A DNA stretch of 64,000 nucleotides from positions 1-64,000 of the forward strand of contig CALWJA010000063.1 of the NCBI GenBank assembly GCA_944380875.1. The letters run 5' to 3'. The notes under the pieces were generated by a model. The model worked only from the letters and a program-made list of their open reading frames with translations, had not been told where the DNA came from and ran no database searches. Position numbers and translations under genes: made by a program. Shown one piece after another: positions 1 through 64,000 of this stretch. The first letter of the stretch is position 1. Each line of letters opens with the position of its first letter. Source of the stretch: an uncultured Clostridia bacterium (GTDB lineage: Bacteria; Bacillota; Clostridia; Oscillospirales; Acutalibacteraceae).

Positions 1-123
1 GGTCAGTTTCTCCGCCTCGGCCTCCAGCAGTTCGTTGAGGGTTTCCTCCACGCTGCCGCGCACCAATTCCTTAAGCTGCCCCTTGATAACTTCCTCGTTT
101 AGCTGTACAATCTTCTCAGACAT
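1..123 (-). mobile_element. IS256-family transposase, N-terminal 41 codons (cut by window edge)
   Basis: The minus strand from 123 reads MSEKIVQLNEEVIKGQLKEL and continues with a VRGSVEETLNELLEAEAEKL segment before the window ends. This is the N-terminal signature of IS256-family (Mutator-like, DDE) transposases common in gut Clostridia, which normally are about 400 residues. A ribosome binding site, AAAGGAGAGAG, lies just upstream of the ATG. Only this end is visible, so the terminal inverted repeat and target duplication cannot be defined; the IS end should lie somewhere between 124 and about 250. Nothing shows whether the copy is intact. Confidence 0.85.
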
Positions 124-466
124 GGTTTGCTCTCTCCTTTCAGAATGGTGTGTCACGACTTCATTCTACCAGAGGGCTGCAAACCATGTCTTCTTTTGTC
201 CTCTTTTCAATTTTGCGAAACTTATTCTACCTTATCGGCTTTCGTCAATCCATCTATATAACTGCCGGAAACTTTTACAGTTCCGACAACGGAAAAAAAG
301 AGTGGTAAACGCAAAAAAGCGGAATTCCCAGCCTGAAAAATCAGTTGAAAACTCCGCTTATGCTCATAAAAAGTCTTGGTTTTGCCATTTTTGGGAAAAG
401 GCATCTATGGAAAATCACTTTGGATTTTGCGCTCTAAAAAGCCCGCAAACCCGCATGAATACTGAC
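124..466. other. Intergenic stretch between transposase and tRNA terminator
   Basis: No supportable gene. It should contain the unseen outer end of the IS256-type element. The longer open frames here are low-complexity and one of them runs through the tRNA terminator, so I do not call them. Confidence 0.6.
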
Positions 467-499
467 AAAAATGGGGTAGACATCTAAAGTGTCTACCCC
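467..499 (-). terminator. Rho-independent terminator of the tRNA unit
   Basis: Perfect 10-bp inverted repeat GGGGTAGACA (473-482) / TGTCTACCCC (490-499). On the minus strand it is followed by ATTTTTG, placing it immediately downstream of the tRNA-Tyr gene. Confidence 0.85.
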
Positions 500-502
500 A
501 GA

Positions 503-587
503 TGGTGGAGGAGGATGGATTCGGACCATCGAAGCGAAACGCAACAGATTTACAGTCTGCCCCCTTTGGCCACTCGGGAACTCCTCC
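503..587 (-). tRNA. tRNA-Tyr (GTA anticodon)
   Basis: The minus strand begins GGAGGAGTTCCCGAGTGGCC, ends in the complementary CTCCTCC-A-CCA, and carries anticodon GTA in the loop context ACTGTAAAT. The 85-nt length with a long variable arm (class II) and the encoded CCA end fit bacterial tRNA-Tyr. It is co-transcribed behind tRNA-Thr and ends 4 nt before a strong terminator. Confidence 0.95.
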
Positions 588-660
588 AAATATATAAGCT
601 GTTACCAGCTTTTTTAACTTCCTCGGCTTCATAAAAGCTGTGAAAGGAAGATGCACACAA

Positions 661-736
661 TGGAGCTGGTAGACGGACTCGAACCCCCGACCTGCTGATT
701 ACAAATCAGCTGCTCTACCAACTGAGCTACACCAGC
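661..736 (-). tRNA. tRNA-Thr (TGT anticodon)
   Basis: The minus strand GCTGGTGTAGCTCAGTTGGT folds as a standard cloverleaf: acceptor GCTGGTG/TACCAGC, D arm AGCTC...GAGC, anticodon loop TTTGTAA with anticodon TGT, T loop TTCGAGT and an encoded CCA. The length is 76 nt. The T stem shows one G-G mismatch and one wobble. First gene of a two-tRNA unit with tRNA-Tyr. Confidence 0.95.
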
Positions 737-776
737 GCAACTACTTTTTGACCTCAATGTGAAGTCAACGATAGTT

Positions 777-805
777 ATTATACGGGAAAGAAGATTGTTT
801 GTCAA
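777..805 (-). promoter_or_regulatory. Consensus sigma-A promoter of the tRNA-Thr/Tyr unit
   Basis: On the minus strand TTGACA (800-805) and TATAAT (777-782) are separated by exactly 17 nt. Both hexamers are perfect matches. It lies about 40 nt upstream of tRNA-Thr, as expected for a strong stable-RNA promoter. Confidence 0.92.
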
Positions 806-898
806 CCTTTTTTGAAAAAATTTCTGCCGGATTGTCAGTTTTCCTGTTTTCCCCGCCTATACAGAAAAACTTGTTTGGAATCTCCTCCCTTAAAAAAC

Positions 899-929
899 AA
901 GGAAGAACGGGATACTCCCGCTCTTCCTT
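899..929 (-). terminator. Terminator downstream of the AI-2E/PerM-family gene
   Basis: Near-perfect hairpin AAGGAAGAACGGGA / TCCCGCTCTTCCTT with loop TAC. The minus strand continues GTTTTTT. Confidence 0.8.
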
Positions 930-975
930 ATCCTTTTTAAACATTATAAAACCGTACTCTGTAATCTTAGAAGAC

Positions 976-2157
976 TCAAGATGATGGATTCTCCCATTTC
1001 TCCTTCGGTATATCTCTATCACGCAGACGCTTTTGAATGGCTTCTTTCATCAGCGCATGGAACACCGAACAAGCAGGGATAAAGAGCAGCATACCGAATA
1101 TTCCCATAGCCGCGCCTCCCACCGTGACAGCAAATAAGACCCAAAGCGGCGGCAGCCCGATAGAAGAGCCCATTACATGAGGATAAATGAAATTTCCCTC
1201 TATCTGCTGAATCACCTGGAACAGAATTACGAATACCACAGCCTGCATGGGGTTCACCGTAAGAATCAGGATTGCCCCCAGCACACAGGCAATAAACGCA
1301 CCCACAATAGGAATGAGAGCCAGGAACATGACCATTACACTGATCATCAGAGCATAGGGGAACTGGAAGATAGAAAGAACCACAAAGAACATGGATCCCA
1401 AAATAAACGCTTCCAGGCACTGACCGGAAATAAATTTGGAAAATACCCGATTGGAAAGGGTGAGCACGGACATAATGGAATCCGCCGCCTTTTCCGGAAG
1501 CCAAGCGTAAAACACACGGCGCCCCTGCCCGCAGAGTTTTTCCTTTTGCAAAAGCATATACATAGCAAATATAAAGGAAAAAGCTGTATTCATCATGCCA
1601 TTTGCAACGGATCCTGCAAAGCCAATCGTGGAATTCACCACACCGCCTGCTCCGTTTTTCACAAATTCCACAGCCTGCTGAATCAATGCCGACCAGTCAA
1701 TTTTAATTTCACTAATTTGTTTTACTATGTCCGGATATTTTTTCAGCATTTCCTCAGCCCAATTCTGTGTATTCTGAAAAAATATCGGTATATTCTGCAT
1801 CAGGTTTCCAATGGTCCTTCCCAACTCAGGGCCTACAATAAATATGGCAATCAAAAGGATGCCAATCACCAGTATAATAGACAAAAGCAAGGAAACCGGG
1901 CGGCGTATCATACGCAGAATTTTATTCTCCCTTCCTTTGGGTCCCGGAAGCCTGACAAACAGGCTGTTTTCAATCGCCTTCATTGGTACATTCAATATAT
2001 ACGCAATGCATAACCCTGCTAAAAGCGGCTGGAGCATACTGATTATAGTCCAAAATATGGATACAAGTATATCTACATGCTGGAGCCCTACCAGCAAGCC
2101 AACAGCAAAAGCAATCAGCAGCATTATTTTTTTCATATTGCTTCTGTTTAATTCCAC
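976..2157 (-). CDS. AI-2E/PerM-family membrane permease
   Basis: A 393-residue polytopic membrane protein of the UPF0118/AI-2E transporter family. The visible pattern is typical: two N-terminal hydrophobic segments (about residues 9-50), a third around 85-110, a polar central part rich in amphipathic helices (about 120-200), then four or five closely spaced hydrophobic segments from about 205 to 370. The C-terminal half has the family signatures PIVGAFIACVLG and GSSIGLPPLWVL. Members include autoinducer-2 exporter TqsA and PerM; many Firmicutes paralogues have no assigned substrate, so AI-2 export is not claimed. Start: GTG at 2157, preceded at about 10 nt by AAAGGAGG. Monocistronic between two terminators. 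Confidence 0.88.
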   Translation of the reverse strand: MELNRSNMKKIMLLIAFAVGLLVGLQHVDILVSIFWTIISMLQPLLAGLCIAYILNVPMKAIENSLFVRLPGPKGRENKILRMIRRPVSLLLSIILVIGILLIAIFIVGPELGRTIGNLMQNIPIFFQNTQNWAEEMLKKYPDIVKQISEIKIDWSALIQQAVEFVKNGAGGVVNSTIGFAGSVANGMMNTAFSFIFAMYMLLQKEKLCGQGRRVFYAWLPEKAADSIMSVLTLSNRVFSKFISGQCLEAFILGSMFFVVLSIFQFPYALMISVMVMFLALIPIVGAFIACVLGAILILTVNPMQAVVFVILFQVIQQIEGNFIYPHVMGSSIGLPPLWVLFAVTVGGAAMGIFGMLLFIPACSVFHALMKEAIQKRLRDRDIPKEKWENPSS

Positions 2158-2210
2158 TCCGTTTTCGCCTCCTTTGTATTGCAGAAAAGAAAAATATTAT
2201 TATACACAAA

Positions 2211-2243
2211 GAAAAGGAATACAACGCTATTGTATTCCTTTTC
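2211..2243 (-). terminator. Terminator of the DegV gene
   Basis: Perfect 14-bp inverted repeat GAAAAGGAATACAA / TTGTATTCCTTTTC with loop CGCTA. It lies between the DegV-family stop and the permease ribosome binding site and could act in both directions. Confidence 0.8.
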
Positions 2244-2309
2244 CGTCTACCTATCAAGTCTAAAACGCAAAGATACTATCTGAATTTTGAAAAAGCATAT
2301 ATATGCAGA

Positions 2310-3167
2310 CTACTTTGTCATAAACAGGACGCCTAATGTACCTGGTCCACAATGGCAGGAAATCGTACAACTAGCCTGCGTTATAAATACCTCCTTGAAA
2401 GGCTGTAAATCACAAACTAACTTCTTTACCAATTGAATATGGGAATCCGGGCATCCGGAATGGGTGATAAAAACTCTTTCCAAACAAAGGTCGTCGCGTC
2501 TCTCCAATTGATGGCGCACGTATTCTTCCAGCACTTTTTCCATGGATCCGCGATATTTTTTACCCACGCTCATGGCTCCATTTTTTGCATTTTCCACTAC
2601 TATAGAAGGCTTTAAATGGAGCAGATTTGCCCCTATAGCGGCTACAGCGGAACAGCGTCCCCCTGCCCGCATAAATTCCAGGGTATCCAAAACGAAGCTG
2701 GCACTTACTTTCTGAGAAAGCTCCTTTAATTCTTTTTGAATAGAAGGAGCATCCGCTCCAGCTTCTATCATCTCAGCCGCATGGATTACCAAAAGCCCCA
2801 TACCCGTAGACAGGCTGCAGGAATCTACCGGATATACATGGCCCAACTTTGCTGCCGCGGCTACACAGTTTTGATGGGCACTGGAAATAGCGGATCCTAA
2901 ATTGATATGGATTACATCATATCCTTGGTCAACCCAACGCTGAAAATACTCCTCATATTCCACAATAGTAATTGTAGAAGTTTTTGGAAGCTGCTTTTTT
3001 TCCCTCCACGCTCTGTAAAGATCCTCCGGCTGAATATCCACTCCATCCACATATGAATCTTCACCCAGCAGAATATGAAATGGAAAAAAATGCACATGAT
3101 ATCGCTCTTTGAGATTTGCACCTAAATCACAGGTGCTGTCTGCGCTCAAAATAATTTTATGCTCCAA
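2310..3167 (-). CDS. DegV family (FakB-type) fatty-acid binding protein
   Basis: About 285 residues when started at the TTG at 3167 (protein MEHKIILSADSTCDLG). The frame stays open 64 codons further upstream, but that part has no DegV similarity and the usual family length is about 280-290. A weak purine-rich AAAGGAAAGGG site lies about 7 nt upstream. Family features: N-terminal ADSTCDL, KTSTIT for the fatty-acid carboxylate, SSAHQN, VDS-SLSTGMG and the C-terminal HCGPGTLGV. DegV/FakB proteins bind one fatty acid and present it to the kinase FakA for phospholipid synthesis; no fakA is in the window. Transcribed alone, with its own terminator. Confidence 0.85.
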   Translation of the reverse strand: MEHKIILSADSTCDLGANLKERYHVHFFPFHILLGEDSYVDGVDIQPEDLYRAWREKKQLPKTSTITIVEYEEYFQRWVDQGYDVIHINLGSAISSAHQNCVAAAAKLGHVYPVDSCSLSTGMGLLVIHAAEMIEAGADAPSIQKELKELSQKVSASFVLDTLEFMRAGGRCSAVAAIGANLLHLKPSIVVENAKNGAMSVGKKYRGSMEKVLEEYVRHQLERRDDLCLERVFITHSGCPDSHIQLVKKLVCDLQPFKEVFITQASCTISCHCGPGTLGVLFMTK

Positions 3168-3449
3168 TATTTTTCCCTTTCCTTTCCGAATCCTTCTCCC
3201 ATTCTTTTTATTTTCAAACTGCAGCAGCAAAGAATGTACTCCTTTGGATCCTATAACATGAAATTTCGCAATTGGATACATATTCCGTATAATTCCAGAC
3301 TCATTTGATGAGCTTTGTAGGAAAACGGACACAACTCCGTATATCTGTAGTTTAACCATACCACGAATCGCTGTATTTTTCCAGCTAAAATTGTAAAATT
3401 ATTTCTTTTTAAAGACAAAATTTCAGAAATCTTCTTGAAATGAAACTGC

Positions 3450-3484
3450 AAAAGGCACAGGAGATAAACTCCTGCGCCTTTTTA
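3450..3484 (-). terminator. Terminator of the glycosyltransferase-acyltransferase operon
   Basis: Hairpin AAAGGC-CAGGAG / CTCCTG-GCCTTT with loop ATAAA. It lies 45 nt downstream of the acyltransferase stop; the minus strand ends ...GTGCCTTTTGC. Confidence 0.65.
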
Positions 3485-3528
3485 AATACAATTCTTACAG
3501 TGCCTTTTCATGCTGGAGCAAATTTTTC

Positions 3529-4206
3529 TTATCCAACTTTCTGTTTATTCTGCATGCACTCCATGACGGATCGGGTTCTGCCTGCCAGTTCCCTGGTTCT
3601 GTCCCGCATGCTGCCTTCCCCAGCAGGATACAGCGGCATACCAATCTCCATATTAAAACACGGGCGGCGTTTCAAACACCAGATTCCCCTTTGTGGTCTT
3701 TCCGTCAACACCATGGGAATTACAGGAACATCCCCTCGCACAGCTACAGCAAAAGCTCCCTCGTGAAACTCCCGGAGATGATCGCAATAGGGCTCGATCA
3801 TCCCTTCGGGATATATACAGATCAAGCGGCCTTTGCGTGCAGCATCGCTAAGTTCCGAAAGGAATCTGCGCATGCCCGAAAGCTCTGCCGGCACGGGAAC
3901 GCTTCCCATCACACGAATCAAGGGACCTACCACAGGCAAACGGAACAAATATGCTAAAGAAGTAAATACAGCGCGCCGAGGCAACAGAGAAAGCCCCACA
4001 AAGGTGCAATCAAAATTATGCACATGGTTGCATACCACAACCGCGCCTTTTCCCTTTACGCTCCGGAGATTCTTTTTTCCCTTTATCCGCAGACCGAACC
4101 AAATACAATCAAAAACCACCAAAAGCGGTATACCTACACAGTAAAAAAAAGCATGGCTGAAAAAGCGAAAAAATGGGTTCCGTGGAATCAGCGGCTTTGT
4201 TCTCAT
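3529..4206 (-). CDS. PlsC-like 1-acylglycerol-3-phosphate acyltransferase family protein
   Basis: 225-residue member of the LPLAT/AGPAT family, which transfers acyl groups to lysophospholipids or related acceptors at the inner membrane face. Seen: an N-terminal hydrophobic segment (about 17-38), the catalytic NHxxxxD block as NHVHNFD (about 60-66), and the acyltransferase motif YPEGM (about 133-137). The gene overlaps the end of the upstream glycosyltransferase gene by 4 nt, so the two are translationally coupled. This suggests a joint role in glycolipid or phospholipid synthesis, which is an inference. Specific substrate unknown. Confidence 0.85.
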   Translation of the reverse strand: MRTKPLIPRNPFFRFFSHAFFYCVGIPLLVVFDCIWFGLRIKGKKNLRSVKGKGAVVVCNHVHNFDCTFVGLSLLPRRAVFTSLAYLFRLPVVGPLIRVMGSVPVPAELSGMRRFLSELSDAARKGRLICIYPEGMIEPYCDHLREFHEGAFAVAVRGDVPVIPMVLTERPQRGIWCLKRRPCFNMEIGMPLYPAGEGSMRDRTRELAGRTRSVMECMQNKQKVG

Positions 4207-5336
4207 CCACGATTCCTCCTCTTGAAATCCTGGATTGTCTCCAAGAACATCCGCTCTGCTTCCTCCACAGAACGAGAAACCCTATACCGCTCTCCCTGCT
4301 GTGCGTATTTCACAGACATGATCGCTTTACGTTCCGGATTTTCAATCCAGTAGTCAATCTTCTTTGCCAAATCATCGGGATCATCCGGAGCAAAAAGACT
4401 TTCCTCACAAAGGGCAAACTGTGTAGTAGCCGATTTGGGAGAATTGCAAATTACAGGAACCAGTCCGCAGGCAAAGGCTTCCATACAGGAAATAGCCTCA
4501 ATTTCAATATAAGAGGCATGAACATACAAATCACAGGAACGAATCAATTCGATAAGTTCGTTTTTGCTGTAAAAACCAAATTCGGGCGGATTGGGAAGAG
4601 TTTCCCCCTGCTTCACAAGCGCCTCCATGCAAGGCCCCTTTCCAGCCAAATGCAACTGAATCTGATGGGCGTACTTGGAGCGTCCAACCGCTTCGATCAG
4701 TATTTTCTGCCTCTTCTCAGGAGAAAGACGCCCAACCATTAAAATATGAATTTTTCCATCTTCTGTTTTCCGAGGCCGGGGAGCAGGCGTAAAATCATCA
4801 TCCACACCATTGCTGATTACATGCATTTTAGCTTTATACCCATGTTTTTTCAATTGATCCGCAATAAACTTGGAGGGACAATGTATATGGTCGAAATATT
4901 TGTAAAAACTATGATTAAAATAAGAATAGATCCCATTGGCCAGACTCTCTCTGGGCATATGGCATATATAGGTAATATTTTCAGGCTGTAAATGAAAGGC
5001 AGCGCTCATGGGAATCCCCATTTCCCGGCATACCATCATTGCCTTTCTCTCAAAAGGGAGGGGCAAAAGGAAATGTACCACATCCGCCCCCTGAAATGCA
5101 CGGCGGAACAGTTCCTCATCCGGTACAGCAAAACCAAACCCCTGCTTGGCCGCCACTTTTGTGGCTATAGGATACTTTCCTGCCCGGGCTCTGTATTCCG
5201 GTTCGGTCAGTCCTCCGCTGGCAAGCATATGGACATCATGCCCTTTTTCCAGCAGCATCTGATAAAACCGATGGGCTGTCATTGTGGTTCCATTGTTCAG
5301 GCTTCCATATTCATCCGTAACCAACACTATTTTCAT
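4203..5336 (-). CDS. GT4-family glycosyltransferase
   Basis: 377 residues with a GT-B fold. The N-terminal domain begins MKIVLVTDEYGSLNNGTT, the Rossmann-type acceptor domain. The GT4 donor domain contains ILMVGRLSPEKRQKILIEA (about 200-218) and the E-x7-E region EIEAISCMEAFACGLVPV (about 280-297) that contacts the nucleotide-sugar. It resembles cytosolic or membrane-peripheral transferases such as diacylglycerol glucosyltransferases and mannosyltransferases. Coupled by a 4-nt overlap to the PlsC-like gene, so a glycolipid acceptor is a reasonable guess, not proven. Start ATG at 5336. Confidence 0.85.
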   Translation of the reverse strand: MKIVLVTDEYGSLNNGTTMTAHRFYQMLLEKGHDVHMLASGGLTEPEYRARAGKYPIATKVAAKQGFGFAVPDEELFRRAFQGADVVHFLLPLPFERKAMMVCREMGIPMSAAFHLQPENITYICHMPRESLANGIYSYFNHSFYKYFDHIHCPSKFIADQLKKHGYKAKMHVISNGVDDDFTPAPRPRKTEDGKIHILMVGRLSPEKRQKILIEAVGRSKYAHQIQLHLAGKGPCMEALVKQGETLPNPPEFGFYSKNELIELIRSCDLYVHASYIEIEAISCMEAFACGLVPVICNSPKSATTQFALCEESLFAPDDPDDLAKKIDYWIENPERKAIMSVKYAQQGERYRVSRSVEEAERMFLETIQDFKRRNRG

Positions 5337-5671
5337 AAAAACTGCCTTCCTTTTCTGTATCTCTAAATTCTTCCTTTACAATCTGCATAAGCAGACAAGA
5401 GAGACAACCGGCAATAGTACAACTTTACAGAATCAAAAACTATTTGTCAAACCCTAATTACCATTTTCTTTTCTTGATCTTTTCTTTTTCGTTTTAGCGA
5501 GGTATAACAGAAAACCGATTTCACACTCATTATATCTGAATTTCCAATCCATTTATGCGTTTTAAAAAAAATAAATATAGGAAATTATACCTAAATTTTT
5601 AATTTTAAATTCTGCGATTTGTCCAACGCGTAGATTCTACAAATTTTCCCCAAAAATCCTTTTTGAATCCC
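5337..5671. other. AT-rich intergenic region upstream of the glycosyltransferase and the sRNA promoter
   Basis: About 335 nt with no supportable gene. It must hold the promoter for the minus-strand glycosyltransferase operon, but I see no hexamer pair clear enough to call. Confidence 0.6.
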
Positions 5672-5700
5672 TTGACACCTAATAAACAGCGATTTATAAT
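5672..5700 (+). promoter_or_regulatory. Perfect consensus sigma-A promoter with no protein gene downstream
   Basis: TTGACA at 5672-5677, a 17-nt spacer, TATAAT at 5695-5700, plus strand. Both hexamers match the consensus exactly. The predicted start point is about 5706-5708. The next plus-strand protein gene is more than 20 kb away, so this promoter serves the short transcript described next. Confidence 0.9.
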
Positions 5701-5706
5701 AAAGCC

Positions 5707-5812
5707 ATGATACAGATTACAAGACTTGTGACAGGGATCTGTCACACCTTTTCAATACAACTCCTCCCCAAAAAAGCAAAAGCTGGCGTAAGCCGGCTTT
5801 TGCTTTTTTTAT
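5707..5812 (+). ncRNA. Candidate trans-acting small RNA with C-rich anti-SD linker
   Basis: A transcript of about 105 nt is bounded by a perfect promoter and an intrinsic terminator. Structure read from sequence: a 7-bp hairpin GTGACAG (5728-5734) / CTGTCAC (5739-5745) with loop GGAT; an unpaired linker ending in CTCCTCCCC (5761-5769); then a 13-bp terminator hairpin AGCAAAAGCTGGC / GCCGGCTTTTGCT (loop GTAA) and a T run. The linker is complementary to GGGGAGGAG-type Shine-Dalgarno sequences, the design seen in Firmicutes regulators such as RsaE/RoxS. An ATG at the 5' end opens a frame that runs through the terminator and has no ribosome binding site, so I do not treat it as coding. It does not match any RNA family I recognise. 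Confidence 0.72.
5775..5810. terminator. Bidirectional terminator shared by hflX and the small RNA
   Basis: 13-bp stem at 5775-5787 / 5792-5804 with loop GTAA, followed by T residues on the plus strand and flanked by A residues on the other side (five Ts on the minus strand). It ends the sRNA on the plus strand and hflX on the minus strand. Confidence 0.9.
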
Positions 5813-7080
5813 TGTTTTTCCGGATGGGATAGAAATACATACTCTTCGAGAATAGGAACCAGTTCTTGAGCTACAGACACTTTCATATGAAGCCCCTCCG
5901 GAAAATATTCTTCTTCGTACACCCTGCCTTCTTGGCGGATCCGTGCTGCCAATCCGCTTTTAGAAAAAGGGAGCAAAATTTCCATATCACACATTTTTTC
6001 CGGCAAGTTTTCTTCTATAGCAGCAAGCAGGCTATCTATTCCCTTTCCTTCCAACGCGCTGATCCGAACTGCATTGCCAATCATGGGAGCTTCCCAAAGG
6101 GATGGAACTAAATCACACTTATTGAGTACAGAAATCACAGGTCTCCCGCCGCAGCCCAACTCCGCCAAAAGGTTTCGGGTAACCTCCAAATGCACTTGGG
6201 CCTCCGGGCTGGAAGCGTCACATACGTTGAGAATAATGTCCGCCAAGGCTGCCTGTTCCAAGGTAGAATGGAATGCCTGCACTAAATGATGAGGCAGCCT
6301 GCGAACCAATCCAACCGTATCAATAAGCATAACCGTCCTGCCGCAGGGGAGGCGCAATGCCCTGGCTGTAGGATCCAGGGTGGCAAACAGTTTGTTTTCC
6401 GCCAATACACCCGCCTGCGTGAGAAGATTCATCAAGGTGCTTTTTCCCGCATTGGTATATCCTACCAGTGCCACTGTAATGATGCCGTCCTTTTTCCGTC
6501 TTAGGTTCTGCTGCTCACGGTGTTTTTCCACTGCTTCCAGCTTTTCCTTCAAAGCTTCTATTCTTCTGCGTATATGTCTTCTGTCTGTTTCGAGTTTGGT
6601 TTCGCCGGGGCCTCTTGTACCAATACCGCCGCCCAACCGGGATAGCTTTGTTCCCATTCCTGAAAGCCTGGGAAGAAGATACCGCAGCTGTGCCAGTTCC
6701 ACCTGAAGGCGCCCCTCCCTGCTTCTGGCACGGGAAGCGAAAATATCCAAAATCAACATAGTGCGGTCTATAGTCCGCACATGGCTGATAGCCTCTATAT
6801 TCCGTATCTGAGTAGGCGTCAACTCCCGGTCAAAAATCAAAAGATCCAGTTCATGCGCCTGGCACATGGAGGCAATCTCTTCCATCATGCCTGAACCTAC
6901 ACAGGTAGCCGTATCTGGAGAAGGCCGCTTCTGGGTTACGGCTCCAAAAGGATCTGCCCCTGCACTTCTTACAAGCTCATAGAGTTCCGCCAGGGATGCT
7001 TCCGCATCGTATTCTCCCGTATCCACTTCTACCAAAAGAGCCTTTTCCGGCTCCACTTTCAGTTCCGTTATTTCCGCCAT
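5809..7080 (-). CDS. hflX: GTPase HflX
   Basis: 423 residues from ATG 7080 (protein MAEITELKVEPEKALLVEVD), chosen because GGGAGG lies 7 nt upstream; the frame continues upstream to 7194 without a better site. HflX is a ribosome-associated GTPase that splits stalled or stressed 70S ribosomes. Seen: the N-terminal HflX domain, the glycine-rich linker around GGGIGTRGPGETKLETDRR, then a G domain with G1 GYTNAGKST, G3 DTVGL and G4 NKCD. A C-terminal domain follows. The gene is monocistronic with its own promoter (7218-7246) and shares its terminator with the convergent sRNA. Confidence 0.93.
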   Translation of the reverse strand: MAEITELKVEPEKALLVEVDTGEYDAEASLAELYELVRSAGADPFGAVTQKRPSPDTATCVGSGMMEEIASMCQAHELDLLIFDRELTPTQIRNIEAISHVRTIDRTMLILDIFASRARSREGRLQVELAQLRYLLPRLSGMGTKLSRLGGGIGTRGPGETKLETDRRHIRRRIEALKEKLEAVEKHREQQNLRRKKDGIITVALVGYTNAGKSTLMNLLTQAGVLAENKLFATLDPTARALRLPCGRTVMLIDTVGLVRRLPHHLVQAFHSTLEQAALADIILNVCDASSPEAQVHLEVTRNLLAELGCGGRPVISVLNKCDLVPSLWEAPMIGNAVRISALEGKGIDSLLAAIEENLPEKMCDMEILLPFSKSGLAARIRQEGRVYEEEYFPEGLHMKVSVAQELVPILEEYVFLSHPEKQ

Positions 7081-7217
7081 GCATGAACCTCCCGCCGCAA
7101 GTATTGCCGTCCCCTTTTGGATACTTATACCTGCACTTCTATTCCCAACGACACATAAATAGCTGCTCCACAGAGCTATAGGGTGGGATTCCATAGGAAA
7201 ACGGCTCTTTGCTACAC

Positions 7218-7246
7218 ATTATACCCAACCCAAAAGCCGAATACAA
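7218..7246 (-). promoter_or_regulatory. Probable hflX promoter
   Basis: On the minus strand TTGTAT (7241-7246), a 17-nt spacer and TATAAT (7218-7223). The -10 is perfect and the -35 weak. It gives a leader of about 130 nt before the hflX ATG. Confidence 0.65.
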
Positions 7247-7339
7247 GCCGCTTTCCCTTTGCGGGCAAATTTGTTTTGTTTTGGAATCCTGCTCAATGGG
7301 AAATGGATATCCCCGCTTTGCATTGTGTATACCATATTT

Positions 7340-7801
7340 TTAACGGAATGCCGCCCAAAAATATAGATTTCCCGCTTGATTGAGACACATTTTCTGCCCG
7401 CCAGCCTCCGGTTCCGTTTGAGACTGACGAACCGATAAGGTCTGCCCGCTTAAATTCATACCGGAGCTACCGTTAGATGGCGATGCTATCCCCATATGAA
7501 TTTCTGTTACGCCCCCGGAAAATAGCATTGGCGGCGATGAACTTTGAGCCACAAGAACAAGTTTGGGAGAAAAAGGAAGCAGAATCTGCTGCATAGCTTC
7601 GCCTGTACCTTCATAGGTTCCTGCCGCCGAGCCGCAAAGATATTTCCGTTCATCCTGTGAAAGATGGAGGCTCCCATCCGAAAGATGTCCGGAAAGCAAT
7701 GTATCCAGAAGAATATTATCGTTGCAGAAATCCTCCCGTATAGGTTTATCCTCCGCTTTCCAATTGTTTAGGCCAAGGGAGGTTTTTTCGCTTGAAGGCA
7801 T
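7340..7801 (-). CDS. Short phage tail-fibre/distal-tail-like protein
   Basis: 153 residues. The N-terminal part, LNNWKAEDKPIREDF followed by NDNILLDTLLSGHLSDGSLH, is the segment seen at the start of many Firmicutes phage tail-fibre proteins encoded just after the baseplate I/XkdU gene. The rest is Gly/Ser-rich beta-type sequence (GTYEGTGEAMQQILLPFSP...). It is the last gene of the phage cluster, 69 nt after XkdU, with ATG 7801 preceded by AGGGGAA. No larger fibre, fibre chaperone, holin or lysin follows. No clear terminator separates it from the hflX promoter. Confidence 0.65.
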   Translation of the reverse strand: MPSSEKTSLGLNNWKAEDKPIREDFCNDNILLDTLLSGHLSDGSLHLSQDERKYLCGSAAGTYEGTGEAMQQILLPFSPKLVLVAQSSSPPMLFSGGVTEIHMGIASPSNGSSGMNLSGQTLSVRQSQTEPEAGGQKMCLNQAGNLYFWAAFR

Positions 7802-7870
7802 ATTGATTCCCCTTTCTATAAAAAGATTCTAAAAAATGAGTTTGTTCAAAATTATACACAAATACCAACC

Positions 7871-8449
7871 TTATACTGCTTTGGCATGTATAATTCCCTT
7901 TCCCAGGGACTCTATATCCTTCCAGCTGAGAGCGGCGACGTCCATCTGCTGCCATGAACGCCCCTGGGCTTGGATCTGCGACCAGCTCAAGGGGCGTAGA
8001 TCCAGCAAAATCTGTAAGTGCGCCGGAACAAATCCCCCAAAAGATCGCAAAAACCTGGAAACCTCTTCCTCATTGGGATCGGAGTACGCCATACAGTAAA
8101 TGGTTCCCGGCTCTTCCGCAATCGAAACCGGTATTCCCAGGGATTCCCCCAGACGTATAAGCCCTGCCTTAGTGCCGGGTACAGCGGAAACCCGCAGCAG
8201 AAGTCTTCTGCGGCGTTCTTCTTTTTCCATTCCCTGCCCCGAAAGCCCAAAAAGACTTTCCCAAAGGCTTAATCCGTCTTCGTCCGCTGTTTCAGGAAAC
8301 AAATCCCGCATCAATTTATAGATCTGTTCATAGAGCAGATCCAAGCCTTCGGCATACGCTTCCAGCTCCCAATCTAGGGCTGTATCTCCGGAAAGGGCAT
8401 AGAGACCTGTTTCCTGCATACGCAGACGCATAGATGCAAGAGGATTCAT
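7871..8449 (-). CDS. Baseplate protein, XkdU/gpI-like (DUF2313 type)
   Basis: 192 residues resembling XkdU of PBSX and the YmfQ/DUF2313 family that follow the baseplate J gene in Mu-like phages. Seen: an N-terminal helical part with ALDWELEAYAEGLDLLYEQI, the block WESLFGLSG, the RRRLLLRVSAVPG repeat-like element and a C-terminal module ending in the SWSQIQAQGRSWQQMD tandem-like segment. The ATG overlaps the stop of the gpJ-like gene by 4 nt (AGGAGC upstream). In contractile tails this protein sits at the wedge periphery and links gpJ to fibres. Confidence 0.75.
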   Translation of the reverse strand: MNPLASMRLRMQETGLYALSGDTALDWELEAYAEGLDLLYEQIYKLMRDLFPETADEDGLSLWESLFGLSGQGMEKEERRRRLLLRVSAVPGTKAGLIRLGESLGIPVSIAEEPGTIYCMAYSDPNEEEVSRFLRSFGGFVPAHLQILLDLRPLSWSQIQAQGRSWQQMDVAALSWKDIESLGKGIIHAKAV

Positions 8450-9507
8450 GTTCCAGCTCCTTCCAAAACAATCTCACCACAAACGGCTGCCTGATTTTTA
8501 GAGATCTCCCGGTCCGCGGTTGTGTTTCCGACAAAATCTACATGCCATACAGCTCCTGTAGCGATCATAGCCCCAGCCAAATCGGTAGTATAGAATTTGC
8601 GTCCTGGCTCCAGTAAATAAAAGAAGTTTTGGATGGCCTTTCGGCACACTTTCGAAGCTCTTTCCAGGCTCCATCCGTTCTGAAGAGAAAGGGCTGCTTT
8701 TATAGGTATCGTTACCCTTTCGGCCGCTTCCACAGTAATTTTCACACCGATTTCCCTTTTTGTTTCCAAGTCCTCTCGAATTGTCTCCAAAACGCCTTCA
8801 TCGAAACTGTTCCCGCGGCTGTCTGCATATATGTTGATCTCTCCGTCATCTCCAACTGCTATCGAAACAGATCGCACCTGGGAATGCTGCATCACCGCAT
8901 CTCTATAATAGGAAAGGTTCCCTCCCTCAGGAGGATATTCCATCACCTGCAGCAGCCGTTTGCGCAGGCTTTCGTCCGATTCGGCGTCTTCCCCTCCGGA
9001 AAAAGCTTCCGGATTCGTTACGCCGTCAATACCGGAAGGTACCGTTATAAAATCCCGAATGGTGTTGGCAGCCGCATTTCCGTTTTCTCCCGGCAGTTCC
9101 GCCTCCGCTTCTACATCCACACTGGTTTCCTCATGCAGAAGCTTTGCTTCCTTCAGGGTGACATATCTTGCGCTTTCATCTCCATCCAGGGAACAAACCG
9201 TGCCGGCGGGGATGGTAATGGTATACCAGGAGGGGAGTATCACAGAAAAGCGCAGCTTTCCTCTTGCCTTTATGGCTTCCTTTCGGAAAACCCCTCTTTG
9301 GCGAGCCAATGATTCCAGCTCGGTCCCTTCCGCTGTATACGGATTTCTCTGCTTCTTCAGCCACTCCACGGCAGCCATGCAGGAAAAAATTTCCCCCGCC
9401 AGCACACGGATCCGTATATCCGTATCCGAAGCATACCGGGGTGGGAACCCCGCCAGCTCTTCATACCGTTTTTCCATACGTTCCACAAGTGCCTCATAGC
9501 TTTCCAT
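8446..9507 (-). CDS. Baseplate J-like protein (XkdT)
   Basis: 353 residues, the full length expected for PBSX XkdT / gpJ-like baseplate wedge proteins. Features: an N-terminal helical domain with the family motif YASDTDIRIRVLAGEIFSCMAAVEWL, a central segment with GTELESLARQRGVFRK, and the conserved GGEDAESDESLRKRLL block followed by GGNLSYYRDAVMQ (about 170-208) that marks this family. The reading frame is intact. Its ATG follows the gp25-like gene by 4 nt. Such proteins build the wedge of a contractile-tail baseplate, yet no sheath gene exists nearby. Confidence 0.88.
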   Translation of the reverse strand: MESYEALVERMEKRYEELAGFPPRYASDTDIRIRVLAGEIFSCMAAVEWLKKQRNPYTAEGTELESLARQRGVFRKEAIKARGKLRFSVILPSWYTITIPAGTVCSLDGDESARYVTLKEAKLLHEETSVDVEAEAELPGENGNAAANTIRDFITVPSGIDGVTNPEAFSGGEDAESDESLRKRLLQVMEYPPEGGNLSYYRDAVMQHSQVRSVSIAVGDDGEINIYADSRGNSFDEGVLETIREDLETKREIGVKITVEAAERVTIPIKAALSLQNGWSLERASKVCRKAIQNFFYLLEPGRKFYTTDLAGAMIATGAVWHVDFVGNTTADREISKNQAAVCGEIVLEGAGT

Positions 9508-9511
9508 ATTC

Positions 9512-9904
9512 TCACCTCCTGATTTCTATGGTCCGTATTCCGTGGGGAATCCGGACAGAGACGAAACACACATCTTCCTTCCACTCTGCCCGGATGGGTT
9601 CCGCCTCAGGAATCCGCTTTAAGGCCTGCCGGGCCATTTCCAAAAGCTCCGGGGGATCCTCCGTATCCCGCAGGCGGCTACCCATACTGCTGTCGTAGAC
9701 AAAACTTCCCAACGGCATGGAAAGGCAGATTTGTATTCTCTGCAAAAGCGCCTCTTCACCTGTCACCGCAAAAGGCATGGAACGATTGTCCCTTTTCAAA
9801 TCCCTGCTGTCAAAATCAAGAGCCGTGTCAAAGGCTTGCCGTGTTTTTGGTATGCTATCCTTTGCATATGCACTTGTATTGATTTTTTCTGTATTGCCAA
9901 ACAT
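9512..9904 (-). CDS. gp25/GpW-like baseplate protein (XkdS, DUF2634-like)
   Basis: 130 residues. The region TGEEALLQRIQICLSMPLGS followed by FVYDSSMGSRL is the typical core of DUF2634/XkdS and GPW_gp25 proteins, which start sheath polymerisation in contractile tails. The C-terminal beta segment (EDVCFVSVRIPHGIRTIEIRR) fits as well. ATG 9904 has GGGGAAGAAAGC upstream. Finding a sheath-initiator type protein without a sheath gene in the same cluster is odd. Confidence 0.75.
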   Translation of the reverse strand: MFGNTEKINTSAYAKDSIPKTRQAFDTALDFDSRDLKRDNRSMPFAVTGEEALLQRIQICLSMPLGSFVYDSSMGSRLRDTEDPPELLEMARQALKRIPEAEPIRAEWKEDVCFVSVRIPHGIRTIEIRR

Positions 9905-9926
9905 GCTTTCTTCCCCTTTATTCCTC

Positions 9927-10268
9927 TTATTCTGCAGCAGGAAAGACCTTTCCGTTTATTTCCACTTCCCCGTTGTTTTTCAGATATATGCAGGCATTTC
10001 CTTTGGAGAAAAGCAATAGTTCTCCCGGTTCCACAGAAAATCCTTCGGGATTTTCCATGGCAGTTCCCACACAGGCAGCTCCTTTGTTTGTCTCCACTAC
10101 CACCGCCTGCGCATAGGAGGGAGGCGCATACAGAATTCCCCATGGTCCGCAGTAAACAAATTCCGTTTTGGTTTTTTGTTCGCTGGATCCCTCGGAAGAA
10201 CGGACACGGGATACATCCGCGGCCGGTTTCCGTTTGCCTGCTTCCACAATTTGCTTAGAAATCCACAA
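9927..10268 (-). CDS. Small baseplate spike-type protein (XkdR/gpV-like position)
   Basis: 113 residues from a TTG start at 10268, with AAAGAGGTGA about 9 nt upstream overlapping the previous stop. By position between the hub (XkdQ-like) and gp25 (XkdS-like) genes it corresponds to XkdR/DUF2577 or a short gpV. The C-terminal half, SVEPGELLLFSKGNACIYLK then NNGEVEINGKVF, looks like the OB/beta-spike part of gpV-type puncturing proteins. No metal-binding tip motif is visible. The family call rests partly on synteny. Confidence 0.55.
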   Translation of the reverse strand: MWISKQIVEAGKRKPAADVSRVRSSEGSSEQKTKTEFVYCGPWGILYAPPSYAQAVVVETNKGAACVGTAMENPEGFSVEPGELLLFSKGNACIYLKNNGEVEINGKVFPAAE

Positions 10269-10277
10269 TGGATTTGT

Positions 10278-11228
10278 TCACCTCTTTCTCCGCAAAATAC
10301 ACCTGCAGTTTTCCCCTTTGCTGGAAAGGCTGTATCGAAGTTCCGAAATATAAAGCCCCTCCATTCGAATGCCTTCCCGGAAAAGTTCCAGGGAAGCGGG
10401 GGTTCCTATTCCCTCTTTGGGAAATCCCGGGCATACGATCTCTACGCAGAAGGCGTTTTTTTCCCCTTTGAGAAGGGCTTCCTCGGCCTGTTCCCGGCTG
10501 CCGGTGAGAAGCCTTCTCCGTCGGATCCCCAGTTTTTGAGCATTTTCATTTAGAACGGAAACCGCATACCTTTCTGTATCATCCGGCCTCAAAAGGATCT
10601 CTGAATATCTTTCGCAAAGTTCTTCCACTATGGAAAACTCCCATACAGGAATGTCTTTTCCAAACCGCAGCACGTCTCCGGCTTTTTCCACACTCCGGCA
10701 AGCTTCCAGCCGGTTCCCTTTCGCCTGGAGAGACGCCTTAAGATACCGGCTGCAAAAAAGGGAAAGGACTTCCCATTCACTCATCCCTTTGGAAATAGTA
10801 AAAGGAGCCACAAATCCATTTGTTTCTCCCCTGCACTCTGTAAAGCCGTAGGGTTTTCCATGGCGCTCAAAAAGGATAGGAAGGGACGCATACGAATACG
10901 TCTGTGGGATCGCTTCGTTGTCCAATAATAGGGCAGCCTGGCTTCGGGCTGTGATCTCCAGCACATGCTCCCCGGAAGAAGCCGTATGCCGAAGCTCGTC
11001 GATGGGGCCGAAGAAGGCCGTTTCCCCTCCTTCCCCGCAGATCTCCAGAAAAACCGGCTCCTGTTCCTGAAAGGAGTTTTTCCAGGGAAATACTCCCGCA
11101 AAAGCGTCTGCCGGCGTGTTTTCCTCCATGGAAAGGGACACCTCTATGGGATCTCCCAAAGGGATTCGTTCTTCCTTAGGTCCGTATGCCGTATATGTAA
11201 AATGGGGATGCCTATACCATTGGGTCAT
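10278..11228 (-). CDS. Tail hub protein (XkdQ / gpD-like)
   Basis: 316 residues, the normal length of PBSX XkdQ. Such proteins form the trimeric hub on which the tail tube is built (T4 gp27/Mu gp44 fold). Seen: a beta-rich N-terminal part, the central FFGPIDELRHTASSGEHVLEI block and LLLDNEAIPQTYSYAS, which is the usual 'ARSQAALLLDNEA' element, and a C-terminal domain with HxLxR-like spacing. The gene overlaps the end of the LysM gene by 4 nt. Intact frame. Confidence 0.78.
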   Translation of the reverse strand: MTQWYRHPHFTYTAYGPKEERIPLGDPIEVSLSMEENTPADAFAGVFPWKNSFQEQEPVFLEICGEGGETAFFGPIDELRHTASSGEHVLEITARSQAALLLDNEAIPQTYSYASLPILFERHGKPYGFTECRGETNGFVAPFTISKGMSEWEVLSLFCSRYLKASLQAKGNRLEACRSVEKAGDVLRFGKDIPVWEFSIVEELCERYSEILLRPDDTERYAVSVLNENAQKLGIRRRRLLTGSREQAEEALLKGEKNAFCVEIVCPGFPKEGIGTPASLELFREGIRMEGLYISELRYSLSSKGENCRCILRRKR

Positions 11229-11746
11229 TCCGCCGTCCTCCCTGCCTGCAGGATTTTCCCTTCTTCCAGATCATTGATCCAGGGGATCCGATTTTGCTCC
11301 AGCCATATTTCCAAGGGAATCCCCGTTTCCGCCTGCACCCTCCAAAGAGAATCCTTTTCCTTGCATACATAGACCGTTTCTTTTTCCGCTAAACACGGTT
11401 TATCCTCTTCTGTGAAAGCAAAGGAGTAATGGGTTTCTCCGGGTCTTCCCAGGGCATTCAGTTTCAGAGAGGAAAATACAGCCAAAAAAGGAGGAAAACC
11501 CGGCATGGAAAGAGTTCCCGCTCCCCCTTCCTCAAATACTTGGGCCAGCCGGCGAAACTGCCTGAGAGAATCTTCCCCAAAAAAGCAGCCTTTTCCGGTG
11601 ACAATCCGTTTTTTCCGGCCCATGTCCTGCAGGAGAGAGCCTTTCAGCGGCAGCACCTTTTCCTGCAAATTCCGGTCATAGGAAACCGTAATCTCTGAAG
11701 GGTTCACGGGCCATCGGTATTTTTTAAATTGCATCGTAAGGCTCAT
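11225..11746 (-). CDS. LysM-type tail/baseplate hub protein (XkdP-like)
   Basis: 173 residues. The N-terminal domain (about 1-115) has the pattern RWPVNPSEITVSYDRNLQEK with GEDSLRQFRRLAQVFEEGG, typical of XkdP-like proteins. The C-terminal 50 residues form a LysM module (VYVCKEKDSLWRVQAETG then LEQNRIPWINDLEEGKILQ). XkdP normally sits directly after the tape-measure gene; here it directly follows a 38-codon ORF whose stop overlaps its ATG (ATGA). Its presence marks the right edge of the missing tail-tube module. Confidence 0.78.
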   Translation of the reverse strand: MSLTMQFKKYRWPVNPSEITVSYDRNLQEKVLPLKGSLLQDMGRKKRIVTGKGCFFGEDSLRQFRRLAQVFEEGGAGTLSMPGFPPFLAVFSSLKLNALGRPGETHYSFAFTEEDKPCLAEKETVYVCKEKDSLWRVQAETGIPLEIWLEQNRIPWINDLEEGKILQAGRTAE

Positions 11747-11859
11747 CCCTCTTCTCCCTCCAAATCCAGATTTCGCGGAAACCTTCGGGATTCCCGCTCG
11801 ATTTCTTCCGAAATCCGCTCCGTTTCCGTTCCTAAGTTTTGCCGCAGGTTCTCTTCCAT
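11743..11859 (-). CDS. 38-codon ORF at the tail-module junction
   Basis: ATG 11859 to TGA 11743 encodes MEENLRQNLGTETERISEEI followed by ERESRRFPRNLDLEGEEG. A strong ribosome binding site, TAAGGAGGAGAGAGG, precedes it and its stop overlaps the XkdP ATG (ATGA), so it should be translated and coupled to XkdP. The protein is highly acidic and charged, with a likely amphipathic helix at 3-27. It occupies the place where sheath, tube, chaperone and tape-measure genes (about 6-8 kb) stand in PBSX. It could be a remnant, such as the C terminus of a tail chaperone, or a new small gene. I recognise no family. Confidence 0.7.
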   Translation of the reverse strand: MEENLRQNLGTETERISEEIERESRRFPRNLDLEGEEG

Positions 11860-11933
11860 CCTCTCTCCTCCTTAAAGCCCGCCTCTGTCCCTTCCCGTTT
11901 CGTTTTTACTCCCTTATTCCGGCATCACAGCCT

Positions 11934-12221
11934 TCAGCCGCTGCAGAAAGCACCCTGCTCTTCCTTGAGGATGGCCCACTCATACAGTTTTTCCTTCCCC
12001 AAAAAGGCCGAGTCTCCCCGCAGGACCACCAGGTGTTTCTCCCCAAAAGTCACCTTTTCGCCGGAGGACATTCCGCTTCCCGCAGGAGCCGCACACCAGT
12101 ATTCCTCCCCATTTTCCTGCGTCTTTCGCAGAGGGCGCAAAAGCGCCCTAGTCTCTTTTCCCCGGATCATAACCGGGCTTCCGTATTTGCGGATTGCGTA
12201 ATCCACTCTCAGGCCGCTCAT
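11934..12221 (-). CDS. Head-tail joining protein, XkdH/YqbH-like
   Basis: 95 residues from ATG 12221 (protein MSGLRVDYAIRKYGSPVMIR), chosen over the longer frame because AAAGGAGCAGAG lies upstream and the longer version would overlap the previous gene. The core RVDYAIRKYGSPVMI plus a beta-rich remainder fits PBSX-type XkdH/YqbH stopper-like proteins that close the head connector. Family call from position and pattern, moderate confidence. After it, the next expected genes (XkdI, XkdJ, sheath XkdK, tube XkdM, XkdN, tape measure XkdO) are missing. Confidence 0.6.
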   Translation of the reverse strand: MSGLRVDYAIRKYGSPVMIRGKETRALLRPLRKTQENGEEYWCAAPAGSGMSSGEKVTFGEKHLVVLRGDSAFLGKEKLYEWAILKEEQGAFCSG

Positions 12222-12240
12222 ACCGTTTCTCTCTGCTCCT

Positions 12241-12630
12241 TTATACTCCAATTCCCGGTTTGGGAAAGGGCCGCATCTGCTGAAATACAAAATCTGTATC
12301 CCGTAGGCATCCGGCCGCAGCGTTTCTGTATTCTTCCCAGATTTTTCTGGCTTTTTCTGAAAGGGCGATGTCCTTTTTCACCTGAATTTCCCCGGATGCA
12401 AAACTTTCCGGAGCTCGAACCCCTTCCAAAAGTGCCCACCGGTAAAAAGCCAGAGCCGCGGCGGCCCCATGCAAAAGTTCTTCTTCCTGGGCAGTGAGGG
12501 AACTTTTTGCCATCCCTTCCACCTGCGCCGCCGCATCCCGGCACAAAAGGCTGTGCCGCTGGGCTTCTTCTTGCTCCATTCCGGCAAGAGCCGCAAAGCG
12601 CTCTGTCAGAGCCTGCATGTCCCAATTCAT
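12241..12630 (-). CDS. Head-tail connector/adaptor protein (YqbG/gp6-like position)
   Basis: 129 residues, mainly alpha-helical: two long helices (about 5-55 and 80-110), with FYRWALLEGVR between them. Encoded directly after the major capsid protein (stop TAA and ATG adjacent), the place of YqbG/HK97 gp6-type adaptors. No sequence motif is decisive; the assignment rests on position, size and helical character. Confidence 0.55.
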   Translation of the reverse strand: MNWDMQALTERFAALAGMEQEEAQRHSLLCRDAAAQVEGMAKSSLTAQEEELLHGAAAALAFYRWALLEGVRAPESFASGEIQVKKDIALSEKARKIWEEYRNAAAGCLRDTDFVFQQMRPFPKPGIGV

Positions 12631-13647
12631 TTACGCACCCTTATAGGTAAGAACCTTGCAGGCGCCGTCGAAGATTCGGGAGAATCCTGTAATGGTGCTG
12701 ATAACCGCTCTTTCCAGCTGACGATCAATCAGCTTATCGGATTCTGTAAGCACATCGCCGGCCTGTACCATTTCCAGGGCGCAGGTTTTATCCAATGCAA
12801 TGATTTTTTCTTCTTCCAAGCTGGGCACATGAATCAGATTGGCACCAAGAGGTGTAATCAATTTTCCCGTTCCCTGGAAAGTAAGACCCGCCTGGGAATC
12901 CTGGAACTGGGTAATTTCCAGAAGATCCTTCATAGCCGCTGTAGACGCCAGCGCTGTGTTCATGGAATAAGGCGCCAGAGCTCCCCAAAGGGATACCATA
13001 TCGCCGTAAGCGGGCTTCTCCCCGGAAGTAGTGATTGTAGCCGCAGGTGTCTTGCCGTCGTCCCCGTTAAGCAGAACCGCAATAGCGTCTTTAAGCTGCG
13101 CGCGGGCAATATAGGCTCCGATCTGGCGGAGGGTTACGGTAAAAAGATCCAATTTCTGAAACCGGATGGCTTCATAAGAGGAAACCAGCATTCTCCCTCT
13201 TTTCTGGAGCTTTACCAGTGTGTCTTTCGTCCTGACCACCGTTTCGGGAATAGCGGCTCCCTCCGCTACCGGCTTCAGGGTCTTATCATCCTCCGAAAGA
13301 TCGGAGGTAATGGTGCGGTAATCCATGCCGTCAATTTTAGTCACTGTGGCTACAATGGAAGGCAGTACGTCCGCCTGTTCCATCCCCTGGCGTACAGCCC
13401 GGCTAATATATTCCGGAAACAGCGCAGCAGAAGACGAAGTCTGAAAGAATTTTTCCACCGGATCAGATCCGCTTCCTCCTACCCGAATGTCAAAACGCTT
13501 GAGCTGGCGCTGGTAAGCGTCCATTCCCTCAAGGGGTGTGCCCCTGTAGTTTTCCGAAGGATCCATCTCCTCCAAAACCTGAGAAAAATTTTTGTGGGGC
13601 ACAGTGTACATGCCTTTTTCCAAAGTTACCGATTCAAATCCTGCCAT
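12631..13647 (-). CDS. Major capsid protein (XkdG-type, HK97 fold)
   Basis: 338 residues, full length for the PBSX XkdG family. Seen: an N-terminal arm with helical content, SSSAALFPEYISRAVRQGME, the E-loop-like ATVTKIDGMDYRTITSDLSE, the spine helix region VKLQKRGRMLVSSYEAIRFQ, and a C-terminal P-domain-like end KLIDRQLERAVISTITGFSR. ATG 13647 is preceded by GAGGAGGAGATAAA. Assembles the icosahedral head. The intact frame suggests either recent loss of the tail module or ongoing selection. Confidence 0.85.
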   Translation of the reverse strand: MAGFESVTLEKGMYTVPHKNFSQVLEEMDPSENYRGTPLEGMDAYQRQLKRFDIRVGGSGSDPVEKFFQTSSSAALFPEYISRAVRQGMEQADVLPSIVATVTKIDGMDYRTITSDLSEDDKTLKPVAEGAAIPETVVRTKDTLVKLQKRGRMLVSSYEAIRFQKLDLFTVTLRQIGAYIARAQLKDAIAVLLNGDDGKTPAATITTSGEKPAYGDMVSLWGALAPYSMNTALASTAAMKDLLEITQFQDSQAGLTFQGTGKLITPLGANLIHVPSLEEEKIIALDKTCALEMVQAGDVLTESDKLIDRQLERAVISTITGFSRIFDGACKVLTYKGA

Positions 13648-13679
13648 TTTATCTCCTCCTCAAAATCACGTATTGGGGC

Positions 13680-14036
13680 TTACAGAAGAATGCCCGCTGT
13701 CTCGCCGGTGGTATCAACAGAAACTACCAGAAGTTCTCTTCCGGCTGTAACTGCCTCCGAATCGGCCTTTTTCATGCCGCCGTTTCCATCCGCACAAAGG
13801 AACTGATATCCCACTGTGGGAGCTGTGCCGGAATACGCCACCTCGGCATATCCTGCCAGCTGAACGGCCGCAAACCCGCCTCTGTTGGAAAGCACCACGC
13901 CGGCAAATTTTTCGCCGGCCCCGCAGGCGGATACCTGTCCGTTTCCGGATACTTTCACCACATCCCCCGGATTCAGCCCATCCTCCGCTTCAAAAGTAGC
14001 CGCATTTTCCTTCCAACCATTAAACGATACTGTCAT
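13680..14036 (-). CDS. Small capsid-associated (decoration/DUF2190-like) protein
   Basis: 118 residues, beta-rich, with repeated Val/Gly pairs: NPGDVVKVSGNGQVSACGAGEKFAGVVLSN and a C-terminal GRELLVVSVDT. Lying between protease and major capsid genes, as head-decoration proteins of the DUF2190 or gpD type do. Good ribosome binding site (ATGGAGGCAAAAAA) before ATG 14036. The decoration role is inferred from position and fold-like pattern. Confidence 0.6.
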   Translation of the reverse strand: MTVSFNGWKENAATFEAEDGLNPGDVVKVSGNGQVSACGAGEKFAGVVLSNRGGFAAVQLAGYAEVAYSGTAPTVGYQFLCADGNGGMKKADSEAVTAGRELLVVSVDTTGETAGILL

Positions 14037-14097
14037 TTTTTTGCCTCCATTTCTTTTTGTGTTGTATTTCTCCTACAATCCAAGGCGTTCCTGCGTC

Positions 14098-15171
14098 TTA
14101 GATCGTATAGGGATCTTTTTCCGTTCCATCCTCATATCCCGTATTTCCTTCTTTTTTTGCGGGATACAGCTGCGGGTGAAGAGGATATTTCTCCTGAGCC
14201 GTGTGTAAAAAGGCTTTTTCCAATGCCTTCAGATCCTCCAGGGAAAGATTCTCCGCCATCCTGCAAAGGATACCTTCTTCCAGCTTCGGGAAAATAAGCC
14301 CGCCCAGTTTTCGGATGGTGTCCCTGAGTTCTTTGCTATACGTTCTTCCCGCCGCAGCTTCCTTTTCCAAATTTTCCAGGCAGCAAGCCATTTTTTCGCA
14401 GTTTTCCGCCGAGATATGCATTCCGTCCCGAGCCTTTCGAAGCTGTATTGCAGCCGCCTGCCCCGCGTTCTCGTCCTTCCATACCAGTTCCATAATTTCT
14501 CCTGCACCCTCCTCATCATATGCAAATTGTTTGATTACACCGGCTTCCCGTTGGGCCGGGACAGCAACAAAAGACCATTCATACGCGTCCACCGGGTCTT
14601 CCAAAATGTCCGCGCAGAGTTTTCCCTCGTAAAGCTGCCCTTTCCGATGGGTGCAGGAACGTTGTTTTCTATCTGCTCCGCAAATGGAGCAAACCTGCTT
14701 TTCCACCGCGCAGCCTACGCTGACTTCCTTATGTATGCCGCTTTCCAACCCAAGAATCAAACGGTCGTTTTCCCCGCCTCTGGGGATATACGCTCTGGCC
14801 ACCAGACGTGTATAAGGTTCTCCCGCCTGGGTTTTTCTGCCCGGAATTTCTTCCACCCGGCAGCTAAAGATTCTGGCCGCCTGGTTTCTGGCGTCGGGTG
14901 TATGGTTGAAGATTCCCGTTTTCCCCTCGAAAAGCGGAGCCAGCTTTCTAAGAGACGAAATGCTGAAGCGCTCTAAATCCCTATCCGTCTCATTGTCGCA
15001 AAGAACTACCGTAAACGTATACAATTCCTCCGGCCGGAACGCCCGCCTGGTATATCGGCCGATCTGTTCCATCTCTTCCGGGCCCGGTGTTCCGTTTTCC
15101 CCGTCAGCCTCCTGCAGAATTTCTTCTTTTTCTTCTATTTCCTGAGCCGCCATGGTATATTGTTTTATCAT
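14098..15171 (-). CDS. XkdF-like prohead protease/scaffold protein with zinc-finger-like insert
   Basis: 357 residues from ATG 15171 (GAAGGGGGAAGAGGG upstream), overlapping the portal stop by 4 nt. The N-terminal two thirds match XkdF-type prohead proteins. Candidate catalytic residues are His90 in FNHTPDA and Ser151 in HKEVSVGCAV, as in the HK97/U9/U35 prohead protease fold. Directly after the serine is a CxxC...CxH cluster (Cys161, Cys164, Cys173, His175), followed by the EDPVDAYEWSFVAVPAQREA block. The C-terminal third is helical and charged, as expected of a scaffold. No separate scaffold gene exists. Confidence 0.75.
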   Translation of the reverse strand: MIKQYTMAAQEIEEKEEILQEADGENGTPGPEEMEQIGRYTRRAFRPEELYTFTVVLCDNETDRDLERFSISSLRKLAPLFEGKTGIFNHTPDARNQAARIFSCRVEEIPGRKTQAGEPYTRLVARAYIPRGGENDRLILGLESGIHKEVSVGCAVEKQVCSICGADRKQRSCTHRKGQLYEGKLCADILEDPVDAYEWSFVAVPAQREAGVIKQFAYDEEGAGEIMELVWKDENAGQAAAIQLRKARDGMHISAENCEKMACCLENLEKEAAAGRTYSKELRDTIRKLGGLIFPKLEEGILCRMAENLSLEDLKALEKAFLHTAQEKYPLHPQLYPAKKEGNTGYEDGTEKDPYTI

Positions 15172-16409
15172 GCTTTTCCCTCTTCCCCCTTCTTCAAAGT
15201 TTGTTCCAGCTGCAAAGCCCTGGCATTCAGCCACCGGGCATTGGCATTTTCCGTTTCGTCCTGAAGGGTAATCTCATCCCATAGGATTTCATAATCCTGC
15301 GCCTTTCCTTCCAGCCGAAACCAGAGACCGCAGATTTTTCGGATAGCCGGCTCCAAAAGCCTTCTGTAAAACTCCAGTTCGCTTGTAAGAATATCCGCCT
15401 GCTGGCTGGACATCCGTTCCGTAGAAGACCAAGATAGCCCCAAGAGAAAAGGAGGAAGCCCAAGCTTGGCTACAATCTGTTCCAGCATCTGCCGGACGGG
15501 AACTTCGCTGTCCAGAATTTTCCCGTCCGCTCCGATGGTTTGGATGGACACATCTCCCACGGCCACAAAATCCGACGGTGCCTCATTTTGCATAGCCTTG
15601 CGCCATTCTCCCGCTATCTGGGACGCTCTTTCCCGGGCAAAAGCCCGATCTCCATCGTTTCCCGGCTTATAGGTAACGGCAAAACGGACATCGCCTACCC
15701 GCTCCCAATTGATTCCCATGCTGCGATAGATTTTCAAAAGGATCTCTGTAACAAAAGGCAGGCTCCTCAGGATAGAAACGCCCCAGGGCGTCCCCGGTTC
15801 CGGGCATAAAGCCGTGGAAAACACCAGTTCCGGCCAGGGAAGGGGCTTTGCCTCTCCGTTTTCCCGCGTTAATATTTTCATTTCCAAAGGGGATTCCTGC
15901 CGCAGTTCCACGTCGTCCAGAGAGGCGTTATACAAAGCCCCTATATGGCCTTCGGCATCTAAAACGATTTCACCCACTGCCGTTCCGTATAAAAGAAGCT
16001 GTTCCAGGTAGGAATCCAGAAAGCTTTGGATTCCTTGCTGGGCTCCGTTTACAGGAACAGAGCAGAGAAATTGAGAAATCAGCCTCTGCTCTTCCGGATT
16101 CCTGCATGTAACCTGAAAACCTCCCGCCAGCCGGATAATTTTTCCGATGGCTGCATCAATAATAGGGACATGGTCCCGCAGGGCCTTATACAGCCTTCTT
16201 TCTCCCGGATCCGGCGTTGGGGAAAATCTCCCTCCATAAAACCGGAATGGATCCCGGCTTCCGGTCTGCACAGCCTTAACCGGAATCCCTCCGGGCTGCC
16301 CGCTTCCGGCTTTTAAAGTTCCCGGAATTTCGCAACCGCTTTCTCCGTTTCTTTTCCGGGAACGATTCCAAAAAGCGGACCATTTGTTTTTCTTTTTTTC
16401 TGTATCCAA
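15168..16409 (-). CDS. Phage portal protein (XkdE-like)
   Basis: 413 residues, full portal length for the PBSX/HK97-like family. TTG start at 16409 with GGGGAGG 5 nt upstream, just after the terminase stop. Seen: HVPIIDAAIGKIIRLAGG, the clip/stem region LYNASLDDVELRQE, then PWGVSILRSLPFVTEILLKI and the conserved C-terminal LGLPPFLLGLSWSSTERMSS followed by QQADILTSELEFYRRLLEP. Portal dodecamers form the DNA-entry vertex and dock the terminase. Intact. Confidence 0.87.
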   Translation of the reverse strand: MDTEKKKNKWSAFWNRSRKRNGESGCEIPGTLKAGSGQPGGIPVKAVQTGSRDPFRFYGGRFSPTPDPGERRLYKALRDHVPIIDAAIGKIIRLAGGFQVTCRNPEEQRLISQFLCSVPVNGAQQGIQSFLDSYLEQLLLYGTAVGEIVLDAEGHIGALYNASLDDVELRQESPLEMKILTRENGEAKPLPWPELVFSTALCPEPGTPWGVSILRSLPFVTEILLKIYRSMGINWERVGDVRFAVTYKPGNDGDRAFARERASQIAGEWRKAMQNEAPSDFVAVGDVSIQTIGADGKILDSEVPVRQMLEQIVAKLGLPPFLLGLSWSSTERMSSQQADILTSELEFYRRLLEPAIRKICGLWFRLEGKAQDYEILWDEITLQDETENANARWLNARALQLEQTLKKGEEGKA

Positions 16410-16410
16410 A

Positions 16411-17673
16411 TCATCCTCCCCTTTCTACAGACAGTACAGGCGCTCCCATGTCTTCTTCCATGGGAAGCAAGGTAGTCACAAAATACCGAATATCGTCCAT
16501 GGCATGATCGTTTTCTTTCACCGGCGCGTCCCCTGTTGTGCCTTGCGCCCAGCGATAAAGGCCAAATTCCCGAATAGAATCCACGCAGTTTCTGCATATG
16601 CGGATCCTCCCCTCTTTGAGAGCAACGCTCACCTGCCGGATTCCATCCAAAACCTGGTTTTTAGCCGGCAGTACCCGAAATCGCCCGTGCCGCAGGATCG
16701 TTTCGATAAAACTTGCGGCAGAAGGATCTACAACTATACACTCTACTTCCTTGATTCCTTCCCTTTCCAGCAGTTCTTCCAAGCCTCTGTAATGCTCTTC
16801 ATCCGTGCGGGAGGAACCCTCTTTTCTGGAATCATAATAGTATTCGCAGACCCTGTACCATACTCCATCCTTTTCGCCCCAAACCCCAAAGGAAGACGGG
16901 TTTACCGTTCCGTAATCGCAGGATATTCTGTAATGCCTGCAGGAAGAAACCGGCTGACAAAAATCCTCTTTTTTCATAAAGGGATACACCAATCCCCGGG
17001 TTTCCGCCCATTCTCCCAATATGAACCGCCTGTAAAAAGGACCCGAATACAGTTTTTCATAGCGTTCTTTGATTTCCGGGCTAAGAGAAGGATTATCCTC
17101 CATGGTGAAATGCAGATAGAGAACGTTTTTTTCTTCCGCTTTCCGGATCCACTCCTGATAAAACCAGTGCTGCGGGTATTCAGGGTTGCAGTTAAACCAA
17201 AACCGGCTTCCATCCACAGAGCACCGGGCCAAAGCCTGTTCTACAAAAGAACGGGGCATTAAGGCCGTTTCGTCCAGGAATACACCGGAAAGCGTGATTC
17301 CTTGAATCAATGCCGCGCTTCCTTCATCCTTTCCTCCAAACAGGTAGAAACGGTTTTCTCCCTCCTCGTATCGTATGCGGAGAAGATTTTCCGTCTCCCT
17401 GTAAATACAGGAAAATCCCTCCTCTTGAAGGGCAGGGAGAAGAGTTCCCATCAAATTTCGTTTCAGAGAACGGATGGTCTTGCCGCAAAAGGCAAAATCG
17501 GCATCTTGAAATTGCCAGAAAGCCCAAAGTACAAATCCTAAACCCATGCAGAGGGTTTTCCCGCTCCGAACGGCTCCATCGCAGATTAAGGCAGTTTTTG
17601 TGGATAAGGGATTTTCGGGCCGCCACCAGCTCATGGCCAAAAGCTGTTTTTCCGAAAAATGCTTAATCCTCAT
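16411..17673 (-). CDS. Terminase large subunit (XtmB-like)
   Basis: 420 residues from ATG 17673 (AAGGAAAACGG upstream), overlapping the end of the small-subunit gene. The ATPase domain has Walker A GAVRSGKT (about 33-40) and Walker B VFLDE (about 131-135). The C-terminal RNase-H-type nuclease domain begins at SCDYGTVNPSSFG (Asp253) with VVDPSAASF and the acidic end NDHAMDDIRYF. All expected catalytic acids are present, so packaging motor and headful nuclease look functional. It resembles PBSX XtmB more than Mu. Confidence 0.9.
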   Translation of the reverse strand: MRIKHFSEKQLLAMSWWRPENPLSTKTALICDGAVRSGKTLCMGLGFVLWAFWQFQDADFAFCGKTIRSLKRNLMGTLLPALQEEGFSCIYRETENLLRIRYEEGENRFYLFGGKDEGSAALIQGITLSGVFLDETALMPRSFVEQALARCSVDGSRFWFNCNPEYPQHWFYQEWIRKAEEKNVLYLHFTMEDNPSLSPEIKERYEKLYSGPFYRRFILGEWAETRGLVYPFMKKEDFCQPVSSCRHYRISCDYGTVNPSSFGVWGEKDGVWYRVCEYYYDSRKEGSSRTDEEHYRGLEELLEREGIKEVECIVVDPSAASFIETILRHGRFRVLPAKNQVLDGIRQVSVALKEGRIRICRNCVDSIREFGLYRWAQGTTGDAPVKENDHAMDDIRYFVTTLLPMEEDMGAPVLSVERGG

Positions 17674-18211
17674 TTTTGCCGTTTTCCTTCTGGGGCTCCT
17701 GCACATTTCCGTCTTTTCCCCGGTATTTTTCCGAAAGAAGCAGGGCGCTTTCCTTAAGCGCTTCATATAAAGGCCGGCTTTCTTCGTGTTCCCGGCCATT
17801 TTCCGCTTCCATCAAATACTGGAGGGCCTTTAAACGGTCATAGAATTTCATCTCCAGTTGTCCATCTTTCCCACGCTTCAGTTCTGAAACCGTATAGAGA
17901 TCTAAAGAATCCAGAATCTCTATATCATCAGGCGTCGTGTATAAAAGGCGGACAGCATCCCGAATGTCCCCAAACGCCAGCCTCCGTATTCCTTCTTCTG
18001 CTGTCTCGTCGGGCTTTTTTCTTTTTTTCCTAGCCTTTCGCGCTGAAGGCTTCCCATTCGCCTGCCCATTCCCGTCATCCGTCGGTTTTTCTTTCCGGCA
18101 AACCAGCGGGGAGTCCTTTTTTTCATCCTCTTGCTTCTGATGGCCGACCTCTCCTGCTCCTTCCTCACAGAAACCCGTCTGCGTTTCAAAAGCTTCCTGC
18201 TTTTTCAGCAA
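17663..18211 (-). CDS. Terminase small subunit, C-terminal domain only (XtmA-like)
   Basis: 182 residues from a TTG at 18211, chosen because GTGAAAGGAGG stands 9 nt upstream; the frame continues to 18307 but those codons show no helix-turn-helix. Residues 73-138 match the terminase-interaction end of XtmA-type small subunits: DIRDAVRLLYTTPDDIEILD, SELKRGKDGQLEMKFYDRLK. The N-terminal part is a charged, low-complexity linker (about 8-70, with KARKKRKK) instead of the usual HTH DNA-recognition domain. First gene of the phage cluster. No integrase, repressor or late activator gene precedes it. Confidence 0.7.
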   Translation of the reverse strand: MLKKQEAFETQTGFCEEGAGEVGHQKQEDEKKDSPLVCRKEKPTDDGNGQANGKPSARKARKKRKKPDETAEEGIRRLAFGDIRDAVRLLYTTPDDIEILDSLDLYTVSELKRGKDGQLEMKFYDRLKALQYLMEAENGREHEESRPLYEALKESALLLSEKYRGKDGNVQEPQKENGKNED

Positions 18212-18313
18212 ATCGGAAAACCTCCTTTCACCTATCCCGCAAACAGACTCTAAACTTACTCTTTTGAAGGTATGTTTATAAAATTTTTCTGTATAAATAA
18301 AAACCACGCAATA

Positions 18314-18351
18314 AAAAAGGGATATTCCTGTTGTGTTGGAATATCCTTTTT
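18314..18351 (-). terminator. Second of two tandem terminators upstream of the phage cluster
   Basis: Hairpin GGGATATTCC / GGAATATCC with a 9-nt loop, flanked by A and T runs on both sides (minus strand ends CCCTTTTTTATT). Together with the hairpin at 18379 it insulates the phage genes from the HD-GYP operon. Confidence 0.75.
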
Positions 18352-18378
18352 ATATCTTTCTGTATCTATATACGCAAA

Positions 18379-18406
18379 AAAGCCTGCGGAATTTTCCGCA
18401 GGCTTT
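18379..18406 (-). terminator. Terminator of the HD-GYP/DUF5317 operon
   Basis: Perfect 12-bp inverted repeat AAAGCCTGCGGA / TCCGCAGGCTTT, loop ATTT; the minus strand continues TTTTGCG. Confidence 0.85.
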
Positions 18407-18462
18407 CCATTTTCCTATTCTTTCATACACAAATTTTATTTTCCATCATACACAGCTGTAGC

Positions 18463-19014
18463 TTACCCATCTCTCCGCCACAAATGCTTAGCACTGTTCC
18501 TTCTTCCCATACCGGAGAGGAACAACCAGATAATACCTGCCCCCAGAAACAAATCGCCCAAGCTGGCATATCCTCGCAATAACGGGATAGGGATATAGAT
18601 AATATCCCCCAAAAAAGGGAGCCGTGTTTCTTCGCTAAGGCAAATATACCGCAGTTTCTGCATTTCCGTCATTACCGCCGCCATTTCTTCCGGCACCGGC
18701 ATACGCCAGGAATTGCATGCAATCACAAGCCCATTTAGGAAAAGCCCCGCTGCCAGGATCCACAAGCTGGGGATTCGGTAATTGGCAATAAAAAAAACTG
18801 CCAAAAGTCCATATGAAAACAAAAGAGGGATCCACAGCCATTGATCCGGATCACCGGGAATTAGACGGGAAAGGGGCAGTACAGAAGACTGCAAAAGAAA
18901 AGCCCCACAGGGCAACCACAAAAGCCGGATGGGAAGCCGGAGAAAATTCCCGAGCCTTCCACCCCGAATCCATCCCAAAACGATTCCTAACAGGACACAG
19001 GCTATAAGCAGCAT
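18463..19014 (-). CDS. DUF5317-type membrane protein
   Basis: 183 residues, very hydrophobic, with five or six predicted membrane segments (about 3-17, 28-46, 60-76, 82-100, 150-170). It begins MLLIACVLLGIVLGWIRGGR and contains RIPSLWILAAGLFLNGLVIA and the end-region LGDIIYIPIPLLRGYASLGD, the pattern of the DUF5317 family in Clostridia. Function unknown. The ATG is 1 nt past the stop of the upstream HD-GYP gene, so they are co-translated. Confidence 0.75.
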   Translation of the reverse strand: MLLIACVLLGIVLGWIRGGRLGNFLRLPIRLLWLPCGAFLLQSSVLPLSRLIPGDPDQWLWIPLLFSYGLLAVFFIANYRIPSLWILAAGLFLNGLVIACNSWRMPVPEEMAAVMTEMQKLRYICLSEETRLPFLGDIIYIPIPLLRGYASLGDLFLGAGIIWLFLSGMGRRNSAKHLWRRDG

Positions 19015-19015
19015 A

Positions 19016-20323
19016 TCAGTCCGTCCTTTCCAAATGCACTTCCCCTCTCTGGAGAAGACGGATCATGGCTCTTGCAACTTTTGGGTGGAACTGTTTGCCT
19101 GATTCATCCCGCAGGATCTGTTCCGCCTTTTCCAAAGACATACCTTTTCTGTATGGCCTGTCACTGGTTATGGCGTCAAACGCATCTGCAACTCCCAATA
19201 CATATGCGCCCAGGGGAATCTGATCTCCCTTCAGCCCCTGGGGATAGCCTTTTCCGTCATACCGTTCGTGATGGCAAAGGACAATATCACGCATACCGGG
19301 ATAATTATAAATATTTTCCAAAATATGTACTCCCGTTTCCGGGTGTCTCTGAATAATATCCCATTCTTCGTCTGTAAGTTTTCCGGCCTTTTTCAAAATA
19401 GAATCGGGAACACCGATTTTTCCCACATCGTGGAAAAGAGCCGCCAGCCGAAGCACTTCTATCTGCTTATGACTAAATTTAAGCTCTTTCGCAAGAAGTG
19501 CGGCATAATATTCCACCCTCCTGGAATGGCCTTCCGTATAAGCATCCTTGGCTTCCAGAGCGGCCGCAATAGTTTCAACCGTGCTGTATTGCTGTTTCTT
19601 TCCATCCAGATATAATTTGAAAGAATATCGTGCAAGCCAGAGGGGCAGCATGAAAATCAACGCAAAGTATTGGCCGGAAGGCTGCATAAATAAAAGGGCA
19701 AAGAAATACCCAATGGGCGTGGTGCAGATCAGGTTGGGAATCATTTGTACCAATCCCATTAGAATCGCAGGGAAAAACTGAAACTCCCCCTGCAATTTGA
19801 ATAAGGTAAAGAGGGCTATTATATTTACTAGTATGGACACTACCATAAATAGGGCAGCATACAGGAAGGATTGAGGGACCGGCATTTCTCCCGGAATTCC
19901 CCCCGCCAGGCGATAACAGAAACCTGCGGCCAAAATGGAAATTACCAAGTTTGCTATATTAAAGAGTGTTTTTTCCGGCGATGTATTAAAGATATGACGG
20001 TATGTTTTCTTCTTTCCGTCCACGCTCACAACTACAAAAGGGGTAGTGAGAAAAACAATGGCAGCGGCAGCAATAGGGCCCTGAATCAAAACAGCACTCA
20101 AAATACTGATAAAAGACATATCCAGCGCGCACCCTTCCCGGACAGTCAAGGGCAAACTCCGGCATACAATGGTTATTACCGCCAGAACTAAAAACTGGGT
20201 AAATGCATCCTCGCCGGCAATGGGGGTTTTGTCTATGGCAAAATATTTCCAAACACTAAAAATTCCCAGTCCCATCCCGATCAAGGATATGATTGCTACA
20301 TACACTTTAGCTGCCAGTTTCAT
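19016..20323 (-). CDS. Membrane-anchored HD-GYP domain protein
   Basis: 435 residues. The N-terminal half (about 1-225) has about eight hydrophobic segments (MASE-like sensor region); the C-terminal half is an HD-GYP domain. Metal ligands and signatures: HSRRVEYYAALLA, LFHDVGKIGVPDSIL (HD pair), HHERYDGKGYPQGL (variant of HHE...GxGYP) and DAFDAITSDRPYRKG. HD-GYP proteins usually hydrolyse cyclic di-GMP. The membrane region suggests an external or lipid-phase input. GGAAAGGGGGGATTG precedes ATG 20323. Encoded downstream of a 26-residue peptide gene. Confidence 0.88.
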   Translation of the reverse strand: MKLAAKVYVAIISLIGMGLGIFSVWKYFAIDKTPIAGEDAFTQFLVLAVITIVCRSLPLTVREGCALDMSFISILSAVLIQGPIAAAAIVFLTTPFVVVSVDGKKKTYRHIFNTSPEKTLFNIANLVISILAAGFCYRLAGGIPGEMPVPQSFLYAALFMVVSILVNIIALFTLFKLQGEFQFFPAILMGLVQMIPNLICTTPIGYFFALLFMQPSGQYFALIFMLPLWLARYSFKLYLDGKKQQYSTVETIAAALEAKDAYTEGHSRRVEYYAALLAKELKFSHKQIEVLRLAALFHDVGKIGVPDSILKKAGKLTDEEWDIIQRHPETGVHILENIYNYPGMRDIVLCHHERYDGKGYPQGLKGDQIPLGAYVLGVADAFDAITSDRPYRKGMSLEKAEQILRDESGKQFHPKVARAMIRLLQRGEVHLERTD

Positions 20324-20465
20324 TCAATCCCCCCTTTCCCCGCCAACCGTTCAGCCAGCGAATACTTTTAAACACACATCCGGCAAGCATATGCCAAAAC
20401 ACCACACTGCGTCTGCAGAAAATAATGATTATGTAAGACAGACCTGCTCCCCAACCTAAGAAAAA

Positions 20466-20509
20466 GCCTGCCTATTCAATCGAGGAAATCCCTTAACCGA
20501 AATGCAGGC
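20466..20509 (-). terminator. Possible attenuating terminator between the small peptide and the HD-GYP gene
   Basis: GCCTGC / GCAGGC arms with a 32-nt, partly pairable loop, followed on the minus strand by TTTTTCTT. It lies directly after the 26-codon ORF, so it may limit read-through to the HD-GYP gene. The stem is short. Confidence 0.5.
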
Positions 20510-20538
20510 CGCCACACGAACCGGTTATACTTCACCTA

Positions 20539-20619
20539 TTAGAACCAAGTGAAATAGGCGCCGCAGGAAAGAACCAAAGCAACCAGTGCAGAAACAGCAG
20601 CAGCGATCTTAGCTTTCAT
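20539..20619 (-). CDS. 26-residue hydrophobic signal-peptide-like peptide
   Basis: ATG 20619 to TAA 20539. The peptide begins MKAKIAAAVSALVALVLSCG and ends AYFTWF. A good ribosome binding site, GGGAGG, lies 7 nt upstream. Two lysines, a hydrophobic core and a terminal C-x-x-aromatic-rich end (Cys19, ending CGAYFTWF) give it the look of a membrane-processed signalling peptide. Some Clostridia encode cyclic-lactone autoinducer precursors of this size, but the usual charged C-terminal recognition tail of AgrD is absent and there is no agrB here. Could also be a small membrane protein. Its place upstream of a membrane HD-GYP gene is suggestive only. Confidence 0.7.
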   Translation of the reverse strand: MKAKIAAAVSALVALVLSCGAYFTWF

Positions 20620-20737
20620 GGAAACAGCCTCCCATCTTGAATGGGCTCTGTTCTTCGCTAACAAACAGGCGGTTTCCGCTTCGCTTCAGGAAACAGGTCT
20701 GTATACATCCAAACCAATCGAATTTTAAATATCTTTA

Positions 20738-21385
20738 TCAAAAGAAACTGATTTTTCTATTTAGGGCATCTAAAGTTGCCCTCACAACCGGAAGGCCATC
20801 TTCTTCCCACTGGAAACAGGAACCCAAAAGCAGTTCTTCTCTCCCCCTAGATTGGAAAGAAACAGCTACAACAACTGCAGACTGTTCTGCAATCTCCATA
20901 ACTTTTACATCGGATATCCGGGCGCAAAACTCCCCGTTTCCATATTGATTTATAGCTGCAGCAGTAGCCTCCGCCGTTGCACGGCGGCGAGCTGCCCCCT
21001 TTGGGCCTGCCTGCACCTTTCCGCGAAAAACAGCTTCCCCATAAGTAAGTTCCACACAAATTTCCGCGTTATTGCTTCGGATGGATACATCCATTCCGCT
21101 GCATATCAAACGTTTCTCTACTGGAAGCCGGTCTTTTAATACGTCGTCGGAAATCTGTGCTATACTAATAATCCGGTGATCGATCTCCACTCCGAATTTT
21201 GCTATCATCGCAGATTCCACATCTCGAACAATTTGCTTGGGGGATCTTTTCTGCGTGGAAAGAATATGAAGTTCTTTCACGGAATCCTTGTCGTCGAAAA
21301 CGAACTCCGCGCTTACAACTCCTGGGAGCCGGTGGAGCAGTTCTTTCCAAATTTCCGCCTGTTGTATTCTCTCCTGAGAAGCCAT
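20738..21385 (-). CDS. Conserved-looking protein of unknown function
   Basis: 215 residues, no signal peptide or membrane segment. I do not recognise a named domain. Visible architecture: residues 1-80 form an alpha/beta unit with VSAEFVFDDKDSVKELHILS and SPKQIVRDVESAMIAKFGVE (BON/ACT-like alternation), then HRIISIAQI; residues 88-210 are a second unit with repeated beta strands and the helix GAARRRATAEATAAAINQ. The pattern 'sequence-specific start, SPKQIVRDVES' suggests a genuine conserved family. ATG 21385 follows GGAGGATAGGAAGG. It is encoded upstream of the 26-residue peptide and HD-GYP genes in the same direction. Confidence 0.7.
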   Translation of the reverse strand: MASQERIQQAEIWKELLHRLPGVVSAEFVFDDKDSVKELHILSTQKRSPKQIVRDVESAMIAKFGVEIDHRIISIAQISDDVLKDRLPVEKRLICSGMDVSIRSNNAEICVELTYGEAVFRGKVQAGPKGAARRRATAEATAAAINQYGNGEFCARISDVKVMEIAEQSAVVVAVSFQSRGREELLLGSCFQWEEDGLPVVRATLDALNRKISFF

Positions 21386-21746
21386 CCTTCCTATCCTCCA
21401 AACTGCTTGGGAGACTCGTCCGCCTCCAAAATATTATTCCTAATTAACAAAATAAATTCTAAATATTTATGTCCGCATCTTGTATTTCAAAAGACAAGTT
21501 CCCAAATTTCACAAAAATAACATTCTGTATTTTCGGTCACATTTATAACAAAATGACACCAAGATTCGCTAGAAATACAATTGCTTCTATATTATACAGC
21601 AAATTTTTCTAAAAATAAAGGGAAATAATCCGTGAAACAGCCACAATTTGTTAAATTTTACGGGCATAAATTTTACATGGTAATTCTTTCCATTTTTAAA
21701 GTAAAAAAGTTCTTTCAGCTATGATGCCTCGAGATTCCATATTGCA
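21386..21746. other. AT-rich region between the unknown protein gene and the glp terminator
   Basis: No gene seen. On the minus strand TTGAAA with a 17-nt spacer to AATATT (around 21460-21490) might be a promoter for the 215-residue protein, but the match is weak. The plus-strand open frame here lacks a ribosome binding site. Confidence 0.5.
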
Positions 21747-21777
21747 AAAAGGCTTCCGGATATACCGGAAGCCTTTT
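21747..21777 (-). terminator. Terminator of the glycerol-3-phosphate oxidation operon
   Basis: Perfect 13-bp inverted repeat AAAAGGCTTCCGG / CCGGAAGCCTTTT, loop ATATA; the minus strand continues TTGCAA. It lies about 135 nt past the DUF1667 stop. Confidence 0.85.
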
Positions 21778-21913
21778 ACTTCTATCTCCAGTTTGATTAT
21801 ATAATCTGTGGAACATCTCCGCTGTTGCGTTCAGCAGTTCCTTCTTACGTAAAGTTTACATCATAAGAGAAAAATTGGCAGAAAATGTCCCTTATTACAA
21901 AAACATCTGCCCC

Positions 21914-22267
21914 TCATTCGCAGGGAACGTTTTTGGTAGCTACAAAATCCACACCCAATCCCAGAATATCTTTTACCACAACGTCACCGATGGAAACAGG
22001 CGCCTTTACCGTTACAGAATCCAAAAGTGCCATGGCTTTAAAAATATCCTTTTTGGGGATATCCGAACTGGTTTTTACGGAAACACGACGGAGTGTGCCG
22101 CCCTCTACCCGAACAGTAGAAGTGATGACCCTTGTAGGGTTCACAAGCTCCTTTTTGCCGTATTCCGCTCCCCTGGGGCAGGAATTTCCTGTAACCGCAT
22201 AGCCGTTTTCTTCATCCACCTTCAAATGGCAGCCCTTTGGGCATACAATACAGATCAGTTCTTTCAT
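21914..22267 (-). CDS. DUF1667 protein, partner of the FAD oxidoreductases
   Basis: 117 residues. Two CxxC-type pairs near the N terminus (CIVCPKGC and SCPRG) are typical of DUF1667, a small cysteine protein always found with GlpA/GlpB-like flavoproteins in Clostridia; it may hold an iron-sulfur centre or receive electrons. Its ATG overlaps the end of the upstream oxidoreductase gene by 4 nt. Third gene of the operon. Confidence 0.85.
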   Translation of the reverse strand: MKELICIVCPKGCHLKVDEENGYAVTGNSCPRGAEYGKKELVNPTRVITSTVRVEGGTLRRVSVKTSSDIPKKDIFKAMALLDSVTVKAPVSIGDVVVKDILGLGVDFVATKNVPCE

Positions 22268-23535
22268 TTGGCATCGGCCTCCTTCACCACAGATACGGTA
22301 ACCTTTCCATCCCGGATTTTTGAGAACAATGCCTTGGGAAACACGATCTTTTCCATTTCACCGGGCGCCATATGTTCGCGCTTAAAGCTGCAGAGCACTT
22401 CCCCGCCGGAAGAAACCTGAATCACCACGTTGCTGTAAACAAAGTTAACCCGGAAAAAGATCTCCACAAATTTCTCTACATTAGAAGGCCGCACTTTCTG
22501 GGGAACCGTATAATTGACACAGCTTCCGTTTTCCAGGGTAAATATGTCACCCTGCGCTTCACCGTTCTGTGCATACAGAGCAGCCGCTTTGCCGGCACGC
22601 TGGCTTTCAGCAGTAACGAAGTCCACCAGATCGTGAACATGCACTACATTGCCGCTGGCAAAAATGCCGGGGATGGAGGTTTCCATATTCTCGTATACCA
22701 CCGGGCCGTTGGTACGCCGGTCAATCTCAATGCCGGACTGCCTGGAAAGCTCATTTTCCGGAATAAGTCCTACGGAAAGCAATACTGTATCGCAGTCAAA
22801 AACCATTTCTGTGCCTGGAATGGGGCGGCGGTTCTCATCCACCTTGGAAACCACTACCTGCTCCACCCGTTTATCTCCCCGGATATCGGTGATGGTGTGG
22901 GAAAGATACAGGGGAATGTCGTAATCGTTAAGACATTGAACTATGTTTCTGTTCAGGCCGTTGGAATATGGCATCAGTTCCACACAGCCCAGCACCTTGG
23001 CGCCTTCCAGCGTCATACGGCGAGCCATTATTAGGCCGATATCGCCGGAACCCAGGATAAGCACCCGTTTTCCCACCATATAGCCTTCCACATTCATATA
23101 AAGTTGTGCCGCGCCCGCAGTAAAGATGCCTGCGGGTCTGTCTCCAGGAATGGCGATTGCGCCGCGGGTGCGCTCCCGGCATCCCATATTCAGGACGATT
23201 GCTTTTCCCTTGAGCTGCATGTAGCCATTTTGGCTGTTCATGGCATGGACAGTCTTATCCGGAGATACTTCCAGCACCATGGTATCCAGCATAACCTCTA
23301 TACCGGTATCCTTCAACTGCTCAATGAACCGTCCGGCATATTCCGGCCCGGTGAGCTCTTCCTTAAAGTAATGCAGGCCAAAGCCGTTGTGAATGCACTG
23401 ATTTAAAATACCGCCCAGTTCCCGGTTTCTTTCCAGAATCAGTACCTTTTGGGCTCCGCTTTTATTCGCTTCCAAAGCGGCAGCCAACCCCGCCGGGCCT
23501 CCGCCTACTACAATTACGTCATAGAGAGTCTCCAT
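22264..23535 (-). CDS. FAD/NAD(P)-binding oxidoreductase (pyridine nucleotide-disulfide family)
   Basis: 423 residues. An N-terminal FAD-binding Rossmann motif DVIVVGGGPAGLAAALEA (about 6-23) and a second dinucleotide motif VLILGSGDIGLIMARRM (about 154-170) for NAD(P). CERTR-type segment GCRERTRGAIAIPGDRPAG and the second FAD contact GIFASGNVVHVHDLVD are present. This type partners the GlpA-like dehydrogenase and likely passes electrons from glycerol-3-phosphate to NAD or another carrier. Start ATG 23535 overlaps the upstream stop. Confidence 0.87.
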   Translation of the reverse strand: METLYDVIVVGGGPAGLAAALEANKSGAQKVLILERNRELGGILNQCIHNGFGLHYFKEELTGPEYAGRFIEQLKDTGIEVMLDTMVLEVSPDKTVHAMNSQNGYMQLKGKAIVLNMGCRERTRGAIAIPGDRPAGIFTAGAAQLYMNVEGYMVGKRVLILGSGDIGLIMARRMTLEGAKVLGCVELMPYSNGLNRNIVQCLNDYDIPLYLSHTITDIRGDKRVEQVVVSKVDENRRPIPGTEMVFDCDTVLLSVGLIPENELSRQSGIEIDRRTNGPVVYENMETSIPGIFASGNVVHVHDLVDFVTAESQRAGKAAALYAQNGEAQGDIFTLENGSCVNYTVPQKVRPSNVEKFVEIFFRVNFVYSNVVIQVSSGGEVLCSFKREHMAPGEMEKIVFPKALFSKIRDGKVTVSVVKEADAK

Positions 23536-24971
23536 TATTGTCTCCCTCCCGTCTTGGTTTCCCCTGTGATAATATACATGCCTTCCCTATCCTGCATAAC
23601 GGAAGCCTGGGGAACATGCAGCTCCCTGGAGATAATTTCCTGCACCCTGGGGCCGCAGAAACCACCCTGGCAGCGTCCCATGCCGGAACCGCAGCGGCGC
23701 TTAACACCGTCTATAGAGCAGGGCGGCAAAGGCCTGTGCAGGGCGTCCACAATTTCACCCTCCGTGATCGTTTCGCAGCGGCAAATGATTTTTCCGTAGA
23801 GGGGGTTCTTCCGGATTGCCTCTGCCCTTTCCGCATGGGACAAATGCTTGAAACGAAGAACCTTCCGGCTGTCGTCAAAATCCGTTTTCTCCGTCAGGGA
23901 AAGTCCGCCGGCTTCCAGCATTTTCACCATATCCCTGGCGATAGCCGGGGCGGAAGTGAGGCCGGGGGATTTGATTCCCGCTATGCGGAAGAATCCCTTT
24001 ACCTCTGTCTCTCCAATAATGAAATCATCAATCTCCGTGTTGGCTCGCAGCCCGCTGAAATTCCGGATGGAATCCCGGTAATTAATGTTGGGGACGGAAA
24101 TAGCCGCCATTTTTTTAACAAAATCCATACCTTCGGCAGTAGTTCCCAAATCGCCCCGTTCGGCAGGTTCCGCATTGGGGCCTACAATCAGGTTGCCATG
24201 AACAGTGGGAGACACAAGAACACCCTTGCCCAGTTTGGAGGGGCATTGGAAAATTACATGGTTTACCAGTTCCCCCTGGCTTTTGTCCAGAAGATAGTAC
24301 TGCCCTTTTCCGGGCGTAACAGTAAAAGTATGGGGGCAAAGCATATCGTTAATAAGATCGCAGTTCACCCCGGCGGCATTGACCACATAACGGGCCTCAA
24401 TGGGTTCTCCGTTTGTCTCAATACTAAATCCGCCGTCTGTTTTGCGGATGCCGGTGACTTCCGTATTCAAAAGCATCTTGGCTCCGTTTTTCACGGCAGT
24501 TTCCGCCTGGGCGATGGCCAGCTCCCAAGGGCTTATAATGCCTGCGGATGGAGCATACAGGGCAGATTTTACTTCCCGGCTCACATTGGGCTCCATAGAA
24601 AAGACTTCTTCTGCTGTAAGGATCCGCAGCCCCGGCACCCCATTTTCTGTGCCTCTGCGGAACAATTCCTTAACCAGTTCTTCCTGTTCCTCATCAAAAG
24701 CCAGAACAAGAGAACCGATCTGCTTATAGGGGATATCCAGCTTCCCGCAAAGCTCCTTGATAATGGCATTTCCTTCCACATTGTAGCGCGCCATCTTGGT
24801 GCCCGGTTCCGGGTCGTATCCGGCGTGCACGATAGCGCTGTTAGCCTTTGTAGTGCCTACCGAAACATCGTTTTCCTTCTCCAGCAGAACAACGTCCACA
24901 TCATACCGGCTCAGTTCATACAAGAGCGAGCAGCCACAGACACCGCCGCCGATGATTGCAACATCAACCAT
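23535..24971 (-). CDS. glpA: FAD-dependent glycerol-3-phosphate dehydrogenase, GlpA type with BFD-like [2Fe-2S] domain
   Basis: 478 residues from ATG 24971 (CAGGAGGTTTTGAA upstream; the frame opens further up but without a site). N-terminal FAD motif VDVAIIGGGVCGCSLLYELS, then the DAO fold with TTKANSAIVHAGYDPEPGTK, YVVNAAGVN, and GIKSPGLTSAPAIARDMV. The C terminus has a BFD-type cysteine cluster (CRCE...C...C) as in anaerobic GlpA. Oxidises glycerol-3-phosphate to dihydroxyacetone phosphate. Transcribed after a leader holding a terminator (25096-25143), next to glpP. Confidence 0.88.
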   Translation of the reverse strand: MVDVAIIGGGVCGCSLLYELSRYDVDVVLLEKENDVSVGTTKANSAIVHAGYDPEPGTKMARYNVEGNAIIKELCGKLDIPYKQIGSLVLAFDEEQEELVKELFRRGTENGVPGLRILTAEEVFSMEPNVSREVKSALYAPSAGIISPWELAIAQAETAVKNGAKMLLNTEVTGIRKTDGGFSIETNGEPIEARYVVNAAGVNCDLINDMLCPHTFTVTPGKGQYYLLDKSQGELVNHVIFQCPSKLGKGVLVSPTVHGNLIVGPNAEPAERGDLGTTAEGMDFVKKMAAISVPNINYRDSIRNFSGLRANTEIDDFIIGETEVKGFFRIAGIKSPGLTSAPAIARDMVKMLEAGGLSLTEKTDFDDSRKVLRFKHLSHAERAEAIRKNPLYGKIICRCETITEGEIVDALHRPLPPCSIDGVKRRCGSGMGRCQGGFCGPRVQEIISRELHVPQASVMQDREGMYIITGETKTGGRQ

Positions 24972-25274
24972 TTCAAAACCTCCTGATCTTTCCGCAGATA
25001 TACCCGCAGAAGCATTTGCCCTTCCCAACCCTGCGGAATCGCGCATACATTTTGCAGGCCGAATCCCGCCCAAAAACTTTGGGAGAACGCAAAAAAGCCA
25101 AGCAAAACCAAGCCTGCTTTCGCAGACTTTCTTTTGCTTGGCTCATTCTCTACAGCAAATATTCTGTTTTCTTTACTATAGCACAGTTAAAATCGGAATG
25201 CAAGGGCTCACCGCCGCTGCATCCTTTATTTTTCATTACTTTATTGCTTTGCTCCTTAAAAGCAACGGCTAATT
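24972..25274 (-). promoter_or_regulatory. Leader of the glpA operon with conditional-looking terminator
   Basis: About 300 nt between glpP and glpA. It contains a perfect 12-bp inverted repeat AGCCAAGCAAAA (25096-25107) / TTTTGCTTGGCT (25132-25143), with an inner CTGC/GCAG stem, followed on the minus strand by TTTTTT. The structure lies about 120 nt before the glpA ATG. In Bacillus subtilis GlpP with glycerol-3-phosphate prevents termination in the glpD leader. The same arrangement here is a strong inference. Confidence 0.7.
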
Positions 25275-25850
25275 TTACATAAACCAAACCTGAGGATTCG
25301 TGGTGGAGATGGCGCATGCGCCGGATCCCAGAGCCGCCATAATATCTTCCTTGTCGCTGATAAGCCCTCCGGCAATGACAGGCGTCTGGATCTCCCCGCA
25401 CACACGCCTGAAGATTTTCGGCATAGTTCCCGGCAGGATCTCAATAAAATCCGGCCTGGCCGCATATTCTCTGGGGCGCAGGACGCTTTCCAGCGCCATG
25501 GAATCAATCACAAAAAAGCGCTGTACTGCCAGAAGCCCCAATTCCTTTGCCCGCACAATAAGAGGCTGCCGGGTGCTGATAATTCCATCGGCTTTTGTGT
25601 TTTGTTTTATAAAATCCACCGATATTTCCCTGGGGCTCAGGCCCGCCACCAAATCAATATGAACCACTGCCATACGGCCGGCCTCTTTAATTCGGTCCAC
25701 AATATCCACAATGGTGCAGATGTTGCCAAATAAAACGAATATGACCTGTATATCGGATTGCAGGCTTTTTTCCAGCCCGTCCATATCCTTAACCGCAGCA
25801 ATTACAGGGCAGTCCTCCACAATTTTGCGGAACAAATCCTTTTCTTTCAT
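25275..25850 (-). CDS. glpP: Glycerol-3-phosphate responsive antiterminator GlpP
   Basis: 191 residues of the GlpP family (TIM-barrel-like fold). Diagnostic stretches: DCPVIAAVKDMDGLEKSL, VIFVLFGNICTIVDIVDRIK, VHIDLVAGLSPREISVDFIK, GIISTRQPLIVRAKELG and IAGGLISDKEDIMAALGSGA. With bound glycerol-3-phosphate GlpP binds the glpD mRNA leader, prevents termination and stabilises the message. Located between divergent glpK and downstream glpA leader. The likely target is the hairpin at 25096. Confidence 0.93.
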   Translation of the reverse strand: MKEKDLFRKIVEDCPVIAAVKDMDGLEKSLQSDIQVIFVLFGNICTIVDIVDRIKEAGRMAVVHIDLVAGLSPREISVDFIKQNTKADGIISTRQPLIVRAKELGLLAVQRFFVIDSMALESVLRPREYAARPDFIEILPGTMPKIFRRVCGEIQTPVIAGGLISDKEDIMAALGSGACAISTTNPQVWFM

Positions 25851-25996
25851 TGTATTTGCTCCCTCCCGCCTTTTCCGTGCCTGCTAAACATAGAAATAGA
25901 ATACAATGTAAGTATACGGTATTCCAAAGAAGGTAGCAAGAAAATATATGTTAAAAACCATGTAAAAAAACGTTCATTCTGTTTTCTTTTCGCTGC

Positions 25997-26025
25997 TTGA
26001 CTCCAATTTACTCCTGTGTTAGCAT
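25997..26025 (+). promoter_or_regulatory. Probable glpK promoter
   Basis: TTGACT (25997-26002), 17-nt spacer, TAGCAT (26020-26025), about 120 nt upstream of the glpK ATG. It leaves an untranslated leader holding the hairpin described next. Confidence 0.5.
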
Positions 26026-26051
26026 AATTTTATATATTCTGCACATAGGAA

Positions 26052-26131
26052 AAAGAGACTTTATGGGATCGCGAATTTTGCTTCTGCACAAGGTGAAGAT
26101 ATGAAAACGTGCGAAACCCCGCAGTCTCTTT
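26052..26131 (+). promoter_or_regulatory. Long-range hairpin in the glpK leader
   Basis: Perfect 9-bp arms AAAGAGACT (26052-26060) and AGTCTCTTT (26123-26131) enclose 62 nt; the 3' arm ends 3 nt before the AAGGAGG ribosome binding site. No T run follows, so it is not a classical terminator. It may hide the ribosome binding site or serve as a GlpP or other target. The enclosed segment (CTTC...GAAG) can form a smaller stem. Confidence 0.5.
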
Positions 26132-26146
26132 AGAAGGAGGAGTACC

Positions 26147-27676
26147 ATGTCTGCAACAGGCGCACAAGCATTCCAAAGGGAATCAGAGAAAAAATACATA
26201 CTTGCACTGGACCAGGGCACTACCAGTTCCCGGTGTATCCTGTTCGACAGGGAACAAAATATCATGTCCCTGGCGCAAAAGGAGTTTCCCCAGATCTATC
26301 CGAAGGCTGGCTGGGTGGAGCACAACCCTACCGATATTTATGTAACCCAATACGGCGTTCTTATAGAAGCCCTCACCAAGATGAATGTTTCCCCATCGGA
26401 GATTGCGGGAATTGGCATTACAAACCAGCGGGAAACCACCATTGTCTGGGATAAGGAAACGGGTCTGCCCGTTTATAACGGAATCGTGTGGCAGTGCCGC
26501 CGCACGGCGGAGCTCTGTGAGGAACTGATGAAAGACAAAGAACTTACGGAATATATCCGAAGTGCTACCGGCCTCTTGATCGACGCCTACTTCTCCGCCA
26601 CGAAAATTCTCTGGATACTGGAAAACGTAGAAGGCGCCCGGGAAAAGGCAGAAAAAGGGCAGCTTCTCTTCGGGACAGTGGATACCTGGCTGATCTGGAA
26701 GCTGACAGGCGGAAAGGTGCATGTAACGGATTATACAAACGCATCCCGCACTATGCTTTTTAATATCCATACCCTCTCCTGGGATACGCGTATTCTGGAA
26801 GCCCTGGGCATTCCCTCCTGTATGCTTCCTACAGTAAAAAGCTGTTCGGAAATTTACGGATATACTAATATAGGCGGCGCCGAAATTCCCATCTGCGGCA
26901 TAGCGGGCGATCAGCAGGCCGCCCTCTTTGGGCAGACCTGTTTTCGCCGGGGAGATGTAAAGAATACATACGGAACAGGAAATTTCATTCTTATGAATAC
27001 GGGGGATACCCCTGTAAACAGCAAAAACGGCCTGCTCACCACCATTGCCTACGGCATAGACGGGAAAGTGACCTATGCCCTGGAAGGAAGCGTATTCGTA
27101 GGCGGCGCTGTTCTGCAGTGGCTGCGGGATGAAATGCGGTTTTATTCTTCCGCACCGGATGCAGATTATTTCGGCGGCAAAGTAAAGGATACGGAAGGGG
27201 TCTATTTTGTCCCCGCCTTTACAGGTTTGGGGGCTCCCCACTGGGATATGTACGCCCGGGGAAGCATCTTCGGGCTCACAAGAGGCACCAGCCGAAACCA
27301 CATTATCCGCGCCGCTCTGGATGCTATCGCTTACCAAAGCAAGGATGTAATTGATGCTATGATGGCGGATACCAGCCTTGCCATTCGGGAAATAAAGGTG
27401 GATGGAGGTGCCAGTGTCAGCGATATTATTATGCAGTTCCAGGCAGATATCACCCAAAAGCGTCTGCGCCGACCCATTATCCGGGAAACCACCGCCCTGG
27501 GTGCCGCCTATCTGGCCGGTCTGGCTGTGGGCTTCTGGAAGGATACCCAGGAAATTGAAAAGCACTGGCGCATCGATAAAGTCTACGAACCCCAGATGGA
27601 AGAAGAACAGCGGGAAAAACTCTTACGGGGATGGAAAAACGCCGTGGCCTGTGCCCGCATGTTCCGCGCGGAGTAA
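26147..27676 (+). CDS. glpK: Glycerol kinase
   Basis: 509 residues, normal length. FGGY family, N-terminal phosphate loop [53 protein letters not shown] and the glycerol/ATP site [25 protein letters not shown]. Phosphorylates glycerol to glycerol-3-phosphate, the substrate of the divergent oxidoreductase trio and the ligand of GlpP. AAGGAGGAGTACC precedes the ATG. No glpF is in the window. A long antisense open frame covers this gene and is a shadow. Confidence 0.97.
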
Positions 27677-27817
27677 GAAAGAGAATGAAATATACCGGGC
27701 CGGCAGCCAGTTATAACGGTATTTAAAAAATGATTGCCTGTTACAGACGTGTATAAAGCCGAAATCCTGGTATTTCATATTTCCTGCTATTCTATTTAAG
27801 GAAAGGAGCTGCCCACT

Positions 27818-28621
27818 TTGGACGATTCCAGAGAACCTCTTCTCATCCCTTCCGAAAAGGAAATCCCTCTGGCAGGAGGACGGGTCACCCAAGGTGTAGT
27901 TCGGGTAGGCGATACTGTCCGCAGACCGGTGAACCCCCGTTCCACTTTTATTCATTCCGTCCTTCTCCATCTGGAAAAGAAAGGCGTATCCGGTGTTCCC
28001 CGGTATTTGGGGCAGGATGAAAAGGGCCGGGAATCCATAACATTCCTTCCCGGCGTCTGTCCGGATGACCTGGGGGAGTTTACCGATCAGCAGATCGGGG
28101 CGGCTATGGAAATTGTCCGCCGCTGCCATGACGCCCTTCTGGATTTTCCCGCCTGCAAAGAGCATGAAACCGTTACCGTGTGCCACAACGATCTTTCCCC
28201 CTGCAACTTCCTGTTTACCGAAGGAATCCCCACTGGCCTCATCGATTGGGACGCAGCCGGTCTTGGCTCGCCTCTGGACGATCTGGCCTATGCTGCCTGG
28301 ATGTGGCTGGATGTGGGCAACGAGGAACACGATCCCAAAATTGTGGGAAGCCGCATGGAACAGATGCTGGAAGCATATAAAGAGGCGGGGAACTCTGCCA
28401 TATTCCCCAGCCTTCCGGCATACGGAGATTTTCTCAGCCGTATTGGACAGCAGATGGAAAGGGTGGGCAAAAGTGTATTTCCATCGGAAGAACAGACTAT
28501 GGCCACCCGCCAATGGACTGTCAAATGTAGAAATTGGCTGCTTACCAATTGGAATACCCTTATTTTAGGCATGGAGCAAAAACGGGAACCTTCTCTTTCC
28601 TATTTGAAGGAGAAAAAATAA
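27818..28621 (+). CDS. Aminoglycoside-phosphotransferase-fold kinase (APH family)
   Basis: 267 residues, TTG start with AAAGGAG 9 nt upstream. APH/choline kinase-like fold: Brenner motif CHNDLSPCN (Asp125) and the metal-binding DWD (Asp143-Asp145) in LIDWDAAGLGSPLDDLAYAA. The N-terminal ATP-binding part is short, without an obvious G loop. Such enzymes phosphorylate small hydroxylated substrates; resistance should not be assumed. Downstream of glpK in the same direction, separated by 140 nt with its own ribosome binding site, possibly co-transcribed. Confidence 0.8.
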   Translation: MDDSREPLLIPSEKEIPLAGGRVTQGVVRVGDTVRRPVNPRSTFIHSVLLHLEKKGVSGVPRYLGQDEKGRESITFLPGVCPDDLGEFTDQQIGAAMEIVRRCHDALLDFPACKEHETVTVCHNDLSPCNFLFTEGIPTGLIDWDAAGLGSPLDDLAYAAWMWLDVGNEEHDPKIVGSRMEQMLEAYKEAGNSAIFPSLPAYGDFLSRIGQQMERVGKSVFPSEEQTMATRQWTVKCRNWLLTNWNTLILGMEQKREPSLSYLKEKK

Positions 28622-28650
28622 CCTCTCCGGTTCCAGAAACAAACCTGCAA

Positions 28651-28688
28651 AAAAACCATCCCCGGCACACTGCCTGAGGATGGTTTTT
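28651..28688. terminator. Bidirectional terminator between convergent kinase and serine hydrolase genes
   Basis: Perfect 11-bp inverted repeat AAAAACCATCC / GGATGGTTTTT with a 16-nt loop. Confidence 0.8.
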
Positions 28689-28704
28689 CTTATCTGTTTC
28701 TATA

Positions 28705-30594
28705 TTATTCTTGGGAAGGCAATGGAGCGGGGCCGGGGGTTTCCACAGGGATACCGGCCTCCTGTTCAGATTTTTCCGATACCGGGTTGGAAGGCTCTTC
28801 AATAAGACTCCCTTTCAGCTTGGGTTCAAACAAGCGGTGGACTCCGTTCCGTATTTTTTCTCTGAGAGCCGCCTGGTTTGCGTCCTCCCCTGTAAATAAA
28901 TCGGAAAGCATCTTTCCTGCCACAGCCGCATCCGGTGTCTCCCGAAAACGAAGAAGGACACAGCCTTCCCCATTTCTTTCATCGTCTTCATAAAAAATGT
29001 ATTTTAACTCCTGGGTGCTGGGCGTTTCCAAATAGCTGAGACTGATCTTCAAAACAAGCCTGTGGTCCTCATCCAGAGCCAACCGCGCCGATCCCCCTAC
29101 CCAGAAGGGCTCCCCGTTGAGCGTTAGGGAAAATGTCCGCGGAGTGCCGTCCAAACCCGCAATTACATGTGCCTTTTCCCCGGCTGGGCCGAGAAACTGT
29201 ATCTTCACTTCTTCCCGATCCATGTGGAATTCCATTTCCGAAGGAGTAAAGGGGAAATTGTTTGTCAGGCAGGAGATCAGCATGGGAAGAAGGGAAGCCA
29301 CCATACCGGAAGGCTTTTCCAAACGGTACCGCTTCCCATCCAATCGCTGGATTCCTTGCTCCAAGGCCTGATTGCGGGAATCAAAAAAGAGTTTTTCTCT
29401 GAGAGTCAGCTTATCCCCTGCGGGTTTGCCGTATTCCGGAAAAGCTGCTAGGGATTCCAAAACCTTCCGAAGGGAACGGTGTGCCCCAGGTTTGGCCGCA
29501 ATGGGGCTTTCCCCGTATCGCGGCGCGGCCTCCCCAAAATATCGGGCTGTAATTTTTGCAATACGATCCGTAAAAATCTCCTGGCTTCCGGCGGTTATGG
29601 CAATAACCATATCCTGCTGCGGCAGCACAACCACCCTTTGGCCGAACATGCCGCTGAACTGATACCCTGTTTTTTCAAAGCTCCAGAATTGATACCCATA
29701 GCCGTAGGCAATTCCGTCGCTTCCGGTGGGAATATGCCCGTCGGTAGCTTCTTCTATCCACCGGGCGGGAACAATCTGCCGCCGTTCTCCGTTTACATCC
29801 CATTGCCCTTTCTGCAGCATAAGCTGCCCCAGTCTTGCCATATCCAAAGGAGTAAGATACAGACCCCATCCTCCTTTTTCAATGCCCATGGGGCAAGTCT
29901 CCCAATAGGGGGGCTTCATGCCCAAAGGCGTATACAGCCGGGGCGTCAGGTATTCTGTAAGGGACATTCCTGTTACCTTCCGCAAAATAGCGCTGAGCAT
30001 ATATGTGTTCATGCTGTTATAAGAAAAACGGGATCCCGGCTCAAAGGCACAGTCCCCCATAAGAAACCCTCGGATCCAGTCCTTTTCCGCAACACTTCCC
30101 GCCTCTGCGAAAACAGCGCCGCTGGTCATAGTAAGAAGATGGCGAAGCGTCACTTCCCCCATCCGGGAACTTCTAAACGGGGCGGGTTTATAGGGATAGT
30201 AGGAAACCAGCCGGTCGTCTTCGGAAAGAAGTCCTTCTTCCTTGGCAATCCCAAAAGCAAGGCTCACTACGCTTTTGGAAAAGGAATACATGGCATGGGG
30301 CAGCTGATAGGTATAAGGAGCCCAGTCTCCCCGGGCAATCAGCTTTCCATGGCGAAGAATCAAAACACTGTGGGGGTGTGCGTCTTTTTCTTCATCCAAT
30401 TCACGAAAATATTTTTCAATCACAACGGAAGGGATTCCTTCCTTTTCCGGAGTGGAAGCTAAAAATCCTGTTTCCTCCACGGGAAAAGCCGGGGGTTTCT
30501 GGGGAATAAAGGGGTAAGGGCACATATGGCTTACATCCCCGCGCAAAAATTTGCGGAACATATCCATGTTTTTCATCTGGCCGATCAGATCCAT
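28705..30594 (-). CDS. Serine hydrolase of the beta-lactamase/class C-like esterase family
   Basis: 629 residues. The catalytic domain (about 50-370) shows the SxxK motif as SFSK in YSFSKSVVSLAFG, the YxN-type FSYNSMNTYM, and a late glycine-rich element (GMFGQRVVVLPQ). No signal peptide or membrane anchor, so it is probably cytoplasmic. C-terminal 250 residues form a beta-rich accessory domain (about 400-560) seen in other Firmicutes 'serine hydrolase' proteins. A Pro/Glu-rich tail ends it. AAAAGGAGGAAGG precedes ATG 30594. Substrate unknown. Confidence 0.8.
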   Translation of the reverse strand: MDLIGQMKNMDMFRKFLRGDVSHMCPYPFIPQKPPAFPVEETGFLASTPEKEGIPSVVIEKYFRELDEEKDAHPHSVLILRHGKLIARGDWAPYTYQLPHAMYSFSKSVVSLAFGIAKEEGLLSEDDRLVSYYPYKPAPFRSSRMGEVTLRHLLTMTSGAVFAEAGSVAEKDWIRGFLMGDCAFEPGSRFSYNSMNTYMLSAILRKVTGMSLTEYLTPRLYTPLGMKPPYWETCPMGIEKGGWGLYLTPLDMARLGQLMLQKGQWDVNGERRQIVPARWIEEATDGHIPTGSDGIAYGYGYQFWSFEKTGYQFSGMFGQRVVVLPQQDMVIAITAGSQEIFTDRIAKITARYFGEAAPRYGESPIAAKPGAHRSLRKVLESLAAFPEYGKPAGDKLTLREKLFFDSRNQALEQGIQRLDGKRYRLEKPSGMVASLLPMLISCLTNNFPFTPSEMEFHMDREEVKIQFLGPAGEKAHVIAGLDGTPRTFSLTLNGEPFWVGGSARLALDEDHRLVLKISLSYLETPSTQELKYIFYEDDERNGEGCVLLRFRETPDAAVAGKMLSDLFTGEDANQAALREKIRNGVHRLFEPKLKGSLIEEPSNPVSEKSEQEAGIPVETPGPAPLPSQE

Positions 30595-30756
30595 TTCCCT
30601 TCCTCCTTTTTATACGGGTAAATTTTCTGCTTTTCCCATCCGAATTTACTTTTTCACTTCAAATCATACAATTATATAGAGAAAATACAAACTAAATATT
30701 GCCTTTGAACCGCCCGGCTATACAGCGGCGCAATGCAAAGAGCCCTTATTTTCCCT

Positions 30757-31362
30757 TTATTTGAGCTTTTCTGCCGGTATATTTCCTTCCTTATGATGAA
30801 AAAAAGCTTGCAGTCCTTTTCTTTCTTTTTCAGAATCCAGGGCAGCGTCTTTCTCCTCTTCATACGGCAGGGAAAACTTTTCTGCTATGCGCAAAAAAGC
30901 CTCCTTTAGCATACCCTGTGCTTCTTCTTCCTCATCGGGAAGAATACAAATAATTTTTTCCCTGCTTTCCGGAAGATATCCCCGCAGCTGTTTGCCTGAA
31001 AGGGTTAAGATGGTTTCCGGTTCCCCTTCTGGAGTAAGGGAAGCCCTCATGGCTCTGAAAATAGGCTCTGCAGCTTCCGGCCTGCCACCTAAGGCACCGC
31101 TGACTACAAAAACACACCGGCTGCTTTCCAGCAAATGGTTCAGCATTCCCAGCAGTTCCTTTTCTTCCTGTATGGCCAATGCTCCGGAAAGGGTTCCCCC
31201 TATCCGGAGCAGCATGGTATGAATTCTGTCTTCCATAGCGGCCGTACCGCCTGCACGGTAAAACAAAATACCGGCGCTAAGAGAGGGAGATTCCTCCGGC
31301 CGCCCTTTTTTGTATTCCTCAATCGTATTCGGAACGATTGAAGAAATCTTTCCGTTTTCCAT
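30757..31362 (-). CDS. Small protein with a degenerate MoCF/CinA-N-like domain
   Basis: 201 residues, ATG overlapping the sortase stop (TAATG). Residues about 80-170 resemble the MoaB/CinA molybdopterin-binding fold in order and spacing: CVFVVSGALGGRPEAAEPIF corresponds to CinA LVVTTGGLGPTGDDL, and KIICILPDEEEEAQGMLKEA to CinA LVMMFPGPPSELIPMLK. The catalytic-type GD and PGPP motifs are lost. Whether this is real homology needs profile comparison. An intact cinA lies two genes upstream in the same direction, suggesting duplication and decay of function or a related regulatory role. Confidence 0.55.
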   Translation of the reverse strand: MENGKISSIVPNTIEEYKKGRPEESPSLSAGILFYRAGGTAAMEDRIHTMLLRIGGTLSGALAIQEEKELLGMLNHLLESSRCVFVVSGALGGRPEAAEPIFRAMRASLTPEGEPETILTLSGKQLRGYLPESREKIICILPDEEEEAQGMLKEAFLRIAEKFSLPYEEEKDAALDSEKERKGLQAFFHHKEGNIPAEKLK

Positions 31363-32492
31363 TATTCCACCGCCCAGCTCAAAAGGCCCTGCTCTTTCGC
31401 TTCTTCATAGGTTTCCGGCCAATCCGGCAAAGAAAGTCCCCTATCCTTCCGGTAGTTTTCCGGGAAAACTGTTTTGCTGCTGTATGCCGCTTTGGAAGTC
31501 TCCACCTTGTCCGATTCCCCTTCCCGCACCTTTCTGGCAGCCACTACCAATCTGTAGTCGTCATATTCATAGGAACAGGTGGAAAGCAGAAGAAGCTGAT
31601 CTTCCGGTCCAAAATCCACCGGTATATCAAACAGGGAACGGATCCGGATCTGATAGACAAAATTCATAAAATCGCTGTCGTCCTGAAAATTGACCCGCAT
31701 ATAATTAAACGGTTCCCCATGTTCCGCATCCGTATTGGCAAGGAATACAGAAACGATTTTCCACTGGTTTTCGTCTTCAATGGTATCGAAAGTAAACACC
31801 GGCGAACTCTTATAAAAATCCAGGCTCTTATAATCCAGAAGATCGGTAAACATAAGACCGGAATTCAGCGAATGGCCAAATAGAATCATGGAACGGCTCT
31901 GCAAAGTACATCTGGAATCCAGGAAAATGCTGCCGGCAAAAGAATATTCCTTTTTATAGTTTTGGTATAAATAATATTCCGGATAGCTTTCGGAGGACTG
32001 CAGAACGGGAAGATCAATCACCGTATTGGGCACAGTGATCCAGCCGATAATATCCGGATTGATCTCCTGCAGCTTGGCTATCTTTACAAGATTTCCTTCC
32101 TCATCCTTTTCTGGTTCCTCTGTTTCTCCCTCCTGGGATTGTGAACCCGTTTCGGAACCGGAATCCACGGAATGATAGATAGCCGCAAGCTCATCGTTGT
32201 CTTTTGTAACTGTTCCCGGCTTCAATACATAATCATTCAGCAAAATACCGCCGCATGTGAGGAACACCGCAAGGCAGATTAGAAAAAGAGATTTCAGGAC
32301 ACCCTCCCGAACTGTATCCCCCTTCCAGGGAATAAACGCAGCTAGAAAACACCGTTTCGGTTTTTCCACGGCGGTTTCTTTTTCCTCTATAGGCGGGCAG
32401 TATTGCTCGTCCTTCTGCTTTTTTCGGCTCCGTCTTCTGTGTTTTGGAGCTCGTTCCTGTTTTAAAGTCTGCTTGATATCCTTATCGTCCAT
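31362..32492 (-). CDS. Class B sortase
   Basis: 376 residues. A charged cytoplasmic N terminus, one membrane segment (about 67-85), an acidic spacer, then the sortase domain. Catalytic residues: His207 in FGHSL, Cys306 in STCSYEY and Arg314 in DDYRLVVAAR. The N-terminal NPDIIGWITVPNTVIDLPVL block and the long helix insert are class B features. No substrate with an obvious sorting signal is in the window, so it is an orphan here. AAGGAGGGATCCC precedes the ATG. Class B enzymes anchor haem proteins or pilus subunits. Confidence 0.9.
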   Translation of the reverse strand: MDDKDIKQTLKQERAPKHRRRSRKKQKDEQYCPPIEEKETAVEKPKRCFLAAFIPWKGDTVREGVLKSLFLICLAVFLTCGGILLNDYVLKPGTVTKDNDELAAIYHSVDSGSETGSQSQEGETEEPEKDEEGNLVKIAKLQEINPDIIGWITVPNTVIDLPVLQSSESYPEYYLYQNYKKEYSFAGSIFLDSRCTLQSRSMILFGHSLNSGLMFTDLLDYKSLDFYKSSPVFTFDTIEDENQWKIVSVFLANTDAEHGEPFNYMRVNFQDDSDFMNFVYQIRIRSLFDIPVDFGPEDQLLLLSTCSYEYDDYRLVVAARKVREGESDKVETSKAAYSSKTVFPENYRKDRGLSLPDWPETYEEAKEQGLLSWAVE

Positions 32493-32562
32493 TGGGATCC
32501 CTCCTTGTCCATGCGTATACGGATGAGGTGTTCGTCATCTACGTGTATATTCTTTTTTGTGT

Positions 32563-33939
32563 TCATTTGAGACTTGCCAGCGCAGCTGCTACTCCCTGGG
32601 GAACACTTGCTTCAAACATCTCTGTCGGTTTCTGAGAAAGACCTTCCGCCCGGCGACGTATCATGTCCAATGCTATGGAGGAAGCCCGTATGCGCAGAGA
32701 TTCCCGAGATTTCACTCTTCCGGGAGGATCCATACGCCTTACCCATGTATGTTCTCCGTCGCATAAAGCGATAAATACAAGCCCTACCGGTTTTTCCGGC
32801 GTACCGCCGCCAGGGCCGGCCACACCCGTAATGCCGATTCCCAGATCCGCGCCGGCCGCCAGCCGGATTCCTTCCGCCATAGCCTTTGCCGTCTGGAAGC
32901 TTACGGCGCCGTAATCGCGAAGGGTTTCCTCCGGGACTCCCAAAAACTGCGCCTTGGCTTCGTTGGCGTAGGTGACCATACTGAGCCGGAGCACGTCGGA
33001 AGCGCCGGGGACATCCGTTATGCGTTTTGCCAGAAGGCCTCCCGTGCAGGATTCCGCCGCTCCAAAGGTCCAGCCCTTTTCTTCCAGGAGCGCCACCACT
33101 GTATTTTCCAGGCAGCTGTCGGAGGTCCCGTCTTCATTCACTGTATAAATTACATCCCCCAGCCTGCGCCGGATTTCCCGGATCATCGGCTCACAGAGAC
33201 GTTCTGCCTCTGCCTCGGATGCCGCCCGGGCCGTAACCCGGATAAACATTTCATTTTCCTTGGCATATGTGGCCGCCGTAGGGTTTTCGCTTTCCGTCAG
33301 ATCCGCGATCCGTTCTGCCGCAGCTCCTTCGCCCATACCAAACACCCGCATCATGCGGGACAAAATCACGCCCTCTGAAAAACGCTTCAGATAGGGCACT
33401 CCGTATTGCTTCAGCATGGGGATGAGCTCCGAAGGAGGGCCCGGAAACATCATCACAAGGGAACCGTTCTCGCTGTAAAAGGCACATCCCGGCGCCGTGC
33501 CAAAATCGTTGGGGAATACCTGGCATCCTTCGGGAAGCATGGCCTGCCGAAACTGGCTTTCGCCGCATTCTCTTCCCTTGAAATAGGCTTCGATCCTCCG
33601 TTTGCTCTCTTCATGGAGAACAAGGTGTCTTCCTGCGGCCGCGGCCACGGTCTCTTTTGTCAGATCATCCCCCGTGGGTCCCAGTCCACCTGTGGTGACC
33701 ACCAGGTCGCTTCTTTTGAAAGCCGTTCCCATAGCGTCCGCCAGCCGCTGGGGATTATCTCCCACAACAGTAGAATACAAAACGCTGATGCCAAGACTGT
33801 TCAGTTCACGGGCCACCAAAGCGGCGTCGGTGTTTATGGTGTGTCCAAGAAGGAGCTCTGTCCCCACTGCGAGGATTTCCGCCGTTTGGGGCGCTTTCCG
33901 TCCTTCCCGCTTTTCTTCATGCATTCTGTCCATATTCAT
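32563..33939 (-). CDS. cinA: CinA: competence/damage-inducible protein A, NMN amidohydrolase
   Basis: About 458 residues from the ATG at 33939 (or 33933/33924 in frame). N-terminal MoCF domain with VGTELLLGHTINTDAAL, TTGGLGPTGDDLTKE and FPGPPSELIPML; C-terminal CinA domain with AAESCTGGLLAKRITDVPG, GITGVAGPGGGTPEKPVG. The family cleaves NMN or acts as ADP-ribose pyrophosphatase. A strong AAAGGAG (33969-33975) lies 29 nt upstream of the ATG and a hairpin in between could bring them together. Downstream are sortase and the MoCF-like gene, 70 nt away. Confidence 0.9.
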   Translation of the reverse strand: MNMDRMHEEKREGRKAPQTAEILAVGTELLLGHTINTDAALVARELNSLGISVLYSTVVGDNPQRLADAMGTAFKRSDLVVTTGGLGPTGDDLTKETVAAAAGRHLVLHEESKRRIEAYFKGRECGESQFRQAMLPEGCQVFPNDFGTAPGCAFYSENGSLVMMFPGPPSELIPMLKQYGVPYLKRFSEGVILSRMMRVFGMGEGAAAERIADLTESENPTAATYAKENEMFIRVTARAASEAEAERLCEPMIREIRRRLGDVIYTVNEDGTSDSCLENTVVALLEEKGWTFGAAESCTGGLLAKRITDVPGASDVLRLSMVTYANEAKAQFLGVPEETLRDYGAVSFQTAKAMAEGIRLAAGADLGIGITGVAGPGGGTPEKPVGLVFIALCDGEHTWVRRMDPPGRVKSRESLRIRASSIALDMIRRRAEGLSQKPTEMFEASVPQGVAAALASLK

Positions 33940-33975
33940 ATATAAAGCCGGTATACAAAGGCCGGCGTCTCCTTT
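33940..33975 (-). promoter_or_regulatory. Hairpin-bridged ribosome binding site of cinA
   Basis: Minus strand AAAGGAG (33969-33975), then arms GCCGG (33962-33966) / CCGGC (33947-33951) with a 10-nt loop, then TTTATAT and ATG 33939. Linear spacing is 29 nt; with the 20-nt hairpin folded out it becomes 9 nt, an ideal distance. No other purine-rich site stands near any in-frame ATG. Confidence 0.6.
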
Positions 33976-34042
33976 CCGTTGCAAATGAATACCCTTTCAA
34001 GGGAACTATACTCCGTATTTTCTCACCCAAATTCCATACGCC

Positions 34043-35215
34043 TTAAGGCGCAATTCTGGTTATGGAAGCGTTATCTACACATTCCTGAATAAGGGCTTCC
34101 GCATCCAAGGCAGCTTCCGCATCCAGAACGGCCTGCAATTCGGGCTTTGTCCTGGGGTGGCGGGGGGTGAACACGGTGCAGCAATCCTCGAAAGGCTGAA
34201 TGGAAATCTCAAAGGTATCGATGTCCCGGGCAATCTTGACAATTTCGCTTTTATCCATGCCGATCAGAGGCCGGAAAACTGGCATGCCGGCAGCGGCATC
34301 TGTGCACGCGATAGCCTGCAGCGTCTGGCTGGCTACCTGGCCCAGGCTCTCCCCGGTAATTAAAGCACGGCATTTTTCTTTAACTGCAATTCTTTCCGCC
34401 ACGCGCATCATAAAACGACGCATAATAATGGTGAAATATTCCTCCGGGCAGTTTTGCAAAATAGCTTCCTGCACCTTGGCGAAAGGAACGGTAAACATAA
34501 ACATCCGCCCCGCATAGGCGCTGACCTTTTTCAGCAGATCTTTTACCTTCTGTTCCGCCCGTTCGCTGGTATAGGGAGGGCTGGCAAAATGCACAGGGGT
34601 CAGCTCCAACCCTCTTTTTGCCATGCACCAAGCAGCCACAGGGCTGTCGATTCCTCCGGAAATCAGGATGGCCGCCTTGCCTCCCGTGCCCACGGGGATA
34701 CCGCCCGCTCCCGGTATAGGCTGCCCGTGGATATACGCTCCGAAATCCCGGATCTCCACCCGGACTACAATATCCGGCTCATGCACGTCTACCTGCAAAT
34801 GAGGAAATTCCTCCAGAAGCTTCGCCCCCACCTCTGCGGAAATTTCCGGGGACGTATAGGGGAAGGCTTTATCGGAACGTTTGGACTCCACTTTAAAGGT
34901 ACGGCAGCGGTTCAACTGTTCCCGCAGATATTCACAGGCGCCCGGAAGGATGGCATCCATGGATTTCTCCGTTACACCCGCTCTGGAAAAAGCCACAATG
35001 CCGAAAATCCGGCGGATCCTTTCCACGGCTGCCTCCATATCGGCGGATTCATCCTTTGGTTCCACATATACAGTAGATTGCGCTGTCCGCACTGTGAATG
35101 CGCCAACCGGTGCCAATCTGCGTTTGATATTTTTTAAGAGCACCGCTTCAAAAGTATTTCGGTTAAGACCTTTTAAAACAATCTCGCCCAATTTAATCAA
35201 AATAATTTCCTTCAT
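34043..35215 (-). CDS. thiI: tRNA 4-thiouridine synthase ThiI
   Basis: 390 residues from ATG 35215 (MKEIILIKLGEIVLKGLN, the conserved family start; GTG two codons upstream is an alternative). NFLD, THUMP (about 60-165) and PP-loop AMP-binding domain with SGGIDSPVAAWCMAKRG. No C-terminal rhodanese extension, as in most Firmicutes ThiI, where sulfur comes directly from a dedicated cysteine desulfurase. Cys-containing CCTVFTPRHPRTKP is present near the end. The dedicated desulfurase gene lies 80 nt upstream in the same direction. Confidence 0.95.
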   Translation of the reverse strand: MKEIILIKLGEIVLKGLNRNTFEAVLLKNIKRRLAPVGAFTVRTAQSTVYVEPKDESADMEAAVERIRRIFGIVAFSRAGVTEKSMDAILPGACEYLREQLNRCRTFKVESKRSDKAFPYTSPEISAEVGAKLLEEFPHLQVDVHEPDIVVRVEIRDFGAYIHGQPIPGAGGIPVGTGGKAAILISGGIDSPVAAWCMAKRGLELTPVHFASPPYTSERAEQKVKDLLKKVSAYAGRMFMFTVPFAKVQEAILQNCPEEYFTIIMRRFMMRVAERIAVKEKCRALITGESLGQVASQTLQAIACTDAAAGMPVFRPLIGMDKSEIVKIARDIDTFEISIQPFEDCCTVFTPRHPRTKPELQAVLDAEAALDAEALIQECVDNASITRIAP

Positions 35216-35295
35216 ATGCACGTACACGTTCCTTTTCAATATACTCTTTGTATTATTGATGATAAATATAATAGAATTAAATACTTACAGCCCGG

Positions 35296-36501
35296 TTAAA
35301 CGCGCTTTAACCCTTTTCTCGCCAAAACAGAGAGGCCTTCTTCCAGAGCGCAGGCGAAAGCATCCACGTCTTCTTCCCCGTTCATCCGGGAAAAGCTGAC
35401 CCGAAGGGAGGAGGCTATTTCTTCCTTGGGAAGTCCCATAGCGGACAACACATGGCTTTCCTTCCCTTTGGCGCAAGCGGAACCTGTGGATACGAACACG
35501 CCTCTTTCCGCAAGAAAATGCAGCATGGTTTCTGCGCGTACGGTGCCTGCGGAAAAATTCACAATATAGGGGATTCCCTTTTCCAGAGAATGGATTTTTA
35601 CCTGGGGAATAGCCTGCAGCCTTTCCCGCAAGAGCTTGTTTAGCCCCCGTATCCGCTCTTCCTCTTTTTTCAGATCGGGAAGGGCCCCTACTGCCGCAGC
35701 AAAAGCGGATATGGCCGGCATAGGCTCCGTGCCGGGGCGAATATTCTGTTCCTGGCCGCCTCCGAAAACCCGGGAAGCCAGATGTACCCCCCGCCGAATA
35801 TACAGCGCGCCGATACCTTTAGGGCCATGGATTTTGTGGCCGCTTACCGTCATCAAATCCACCCCCATGTCTGCCGGGCGCAGGGGGATTTTGCCGAAAG
35901 CCTGCACCGCGTCTACATGGAAAAGGGCAGGCGCTTTTTTCTCCCGGATAGCCTGGGCGGCAGCTTCCAGAGGCAGGATGGAACCCACTTCATTGTTCAC
36001 CGCCATCATGCTTACCAATATGGTTTCGGATGTTACCGCGTCAAAGACCTGTTCCGGCGCAATCCATCCAAAGGAATCCGGCATAAGATATGTAACGGAA
36101 AAGCCCTCTTTTTCCAATTGCTTCATAGCATTGAGTACGGCAGGATGTTCTATTGCCGTTGTTACAATATGCTTGCCTCTTCGTATTCTGCCGTAGGCCG
36201 CTCCAAAAACAGCTATGTTATCGGCCTCCGTTCCTCCAGATGTAAAAACAATTTCCTCCGGGCGGCAGAAAAGGGCTTTTGCCACTGTCTCCCGGCTTTT
36301 CCGCATTTCCTGCTCGGCCAGGAACCCCAGAGTATGGAGGGAAGAAGGATTACCCCAGTTATCTTCCATAGAACGGACCGCGGCTTCCACCGCCTCCCGG
36401 CAAGGCTGGGTAGTGGAGGAATTATCCAGATATGCCCGAATCTTTTTCCCCGTTTCCTTTGCAGAGCCCGTCTGCTTTTCTGTCTCTCGGTTTTGCTGCA
36501 T
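35296..36501 (-). CDS. Cysteine desulfurase (NifS/IscS class, ThiI partner)
   Basis: 401 residues from ATG 36501 (AAAAAGGAGAGAAGATCTAC upstream). The frame runs 53 codons further but those lack a start signal and family similarity. PLP enzyme: AYLDNSSTTQP, EEIVFTSGGTEADNIAVFGA, ATAIEHPAV region, HVDAVQAFGKIP, Schiff-base lysine in SGHKIHGPKGIGALY, and the catalytic cysteine loop VSTGSACAKGKESH, which is the short-loop type of NifS-like enzymes feeding ThiI. Forms a pair with thiI (tRNA s4U8). Confidence 0.92.
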   Translation of the reverse strand: MQQNRETEKQTGSAKETGKKIRAYLDNSSTTQPCREAVEAAVRSMEDNWGNPSSLHTLGFLAEQEMRKSRETVAKALFCRPEEIVFTSGGTEADNIAVFGAAYGRIRRGKHIVTTAIEHPAVLNAMKQLEKEGFSVTYLMPDSFGWIAPEQVFDAVTSETILVSMMAVNNEVGSILPLEAAAQAIREKKAPALFHVDAVQAFGKIPLRPADMGVDLMTVSGHKIHGPKGIGALYIRRGVHLASRVFGGGQEQNIRPGTEPMPAISAFAAAVGALPDLKKEEERIRGLNKLLRERLQAIPQVKIHSLEKGIPYIVNFSAGTVRAETMLHFLAERGVFVSTGSACAKGKESHVLSAMGLPKEEIASSLRVSFSRMNGEEDVDAFACALEEGLSVLARKGLKRV

Positions 36502-36923
36502 GTAGATCTTCTCTCCTTTTTCGGCCCGGTTCTTCCGGATACCTCCATTCCCATACCTGCATGTTTCTTTCAAAAATCTGGGCATGGCTGCTTTCTCCAG
36601 CGACATCCGGAATTCTACAAGTGTGCTGGGGCAAATTTTCTCCTGTGCGAAAGGATACACCTATCCGCAAATACTATCTGTCTTATTATACAACAAACCA
36701 TATCTTTAGGCAAACACATGGGAGCCTTTTCCATGATCCAATAAACAGCAAATGGTTCTTCCTATCTCTTGTCATCCGTGCGTTCCAATGATAGAATGAA
36801 AAAGAAAAGAATATCCAAAACTATCCTATTTATGGCAGGATATCGCTTTGCCCGCGTACCGGTTATTTATTAAAAAAACGCATATACTAAAACACAGCTT
36901 ACGGAAAGTCAGGAGGTCTTGTT

Positions 36924-38288
36924 ATGGACATACCCGCCCTTGTTTCCCGCCAGAAAGATTACTTTTATGGAGGCGCCACCTTGGACACTGCAGGCAGGAA
37001 AGAAGCTCTCATAGCGCTTCGAAACGCCATTCTTTCCCGGGAAAAGGACATTTCCGACGCCCTATATAAAGACCTGCGCAAAGCTCCCTTTGAAAGTTAT
37101 ATGAGCGAGATCGGCATGGTGATGGACGAGCTCGGTTATATACTGAAGCATCTGGAAAAATGGGCAAAGCCTCGGAAGGTTCCCACCCCGTTTTCTCAGT
37201 TCCCCGGCCGCAGCTTCATCTGGAAAGAACCCTATGGCACGGTGCTTATTATGTCTCCATGGAACTATCCTTTTATGCTGAGTCTGGATCCCCTTATCGG
37301 CGCTGTTGCCGCGGGGAATTGTGTCATACTAAAGCCTTCCGCTTACGCTCCACATACCAGCCGTATTCTGGCGGAACTGATCGGCTCTGTATTTTCACCC
37401 TCCCATGTAGCTGTGGTGGAAGGGGGAAGGGAGGAAAACAGCGCCCTTTTGGAGCAGCGTTTTGATTTCATCTTTTTTACGGGGAGTGTTTCCGTAGGAA
37501 AACTGGTTATGGAAAAAGCCTCCCGGAATTTGACGCCTGTTGCCTTGGAGCTGGGCGGCAAAAGCCCCTGCATTATCGACGAAACCGCCAATCTGCCTTT
37601 GGCAGCCCACAGGCTTGTGTTTGGCAAACTCCTGAACGCAGGGCAGACTTGTGTAGCTCCTGATTACGTGCTGGTTAAGAAGGAACGGAAAGAAGACCTG
37701 ATTCGTCTCTTAAAAAGCAATATACACGATGCGCTGGGGGAAAATCCTGAGAAAAACCCCGAATATCCTAAAATTATCAATGAAAAGCATTTCCGGAGAC
37801 TGCTCGATATACTGGAAGGAGAAACCATTCTTCTGGGCGGCAGCGCCGATGAAAACTCTCTCACCATAGCTCCTACCGTAACGGAGGCCACAGCGGATAG
37901 CCCCTCTATGCAGGAGGAGATTTTCGGGCCCATTCTCCCCATCCTCACTTATGATAAACCCGACGATGCCATCCGTTTCATTCGGGAACGGGAAAAGCCT
38001 TTGGCTCTCTATCTCTTTACCCAAAGCAGTGCTTTTGAAAAACGTATCCTTCGGGAAGTTTCCTTCGGCGGTGGCTGCATAAACGATACCATCATTCATC
38101 TTGCCACTCACCATTTGCCTTTCGGCGGAGTAGGTCACAGCGGAATGGGTTCCTATCACGGTAAAAAGAGCTTTGATACCTTTACCCATGAAAAAAGCAT
38201 TATGAAAAAATCTTCTATGGATATGCCCGTCCGCTATCATCCCTATACGGAAAAGAAAATGAAAATGCTGAAAAAAGTCATGAAGTAA
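36924..38288 (+). CDS. Aldehyde dehydrogenase, class 3 (fatty-aldehyde) type
   Basis: 454 residues, the short ALDH length of class 3 enzymes and of coniferyl/fatty aldehyde dehydrogenases. Seen: YGTVLIMSPWNYPFMLSLDP, the NAD site FFTGSVSVGKLVM, the glutamate block LELGGKSPCIID and catalytic cysteine in NAGQTCVAPDYVLV. C-terminal FGGCINDT region and GMGSYHGKKSFDTFTHEKS. Ends KKMKMLKKVMK, a basic tail. AGGAGGTCTTGTT precedes the ATG. Single gene with a terminator. Confidence 0.93.
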   Translation: MDIPALVSRQKDYFYGGATLDTAGRKEALIALRNAILSREKDISDALYKDLRKAPFESYMSEIGMVMDELGYILKHLEKWAKPRKVPTPFSQFPGRSFIWKEPYGTVLIMSPWNYPFMLSLDPLIGAVAAGNCVILKPSAYAPHTSRILAELIGSVFSPSHVAVVEGGREENSALLEQRFDFIFFTGSVSVGKLVMEKASRNLTPVALELGGKSPCIIDETANLPLAAHRLVFGKLLNAGQTCVAPDYVLVKKERKEDLIRLLKSNIHDALGENPEKNPEYPKIINEKHFRRLLDILEGETILLGGSADENSLTIAPTVTEATADSPSMQEEIFGPILPILTYDKPDDAIRFIREREKPLALYLFTQSSAFEKRILREVSFGGGCINDTIIHLATHHLPFGGVGHSGMGSYHGKKSFDTFTHEKSIMKKSSMDMPVRYHPYTEKKMKMLKKVMK

Positions 38289-38330
38289 GAAAGGAACGGG
38301 AGGAATTTCTTCTCCAAGAGCGTATACAAA

Positions 38331-38365
38331 AAAAGAGGGGGGGTGGTGAGCACCCTCCTCTTTTT
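38331..38365. terminator. Terminator between convergent ALDH and lipoprotein genes
   Basis: AAAGAGGGGGGG...CCCTCCTCTTTTT hairpin with T run on the plus strand and A run on the other side. Confidence 0.7.
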
Positions 38366-38392
38366 ATATCTTGATTTCATCTTTCTATTGGC

Positions 38393-39595
38393 TTATGAAA
38401 ACTTCAAATCGGATTCCTTGATATAGTAGAGGCGGTATGGCATCTCCTGGTTGATGGAAGGATCTCTTCCTCCCATTACAATCAGCACATCGTTGTTTAC
38501 ATCCCTGAAAATATTTACAAACTGGTAATTCCTGTCATCCGCAAAGAAAGAGCTTTTGCGGATATTTCCGGTCTTCATATCCAGAAGATATAGGGCGTTG
38601 CTCTCATTATTAGAACAAAATAATAGCCTTGTGTCTGAATACTGAGTTGCATCATATGCCATTTTATGCACAATATCTAAATCCATAAACTTTTCCAAAC
38701 CTGCATCTGTAATTCTCCCGAAGAAGCGGGTGGAACTGATATTTTGATAATACATGAGTCCGTCCGAATAGGTAAAATAGGCTATGCGCTGGCGCAGCTC
38801 ATCCTCCCTATCGGAAATGCCGGTGACATCCTTGGATTCCAGAAGCTGCATATTCCTATCATAAACGTCTACCCGCAGCTGCACGGAATCCTCGGTTTCC
38901 TTCACAACTAATAAAAGGGAGATCGTATCCCCGTCTGTATAAACGCATCGCACCGATTCGCCTAGGGCTTTCGCATCGTCGAAAGGAAAGCTTTTGAGAA
39001 TTTTCTTTTCGTTTGTGGAAAGATTATATTCCTCTACTCGGCTCTCATTGGCCATCACCTTCACAAAAAGCAGCCTGTCTCCATCGCTGACCATGGAATT
39101 AAAATAGAATGAACCGGCTTCGGAATATAGTTCCGACATGGTATGGCTTCCCAGATCCAGATCCATCAGCCGCGAAACGGGTTCTTCCCCCTCCATGGTC
39201 ACAACAAATGTGAACAGATGGTTCTGCAGAACCACGCCATGCAGCGGCCGCAAATAACCATTCTGAATGGAGCCCAGCTTTACGCTTTCCCCAGTAGCAA
39301 ATGTATACTGATGAAATTCCCACTCTGTTTCACTTGCTCCATACTTCATATATACAAAGCCGCCGTTGGTCGGGGTGATCATTCCGTTGGCTTCGATTTT
39401 TCCGATTTCTTCATTCTGCCCATTATAGATGGAAAGGGGCCTGTGGTCACTTTCGCCAGAGGTTCCATTGCTTTCATTCCCGGAGACATCCGTGCCGCTC
39501 CCGTTTGCCTGCGAAGAGGCTCCCTCCGGCCCGGCGCAGGCCCCAAGGCCAAGGATCATCACAAGGGATAGCAGCAAAGTCAACAGCTTTTTCAT
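38393..39595 (-). CDS. Secreted lipoprotein, beta-propeller-like, unknown function
   Basis: 400 residues from ATG 39595 (GGAGGGAGAGAAA upstream). A lipoprotein signal peptide (KKLLTLLLSLVMILGLGAC, lipidation Cys at about 20) followed by a Gly/Ser/Asn linker (about 22-50). The mature part has regularly spaced beta-hairpin units (GDRLLFVKV, GDTISLLLV, DGLMYYQ, TRLLFCSNN, DVLIVMGG), the look of a six- or seven-blade propeller such as DUF5050-type proteins. Preceded by the C39-like peptidase and a 17-bp inverted repeat. Function not known. Confidence 0.75.
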   Translation of the reverse strand: MKKLLTLLLSLVMILGLGACAGPEGASSQANGSGTDVSGNESNGTSGESDHRPLSIYNGQNEEIGKIEANGMITPTNGGFVYMKYGASETEWEFHQYTFATGESVKLGSIQNGYLRPLHGVVLQNHLFTFVVTMEGEEPVSRLMDLDLGSHTMSELYSEAGSFYFNSMVSDGDRLLFVKVMANESRVEEYNLSTNEKKILKSFPFDDAKALGESVRCVYTDGDTISLLLVVKETEDSVQLRVDVYDRNMQLLESKDVTGISDREDELRQRIAYFTYSDGLMYYQNISSTRFFGRITDAGLEKFMDLDIVHKMAYDATQYSDTRLLFCSNNESNALYLLDMKTGNIRKSSFFADDRNYQFVNIFRDVNNDVLIVMGGRDPSINQEMPYRLYYIKESDLKFS

Positions 39596-39616
39596 TTTCT
39601 CTCCCTCCAATCTGTA

Positions 39617-39656
39617 GATGCCTGAGCCTGCATATATACATGCAGGCTCAGGCATC
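39617..39656. repeat. Perfect 17-bp inverted repeat without T run
   Basis: Arms GATGCCTGAGCCTGCAT (39617-39633) and ATGCAGGCTCAGGCATC (39640-39656), loop ATATAC. It sits between the C39-like peptidase stop and the lipoprotein ribosome binding site. No T run on either strand, so it is not an ordinary terminator; possible RNA processing or mRNA-protecting structure. Confidence 0.8.
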
Positions 39657-39666
39657 CTCTACTATC

Positions 39667-40422
39667 TTACCACACTAACGTTCTGCAAATACGTGCAAGA
39701 TCTCCTACACTATGCTCAGTATACGTAGGACACGTTCCATAATAAGGATATCCCAACTGTGTCCCGCCCAAAGGATCCGCAAGCTCCACCTTGGATTTAT
39801 CCGTATACACAGCTCTCACATTCAAGCAATGCCCCTGTGTAGGATAAAGCCAATCCGAATAATTATCTGCCTCTATACACATAAAAGCAGGGACATCATT
39901 TGTAGCAATTGCCGTATACGACAGAAGACCTATGGAATTTGCACTGGGATTATCTACACGCAAATAGGTATACCGACTCTGTTTTTGATTCATATAGGGA
40001 GCAATAGCAGTATCCCGAGTTCCTCCAATACTGCTGGACGTTCCCATAGCCGAAGCAATACTGGACTGTGAATAAACGTTTCCTGTAATATACTTAAGTG
40101 CACTTTTTACACAGGCAGGCACACAATATATATCATTTTCCTGCCGGTATATTGTAAAACCGGGGAGGGTAAATTTGGAAAGCCGAGTTTGCACAGGGCT
40201 ATTTTTTAGAGCCTCAACGGACGCAAGTTTTTCCTCGATCTTCTCTAACTCTTCCTCAGAAAATTCCTGTGTTCTATCGGTATCAAAAATAACGCCCGTG
40301 TATGGTACACCATTTTCTTCTTCAGACTCCGTTGCAGGTTCCGTATCGGCATAGGCGCTTACGCCAAAAGACAGAAGCATTGCAATGGACAAAATCGAAG
40401 CAATCCATTTTTTCATAATCAT
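39667..40422 (-). CDS. Secreted C39-like papain-fold peptidase
   Basis: 251 residues (ATG at 40422, or 40416 with better spacing from AGGAG). Signal peptide about 1-25 (MIMKKWIASILSIAMLLSFG...AYA). A Glu-rich pro-like segment (about 26-75) precedes the catalytic domain. C39-type residues: Gln94, Cys100 in DIYCVPACVKSAL, His198 in QGHCLNV and Asp216 in ADPLGG, all in the right order. No ABC transporter is fused or adjacent, so it is a free secreted protease-like protein rather than a bacteriocin processing exporter. Next gene downstream is the lipoprotein. Confidence 0.82.
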   Translation of the reverse strand: MIMKKWIASILSIAMLLSFGVSAYADTEPATESEEENGVPYTGVIFDTDRTQEFSEEELEKIEEKLASVEALKNSPVQTRLSKFTLPGFTIYRQENDIYCVPACVKSALKYITGNVYSQSSIASAMGTSSSIGGTRDTAIAPYMNQKQSRYTYLRVDNPSANSIGLLSYTAIATNDVPAFMCIEADNYSDWLYPTQGHCLNVRAVYTDKSKVELADPLGGTQLGYPYYGTCPTYTEHSVGDLARICRTLVW

Positions 40423-40504
40423 GCACTCCTACCTTTCTTTACATAAGATATAAAATATTACTCGCCAACCAATATGCAACGCATTTTATACTTCTTCCGT
40501 CACC

Positions 40505-40591
40505 TCACTTTTCATTAAGAATTGGATGGCCGGTGGCGGTCAATACCTTTAGCCACCTCCTTTTTTCGCCTTCCGGCTTCTGCATTTGCAT
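40505..40591 (-). CDS. 28-codon ORF with internal ribosome binding site and hairpin
   Basis: ATG 40591 to TGA 40505 encodes MQMQKPEGEKRRWLKVLTAT and ends GHPILNEK. No good ribosome binding site precedes the ATG, but AAAGGAGG occurs inside, upstream of an in-frame TTG that would give a 12-residue peptide (MTATGHPILNEK). A GGTGGC / GCCACC stem (14-nt loop) overlaps that internal start. Possibly a leader peptide or a small repeated element rather than a protein gene. Confidence 0.4.
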   Translation of the reverse strand: MQMQKPEGEKRRWLKVLTATGHPILNEK

Positions 40592-40619
40592 TAAAAATCT
40601 GTTTTCTCCATTCGTCGAA

Positions 40620-41135
40620 TCAACAGGAAACGGGCTTTTCCATTATGTAGTCGTCCATGAAAAATCCGTTGCCAATATCCGCCTTCTGTTCCCGGACGGT
40701 TACAAGCCCCATGGCCTTATAGGCTGCGATAGTGTTGCTGTTATGGCGGTTTACTGTAAGCCATATCTTGGAAAGCCCCCGCTGCCTGCAGAGATCTTCC
40801 AAAAAGTTCATCGCCTGGCGAGCATAGCCCTTTCCTCTATTCTCCTTCTGCAGGTAAAGCTTGCTCAGAAACAGTTCCCCGTTTTCCGCGTGTATACCTG
40901 TATAGCCGATAGCTCTTCCCTCCAGCAAAAGCAGAAAATATTCATATCCATTGGCGATCTGCTCCGTAACAGCCGGAATCGATTGAAATTTTTCCACCAT
41001 GTATTCTACCTGAGCCGCGCCAATGATAGGCGTAAAATGCTCATGCCAAATTTTTTCCGCTAAAGTACAAAGCTCTTCTATATTACTAGAAGTTTTTACA
41101 GGATAAAATTCAACAGTATGGATACGATCTTTCAT
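40620..41135 (-). CDS. GNAT-family N-acetyltransferase
   Basis: 171 residues from ATG 41135 (AAGGAAT upstream). GNAT fold with the acetyl-CoA pyrophosphate loop QKENRGKGYARQAMNFL, preceded by YTGIHAENGELFLSKLYL and followed by LTVNRHNSNTIAAYKAMGLV. The gene ends in DDYIMEKPVSC. It resembles ribosomal-protein or small-molecule acetyltransferases; the substrate is unknown. Followed by an unclear 28-codon ORF and the C39-like peptidase. Confidence 0.88.
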   Translation of the reverse strand: MKDRIHTVEFYPVKTSSNIEELCTLAEKIWHEHFTPIIGAAQVEYMVEKFQSIPAVTEQIANGYEYFLLLLEGRAIGYTGIHAENGELFLSKLYLQKENRGKGYARQAMNFLEDLCRQRGLSKIWLTVNRHNSNTIAAYKAMGLVTVREQKADIGNGFFMDDYIMEKPVSC

Positions 41136-41392
41136 GTACAGCACATTCCTTTCCAACTTCCCTATACCGAAAAGTAAATACTCCTACTATATCAACGAAT
41201 TTTCTATAAATAATTTTCTTCTATATTGTAATTTTAGTATAATAAGCACATTATATAATTCTACATAAGATTTTATTAGGTGAATTTTTTCTTCTTGCAC
41301 TTTATATATCTTTGTTTGGGAACCGTTGCAAGGGGCGAGAGGGTAGGCTATAATAAAGAAAAAACAGAATGCAAAATAAAAGGGGGATTTCT

Positions 41393-42130
41393 ATGCCGCA
41401 ATGCACGGAAAAAACCAGCCTCCATGCCGGTTTTATCGGTATCATCGGAGCTATGGATATTGAAATCGAAAAAATCGTTTCTTCTATGGAAAATCACAGA
41501 GAGGAGACGGCAGGCGGGCTCGTTTTCCATCTGGGAACCATCCGCAGGCGAAATTGCGTAGCCGCCGTCTGCGGGGAAGGGAAGGTAAATTCCGCTATTT
41601 GCGCGCAGACCATGATTTTGCGATACGATCCCCGCTGTATCATCAATGTGGGTGTAGCGGGCGGTATCGGAGAAGGTATTGCCATCGGGGATCTTGTGGC
41701 CGCTTCTTCTGTTGTGCAGCACGATTTCGACACATCCGCCCTGGGACACAAACCCGGAGAGATTCCCTCTCTGAAAGAAGTTTTTCTCCCTGCGGATGAA
41801 ACCCTTACAAACCTGGCTCTGGAATGTGCCGCTTCCGTTTATGATGGCGGGCTTCATCGGGGCGTCATCGCTTCCGGGGATCAATTTATAGCCGGGCCCG
41901 ATGCGTTCAAACGTATCCGGGAGCAGTTCGGCGCTTTGGCCTGTGAAATGGAAGGCGCCAGCATCGGCCAGGTATGTTTTATGAACAAAACACCATTTGC
42001 CGTTCTCCGGGCTATTTCCGATAACGGAAACAGTACCGCTCATGTGGATTTTCCAAAATTTGCCCAGGAAGCCGCGGAAAAATCCCAGAAGCTTATGGTG
42101 GAGCTGATCTCCCGGTTGCCGGAAGCCTGA
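41393..42130 (+). CDS. 5'-methylthioadenosine/S-adenosylhomocysteine nucleosidase
   Basis: 245 residues from ATG 41393 (AAAAGGGGGATTTCT upstream). MTN/PNP fold: GIIGAMDIEIEKIVSSM (family start), CGEGKVNSAICAQTMI, NVGVAGGIGEGIAIGDLV, ASGDQFI, and the substrate block ALACEMEGASIGQVCF with catalytic Asp in ISDN (AISDNGNSTAHVDF). It recycles MTA and SAH from SAM metabolism. 70 nt before the cyclase gene in the same direction. Confidence 0.94.
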   Translation: MPQCTEKTSLHAGFIGIIGAMDIEIEKIVSSMENHREETAGGLVFHLGTIRRRNCVAAVCGEGKVNSAICAQTMILRYDPRCIINVGVAGGIGEGIAIGDLVAASSVVQHDFDTSALGHKPGEIPSLKEVFLPADETLTNLALECAASVYDGGLHRGVIASGDQFIAGPDAFKRIREQFGALACEMEGASIGQVCFMNKTPFAVLRAISDNGNSTAHVDFPKFAQEAAEKSQKLMVELISRLPEA

Positions 42131-42198
42131 TCGGGCAAAACACTTTCATGGATTCTCTTCCGGAAAAGCAGGAAGAGGCATAAAATAAGGAGGACTGT

Positions 42199-42786
42199 TT
42201 GTATATGAAAATCATCGATATTTCCAGAGAACTGATTTCCGCATGGGTATATCCGGGAGACCCGGCGCCCCATCGGGAAATTCTTCGCCGAATCGAGCAG
42301 GGGGACATGTGTAACCTTTCTGCTTTCTATTCCGGCTGCCATTCCGCAACTCATCTGGACGCACCCCTGCATTTTGTGGATGGAGGAGAAACCATCGATC
42401 AAATTCCGCTGGATCGTTTCTATGGCCCCTGCACGGTAGTGGATGCCGTAGGTCTCATCACCGGAGAAGATATTGACCGTATTATCGGTTCTTGCCGGAA
42501 AAAAATCCTGTTCCGGGGAAACGGGAAAGCTTTCCTCACACAAAGCGCCGCATTTGCCCTTGCGGAAGCCGGGGTGGATCTGGTGGGAACGGATGCCCAA
42601 AGCGTAGCCGCCGCCGGAGACGAAGTGGCTCCCCATGTAGGCCTTCTTGGCGCCGGTATCATCGCCCTGGAAGGGCTGGATCTCTCCAACGTCCAGCCGG
42701 GGGATTATACACTCTGCGCATTTCCCCTGTATCTGGGCGGGGCAGAGGCTTCCCTCACCAGAGCCGTTCTGCTGCAGGAAGAATAA
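42199..42786 (+). CDS. Cyclase-family hydrolase (kynurenine formamidase-like)
   Basis: 195 residues. The start is ATG 42199, or 42205 (MKIIDISRELISAWVYPGDP). Cyclase family (PF04199) metal site HLDAPLHF (HxDxPxH), the strand KILFRGNGKAFLT, and the late Gly-Asp-Asp-like GTDAQSVAAAG and HVGLLGAGIIALEGLDL. Such hydrolases act on formyl- or acyl-amides and dehydrated cyclic substrates; specific activity is not deducible. Downstream partner of MTA/SAH nucleosidase, ending at a strong terminator. Confidence 0.85.
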   Translation: MYMKIIDISRELISAWVYPGDPAPHREILRRIEQGDMCNLSAFYSGCHSATHLDAPLHFVDGGETIDQIPLDRFYGPCTVVDAVGLITGEDIDRIIGSCRKKILFRGNGKAFLTQSAAFALAEAGVDLVGTDAQSVAAAGDEVAPHVGLLGAGIIALEGLDLSNVQPGDYTLCAFPLYLGGAEASLTRAVLLQEE

Positions 42787-42810
42787 GAAATACGGGTATT
42801 TTTCGCACGC

Positions 42811-42856
42811 AAAAAGGAAAGGAACGAAAGGGGTCTCTTTCGTTCCTTTCCTTTTT
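42811..42856. terminator. Strong bidirectional terminator
   Basis: Perfect 20-bp stem, AAAAAGGAAAGGAACGAAAG and its complement, loop GGGTCT. Between convergent cyclase and SGNH genes. Confidence 0.92.
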
Positions 42857-42880
42857 TATATTCCGATCCGTAATCCCGTA

Positions 42881-43951
42881 TCACGGCTTCAGGAGTGCAT
42901 CCAGAACGTGAGCGTAGATCCTTGCAAAAAAATCGTTGGGATGATTAATCATGTTGGCGCCTATATCCTCATACCGCTTTTTCCTCAGGAGTTCTCTGTT
43001 CACCGCCTGTACATCCGCCAGCGCGACCCCCGTTCCGCACAGATCCCCCAACGCATCCCCATACTCATACTGCCGGCACCAGAAGAATTGAGGCGGCGTT
43101 TCTGCCAGAGGATTGGGGAGAGAGGTGGCGATGAGAACGTATTCCGCCTGGGGGCATCCCTCCTTGAGCCTTTCCAGAAGAGCCTGTGTTTTTTTGCGGT
43201 ATTCGTCTCCGGGGCACCGGTCGTTCATTCCGAATCCCAGAATAAACAGATCCGGCTGATACGCAATTGCCCTTTCTTCGGCATTTTCAAGAGCCCAGTC
43301 CGAATTTACCCCTCCCACGGAGGTGTTCACCAGTTCCACGGGTATCCCGTAAAACGTTTCCAGGCTTTCCCGCAGAAGCTCCGGGAAGATGGGTTGACCT
43401 GGTTCCAGGCCATACATGCCCGAGCAGTCCCAGCCGCAGCAGATGCTATCCCCGTAAACCACAATTTTTATGGGTTCTTTCTGTTCCAGCTTTTTCCGAA
43501 AGCGGGGAAGCTTATCCAAAGCTGACTTCGGCCTGTAGCCTGTATACAGTTCCCGTGTGGTATAGGTAACGGCAATCTGCCAATCGGTGACATATTCCGG
43601 GTTTCCCACCCCATGCTGATTGATATACCGGCCGTCCGTGGTGGCAACAAGATCGCTTCCCATGTTGGCAGGCTGGTCCTTTTCCGCTTCTTCTCTTGTG
43701 CCGTAATAAAACCTTTTCCAATTCGTGGCAGGGATCCCGCTGTTCTCCGTAAGGATCAGACGATCGCCTTGTATCAAACAATCCCTTCCCAACTCATACT
43801 GCGTTTTCCCGTCGTAGCTCTCTATCCTTTCGATTTTTTCGGGATGAAACAAAAACGGTGCGCTGCAGCATCCGTTCTCACGGACCATCATAAAGGTCTC
43901 TCTCCAGATTCTGCCTCCCCAAATGGGAGTCATCCAATCCTGAAGATTCAT
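42881..43951 (-). CDS. SGNH/GDSL-family esterase
   Basis: 356 residues from ATG 43951 (AAGGGAGGAGAATGTAAA upstream; an in-frame ATG at 43993 lacks such spacing). The N-terminal beta domain (about 1-150) resembles the jelly-roll accessory part found in acetylxylan-type esterases. The catalytic domain starts KIVVYGDSICCG (GDS, nucleophile Ser), has SVGGVNSDWA, GFGMNDRCPG (SGNH Asn) and ends with NHPNDFFA (catalytic His). No signal peptide. Likely deacetylates carbohydrates; the substrate is not known. Follows the PatB-type gene by about 50 nt. Confidence 0.87.
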   Translation of the reverse strand: MNLQDWMTPIWGGRIWRETFMMVRENGCCSAPFLFHPEKIERIESYDGKTQYELGRDCLIQGDRLILTENSGIPATNWKRFYYGTREEAEKDQPANMGSDLVATTDGRYINQHGVGNPEYVTDWQIAVTYTTRELYTGYRPKSALDKLPRFRKKLEQKEPIKIVVYGDSICCGWDCSGMYGLEPGQPIFPELLRESLETFYGIPVELVNTSVGGVNSDWALENAEERAIAYQPDLFILGFGMNDRCPGDEYRKKTQALLERLKEGCPQAEYVLIATSLPNPLAETPPQFFWCRQYEYGDALGDLCGTGVALADVQAVNRELLRKKRYEDIGANMINHPNDFFARIYAHVLDALLKP

Positions 43952-44002
43952 TTTACATTCTCCTCCCTTTTCTGCAGGGTATCGGGTATCCATCCCATAT
44001 TT

Positions 44003-45181
44003 TTACGGTGCAGGAACAATGTCCTCCAAAGCCTCTACCATTCTTTCCAGCGCTTTTTGTAAAACATGTTCCGGGCAGGCTATATTGATCCTCTCGAAGC
44101 CTTCCCCTTCTTTCCCGAAAATGTATCCCTCATCCAGATACAGGCCATGGGAAACCATTCTTTCCTCCAACTCTTCTTTGGAAAGCCCGGAACGTGTGAA
44201 ATCTACCCATTTCAGATACGTTCCCTCCAAAGGAGAAACCACGGCCCAGGGAAGATGTTCCTTCAGGAAGCTGTCCACTAGGCCGGAATTCTTTTGAATG
44301 ACCTCAAGGCATTCGTCCAGCCAGGGTTCGGCTCCACGATACGCAGCCTCACAGGCCCGGAACCCCAAAAAGCTGGGGGAACCATGCAGTTCTTTCCGGA
44401 AAGCTTCCCGCATTTCCGGATTAGCTATGATAATATTGGAAGTCTGCATACCAGCTATATTAAAGGTTTTGCTGGGTGCCGTACAAATGACCGTGCGGTT
44501 TTCCATCTCCGGCACAGCTTTTGTAAAGACCGTGTGGGTATAGCCGGGCATAATCAAATCAAAATGGATCTCATCGGAAACCACAAGGAGATCATGTTTC
44601 AAACAGATTTCGCCTAAACGCCTAAGTTCTTCCGTTGTCCAAACCCTTCCCACCGGGTTATGGGGGCTGCAAAGGAGAAAAATTTTATTTTCAGGCGCCG
44701 CAGCGGCTTTCTCAAAAGCATCAAAATCAATCTCATACCGTCCCAACCGGTTAATAAGAGGGCACTCTACCATATGGCTCCCGTTTTCTTTGGAAGCTCC
44801 AAAAAAAGGCGGATAAATGGGCGGCATAATAATGACCCCGCAGTCCTTCCCGCCGAAGGCCCGCACTGCAGCACCCAAAGCAGGAACCACTCCGTTGGAG
44901 GGGCAGATCCATTCCTTTTGGATCTTCCATCCGTGCCGTTTTTCCATCCAGGCGCATACCGCTTCTTTATAGGCGTCATTCATGCAGGTATACCCCATCA
45001 CTTCCGTATCCAGCACTTTTTTAAGGCCGTCCCGAATCTCCGGCGCTAGGGCAAATTCCATATCCGCCACAGAAAGGGGGACTATTCCATCCGGAAAAGA
45101 ACCGTCCTTCCTGCGAATCAGTTCCCATTTTTCTGCTCCGGCTTCCCGCCGGTCCACAACTGTTTCAAAATCGTACTGCAT
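44003..45181 (-). CDS. PatB/MalY-type PLP-dependent C-S lyase (aminotransferase class I/II)
   Basis: 392 residues. Fold type I aminotransferase. Family markers: VPLSVADMEFALAPEIRDGL, CSPHNPVGRVWT, VSDEIHFDLIMPG and the Schiff-base lysine in APSKTFNIAGMQTSNIII, with the C-terminal EGTYLKWVDF and EGFERINIACP. The N-terminal region (DFETVVDRREAGAEKWELIR) is diagnostic of the cystathionine beta-lyase/PatB family. Likely cleaves L-cystathionine or cysteine conjugates to homocysteine or H2S. GGAGGAAAAAGATC precedes ATG 45181. Confidence 0.92.
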   Translation of the reverse strand: MQYDFETVVDRREAGAEKWELIRRKDGSFPDGIVPLSVADMEFALAPEIRDGLKKVLDTEVMGYTCMNDAYKEAVCAWMEKRHGWKIQKEWICPSNGVVPALGAAVRAFGGKDCGVIIMPPIYPPFFGASKENGSHMVECPLINRLGRYEIDFDAFEKAAAAPENKIFLLCSPHNPVGRVWTTEELRRLGEICLKHDLLVVSDEIHFDLIMPGYTHTVFTKAVPEMENRTVICTAPSKTFNIAGMQTSNIIIANPEMREAFRKELHGSPSFLGFRACEAAYRGAEPWLDECLEVIQKNSGLVDSFLKEHLPWAVVSPLEGTYLKWVDFTRSGLSKEELEERMVSHGLYLDEGYIFGKEGEGFERINIACPEHVLQKALERMVEALEDIVPAP

Positions 45182-45308
45182 GATCTTTTTCCTCCGCTTT
45201 CGCTTTTTCTTCCCTGTATTGGCCGTTTTCGCTCTGGTATTTTCTGAAATGCATACACATGACAGCCTGCATCCCTATCTCCATGTAAAAACCGCCGTTT
45301 TTCCCTTG

Positions 45309-47561
45309 TTACTGCACTTCTTCCAATTCCACACAGAAGGATGGCCAGTCTCCCCGCAGATTGGGAATGCGCAATCCCGCTCCCATCAGGAGGCTACCGC
45401 TGTAAATTCCTTCCAGAGCCCTGGCGGCTTTTTCGGAATTTCCTACTCCTTCGGCTTTGCATAGGAGCCTGTATTTTGCTTGGGGTTTAAGGCCTTTCAG
45501 CCGTATAACCGGCATGGCTATATTGCTGCGTACATGGGTAATGACTCCAAACAGCAGCGCTTTCTTCTGATCCTGTGCCACAAATTCCCAAGCGCAGAAT
45601 TCTGTGTTTTTGGCGGGATCCGTCAGCCGGTAATAATCACCCCGGTTAATGGTATCGTAATTCTTTTTATAGAAGGCCACTTGCTCCCGCACCATTTCCC
45701 GTTCTTCGTCCGTCAAGGTGTTCAGGTCCAGCTCATAGCCAAAGGTCCCCGCCATGGCCACCACACCCCTGGTGTAGAAAGGCGTGCGTCTTCCCGTCTG
45801 GTGGTTGGGAGAGGCGGAAACATGGGCGCCTACTGCGCTCATAGGATATCCGAAGGAAGTGCCGTACTGGATCTCCAGCCGCTCGATGGCGTCGGTATTA
45901 TCGCTGCACCAGCTCTGGGGCATATAATACAGCATTCCCGCGTCAAACCGGCCGCCTCCGCTGGAGCATCCTTCAAAGAGCACATGGGGGAACTCCGTAA
46001 GAAGCCTTTCCATCAATTCGTATACCCCCAGCATATAGCGGTGATACACTTCTCCCTGCCGGTCCGCAGGGAGCCCGGCGCTCCATACCTCCGTAAGATG
46101 CCGGTTCATATCCCATTTTACATATTCAATGTTGGCGGAAGAAAGCACAGCGGCCATCTGGTCGTGGATATTGTCCCGCACCTCTTTACGGGAGTAATCC
46201 AAAACGAGCTGATACCGGCTGCGGCTGTATCCTCTTTCCGGCACATGGAGGAACCAGTCCGGATGGGCTCGGAAAAGATCGCTGTCCTCGCTGACCATCT
46301 CCGGCTCAAACCATACGCCCAATTTCATTCCTAAAGCGTTTATCCTATCGCAAAGCGCCTTCATGCCGCCGGGAAGCTTTTTTTCATTGACTTTCCAGTC
46401 TCCTAAACCGGACCAGTCGTCGTCTCGCTTGCCAAACCAGCCGTCGTCCATAACCAGAAGCTCTACTCCCAGCTTTCCGGCCGTTTCCGCAATGGCAACC
46501 AGCTTCTCCGTATCAAAGCCAAAATAGGTAGCTTCCCAGTTGTTGATAAGGACAGGCCTGCGGCGGTCTTTCCAGTATCCCCGGCAAAGATTTTTCCTGT
46601 AGATCTGATGGTATTTCTGGGAAAGCTCTGTCAAACCCATGGGGCTGTAGCAGAAAACAGCCTCAGGAGCCTGGAAAACTTCTCCGTTTTGCAGGTTCCA
46701 CCGGAACCCCTCGGGGTTTATGCCCATGGTGAGCCGTGTAAGGCCCAGCTGGTTCTTTTCCGCGGTGGCGGCAAAATTTCCGCTGTAGACAAAGGAAAGG
46801 CCCCAGCAGCGGCCGAAATCTTCTGTGGTATCCGGGTCGCAAAGAATAACAAACGGGTTTTCCTGAGCGCTAGAGGTTCCCCGAATGCTGTCGATCACCG
46901 TTTTTCCATGGGCCACCGGGCGGCGTTCCACATTCCGTTCCATGCAGTGCCGTCCCCAAAAGCTAATAAGATCCAGTGGGCTGTCTTCGTTTATATCCAT
47001 GCAGGCGGAAAGCACAGCGTTTAAAGCCACCTGTTTTCCCGTGCGGTTTTCCACCCGGCAGGAACGGGCAATGATATCCTCTTTTTCAAAGACGGAGTAA
47101 AGAAGATATACATAAAGGTCCTCCGCGCTGTCTTTCAGGCAGATTTCCAGAGTCTGCGCCTTGTTTTCCTCCGTTTCATACAGCGCCGGAAGCCCAGCAA
47201 GAGCGGGCTTTTTCTCCAGTTCCTTATAGGAAACATACCGCAGATCCAAAGTTCTTCCGCCGTTTTCAAATTCCGCGGAAATGCAGGGAGTACGGAAATC
47301 CCCCGCTCCCCCCGCCGAATATTCCTGGGGAATGGAATCCAGAGAATAGGTGCGGTTCCTGCCCAGATCATAGGGGCAGGCGCCGAAGCCTCTATCTTCT
47401 TTATGAAGCAGATAGTCTGTGTCTTCCCTTTCTATACGATCCCCATAATACAGATGCAGAAGATACCCGTTTGTATCTGCCTTCATCTGATAGGTGGATT
47501 TTTCTGTTTCTAGTATAAATAAAGTCTCTCCCTGAGCGTTTTTTTCTGCATATATCGCCAT
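45309..47561 (-). CDS. Alpha-galactosidase, GH36
   Basis: 750 residues, full GH36 length. An N-terminal beta-sandwich (about 1-320), the TIM-barrel catalytic domain (about 330-650) with nucleophile Asp484 in YVKWDMNRHLTE and acid/base Asp554 in QSWCSDNTDA. Also MDDGWFGKRDDDW and the C-terminal beta domain. It hydrolyses alpha-1,6-galactosides such as raffinose or melibiose in the cytoplasm (no signal peptide). GAAAAGGAGAGG precedes ATG 47561. No transporter in the window. Confidence 0.95.
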   Translation of the reverse strand: MAIYAEKNAQGETLFILETEKSTYQMKADTNGYLLHLYYGDRIEREDTDYLLHKEDRGFGACPYDLGRNRTYSLDSIPQEYSAGGAGDFRTPCISAEFENGGRTLDLRYVSYKELEKKPALAGLPALYETEENKAQTLEICLKDSAEDLYVYLLYSVFEKEDIIARSCRVENRTGKQVALNAVLSACMDINEDSPLDLISFWGRHCMERNVERRPVAHGKTVIDSIRGTSSAQENPFVILCDPDTTEDFGRCWGLSFVYSGNFAATAEKNQLGLTRLTMGINPEGFRWNLQNGEVFQAPEAVFCYSPMGLTELSQKYHQIYRKNLCRGYWKDRRRPVLINNWEATYFGFDTEKLVAIAETAGKLGVELLVMDDGWFGKRDDDWSGLGDWKVNEKKLPGGMKALCDRINALGMKLGVWFEPEMVSEDSDLFRAHPDWFLHVPERGYSRSRYQLVLDYSRKEVRDNIHDQMAAVLSSANIEYVKWDMNRHLTEVWSAGLPADRQGEVYHRYMLGVYELMERLLTEFPHVLFEGCSSGGGRFDAGMLYYMPQSWCSDNTDAIERLEIQYGTSFGYPMSAVGAHVSASPNHQTGRRTPFYTRGVVAMAGTFGYELDLNTLTDEEREMVREQVAFYKKNYDTINRGDYYRLTDPAKNTEFCAWEFVAQDQKKALLFGVITHVRSNIAMPVIRLKGLKPQAKYRLLCKAEGVGNSEKAARALEGIYSGSLLMGAGLRIPNLRGDWPSFCVELEEVQ

Positions 47562-47691
47562 ATAGTATCCTCTCCTTTTCAGCCGCCTCTCACAACAGCC
47601 TACTTATCTGTTTTCATTATATCCGTCAGTTTTGCTCTTTTCAACTGCTATTTGCCATTCCATTCTAACTTCCCTAGATTCCAAATAAAAC

Positions 47692-47716
47692 GGCGGATGC
47701 GCGCCGCGCATCCGCC
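47692..47716 (-). terminator. Terminator of the V-ATPase operon
   Basis: Perfect 11-bp GC-rich stem GGCGGATGCGC / GCGCATCCGCC with a 3-nt loop, followed on the minus strand by GTTTTATTT. It lies about 60 nt past the subunit D stop. Confidence 0.85.
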
Positions 47717-47776
47717 TTCCATGGTTATCCGAATAAAGCCGGTATGGAAAGGTCTTTCCGCCCTTTTCCTGCTTCC

Positions 47777-48433
47777 TTATTTTTGGCTGTAGTGATGGGC
47801 TTCTTCCAGCATCATATCCTTGACCTTCATCAAACGGATCTGTGTGCTCCGCTCGTTTTCATCCAGCTTCATGGTAATATACCGGATATTTTCCTGCATT
47901 TCCGGGATCATCACATGCTCCAAAGCGTTTACCCGCCTGCGGGTCTTTTCGATCTCCGCAGCCATAAGCTGGCAGGATTTCTCCACTTCCGCCAGCCGCA
48001 GCATATCGGGCAGCACATCCGAGAGGGATTTGACTGCCATATCCAGATCCCCGGAGGTAAATGCGAAGCCGTAGGAATAGATGTCGTTGGGGTCGGCTGT
48101 CCGGGTCTTTGCCTTTAAAACGGGGATCTCCACGCTCATAACGTTCTTCATCCCGGCTTCCAGCGTCACTTCCTGTTTGGGCGCCATCAGCGCCACATCC
48201 AGAACGGCGCCGGGCGTGGAAGCCCTGGCCAGCAGAAAATTCCTGTTGGCGGCCTCTATGCCCTTCTCTACACGCTCACGCAGGGCTTTATTTTCCTTTA
48301 CCATTTCCAAAAACTGACGCATCAGCTCATCGCGCTTATCCTTCAGAAGCTTATGCCCTCTGACGGCGGTAACAAGCTTTTTCTTCAGCCTCGTCAGTTC
48401 CATACGAGTTGGGTTCACATGTGTGGAAGCCAT
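47777..48433 (-). CDS. ntpD: V-type ATP synthase/ATPase subunit D
   Basis: 218 residues, the central rotor axle. Long helical hairpin: N-terminal helix VNPTRMELTRLKKKLVTAVRG and C-terminal helix CQLMAAEIEKTRRRVNALEHV with the conserved MIPEMQENIRYI. Last gene of the operon, directly after B; AAAGGGGGGATGC precedes the ATG. Confidence 0.95.
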   Translation of the reverse strand: MASTHVNPTRMELTRLKKKLVTAVRGHKLLKDKRDELMRQFLEMVKENKALRERVEKGIEAANRNFLLARASTPGAVLDVALMAPKQEVTLEAGMKNVMSVEIPVLKAKTRTADPNDIYSYGFAFTSGDLDMAVKSLSDVLPDMLRLAEVEKSCQLMAAEIEKTRRRVNALEHVMIPEMQENIRYITMKLDENERSTQIRLMKVKDMMLEEAHHYSQK

Positions 48434-48475
48434 AGTAAATGCATCCCCCCTTTATCTGCCGGAAATTTTTCCTGT

Positions 48476-49867
48476 TCATGCCTTTCGTGCTTCCCGGGCC
48501 GCATCGTAGTATTGATCCAGGAATTCGTCTTTGATACGTTTGAGTTCCGAACGGGGCAGGATGGAAAGAAGCTTCCAGCCCAAATCCAGGGTTTCCTCAA
48601 TATCCCGGTTGGAAGAATACCCCTGGGAAACGTATTCCTTTTCAAAAGCATCGGAGAATTTCGCATAGAGCTTATCCATGTCGGTAAGAGCCGCCTCTCC
48701 CAGAACCACCATCAGTTCCTTGGCGTCCTTTCCTCTTGCATAAGCGCTGAAAAGCTGGTTCATGGTATTGGCGTGATCGGCCCTGGTTTTTCCCTGACCG
48801 ATGCCCTTATCCTTAAGACGGGATAGGGAGGGAAGCACGTCAATAGGCGGCGCGATTCCTTTCCGGTAAAGCTCACGGCTTAAAATAATCTGCCCCTCCG
48901 TAATGTAGCCTGTCAGGTCGGGGATAGGATGAGTTTTGTCATCCTCGGGCATGGTTAAAATGGGGATCATAGTGATGCTTCCCGTTTTTCCCTTCTGCCG
49001 CCCTGCTCTTTCATAGAGGGAAGCCAGATCCGTATACATGTAGCCCGGATATCCTCGCCTGCCGGGAACTTCCTTTCGGGCCGCGGAAACTTCGCGCAGG
49101 GCGTCCGCATAGTTTGTGATATCCGTCAGGATCACCAGCACATGCATGTTTTTTTCAAAAGCCAGATATTCGGCGGCGGTCAGCGCCATACGGGGAGTAG
49201 CGATACGCTCAACGGCAGGATCGTTTGCCAGATTGATAAACAAAACCGTCCTGTCAATAGCGCCCGTTTCCCGGAAGCTTTCAATAAAGAAATTGGATTC
49301 CTCAAAAGTAATACCCATGGCGGCAAAGACAACGGCAAAGGGTTCATCCGTTCCCCGCACTTTTGCCTGCCGGGCGATCTGCGCCGCCAGGTTGGCGTGG
49401 GGCAGGCCGCTGGCCGAAAAGATCGGCAGCTTTTGCCCGCGGACAAGGGTATTCAGGCCGTCTATAGCGGAAATCCCCGTCTGGATAAATTCCTGGGGAT
49501 AGTTCCGAGCCGCCGGGTTGATGGGAAGCCCGTTTATATCCATGCGCTTTTCCGGCAGAATTTCCGGCCCGCCGTCTATGGGGCGTCCCAGACCATCGAA
49601 CACCCGGCTGAGCATATCTTCCGAAACCCCCAGCTCCATGCTGCGCCCCAAAAAGCGCACCTTGCTGTTGCTCAGGTTGATACCGGTAGAGCTTTCAAAC
49701 AGCTGCACCAAAGCGTCCGTGCCGTTGATCTCCAACACCTTGCAGCGCCGTTTCTCCCCACTAAAAAGTTCGATTTCTCCCAGCTCGTTATAGGTGACGC
49801 CTTCCACGCCTCGTACCAGCATCAGAGGGCCCGCCACCTCTTGGATGGTTTTATATTCCTTGGGCAT
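48476..49867 (-). CDS. ntpB: V-type ATPase subunit B
   Basis: 463 residues, the non-catalytic nucleotide-binding subunit of the A3B3 ring. Starts [40 protein letters not shown] replaces Walker A, then [20 protein letters not shown] and the arginine-finger region [22 protein letters not shown] overlaps the A stop (ATGA). C-terminal helices end in AREARKA. Confidence 0.97.
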
Positions 49868-51636
49868 CAGTATTCCTCCTTCTGCAGCAGCGTTCCGATC
49901 TCAGAGCTGAGCTCCCGGCGGATGTTTTCGGCAGCTTCCTCTGCCTTTTCCGCCTCCACATATTTAAACCGGCCGATCTGCTCCCTTACAGAAAGCCCCA
50001 CCAGTCCATCTACGGGAGCGCCTTTTTCCAGCGCTTTCGCGCATTCGTCGTAGTATTCCATAACCAGTTCCATCATAGCAAACTGTTTTTCCAAAGGCGT
50101 GTAGGTGTCCACCTCGTGGAAAGCATCCTGATGCAGGAAATCTTCCCGGATGGAGCGGGCCGCTTCCAGCTTAAGCCGATCGGGCGCAGAGAGGGCGTCC
50201 ATACCCACCAACTTCACGATTTCTTCCAGCTCCGCCTCTTCTTGCAGAAGCCCCATCAGCCGCTGGCGCATTTCCATCCACCGGGGATTCACCTGGCTGT
50301 TGAACCATTTTTCCATGGTATCCACATAGAGGGAATAGCTGGTCAGCCAGTTCACCGCCGGGAAATGGCGTTTATACGCAAGGGCGGAATCCAGGCTCCA
50401 GAATACCTTTACAATTCGAAGGGTTGCCTGGGAAACCGGCTCTGAAATATCGCCGCCGGGAGGCGATACGGCTCCGATAACCGAAAGGGCTCCTTCCCTT
50501 GTTTCGCTTCCCAGGGTTTCCACCCTCCCCGCCCGTTCATAGAATTGGGCAAGACGGCTTCCCAGATACGCGGGATATCCTTCTTCGCCGGGCATTTCCT
50601 CCAGACGGCCGGACATTTCCCGCAGAGCCTCCGCCCACCGGGAGGTGGAATCCGCCATCAGTGCCACGGAATAGCCCATATCCCGGAAATATTCCGCAAT
50701 GGTGATGCCCGTATAAATGGAAGCTTCCCGCGCCGCCACAGGCATATCGGAGGTGTTGGCGATCAAAACCGTCCTCTCCATAAGGGATTCGCCGGTTTTG
50801 GGATCTTTCAGTTCCGGAAATTCGTTTAGAACGTCCGTCATCTCGTTGCCCCGTTCTCCGCAGCCGATATATACAACGATGTCGGCTTCCGCCCATTTGG
50901 CCAGCTGATGCTGCACAACCGTCTTGCCGCTGCCGAAGGGACCTGGCACGGCCGCCACGCCGCCTTTGGCAATGGGGAACAGGGTATCGATGACCCGCTG
51001 GCCCGTTATAAGAGGCATATCGGGCGAAAGTTTCTTTTTATAGGGTCTTCCCCGGCGGACTGGCCATTTCTGCATCAGCGTCAGGGAAAACTCTTCTCCG
51101 TTATCCCCTTTTATATAGGCCACCGGCTCTTCCAGGGTATACTCCCCTTCCTCGATCCGGGCGACCTCTCCCCGCATACCGGCGGGAACCAAAATCTTAT
51201 GGGAAACAACCGGGGTCTCCTGAACGGTGCCTAGAATATCTCCCCCTTCAACCCGGCTTCCGGCCTTTAGGGAAGGGACAAATTTCCATTTTTTCTCTCT
51301 GTCCAAAGAGGGAACCTCCACACCTCGCTGCAGGTTGTTCCCTGAAACCTTCATAATCTCTTCCAAAGGGCGCTGGATACCGTCGAATATACTTCCGATG
51401 AGGCCGGGGCCCAATTCCACGGAAAGGGGCGCACCCGTGCTTTCCACCGGTTCTCCCGGTCCAAGTCCACTTGTTTCTTCATATACCTGAATGGAAGCTT
51501 CATCCCCGTGGATCTCAATGATCTCCCCGATGAGACGCTGCTCGCTGACCCGTACCACATCAAACATGCTGGCGTCGCGCATACCTTCGGCGATTACCAG
51601 AGGGCCGGCTACTTTTTTGATGGTTCCTCTGCTCAT
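49867..51636 (-). CDS. ntpA: V-type ATPase catalytic subunit A
   Basis: About 589 residues from ATG 51636 ([19 protein letters not shown]), the usual family start; ATG 51651 is an alternative with poorer context. Walker [27 protein letters not shown], the Walker B-like [19 protein letters not shown] and the family-specific bulge domain (about 110-200). The A subunit hydrolyses ATP to drive ion pumping. Operon order G, I, K, E, C, F, A, B, D matches E. hirae ntpFIKECGABD. Confidence 0.96.
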
Positions 51637-51790
51637 TTTTATTAAGCCCATACCTTTCTGCCGTCCCGGAGGCGGCCAAAGTCAAATGTATCGCAATGAT
51701 CGCTGTTTATCCGCATTCCCTGCAGTCTTTCCCAATACCGAAAGCCATAGAAAAAAGCTCCCGGCGGCAAAGGTCTGCGATTTTGCGGTT

Positions 51791-52126
51791 TTATTCGTCT
51801 TCGTTAAAAATAATATCGGAGCCTACAGCCTGCTCCACACTTTTCTTCACAGCGCGCATACCAGCTCCCGTATTCCCTGCAATTCCCGGGATGGGGATTA
51901 CCGCGGGGAACTTCTGGCTGCGGCATTTCTCTATTTCCTCTTCCAGCTGCGCCGCAAGGGATTCGGTAATATAGATCACCGCATACCGTCTTTCGCCCTC
52001 CTGCTCCGCAAGACGTCGAAAAACCCGCGCGCCCTCTTGGGCGTCTTCCACTGGATAGATGGATAACCCCAGCGCAGCAAAGCCATATATACTGTCCCTT
52101 TCGCCTATAACCGCAATCTTATACAT
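51791..52126 (-). CDS. ntpG: V-type ATPase subunit F
   Basis: 111 residues. MYKIAVIGERDSIYGFAALG is the typical N-terminal strand-turn, with YAVIYITESLA and PVIPIPG-like AVIPIPGIAG. Rotor subunit that binds D. Its ATG overlaps the C-subunit stop. The naming follows E. hirae (NtpG = subunit F). Confidence 0.93.
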   Translation of the reverse strand: MYKIAVIGERDSIYGFAALGLSIYPVEDAQEGARVFRRLAEQEGERRYAVIYITESLAAQLEEEIEKCRSQKFPAVIPIPGIAGNTGAGMRAVKKSVEQAVGSDIIFNEDE

Positions 52127-53120
52127 ACATCTCCCGCACCCTTTCCCGGATAGCGCTTTCCGGCAGGCTGTTGCGCTTGCCCGAAAGGATCATCCGAACC
52201 GTCCGGATCTCGTTTTCTCTTGCCAGCACATAGGCCGCCAAAGGCGACAGCGTAAACGGATTATACTTCTGGGGCTGGATCAGCTCCATGAGCCTGTCGT
52301 CGCACCATTTTTCAAAAGCCGAAAAGGATTCCGAAAGAGCTTTCGCCGCCCCTTCCCATTTTGTACCTGAAAGATAGGAAAGAAGCTCCTTTTCCCCTTT
52401 CGCAGCCGATGAAGCCAGCTCCTCCAGCTGAAGAGAAGGGCAGGGAGCAAGGGATTCCCGGATAAAATCCAAAGGCTTCCCCGTCCGGGCGCAGCGTGCC
52501 GCTATGCGGATGTCCGCCGCCCCGACCTTTTCCGCTCCGTAGGCCCTTATAACCTGGCTCTCGGATTTTGCAGCGGCTTCCCCGATTGCGGTAAGGGCAG
52601 CTTTGTCCAGAATTCTGTCGCAAAGCTGGCCGTCCCTTGTGCGCAGCAGGGCAGAAAAAGCTTTTTCCGCCGGCTCGCGCATTTTTTCGGGAAGCATTTC
52701 GGGCTGCCGCTCCTTCAGTGCCTGCACCATATCCGCCGGGGGAATAGTTCCGCCCTCCAGCATAAGCCCCGAAGGATCCGTGTCCGTCACAACGGCTTTT
52801 ATGGCCGCCTTCAAATTATGATAGTCCGTCTCATACAGGAACACGTCGAAAACACTCATATCCTGCACAAGCTCCCGCATCAGTTCCCAGGTTTTCTCCG
52901 TTTCCGCCATGAGGATTTCTTCCGTCTTGTCCGTATGGCCCCGGGAATTTTCCCCGGCCTGAGTGCTTCCTGTCCATCCTCGTTCCGCCAAAAGGCGAAG
53001 GCAGTCTTCTTCGCTTTTAGCCGCCAGAAGCTGGTCGATAAACGAACCCGAAAGAAGATTCATCTCTTTGGAACGGATCCGGGCCACAGCATACGCATAC
53101 TGTTTTTCCGCCATACTCAT
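52119..53120 (-). CDS. ntpC: V-type ATPase subunit C
   Basis: 333 residues, helical funnel (V-ATPase C / AC39 family) that links the rotor axle to the membrane ring. Starts MSMAEKQYAYAVARIRSKEM. Internal DVFLYETDYHNLKAAIKAV and the C-terminal MELIQPQKYNPFTLSPLAAY followed by YVLARENEIRTVRMIL are diagnostic. GGGAGGGGTGAGCGG precedes the ATG. Confidence 0.92.
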   Translation of the reverse strand: MSMAEKQYAYAVARIRSKEMNLLSGSFIDQLLAAKSEEDCLRLLAERGWTGSTQAGENSRGHTDKTEEILMAETEKTWELMRELVQDMSVFDVFLYETDYHNLKAAIKAVVTDTDPSGLMLEGGTIPPADMVQALKERQPEMLPEKMREPAEKAFSALLRTRDGQLCDRILDKAALTAIGEAAAKSESQVIRAYGAEKVGAADIRIAARCARTGKPLDFIRESLAPCPSLQLEELASSAAKGEKELLSYLSGTKWEGAAKALSESFSAFEKWCDDRLMELIQPQKYNPFTLSPLAAYVLARENEIRTVRMILSGKRNSLPESAIRERVREMYV

Positions 53121-53124
53121 CCGC

Positions 53125-53721
53125 TCACCCCTCCCGGAACAGGATGGATCCGGCTATATCCGCCATATCGTCCCTGCCGGCGCTAAATAGCGCCTCTATG
53201 GAGCAATTTTCCTCCACGCCCCCATAGAGCAAAACGCATCCGCCGCGGATATTCCGGGTTTCCTTCGAAAGCTTCAGGCTTGCGCCCTGGGGAAGAAGAG
53301 CCTCCAGCTCCTTTTGAAATGTATCCGGAAGACGGCCCCTGTCCCTGGGAGAGAACAAAATCTCCCCTTCCCTGGGCAGGGCGTTTTTGGCCGCGATACG
53401 CTCCAAAAGGCGGAAATACGCCCCTTCCTCCATTTCGTATACGCTCTCCTGGGCCTTTTGGAGAAGCTCCGCCAGAATCTCCTGTTTTGCCTCCAGAAGC
53501 ATTCTGCGGGAAAGAAGGTTGGCGGCGGAGGAACCTCTTTCCAGAATGTCCCGGCTCTCCCGGGTTCCCTGGGCCCGTATTTCTTCGCATTCCGCTTCCG
53601 CCTTTTCCCGGAGTTCTTTTCGGAGTCCTTCGATTTTCACATCGGCCTCCTGCAAAATTTTATCCGCTGCGGCGCGGCCTTCTTCCTGTATTTCCTGTAA
53701 AATTTTCTCAATACCGCTCAT
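53125..53721 (-). CDS. ntpE: V-type ATPase subunit E
   Basis: 198 residues, peripheral-stalk subunit. A long N-terminal coiled coil rich in E/A/K (about 1-110: EKILQEIQEEGRAAADKILQ...) and a compact C-terminal alpha/beta head with GGCVLLYGGVEENCSIEALF. The overall pattern fits the E family though local identity is low. Confidence 0.88.
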   Translation of the reverse strand: MSGIEKILQEIQEEGRAAADKILQEADVKIEGLRKELREKAEAECEEIRAQGTRESRDILERGSSAANLLSRRMLLEAKQEILAELLQKAQESVYEMEEGAYFRLLERIAAKNALPREGEILFSPRDRGRLPDTFQKELEALLPQGASLKLSKETRNIRGGCVLLYGGVEENCSIEALFSAGRDDMADIAGSILFREG

Positions 53722-53816
53722 GGTTCCGACCTGCTTCCCCAGGGGAAGCCTTCCCCTTTCTCCTGAGTTTCCGGAGGCCTTTCGGCCCGCCGTTCACAAC
53801 CGCCTTCAAAATGCCG

Positions 53817-56335
<2,519 letters not shown>

Positions 56336-56373
56336 TTGTTCTCCTCCCTTCCGAGTGGGGTGCTCCCCGCCTC

Positions 56374-56685
56374 TTATTTTGCAAGGTATTCTATTACCGC
56401 CTCAATAGCTTGTTTCTCCCGCTTTAAGGCGTTTTCACGCATACGTCCGATCTCTTCCTGAGCAGAAAGCTGCGTTTGACGGCTGAGCTCCTCTGTCTCC
56501 CTTTTTGCCCCGGCTTTTTCCTCTTCAGCCGCAGCCCGAGCCTTAGAAAGCATAGCCTCCTTTTCCTGCTTCGCTTCCTCCTGGAACCGGGAAAGCCGTT
56601 GGCTCGCCTGTTCCCTTGCAGCCTTTTCAGCATCATCCGCTTCTTTTTCCGCCTGCCGGATCTTTTCTATGGTTTCTTTTGCCAT
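56374..56685 (-). CDS. ntpF: V-type ATPase subunit G/H (peripheral stalk coiled coil)
   Basis: 103 residues, almost entirely coiled coil with E/K/A heptads (IEKIRQAEKEADDAEKAAREQ...). First gene of the operon, position of E. hirae ntpF. Pairs with subunit E as peripheral stalk. AAAGGAATCGGG is a fair ribosome binding site. Confidence 0.85.
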   Translation of the reverse strand: MAKETIEKIRQAEKEADDAEKAAREQASQRLSRFQEEAKQEKEAMLSKARAAAEEEKAGAKRETEELSRQTQLSAQEEIGRMRENALKREKQAIEAVIEYLAK

Positions 56686-57082
56686 TTTTCCACCCGATTC
56701 CTTTTTTATCGTATATCTCTAAATCTATGCAGTCGCCTGAAAACAGTAATTTATATAGATTCTCCTTATGCGTCTTCTACAAAATTCTTAGTTTTTCAAC
56801 GTTCTGCAGCTAATCCTGATTCATCCAGTTGTATGACAAGACTTATCATACAACATGCGGAGTAAAATTTCAATAATGTTCTAATTATTTTTAAATTTTA
56901 CAAAACTTTTATAAAAATCATACATCTTCTTATTACTCTGCAAAAGTAACAATCTTAGTATATATGCTTTTTATAATTCGGCAATTACCGGTAATTTTCT
57001 GCATTTTACCATCTTGCAAGGAAAGGTTGCACAAAAATGGAGGAAAATCTTTTTTCCTGTGCTCTGGGAAGGGAAACTGTGC
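56686..57082. other. Divergent regulatory region between V-ATPase operon and pyrBI
   Basis: No gene. It contains an 8-bp inverted repeat TTGTATGA (56829-56836) / TCATACAA (56846-56853) with 9 nt between the arms, operator-like, roughly 145-170 nt upstream of the first V-ATPase gene. A TATATAAATT run near 56748-56757 might be a -10 on the minus strand; I see no confident -35. Confidence 0.5.
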
Positions 57083-57280
57083 TATAATAGGCAGGGTCTA
57101 AAATGAAATTCCAAAAGAAAAAAGGAGTTACCGATTTTAAAACCGTGTGTATCACACGTATACCTTTAACTATAGAGATAGTTTTTCCAGTTTTTCAGGA
57201 TCATTCGTGTTTTCCGGGGAATTTTACGGTATTTGAAAAACGAACCGGGGAATGAAGTGAAGAAAGGATGTATTGTTTAG
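57083..57280 (+). promoter_or_regulatory. Promoter and long leader of pyrBI
   Basis: An extended -10, TGCTATAAT (TATAAT 57083-57088), without a good -35. About 185 nt of leader follow. It contains a CGTGTG/CACACG hairpin with a 3-nt loop and a direct repeat of CCGGGGAAT in its second half. A 50-codon frame (57103-57255) begins 8 nt from the predicted start and has no ribosome binding site; AAAAAAGGAG further on faces only an ATT or GTG. The length suggests post-initiation control. Confidence 0.55.
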
Positions 57281-58234
57281 ATGGAACAAATGAAACTGCG
57301 GCATCTGATTGACCCGTTGGATTTCTCTTCGCAGGAAATCATTCGCCTTTTAGATCTGGCTGACGCCATTGCGTCCTCCCCAAAATCCTATTTTGGCATC
57401 TGCGAGGGCAAAAAGCTGGCAACCTTATTTTATGAACCCAGCACAAGAACCCGTCTGAGCTTTGAGGCAGCCATGCTGAATCTGGGCGGGCAGACTCTTG
57501 GTTTTGCCACAGCGGATTCCAGTTCAGCCTCCAAAGGGGAAAGCGTTGCGGATACCATCCGGGTAATTTCCGGTTATGCGGATATCTGCGCCATGCGCCA
57601 TCCGAAGGAAGGCGCTCCGCTGCGAGCCTCTCATTATTCCCGAATTCCCGTCATCAATGCGGGAGACGGCGGCCACCAGCATCCCACCCAAACCCTGACC
57701 GATCTTATGACCATCCGTCGGCGGAAAGGTTCTCTTTCCGGGCTTACCATCGGCCTGTGCGGAGATCTGAAATTCGGGCGCACCGTTCATTCCCTGATCC
57801 GCTCCCTGGCCCGTTATGATGGTCTGCGGTTTGTGCTCATATCTCCCGAAGAGCTGAAAACACCCCAATATGTATTGGAGGATTCCCTGATCCCCCGGAA
57901 TATCCCTTATTGCGAAGTCTCTTCCCTGGAGGATTCCATGCCGGAGCTGGATATTCTCTATATGACCCGTGTGCAGCGGGAACGCTTCTTCAACGAGGAA
58001 GATTATGTCCGTCTGAAAGACAGCTATATCCTTACGGAAGACAAAATGAAGCTTGCAAAGCCCGATATGGCCGTGCTTCATCCCCTTCCCAGGGTAAACG
58101 AAATTGCCCTGGACGTGGATGACGACCCCCGCGCCGCTTATTTTGAGCAGGCGCAAAACGGCGTATATGTACGTATGGCGTTGATTATGACCCTTCTGGG
58201 TCTGGATGAAGGGAAGGTATTCCAGAATGCTTAA
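57281..58234 (+). CDS. pyrB: Aspartate carbamoyltransferase catalytic chain
   Basis: 317 residues. Carbamoyl phosphate site [20 protein letters not shown] (STRTR), the 80s loop [24 protein letters not shown], and aspartate-site [14 protein letters not shown]. Catalyses carbamoyl aspartate formation in pyrimidine synthesis. The end overlaps pyrI (AATGCTTAA), so the two subunits are translated together. Confidence 0.97.
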
Positions 58235-58652
58235 TATCGACAGTTTGCAGAACGGCATTGTGATCGACCACATCACCGCAGGAACCGCCATGGTGATTTA
58301 TGACCTTCTGGAGCTTGGCCGGCTGGATTGCTGCGTGGCCATTATCAAAAACGCCAGAAGTGAAAAATACGGCCGAAAGGATATCATTAAAATAGACGGG
58401 GAACCAAATGTGAATGTGGATATTTTAGGTTTTCTGGATCCCAATATTACCGTGGGCATCATTCGGGAGGGTATTTTGGTGGAAAAACGCAAACCCCAGA
58501 TGCCCAAGACGCTGAAAAACGTCATTCGCTGCAAAAACCCCCGGTGCATCACCAGTACGGAGGAAGAAATCGATCAAATATTTATCCTTTCGGAAAACAA
58601 TAAATACCGGTGCGCATACTGCGAGCAGGAATATCAGCCTAAAAAGAAATAA
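58227..58652 (+). CDS. pyrI: Aspartate carbamoyltransferase regulatory chain
   Basis: 141 residues from ATG 58227 (GAAGGGAAGG upstream). N-terminal allosteric domain ([19 protein letters not shown]) and C-terminal zinc domain with four Cys: CKNPRC and CAYC. Confers CTP/ATP control on PyrB. The fourth residue pattern 'SLQNG' and [16 protein letters not shown] are typical. Confidence 0.96.
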
Positions 58653-58824
58653 TTTTTTCTTCGAAATTCGGATCCTCCCTGCCGTTTTCGCTCTTTCTTT
58701 CAGTATAATTTTTACTATTTTCAAAATATGCAATAAAATATACAAATAGTATACTCTTTTCTATTTGAAAATACCCTTCGGCAGCATACGTGCAGAATCG
58801 AACCATACGGAAAGGAAAATGTGC

Positions 58825-59613
58825 ATGATACCTATTGAACAGCTTACAAAAGAACAGGCCTCCGGTATCCGTTATATTCTGACGGATATTGACGACACCA
58901 TCACCACCCATGGTAAATTGCCTGCCTGCGCATACGACGCCATGTGGCGCCTGCACGACGCAGGCTATAAAGTAATTCCCGTAACCGGCCGATCCTGCGG
59001 TTGGTGCGACCTGATTGCCCGGGAATGGCCTGCCGCCGCGGTGGTAGGGGAAAACGGCGCTGTAGTCTACTATATGGAGGAAGGCCATCTGAAGGTGTTC
59101 ACCCATCCCAGCGTAGCCGGGGATGCGGTTCATAAAAAGCTGGAAGATGTGAAGGAAGCCTGCCTGAAGGGTGTACCCGGTACCAGAGTAGCAAAGGATC
59201 AATTCTCCCGGGTATACGATCTGGCCATTGATTTTGGGGAAGAACCTCCGTATCTGGGGCTGGACGCCGCTGAAAAAATCAAGGATATCTGTGTTTCCAT
59301 GGGTGCCCAGGCCAAAGTCAGCTCCATCCATGTGAACGCCTGGTTCGGAGACTATAACAAGCTTTCCATGACGAAACTCTTTATGGAGACAGTCTGGGGC
59401 GAAAAAGAAATCCGGGATAAGATCCTCTGGTTTGGGGATTCTCCCAACGACGAGCCCATGTTTGCCTATTTTCCCAACAGCTGTGGTGTGGCCAATATTA
59501 AACCCTTTGTGGAGCGGATTCAGCATCTGCCCACTTTCGTAGCCCCCTATGAAGGCGGAGAAGGCTTTGCGGCGGCCATCGATCATTTGCTGAAGCTGCA
59601 GCCCCATGTGTAA
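58825..59613 (+). CDS. HAD-superfamily sugar-phosphatase-like hydrolase (Cof/SPP type)
   Basis: 262 residues from ATG 58825 (GGAAAGGAAA upstream; ATG 58819 too close). HAD motif I ILTDIDDTITTHG, motif II PVTGRSCGW, the conserved ENGAVVYYMEEGH, and motifs III/IV region KLSMTKLFMETVWG with WFGDSPNDEPMFAYF. C2B cap as in sucrose-phosphatase and Cof proteins. Substrate unknown. Ends at a strong terminator. Confidence 0.88.
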   Translation: MIPIEQLTKEQASGIRYILTDIDDTITTHGKLPACAYDAMWRLHDAGYKVIPVTGRSCGWCDLIAREWPAAAVVGENGAVVYYMEEGHLKVFTHPSVAGDAVHKKLEDVKEACLKGVPGTRVAKDQFSRVYDLAIDFGEEPPYLGLDAAEKIKDICVSMGAQAKVSSIHVNAWFGDYNKLSMTKLFMETVWGEKEIRDKILWFGDSPNDEPMFAYFPNSCGVANIKPFVERIQHLPTFVAPYEGGEGFAAAIDHLLKLQPHV

Positions 59614-59640
59614 TGGATGATACAGAAAGCTATACATAAA

Positions 59641-59686
59641 AGCCCCCCGACGGAACGTTTCCTCGTTCCGTCGGGGGGCTTTTTTC
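59641..59686. terminator. Strong bidirectional terminator
   Basis: Perfect 17-bp stem AGCCCCCCGACGGAACG / CGTTCCGTCGGGGGGCT, loop TTTCCT, then TTTTTC. Between convergent HAD and GH31 genes. Confidence 0.93.
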
Positions 59687-59711
59687 ACCTATAGCATTTT
59701 AACACAAGACA

Positions 59712-62111
59712 TCAAGCCATAGCCGTAAGGATTTCACAGAGAGCCTTATACAAATCCCCATCCAGTTCCAAAGCCTGCAGCCGGCTCAAAAGGACGGGCA
59801 CATTTTTTTCCTCCTGCACAAGACCGTAAATCTGATCTTTACGATCAAAAGGAATCTCCGCCTGGTTCAGGAAATCAAAAATCCGCTCTGTGGGATTGTT
59901 ATCCGAAAGGGAAGAGAAAATTTCCAGGCGGATTTCATCTTCGGGGCATCCTTCTGCCAAAGCAATGCGCAGCATGGCTTTTTTCCCGTCATAGGAAATC
60001 TCTGCTTTTTCCTCTTTCCCATTGCGGTATATGCGAACATCGTTCCCGCCACAGGGAGCGCAGCCCATAATTTCCACCGCAAAAGTCCTTTTTTCCGGAA
60101 GGAGGGATGCATCCCCCTGCACCGGGGAAATCGTAAAGAAGGAAACGCCTTGATCTTTCCATTCCCACTTCATAGGCGTTTTCGCCCAGTCACCCTTCTC
60201 ATACGCCAGAGTTTCTCCGTCGTCTTCATACAGGGTAAAGGAGCCGCTTGCCCCGGCAAATACGCGAAGGGTCAGGCTTTCCGGATTTTCCACTGCCTCT
60301 TTTCCGAAAATGCAGTCCGAGAGGGGCACAATTCCGCCGGCCTTTCCTAAAACGGGGATGGAAGAAAGCCCCCTGTAAAGTTCAATCTCCCTGTTTCCTC
60401 TGTATACAAGACCCGTAAAGAAATCCACCCAGATGCCCTGAGGAAGCCAGGCCTTTACCTTTCCCAAATTGATTCCCTTAATCCGGGGCGATGTAATGGG
60501 AGCAGCTATAAGCTCTGTGCCGAAATGGTATTCATTGGGTACCCTGTAGGCCTCAGGCGCCATGGGCGCTTCGTAATACATAGGCTCCACCAACGCTCTT
60601 TCTTCCGCAAAGGCCCTGTGGTTCATGGTATACAGATAGGGGATCAGCCTGTGCCGGAGCCGCAGGAATTCGTTCATTACTCCATGGGTCTCTTCCCCAT
60701 AACGCCATGGTTCCTTTCCGTTAAAAATATTGCAGGTGCTGTGCAGCCGGTTGATAGGAGAAAATACCCCCAGCTGGCACCATCTGGCCATCATTTCGTC
60801 ATTCTTTTCGCCCTGCATATGGCCGCCTATGTCATGGCTCCACCAGCCGTATCCGATGTTGGCGGCATTAGCTGTAAAATAGGGCTGGAACTGCAAAGAA
60901 TCCCAGGAGACAACCGTATCCCCCGAAAAACCTACCGGATAACGATGGCTTCCGGGACCTGCATACCGGGAAAAGGTCATGGGCCGCTTGCCGTCCCTGC
61001 CGCTGTCCAGAAAATGGTAGTGATTCAGCATCCAGAGGGGATCCAGCCCTTCCACACCTGAGGACGTGCCCTGCTGCCAGTCAATCCACCAGAAATCCAC
61101 GCCCTCTTTTTCGTGGGGATGGTGAAGATACGTAAAATACGCCTCCAAAAATTTCGGATTTCCAATATCAAACCGCACTGGTTCCTCCGCTTCTGCATCC
61201 ACGCCCATGACTTCTGCTATCTTAGGATATATTTCCTCATGGGCCTGCACCCCGTCCGCCGGATGGACATTCAGGGTAACATGCATCCCTCTTTCGTGAA
61301 GCCAGCTGAGGAATCTTTCCGGATCGGGAAAGAAATCCCGATTCCAAGTGTAGCCCGTCCAACCGGAACCATATTTCGGGTCGATATCCACCAGATGCCA
61401 GTCCATATCGATTACTGCCACAGAGAAAGGAACTTTCTCCTCCCGGAACCGGTTCATCAGTTCCATATACGACTGTTCCGTATATTTATGGTAGCGGCTC
61501 CACCAGTTTCCCAGTGCGAACCGGGGCAGCATGGGGGTCCTGCCGCAAAGCCTGTAAAAATCCTGCAGGCACTCTATATACTCCCTGCCATAGCCGAAGA
61601 AGTATACATCTTCTCCGTTTCCCCTGCGCGGGGTCACCCATCCGTCCTCTGTAAGAAGCAAAGAACGGCTGTCATCCAAAACGGCGAATCCATTTTTGGA
61701 AATAACACCGTGCCCCAGAGGAATTGCGCCGTCCGCCTCATCCAAGGTGCGGGCAGTGCCGCCCAGATCCCGCACAGGATCGGAATAGTGCCATACGCTG
61801 CCATAAGTGCATCCTTCGGCAAAAACCTGAATCCGCAGGGTGTTTTTGCTGAATTTTCCGCCCGAATAGGTCAGAAGCAGACGCTTCGTGCGAATAGAAA
61901 TTCCCTCCGGTCCCTTTTCCAGGCGAAATTCCGGCGTTTCAAAATCCCGGTTCCAGACTGTCTGGCTGGGGCGGTCTTCAAATATACCGTCTTCGCTGTA
62001 TTCCAGCCGGAGAAGGCTTTCTGTAAGAACTGTAATCCGGTATGTATCTCCCTGCACAATGCTCTCCGGTTTGCTTTTTGAGGTGGTTTTCACCCTATAT
62101 ATCTCTTTCAT
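59712..62111 (-). CDS. GH31 alpha-glycosidase
   Basis: 799 residues. N-terminal beta-sandwich domain (about 20-190), catalytic barrel (about 195-540) with nucleophile Asp344 in FWWIDWQQGTSS and acid/base Asp398 in GFSGDTVVSWDSL; WDWHLVDIDPKYGSGWTGY-type loop (DMDWHLVD), and two C-terminal beta domains (to about 735). The last ~65 residues (from SDNNPTERIFDFLN) form an additional small helical domain not part of the standard GH31 layout. No signal peptide. Likely acts on imported alpha-glucosides or similar; specificity is not deducible. Confidence 0.93.
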   Translation of the reverse strand: MKEIYRVKTTSKSKPESIVQGDTYRITVLTESLLRLEYSEDGIFEDRPSQTVWNRDFETPEFRLEKGPEGISIRTKRLLLTYSGGKFSKNTLRIQVFAEGCTYGSVWHYSDPVRDLGGTARTLDEADGAIPLGHGVISKNGFAVLDDSRSLLLTEDGWVTPRRGNGEDVYFFGYGREYIECLQDFYRLCGRTPMLPRFALGNWWSRYHKYTEQSYMELMNRFREEKVPFSVAVIDMDWHLVDIDPKYGSGWTGYTWNRDFFPDPERFLSWLHERGMHVTLNVHPADGVQAHEEIYPKIAEVMGVDAEAEEPVRFDIGNPKFLEAYFTYLHHPHEKEGVDFWWIDWQQGTSSGVEGLDPLWMLNHYHFLDSGRDGKRPMTFSRYAGPGSHRYPVGFSGDTVVSWDSLQFQPYFTANAANIGYGWWSHDIGGHMQGEKNDEMMARWCQLGVFSPINRLHSTCNIFNGKEPWRYGEETHGVMNEFLRLRHRLIPYLYTMNHRAFAEERALVEPMYYEAPMAPEAYRVPNEYHFGTELIAAPITSPRIKGINLGKVKAWLPQGIWVDFFTGLVYRGNREIELYRGLSSIPVLGKAGGIVPLSDCIFGKEAVENPESLTLRVFAGASGSFTLYEDDGETLAYEKGDWAKTPMKWEWKDQGVSFFTISPVQGDASLLPEKRTFAVEIMGCAPCGGNDVRIYRNGKEEKAEISYDGKKAMLRIALAEGCPEDEIRLEIFSSLSDNNPTERIFDFLNQAEIPFDRKDQIYGLVQEEKNVPVLLSRLQALELDGDLYKALCEILTAMA

Positions 62112-62246
62112 TGCCCTTCACCAGTCTCCTTTTGTTGCTATTTCCAAGGCGAATTTTTCTTTGTCCCTTTTCCGGGGCTTTCTTACCCCCATTATATCGG
62201 CAGAGAAGTATAAAGTAAAGTAGGATTCTTCCGTATTTCTTTTTAT

Positions 62247-62298
62247 AAGAAGAAATACTTCTTTTTCATTGCAAAAGGAAGGAAAAGGCGCGTATAAT
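62247..62298 (+). promoter_or_regulatory. Promoter with adjacent palindrome upstream of the PfkB kinase
   Basis: TTGCAA (62269-62274), 18-nt spacer, TATAAT (62293-62298). Just upstream is the palindrome AAGAAG-AAATA-CTTCTT (62247-62263), which could be an operator. The transcript starts about 70 nt before the ATG. Confidence 0.6.
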
Positions 62299-62311
62299 AA
62301 GCAGAGACAAA

Positions 62312-62345
62312 CGGAGAGACACGGCTAAAAGCCGCCATTTCTCCG
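62312..62345 (+). promoter_or_regulatory. Hairpin in the PfkB-kinase leader
   Basis: CGGAGA (62312-62317) / TCTCCG (62340-62345) outer stem and CGGCT-AAA-AGCCG inner stem. It lies between promoter and ribosome binding site (GGAGGGATTTGT); role unknown. Confidence 0.5.
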
Positions 62346-62375
62346 AAAACTCCGGAAACATATGGAGGGATTTGT

Positions 62376-63362
62376 ATGCAAGCAGCAGGTTCCGAATTTG
62401 ATATCGCCGCCATAGGCGAGCTTTTGATCGATTTTACCCCCGCAGGATTCAGCGAGCAGGGAGACATGCTATTTGCCCGTATAGCGGGTGGTGCTCCGGC
62501 CAATGTTCTGGCGGCGGCCTCCAAGCTGGGATGCCGCACTGCTTTCATAGGAAAAGTAGGGCAGGATGCCTTCGGCCGATTTTTAAACGATACCCTGCAG
62601 CAAGCCGGGATCAATACCCGCGGCCTGGTTTCTTCCCCATATAATACCACCCTGGCCTTCGTAACCTTGGATGAGCACGGGGATCGTTCCTTCAGCTTCT
62701 ATCGAAAGCCGGGGGCGGATATGATGCTGGATTTTTCCGACGTAGATACCAGCATCGTGGAGAACTGCCGTATTCTTCATTTCGGCTCCGTTTCCCTAAC
62801 GGATGAACCCTCCCGTTCTGCTACACTGGAAACCGTCCGTCTAGCCCGTTCCTTGGGAAAAACCATCAGCTACGATCCCAATTACCGCCCTTTGCTGTGG
62901 GAGAATCGGGATGAGGCAGTCCGGTGGATGGGAGAAGGGCTCCGGCTGGCGGATATCGTGAAAATGTCGGAAGAAGAGCTTTTTCTCCTTACAGGCAGTA
63001 AGGATCCGGAAGAAGGAACGAAATATCTGGCGGAGGAAGGAAAGTCGCTCGTGCTGGTTTCTCTGGGCCCAAAAGGGGCCTTTTATCGGAAAGGAGAACT
63101 CTGCGGGCTTTTACCCACCTATGATGTGAAAACCATTGATACCAATGGTGCCGGGGATTCCTTTTTCGGCGCCATCCTCTGCCGTCTGGCCAAAATAGGC
63201 TCTTCCGCCTTTGCAAGACTAGATCGGCAGGCTTTGGAAGAGATTCTCTCTTATGGTAACGCTGCGGGTTCCCTGACCACCACGCGAAAGGGCTCCATAC
63301 CCGCCCTGCCTACGGAGGAAGAAATTCAGCGTTGCCGCCGGGAAGTGCCTCTTCTTTTGTAA
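62376..63362 (+). CDS. PfkB-family carbohydrate kinase (fructokinase-like)
   Basis: 328 residues. Ribokinase/PfkB fold: DIAAIGELLIDFTPAG, GGAPANVLAAASKLG, FIGKVGQDAFGRFL, and signature 2 DTNGAGDSFFGAILCRL with the catalytic Asp. TISYDPNYRPLLW and MSEEELFLLTG are fructokinase-like. Phosphorylates fructose or a related sugar. Close to GH31 and GH36 genes. Confidence 0.92.
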   Translation: MQAAGSEFDIAAIGELLIDFTPAGFSEQGDMLFARIAGGAPANVLAAASKLGCRTAFIGKVGQDAFGRFLNDTLQQAGINTRGLVSSPYNTTLAFVTLDEHGDRSFSFYRKPGADMMLDFSDVDTSIVENCRILHFGSVSLTDEPSRSATLETVRLARSLGKTISYDPNYRPLLWENRDEAVRWMGEGLRLADIVKMSEEELFLLTGSKDPEEGTKYLAEEGKSLVLVSLGPKGAFYRKGELCGLLPTYDVKTIDTNGAGDSFFGAILCRLAKIGSSAFARLDRQALEEILSYGNAAGSLTTTRKGSIPALPTEEEIQRCRREVPLLL

Positions 63363-63395
63363 AACATACAGGGCTTTTCCATTTACCCAAACAAA

Positions 63396-63420
63396 CGGGC
63401 AGTTCCGAAGGAACTGCCCG
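63396..63420. terminator. Bidirectional terminator
   Basis: Perfect 11-bp stem CGGGCAGTTCC / GGAACTGCCCG with loop GAA, then TTTTT. Between convergent kinase and pentapeptide-type genes. Confidence 0.88.
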
Positions 63421-63457
63421 TTTTTCATTATTTTAGTGTTATCTGCTGTTTTTCCGA

Positions 63458-64000
63458 TTATTTTACCCGAATCCCTAAAAGCTTGGAAAGCTCCACTGCC
63501 TGCTCCGCAGAAACGGTAATGCCCTTTACATCGGAAACGGCAAACACCGCCCCTTCCAGGGAACAGGAGCTGAAATCCAATCCCCCAATCCCAGCATGAA
63601 AAAACTCTGTGGAGCGGAACCGGCAGTTTTCCACGGCGCTCTTCTGGAACTGGCTTCCCCCAAAAGAACCTTCCGAAACATCCGTATTCCGGAAACGGCA
63701 GGAGCGGAATCGTGCTTCGGAAAAATTCCCATAGCGGGCTCCGCATCCGGATACAAGAACATCGTCAAATACCGTGCCCGAAAAAGAAGCCCCCATAAGG
63801 CGGCAGTTTTGAAACTCCACTCTGTGAAACCCTCCGCCTTCCATACGGAGATTGGAAAGATCACATCCCCGAAATACACAGTCGGAAAAATGTATCTCCT
63901 CCAGATTCCATCCGGAAAGACGGCATTCTGAAAATGTGCAGCCGTAAAAATCCGCCCTTACTATATCCACATTCTCCATTTCCTCATTGGAAAACAATCT
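63458..64000 (-). CDS. Pentapeptide-repeat protein, C-terminal part (runs off the window)
   Basis: 180 visible residues, mostly degenerate pentapeptide repeats of the A(D/N)LXX / (S/T)xF type: CTFSECRLSGWNLEEIHFSD, CDLSNLRMEGGGFHRVEFQN, GNFSEARFRSCRFRNTDVSE, LDFSSCSLEGAVF. They form a right-handed quadrilateral beta-helix mimicking DNA. The C-terminal part (VKGITVSAEQAVELSKLLGI) is as in QnrB/AlbG-like and YjbI-type proteins. A TTG near the window end is the only possible start, but the frame continues, so the gene is probably incomplete here. Function unknown. Confidence 0.75.
   Translation of the reverse strand, partial: RLFSNEEMENVDIVRADFYGCTFSECRLSGWNLEEIHFSDCVFRGCDLSNLRMEGGGFHRVEFQNCRLMGASFSGTVFDDVLVSGCGARYGNFSEARFRSCRFRNTDVSEGSFGGSQFQKSAVENCRFRSTEFFHAGIGGLDFSSCSLEGAVFAVSDVKGITVSAEQAVELSKLLGIRVK

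What the first reader, a model, noticed from the sequence alone, without database searches (positions are those of the whole stretch)
7340..18211. Capsid-plus-baseplate phage cluster with the entire tail-tube module missing
All genes are intact and tightly packed in one direction: terminase small/large, portal, protease, decoration, capsid, two connector proteins, then directly XkdP-, Q-, R-, S-, T-, U-like baseplate genes and a fibre. The PBSX genes XkdI to XkdO (sheath, tube, chaperones, tape measure) are absent, as are lysis, integrase and repressor genes. Intact frames argue against long neutral decay. Possibilities: recent deletion, a split system with tail genes elsewhere (as in several gene-transfer agents), or a domesticated particle with a new role.
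Basis: partly seen in the sequence, partly recalled or inferred. Interest (0 to 1): 0.85.

Follow-up and report, generated by a model that had tools for sequence, protein, structure and literature searches.

The report
Inherited phage capsid, tail dismantled stepwise
This gut-type bacterium carries an intact, single-copy set of phage capsid genes that many related bacteria share, and in its lineage the tail tube, the sheath and nearly all of a presumed tape measure are gone while capsid, DNA-packaging and baseplate genes stay under selection; it likely makes stub-tailed particles that would carry pieces of the bacterium's own DNA to other cells.

Summary
In detail: fifteen intact genes run TerS-TerL-portal-protease-decoration-capsid-two connectors, then straight into baseplate and fibre; tube and sheath searches of the own genome find nothing (controls 96, 97). 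It is not a lone deletion, and no split module was found. The portal is found in 175 of 300 genomes of the family (80 of 135 genera), one match in 174 of them; the capsid in 89 of 197 genomes of another family of the order. The genes co-diverge with the neighbouring host gene hflX and are under purifying selection. Relatives form a graded series: short contractile tail; tube without sheath; tube fused to a neck protein; no tube (this window); no baseplate. A 38-codon ORF is the last remnant of the presumed tape measure. In the window's clade TerS lacks its DNA-binding domain while TerL keeps its catalytic residues, a published hallmark of gene transfer agents. Best reading: a gene-transfer-agent-like element with its tail whittled to a baseplate on the neck. 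Packaging and transfer are unshown. Nearest known: the Faecalibacterium FpGTA of 2026 (PMC12946183).

The parts
17663..18307 (-). [quoted passage not shown]
   Evidence: homology to relatives' TerS; Terminase_2 N-terminal part absent
16411..17799 (-). large terminase TerL, ATPase and nuclease residues conserved
   Evidence: phrog_2, Terminase_6N, TIGR01547; alignment of 41; solved homologue 5oe8
15168..16409 (-). portal protein
   Evidence: phrog_30703 E 1.6e-129
14098..15174 (-). presumed prohead protease/scaffold (first start in frame lies upstream, 15234)
   Evidence: phrog_16951 E 1.3e-96, unknown function; protease reading from recalled motifs
13680..14036 (-). capsid decoration/structural protein
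   Evidence: phrog_4588 E 3e-26
12631..13647 (-). major capsid protein
   Evidence: phrog_3922 E 4.7e-99; Phage_capsid_4
12241..12630 (-). head-tail connector 1 (adaptor-like)
   Evidence: conserved position and profile in relatives; no library hit
11934..12290 (-). connector 2 = neck stopper; the tube domain fused to it in Caproiciproducens is absent here
   Evidence: stopper profile; aligned with the stopper-tube fusion whose model matches solved stoppers
11743..11859 (-). 38-aa ORF: C-terminal relic of the tape-measure-position protein
   Evidence: motif profile hits the C-terminus of 95-231 aa proteins just before XkdP in sheathed relatives
11225..11746 (-). XkdP-like baseplate protein with DNA_circ_N domain
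   Evidence: PF07157 E 2.6e-7, phrog_184
10278..11228 (-). XkdQ-like baseplate hub
   Evidence: phrog_177 E 5.7e-10
9927..10268 (-). XkdR-position spike-like protein
   Evidence: phrog_25991, unknown function; position
9512..9904 (-). XkdS/gp25-like wedge protein (sheath initiator family, kept without a sheath)
   Evidence: phrog_120 E 6.4e-7; Sheath_initiator E 6.4e-5, below Pfam cut-off
8446..9507 (-). XkdT/Baseplate_J wedge protein
   Evidence: PF04865 E 1.3e-39, phrog_6
7871..8449 (-). XkdU/Gp48-like protein
   Evidence: phrog_521 E 9.3e-16; PF10076 below Pfam cut-off
7340..7801 (-). short fibre, presumed receptor-binding
   Evidence: conserved in relatives; weak tailspike/fibre fold matches
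5809..7194 (-). host gene hflX, downstream neighbour in most loci of the window's clade

Best explanation
This is a phage-derived gene cluster, inherited with its host genes and kept under purifying selection, that likely works as a gene-transfer-agent-like DNA-packaging particle whose contractile tail was dismantled stepwise, leaving a baseplate that would sit directly on the capsid neck. Shown: single copy and wide spread; a conserved place beside hflX and co-divergence with it; purifying selection; absence of sheath, tube and all but the C-terminal end of the tape-measure-position protein in loci of at least five genera; absence of the TerS DNA-binding domain; conservation of the TerL catalytic residues. 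Inferred: TerL, not steered to phage DNA by TerS, fills capsids with unselected host DNA by the headful; the stopper closes the head; relic peptide, hub and spike plug it; the fibre binds a sister cell, and DNA enters through a stub rather than a contractile tube. Lysis and control genes would be unlinked and are not identified.
For: Portal in 175 of 300 family genomes (80 of 135 genera), one match in 174 of the 175; among the matches listed (the list was cut) nine show a stop codon inside the aligned stretch. Capsid in 58 of 345 order genomes, 89 of 197 genomes of a second family, and 5 of 291 genomes drawn from the class, four of them of this order, the own genome included. hflX downstream in 24 of 126 loci, all in the window's clade; distances of six element proteins track hflX distances over those 24, Mantel r 0.67-0.78, 0 of 2000 permutations as high. 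dN/dS against the same-genus G031 0.03-0.25 in 13 of 15 genes, with dS high (1.1-2.3); in TerS and connector 2 it could not be computed. Graded types in 142 loci: A 39, B 35, Ct 11, Cs 11, D 10, E 25, F 7, D? 4. Tube domain homologous across separate and fused forms; fusion model pLDDT 90.6, residues 1 to about 100 like solved stoppers, about 97-221 like solved tail tubes including RcGTA's. Tape-measure relic. TerS DNA-binding domain absent in 10 of 10 D and 11 of 11 Cs loci (two of the Cs copies start at a contig end), present in 25 of 25 E and 29 of 35 B. TerL Walker A, Walker B and three acidic nuclease residues invariant in 41 (roles recalled). [quoted passage not shown] GTA-like packaging of host DNA reported in gut Ruminococcaceae and Oscillospiraceae (PMC12946183; abstract, passages, sections 9, 10, 26).
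Against: No particle, packaged DNA or transfer is shown for this lineage. No lysis or regulator gene lies at the locus; they were not searched elsewhere. The TerS DNA-binding domain varies across the family of elements: kept in most B and all E loci, absent in 25 of 34 sheathed loci, ten changes on the tree, so it neither defines the element nor proves a single loss. Connector 2 has dN/dS 0.78 against G155, and baseplate proteins are far less conserved than the head (hub 29-61%, capsid 67-91% identity to the window in seven relatives), which fits receptor change or weaker constraint. One genome (G283) has the capsid and protease genes in two frames each. How a hub would dock on a stopper without a tube ring is not modelled. 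A very divergent tube protein would escape the profiles.
Confidence: 0.65

Rival explanations
1. A domesticated capsid-plus-baseplate particle that does not deliver DNA: for instance a PBSX-like killing particle, or a capsid with another role.
For: TerL belongs to the PBSX family (TIGR01547); PBSX is said to package DNA without injecting it and to act as a tailocin (stated in PMC12946183). Tube-less particles have no obvious DNA conduit.
Against: A tail-based killer should keep tube and sheath; here these are lost while head and packaging genes are the best conserved, and E-type relatives lack the baseplate genes but keep TerL and portal.
Confidence: 0.2
2. Split system: the tail tube module sits elsewhere in the genome and joins the particle.
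For: GTAs often have accessory genes at other loci (PMC11841831), and FpGTA has two operons about 125 kb apart (PMC12946183).
Against: Tube and sheath profiles find nothing in the own genome, in four further type D genomes (G031, G155, G219, G127) or in G054; a fifth type D genome (G134) gives one 22-position tube match at E 0.014. 132 of 175 portal-positive genomes have no Phage_sheath_1 match anywhere (intersected by hand).
Confidence: 0.05
3. Recent deletion in a prophage that is now decaying.
For: The tail core is missing and no integrase or repressor is present.
Against: Same state in ten loci of at least five genera, low dN/dS, open frames in the window and in most relatives.
Confidence: 0.02
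4. A capsid-bearing phage satellite or mobile element that borrows a tail from a helper phage.
For: Satellites can carry their own head genes (recalled). Some portal-positive genomes do hold sheath genes (43 of 175), in a few of them inside the cluster itself.
Against: Place beside hflX and co-divergence with it; no integrase; no sheath match in the own genome; it carries its own baseplate and fibre.
Confidence: 0.05

Closest known systems
FpGTA of Faecalibacterium (Borodovich et al., Nat Commun 2026, PMC12946183)
   Same: Gut host of the same broad group; compact operon with TerS, TerL, portal, scaffold, capsid; TerS without obvious DNA-binding domain; no replication genes; particles of about 40 nm without visible tails, holding about 9 kb of DNA. 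Its portal and capsid accession numbers differ by two, which suggests one gene between them, as in the related loci L253-L255 and L257-L259 (my inference).
   Different: FpGTA has a head operon and a separate baseplate/lysis operon; here head, neck, baseplate and fibre are one operon without lysis genes. Sequence homology to FpGTA could not be tested: its sequence is not held by name here. A word search of the paper finds no Acutalibacter, Anaeromassilibacillus, Caproici- or sheath.
RcGTA and other known GTAs
   Different: RcGTA has a tail tube, which the window lacks; no sequence kinship was tested.
PBSX of Bacillus subtilis
   Same: PBSX-family TerL; baseplate gene order like XkdP-XkdU (recalled).
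   Different: No sheath, tube, chaperone or full tape measure (XkdI-XkdO), no lysis genes at the locus; placed beside hflX in another class of bacteria.
Phage large terminase of PDB 5oe8
   Same: TerL 441 bits over 408 residues.
   Different: Only the motor is compared; the phage of origin was not looked up.

Membership tests
Gene transfer agent | Phage-derived structural cluster inherited vertically with the host | tested here: met
   175 of 300 family genomes, one match in 174; hflX neighbour and Mantel tests over 24 loci
Gene transfer agent | Small terminase lacks the DNA-binding domain (PMC11841831) | tested here: met
   Met for the window and its clade (0 of 10 D, 0 of 11 Cs); not met in 29 of 35 B and 25 of 25 E relatives
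Gene transfer agent | Working packaging motor | tested here: inconclusive
   Catalytic residues of TerL invariant in 41 sequences; activity not tested
Gene transfer agent | No replication, integration or lysogeny genes in the cluster | tested here: met
   None among the fifteen ORFs between the DUF5317 gene and hflX by Pfam and PHROGs; four ORFs have no library match
Gene transfer agent | Particles package random host DNA, too little for the whole cluster | not testable with these tools
   Needs particles; a virome scaffold of an E-type relative carries the element and ribosomal genes but contamination is not excluded
Gene transfer agent | Delivers DNA to recipient cells | not testable with these tools
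   Needs a transfer assay
FpGTA family | Sequence homology of capsid and portal to FpGTA I | not tested
   FpGTA sequences not held by name; only layout compared
PBSX-like contractile phage particle | Sheath, tube and tape measure | tested here: not met
   with controls 96, 97
Temperate prophage | Integrase, repressor, lysis genes | tested here: not met
   None found between the flanking host genes

The most novel reading that the evidence does not exclude
An order-wide, vertically inherited gene transfer agent family in Oscillospirales is taking a contractile tail apart in parallel lineages: sheath first, tape measure down to its hub-binding tip, tube fused to the neck and then lost, finally the baseplate itself, with the fibre moved onto the neck. 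The window carries a tube-less 'plate-on-neck' DNA delivery particle, a myovirus turned into a podovirus-like particle by gene loss alone.
Probability: 0.45. Interest if true: 0.92.

Novelty: new variant of a known kind. Interest (0 to 1): 0.82.

Why it matters
GTA-like packaging of host DNA in gut Ruminococcaceae and Oscillospiraceae was reported in 2026, with a gene cluster identified only for Faecalibacterium (PMC12946183). This family gives a candidate machine in dozens of further genera, some with cultured members (Caproiciproducens, Caproicibacter, Anaeromassilibacillus), so DNA transfer by particles becomes testable there. It also supplies a natural series in which tail parts are lost one by one, which lets one ask which parts of a phage tail are needed to deliver DNA.

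Tried and rejected
Recent deletion and split module: rejected as above.

Split baseplate in E relatives: of 21 E-type genomes of the family sample, 16 have no Baseplate_J match at E up to 1e-3 and 5 have only matches from 2e-30 to 7e-4 (read by hand), so there too the baseplate looks lost, not moved. Type E was set as fewer than three baseplate genes: three E loci (L215, L223, L237) still have a tube gene and L215 also XkdP and hub.

Capsid profile against solved structures: no match at E 0.01.

Naming a Faecalibacterium copy: protein searches with a seven-row capsid profile (7168 hits, 120 listed) and with the capsid of L298 (2468 hits, 120 listed) gave, among the few names shown, only Oscillospiraceae bacteria and Ruminococcus sp., so homology to FpGTA stays untested.

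Virome evidence: MT835508.1, a scaffold from a Mexican human faecal set, holds an E-type element with SecY, L5, L6 and M24 peptidase genes. The likely source study treated particles with chloroform and DNase (PMC8361208, passages; the link to these accessions is inferred from country and sample type, not stated). Three scaffolds of that record series match secY in the collection. This fits packaging but equally contamination; I give it little weight.

Promoter and terminator scan: 9 promoter-like sites against 13.9 in shuffles, 38 terminator-like against 21.5; not followed.

Rows dropped before counts: 170 loci had TerL, portal and capsid over 300 aa; 21 near-identical ones (over 98.5% capsid identity) were dropped to 149; 23 with too little downstream sequence ('?') were left out of the type counts; 16 loci of other families were added with types set by hand from the gene map. 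Four 'D?' loci have room for a divergent tube and are not counted as tube-less. In the parsimony count E and D? were not scored for the tube, D and F were scored tube-less, and F was scored as having a baseplate because of its hub. The relic motif profile was built from 43 short ORFs, two of which (L179, L245) were picked from a wrong frame; the seeds match by construction. The independent part is 19 of the 26 sheathed loci with a found XkdP, hit at E below 1 directly before XkdP, against one such hit elsewhere in sheathed loci. Many genomes are incomplete MAGs.

Full report
What is there. The region 7340-18307 (minus strand) holds TerS, TerL, portal, a presumed protease, a decoration protein, the major capsid protein, two connectors, and then XkdP-, XkdQ-, R-, S-, T- and U-like baseplate proteins and a short fibre. 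Frames are open and overlap or nearly touch. The flanks are host genes: DUF5317 and an HD-domain protein upstream, hflX downstream. Between connector 2 and XkdP there are 187 bp with a 38-codon ORF.

Is the tail module elsewhere? The own genome (2.76 Mb, 106 contigs, 99.99% complete) has no Phage_sheath_1 match. Profiles of the relatives' tube (25 rows) and sheath (17 rows) find nothing in it up to E 10. On 13 genomes the tube profile rings in the six that have a tube (E 2e-14 to 4e-45; G204, G213 and G097 are not among its rows) and in none of the type D genomes except a 22-position match at E 0.014 in G134; the sheath profile rings strongly in the three genomes with a sheath in the cluster, all of which are among its rows, and at 9e-8 in one sheath gene elsewhere in G234.

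How widespread and how inherited? The window's portal matches in 175 of 300 genomes of the family (80 of 135 genera), with one match in all but one. A 39-row capsid profile matches 58 of 345 genomes of the order and 5 of 291 drawn from the class, four of these five being of the order. In a second family 89 of 197 genomes match a capsid profile of that family. Named loci include Caproiciproducens, Caproicibacter, Anaeromassilibacillus, Acutalibacter and Ruminococcus genomes or MAGs. hflX lies directly downstream in 24 of 126 loci, all inside one clade with the window (support 0.90); the two same-genus genomes are collinear on one or both sides. Pairwise distances of TerL, portal, capsid, hub, Baseplate_J and XkdP proteins follow those of hflX over these 24 loci (Mantel r 0.67-0.78; none of 2000 permutations as high). 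Nei-Gojobori dN/dS between window and G031 is 0.03 (capsid) to 0.25 in 13 genes with high dS; for TerS and connector 2 it could not be computed. This is inheritance with the host under selection, not decay.

The series of tails. I mapped genes and domains in loci from genome, virome and whole-genome sources. Type A has a short sheath (about 345 aa), a tube (about 130 aa), a chaperone-position and a short tape-measure-position gene. Type B has neck stopper, terminator and tube but no sheath. Type Ct has terminator and tube fused; type Cs has stopper and tube fused and no terminator. Type D, the window's, has the stopper but no tube. Type E has head and neck with at most two baseplate genes, in nine of 24 loci with the fibre domain fused to the terminator. 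Type F, in the second family, ends with a hub. On a tree of TerL, portal and capsid (142 loci) the fewest changes are 8 for sheath, 5 for tube and 7 for baseplate. The Oscillospiraceae group on the far side of the midpoint root shows only the sheathed type among its typed loci, and sheathed loci are scattered through the window's family, so losses look parallel. These are minimum numbers on a FastTree topology with weak nodes and an assumed root.

Packaging. TerL keeps Walker A (RSGK), Walker B (DE) and three acidic nuclease residues in all 41 sequences (roles recalled) and is close to a solved phage terminase (5oe8, 441 bits). Five TerS proteins of sheathed, B and E relatives of the family match the full Terminase_2 domain, including the N-terminal part; two short TerS (L038, L190) match only its second half and the window's not at all. 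By a profile of the N-terminal part it is absent in 10 of 10 D and 11 of 11 Cs loci and in all 30 loci of the window's clade, although the longest possible ORF was taken; L111 and L112 start at a contig end and say nothing. It is present in 25 of 25 E and 29 of 35 B loci, 7 of 11 Ct, 2 of 7 F, and absent in 25 of 34 sheathed loci, ten changes on the tree, so whether the clade lost it or inherited its absence is not settled, though its sister groups in the family mostly have it. [quoted passage not shown] Its absence is the best single argument for GTA-like function here; E and most B relatives may package differently.

Most likely mechanism. Shown are gene content, inheritance, selection and absences. 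Inferred: unselective headful packaging of host DNA into a small capsid; closure by portal, adaptor and stopper; a baseplate docked on the neck with the relic peptide in the hub; binding through the fibre; DNA entry through a stub. Lysis and regulation would be unlinked, as is common for GTAs; I did not search for them genome-wide.

Literature. In the held library, searches for GTA with Oscillospir-, Faecalibacterium, Clostridia+tail, Ruminococcus callidus and small terminase, and for Acutalibacteraceae+capsid, domesticated prophage+Ruminococcaceae and Caproiciproducens+prophage found one paper on point: Borodovich et al. 2026 (PMC12946183; abstract, passages, sections 9, 10 and 26 read). It reports GTA-like packaging of 4.6-8.9 kb host DNA fragments in gut Ruminococcaceae and Oscillospiraceae and a two-operon FpGTA in Faecalibacterium whose particles show no identifiable tails. 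A word search of its text finds no sheath, Acutalibacter, Anaeromassilibacillus or Caproici-. Most subscription journals and preprints are not held, so novelty is judged within that limit.

Verdict. Observation confirmed; domestication supported; deletion rejected and split module not found. Filed as a new, tail-reduced variant of gene-transfer-agent-like elements, with function unproven.

Noticed in passing
L253-L259, L283-L287, L296, L298, L301, L302 (second family of the order): Compact operons TerS-TerL-portal-protease-capsid-adaptor-(terminator)-hub without other recognised tail genes, laid out much like the published FpGTA I; in L256, L298 and L302 the capsid gene precedes the protease gene.
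   Followed up: partly
L298 (contig of 2573208 bases): Capsid is 90% identical over 82% of its length to a partial protein named Ruminococcus sp.; the contig size recalls R. champanellensis, a relative of R. callidus for which 4.6 kb GTA-like packaging without a named cluster is published. Identity rests on recall.
   Followed up: no
L175 (MT835508.1): A virome scaffold carries an E-type element about 11-12 kb from ribosomal spc-operon genes, i.e. host chromosome in a particle fraction or contamination.
   Followed up: partly
L089, L093, L096-L099, L101, L102, L106-L110, L123-L126, L128-L131, L270: In one sheathed group the head genes are reordered to decoration-capsid-portal-protease.
   Followed up: no
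L182 (G283) and L148: Capsid and protease genes each lie in two frames: a sequencing error or a decaying copy.
   Followed up: no
G217 contig 72, 145876-146772: A second, more divergent capsid homologue in a genome with the element (E 3e-104).
   Followed up: no
G919 contig 20 (another order of the class): A lone divergent capsid match (E 9.5e-59) outside the order, possibly a phage relative.
   Followed up: no
L034 and L038, upstream of TerS: A divergent ABC transporter pair precedes the cluster in Caproiciproducens, in L034 with a GntR-like regulator (names from a look at the sequence only).
   Followed up: no
window 503-736: tRNA-Tyr and tRNA-Thr genes on the minus strand, not next to the element.
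   Followed up: no
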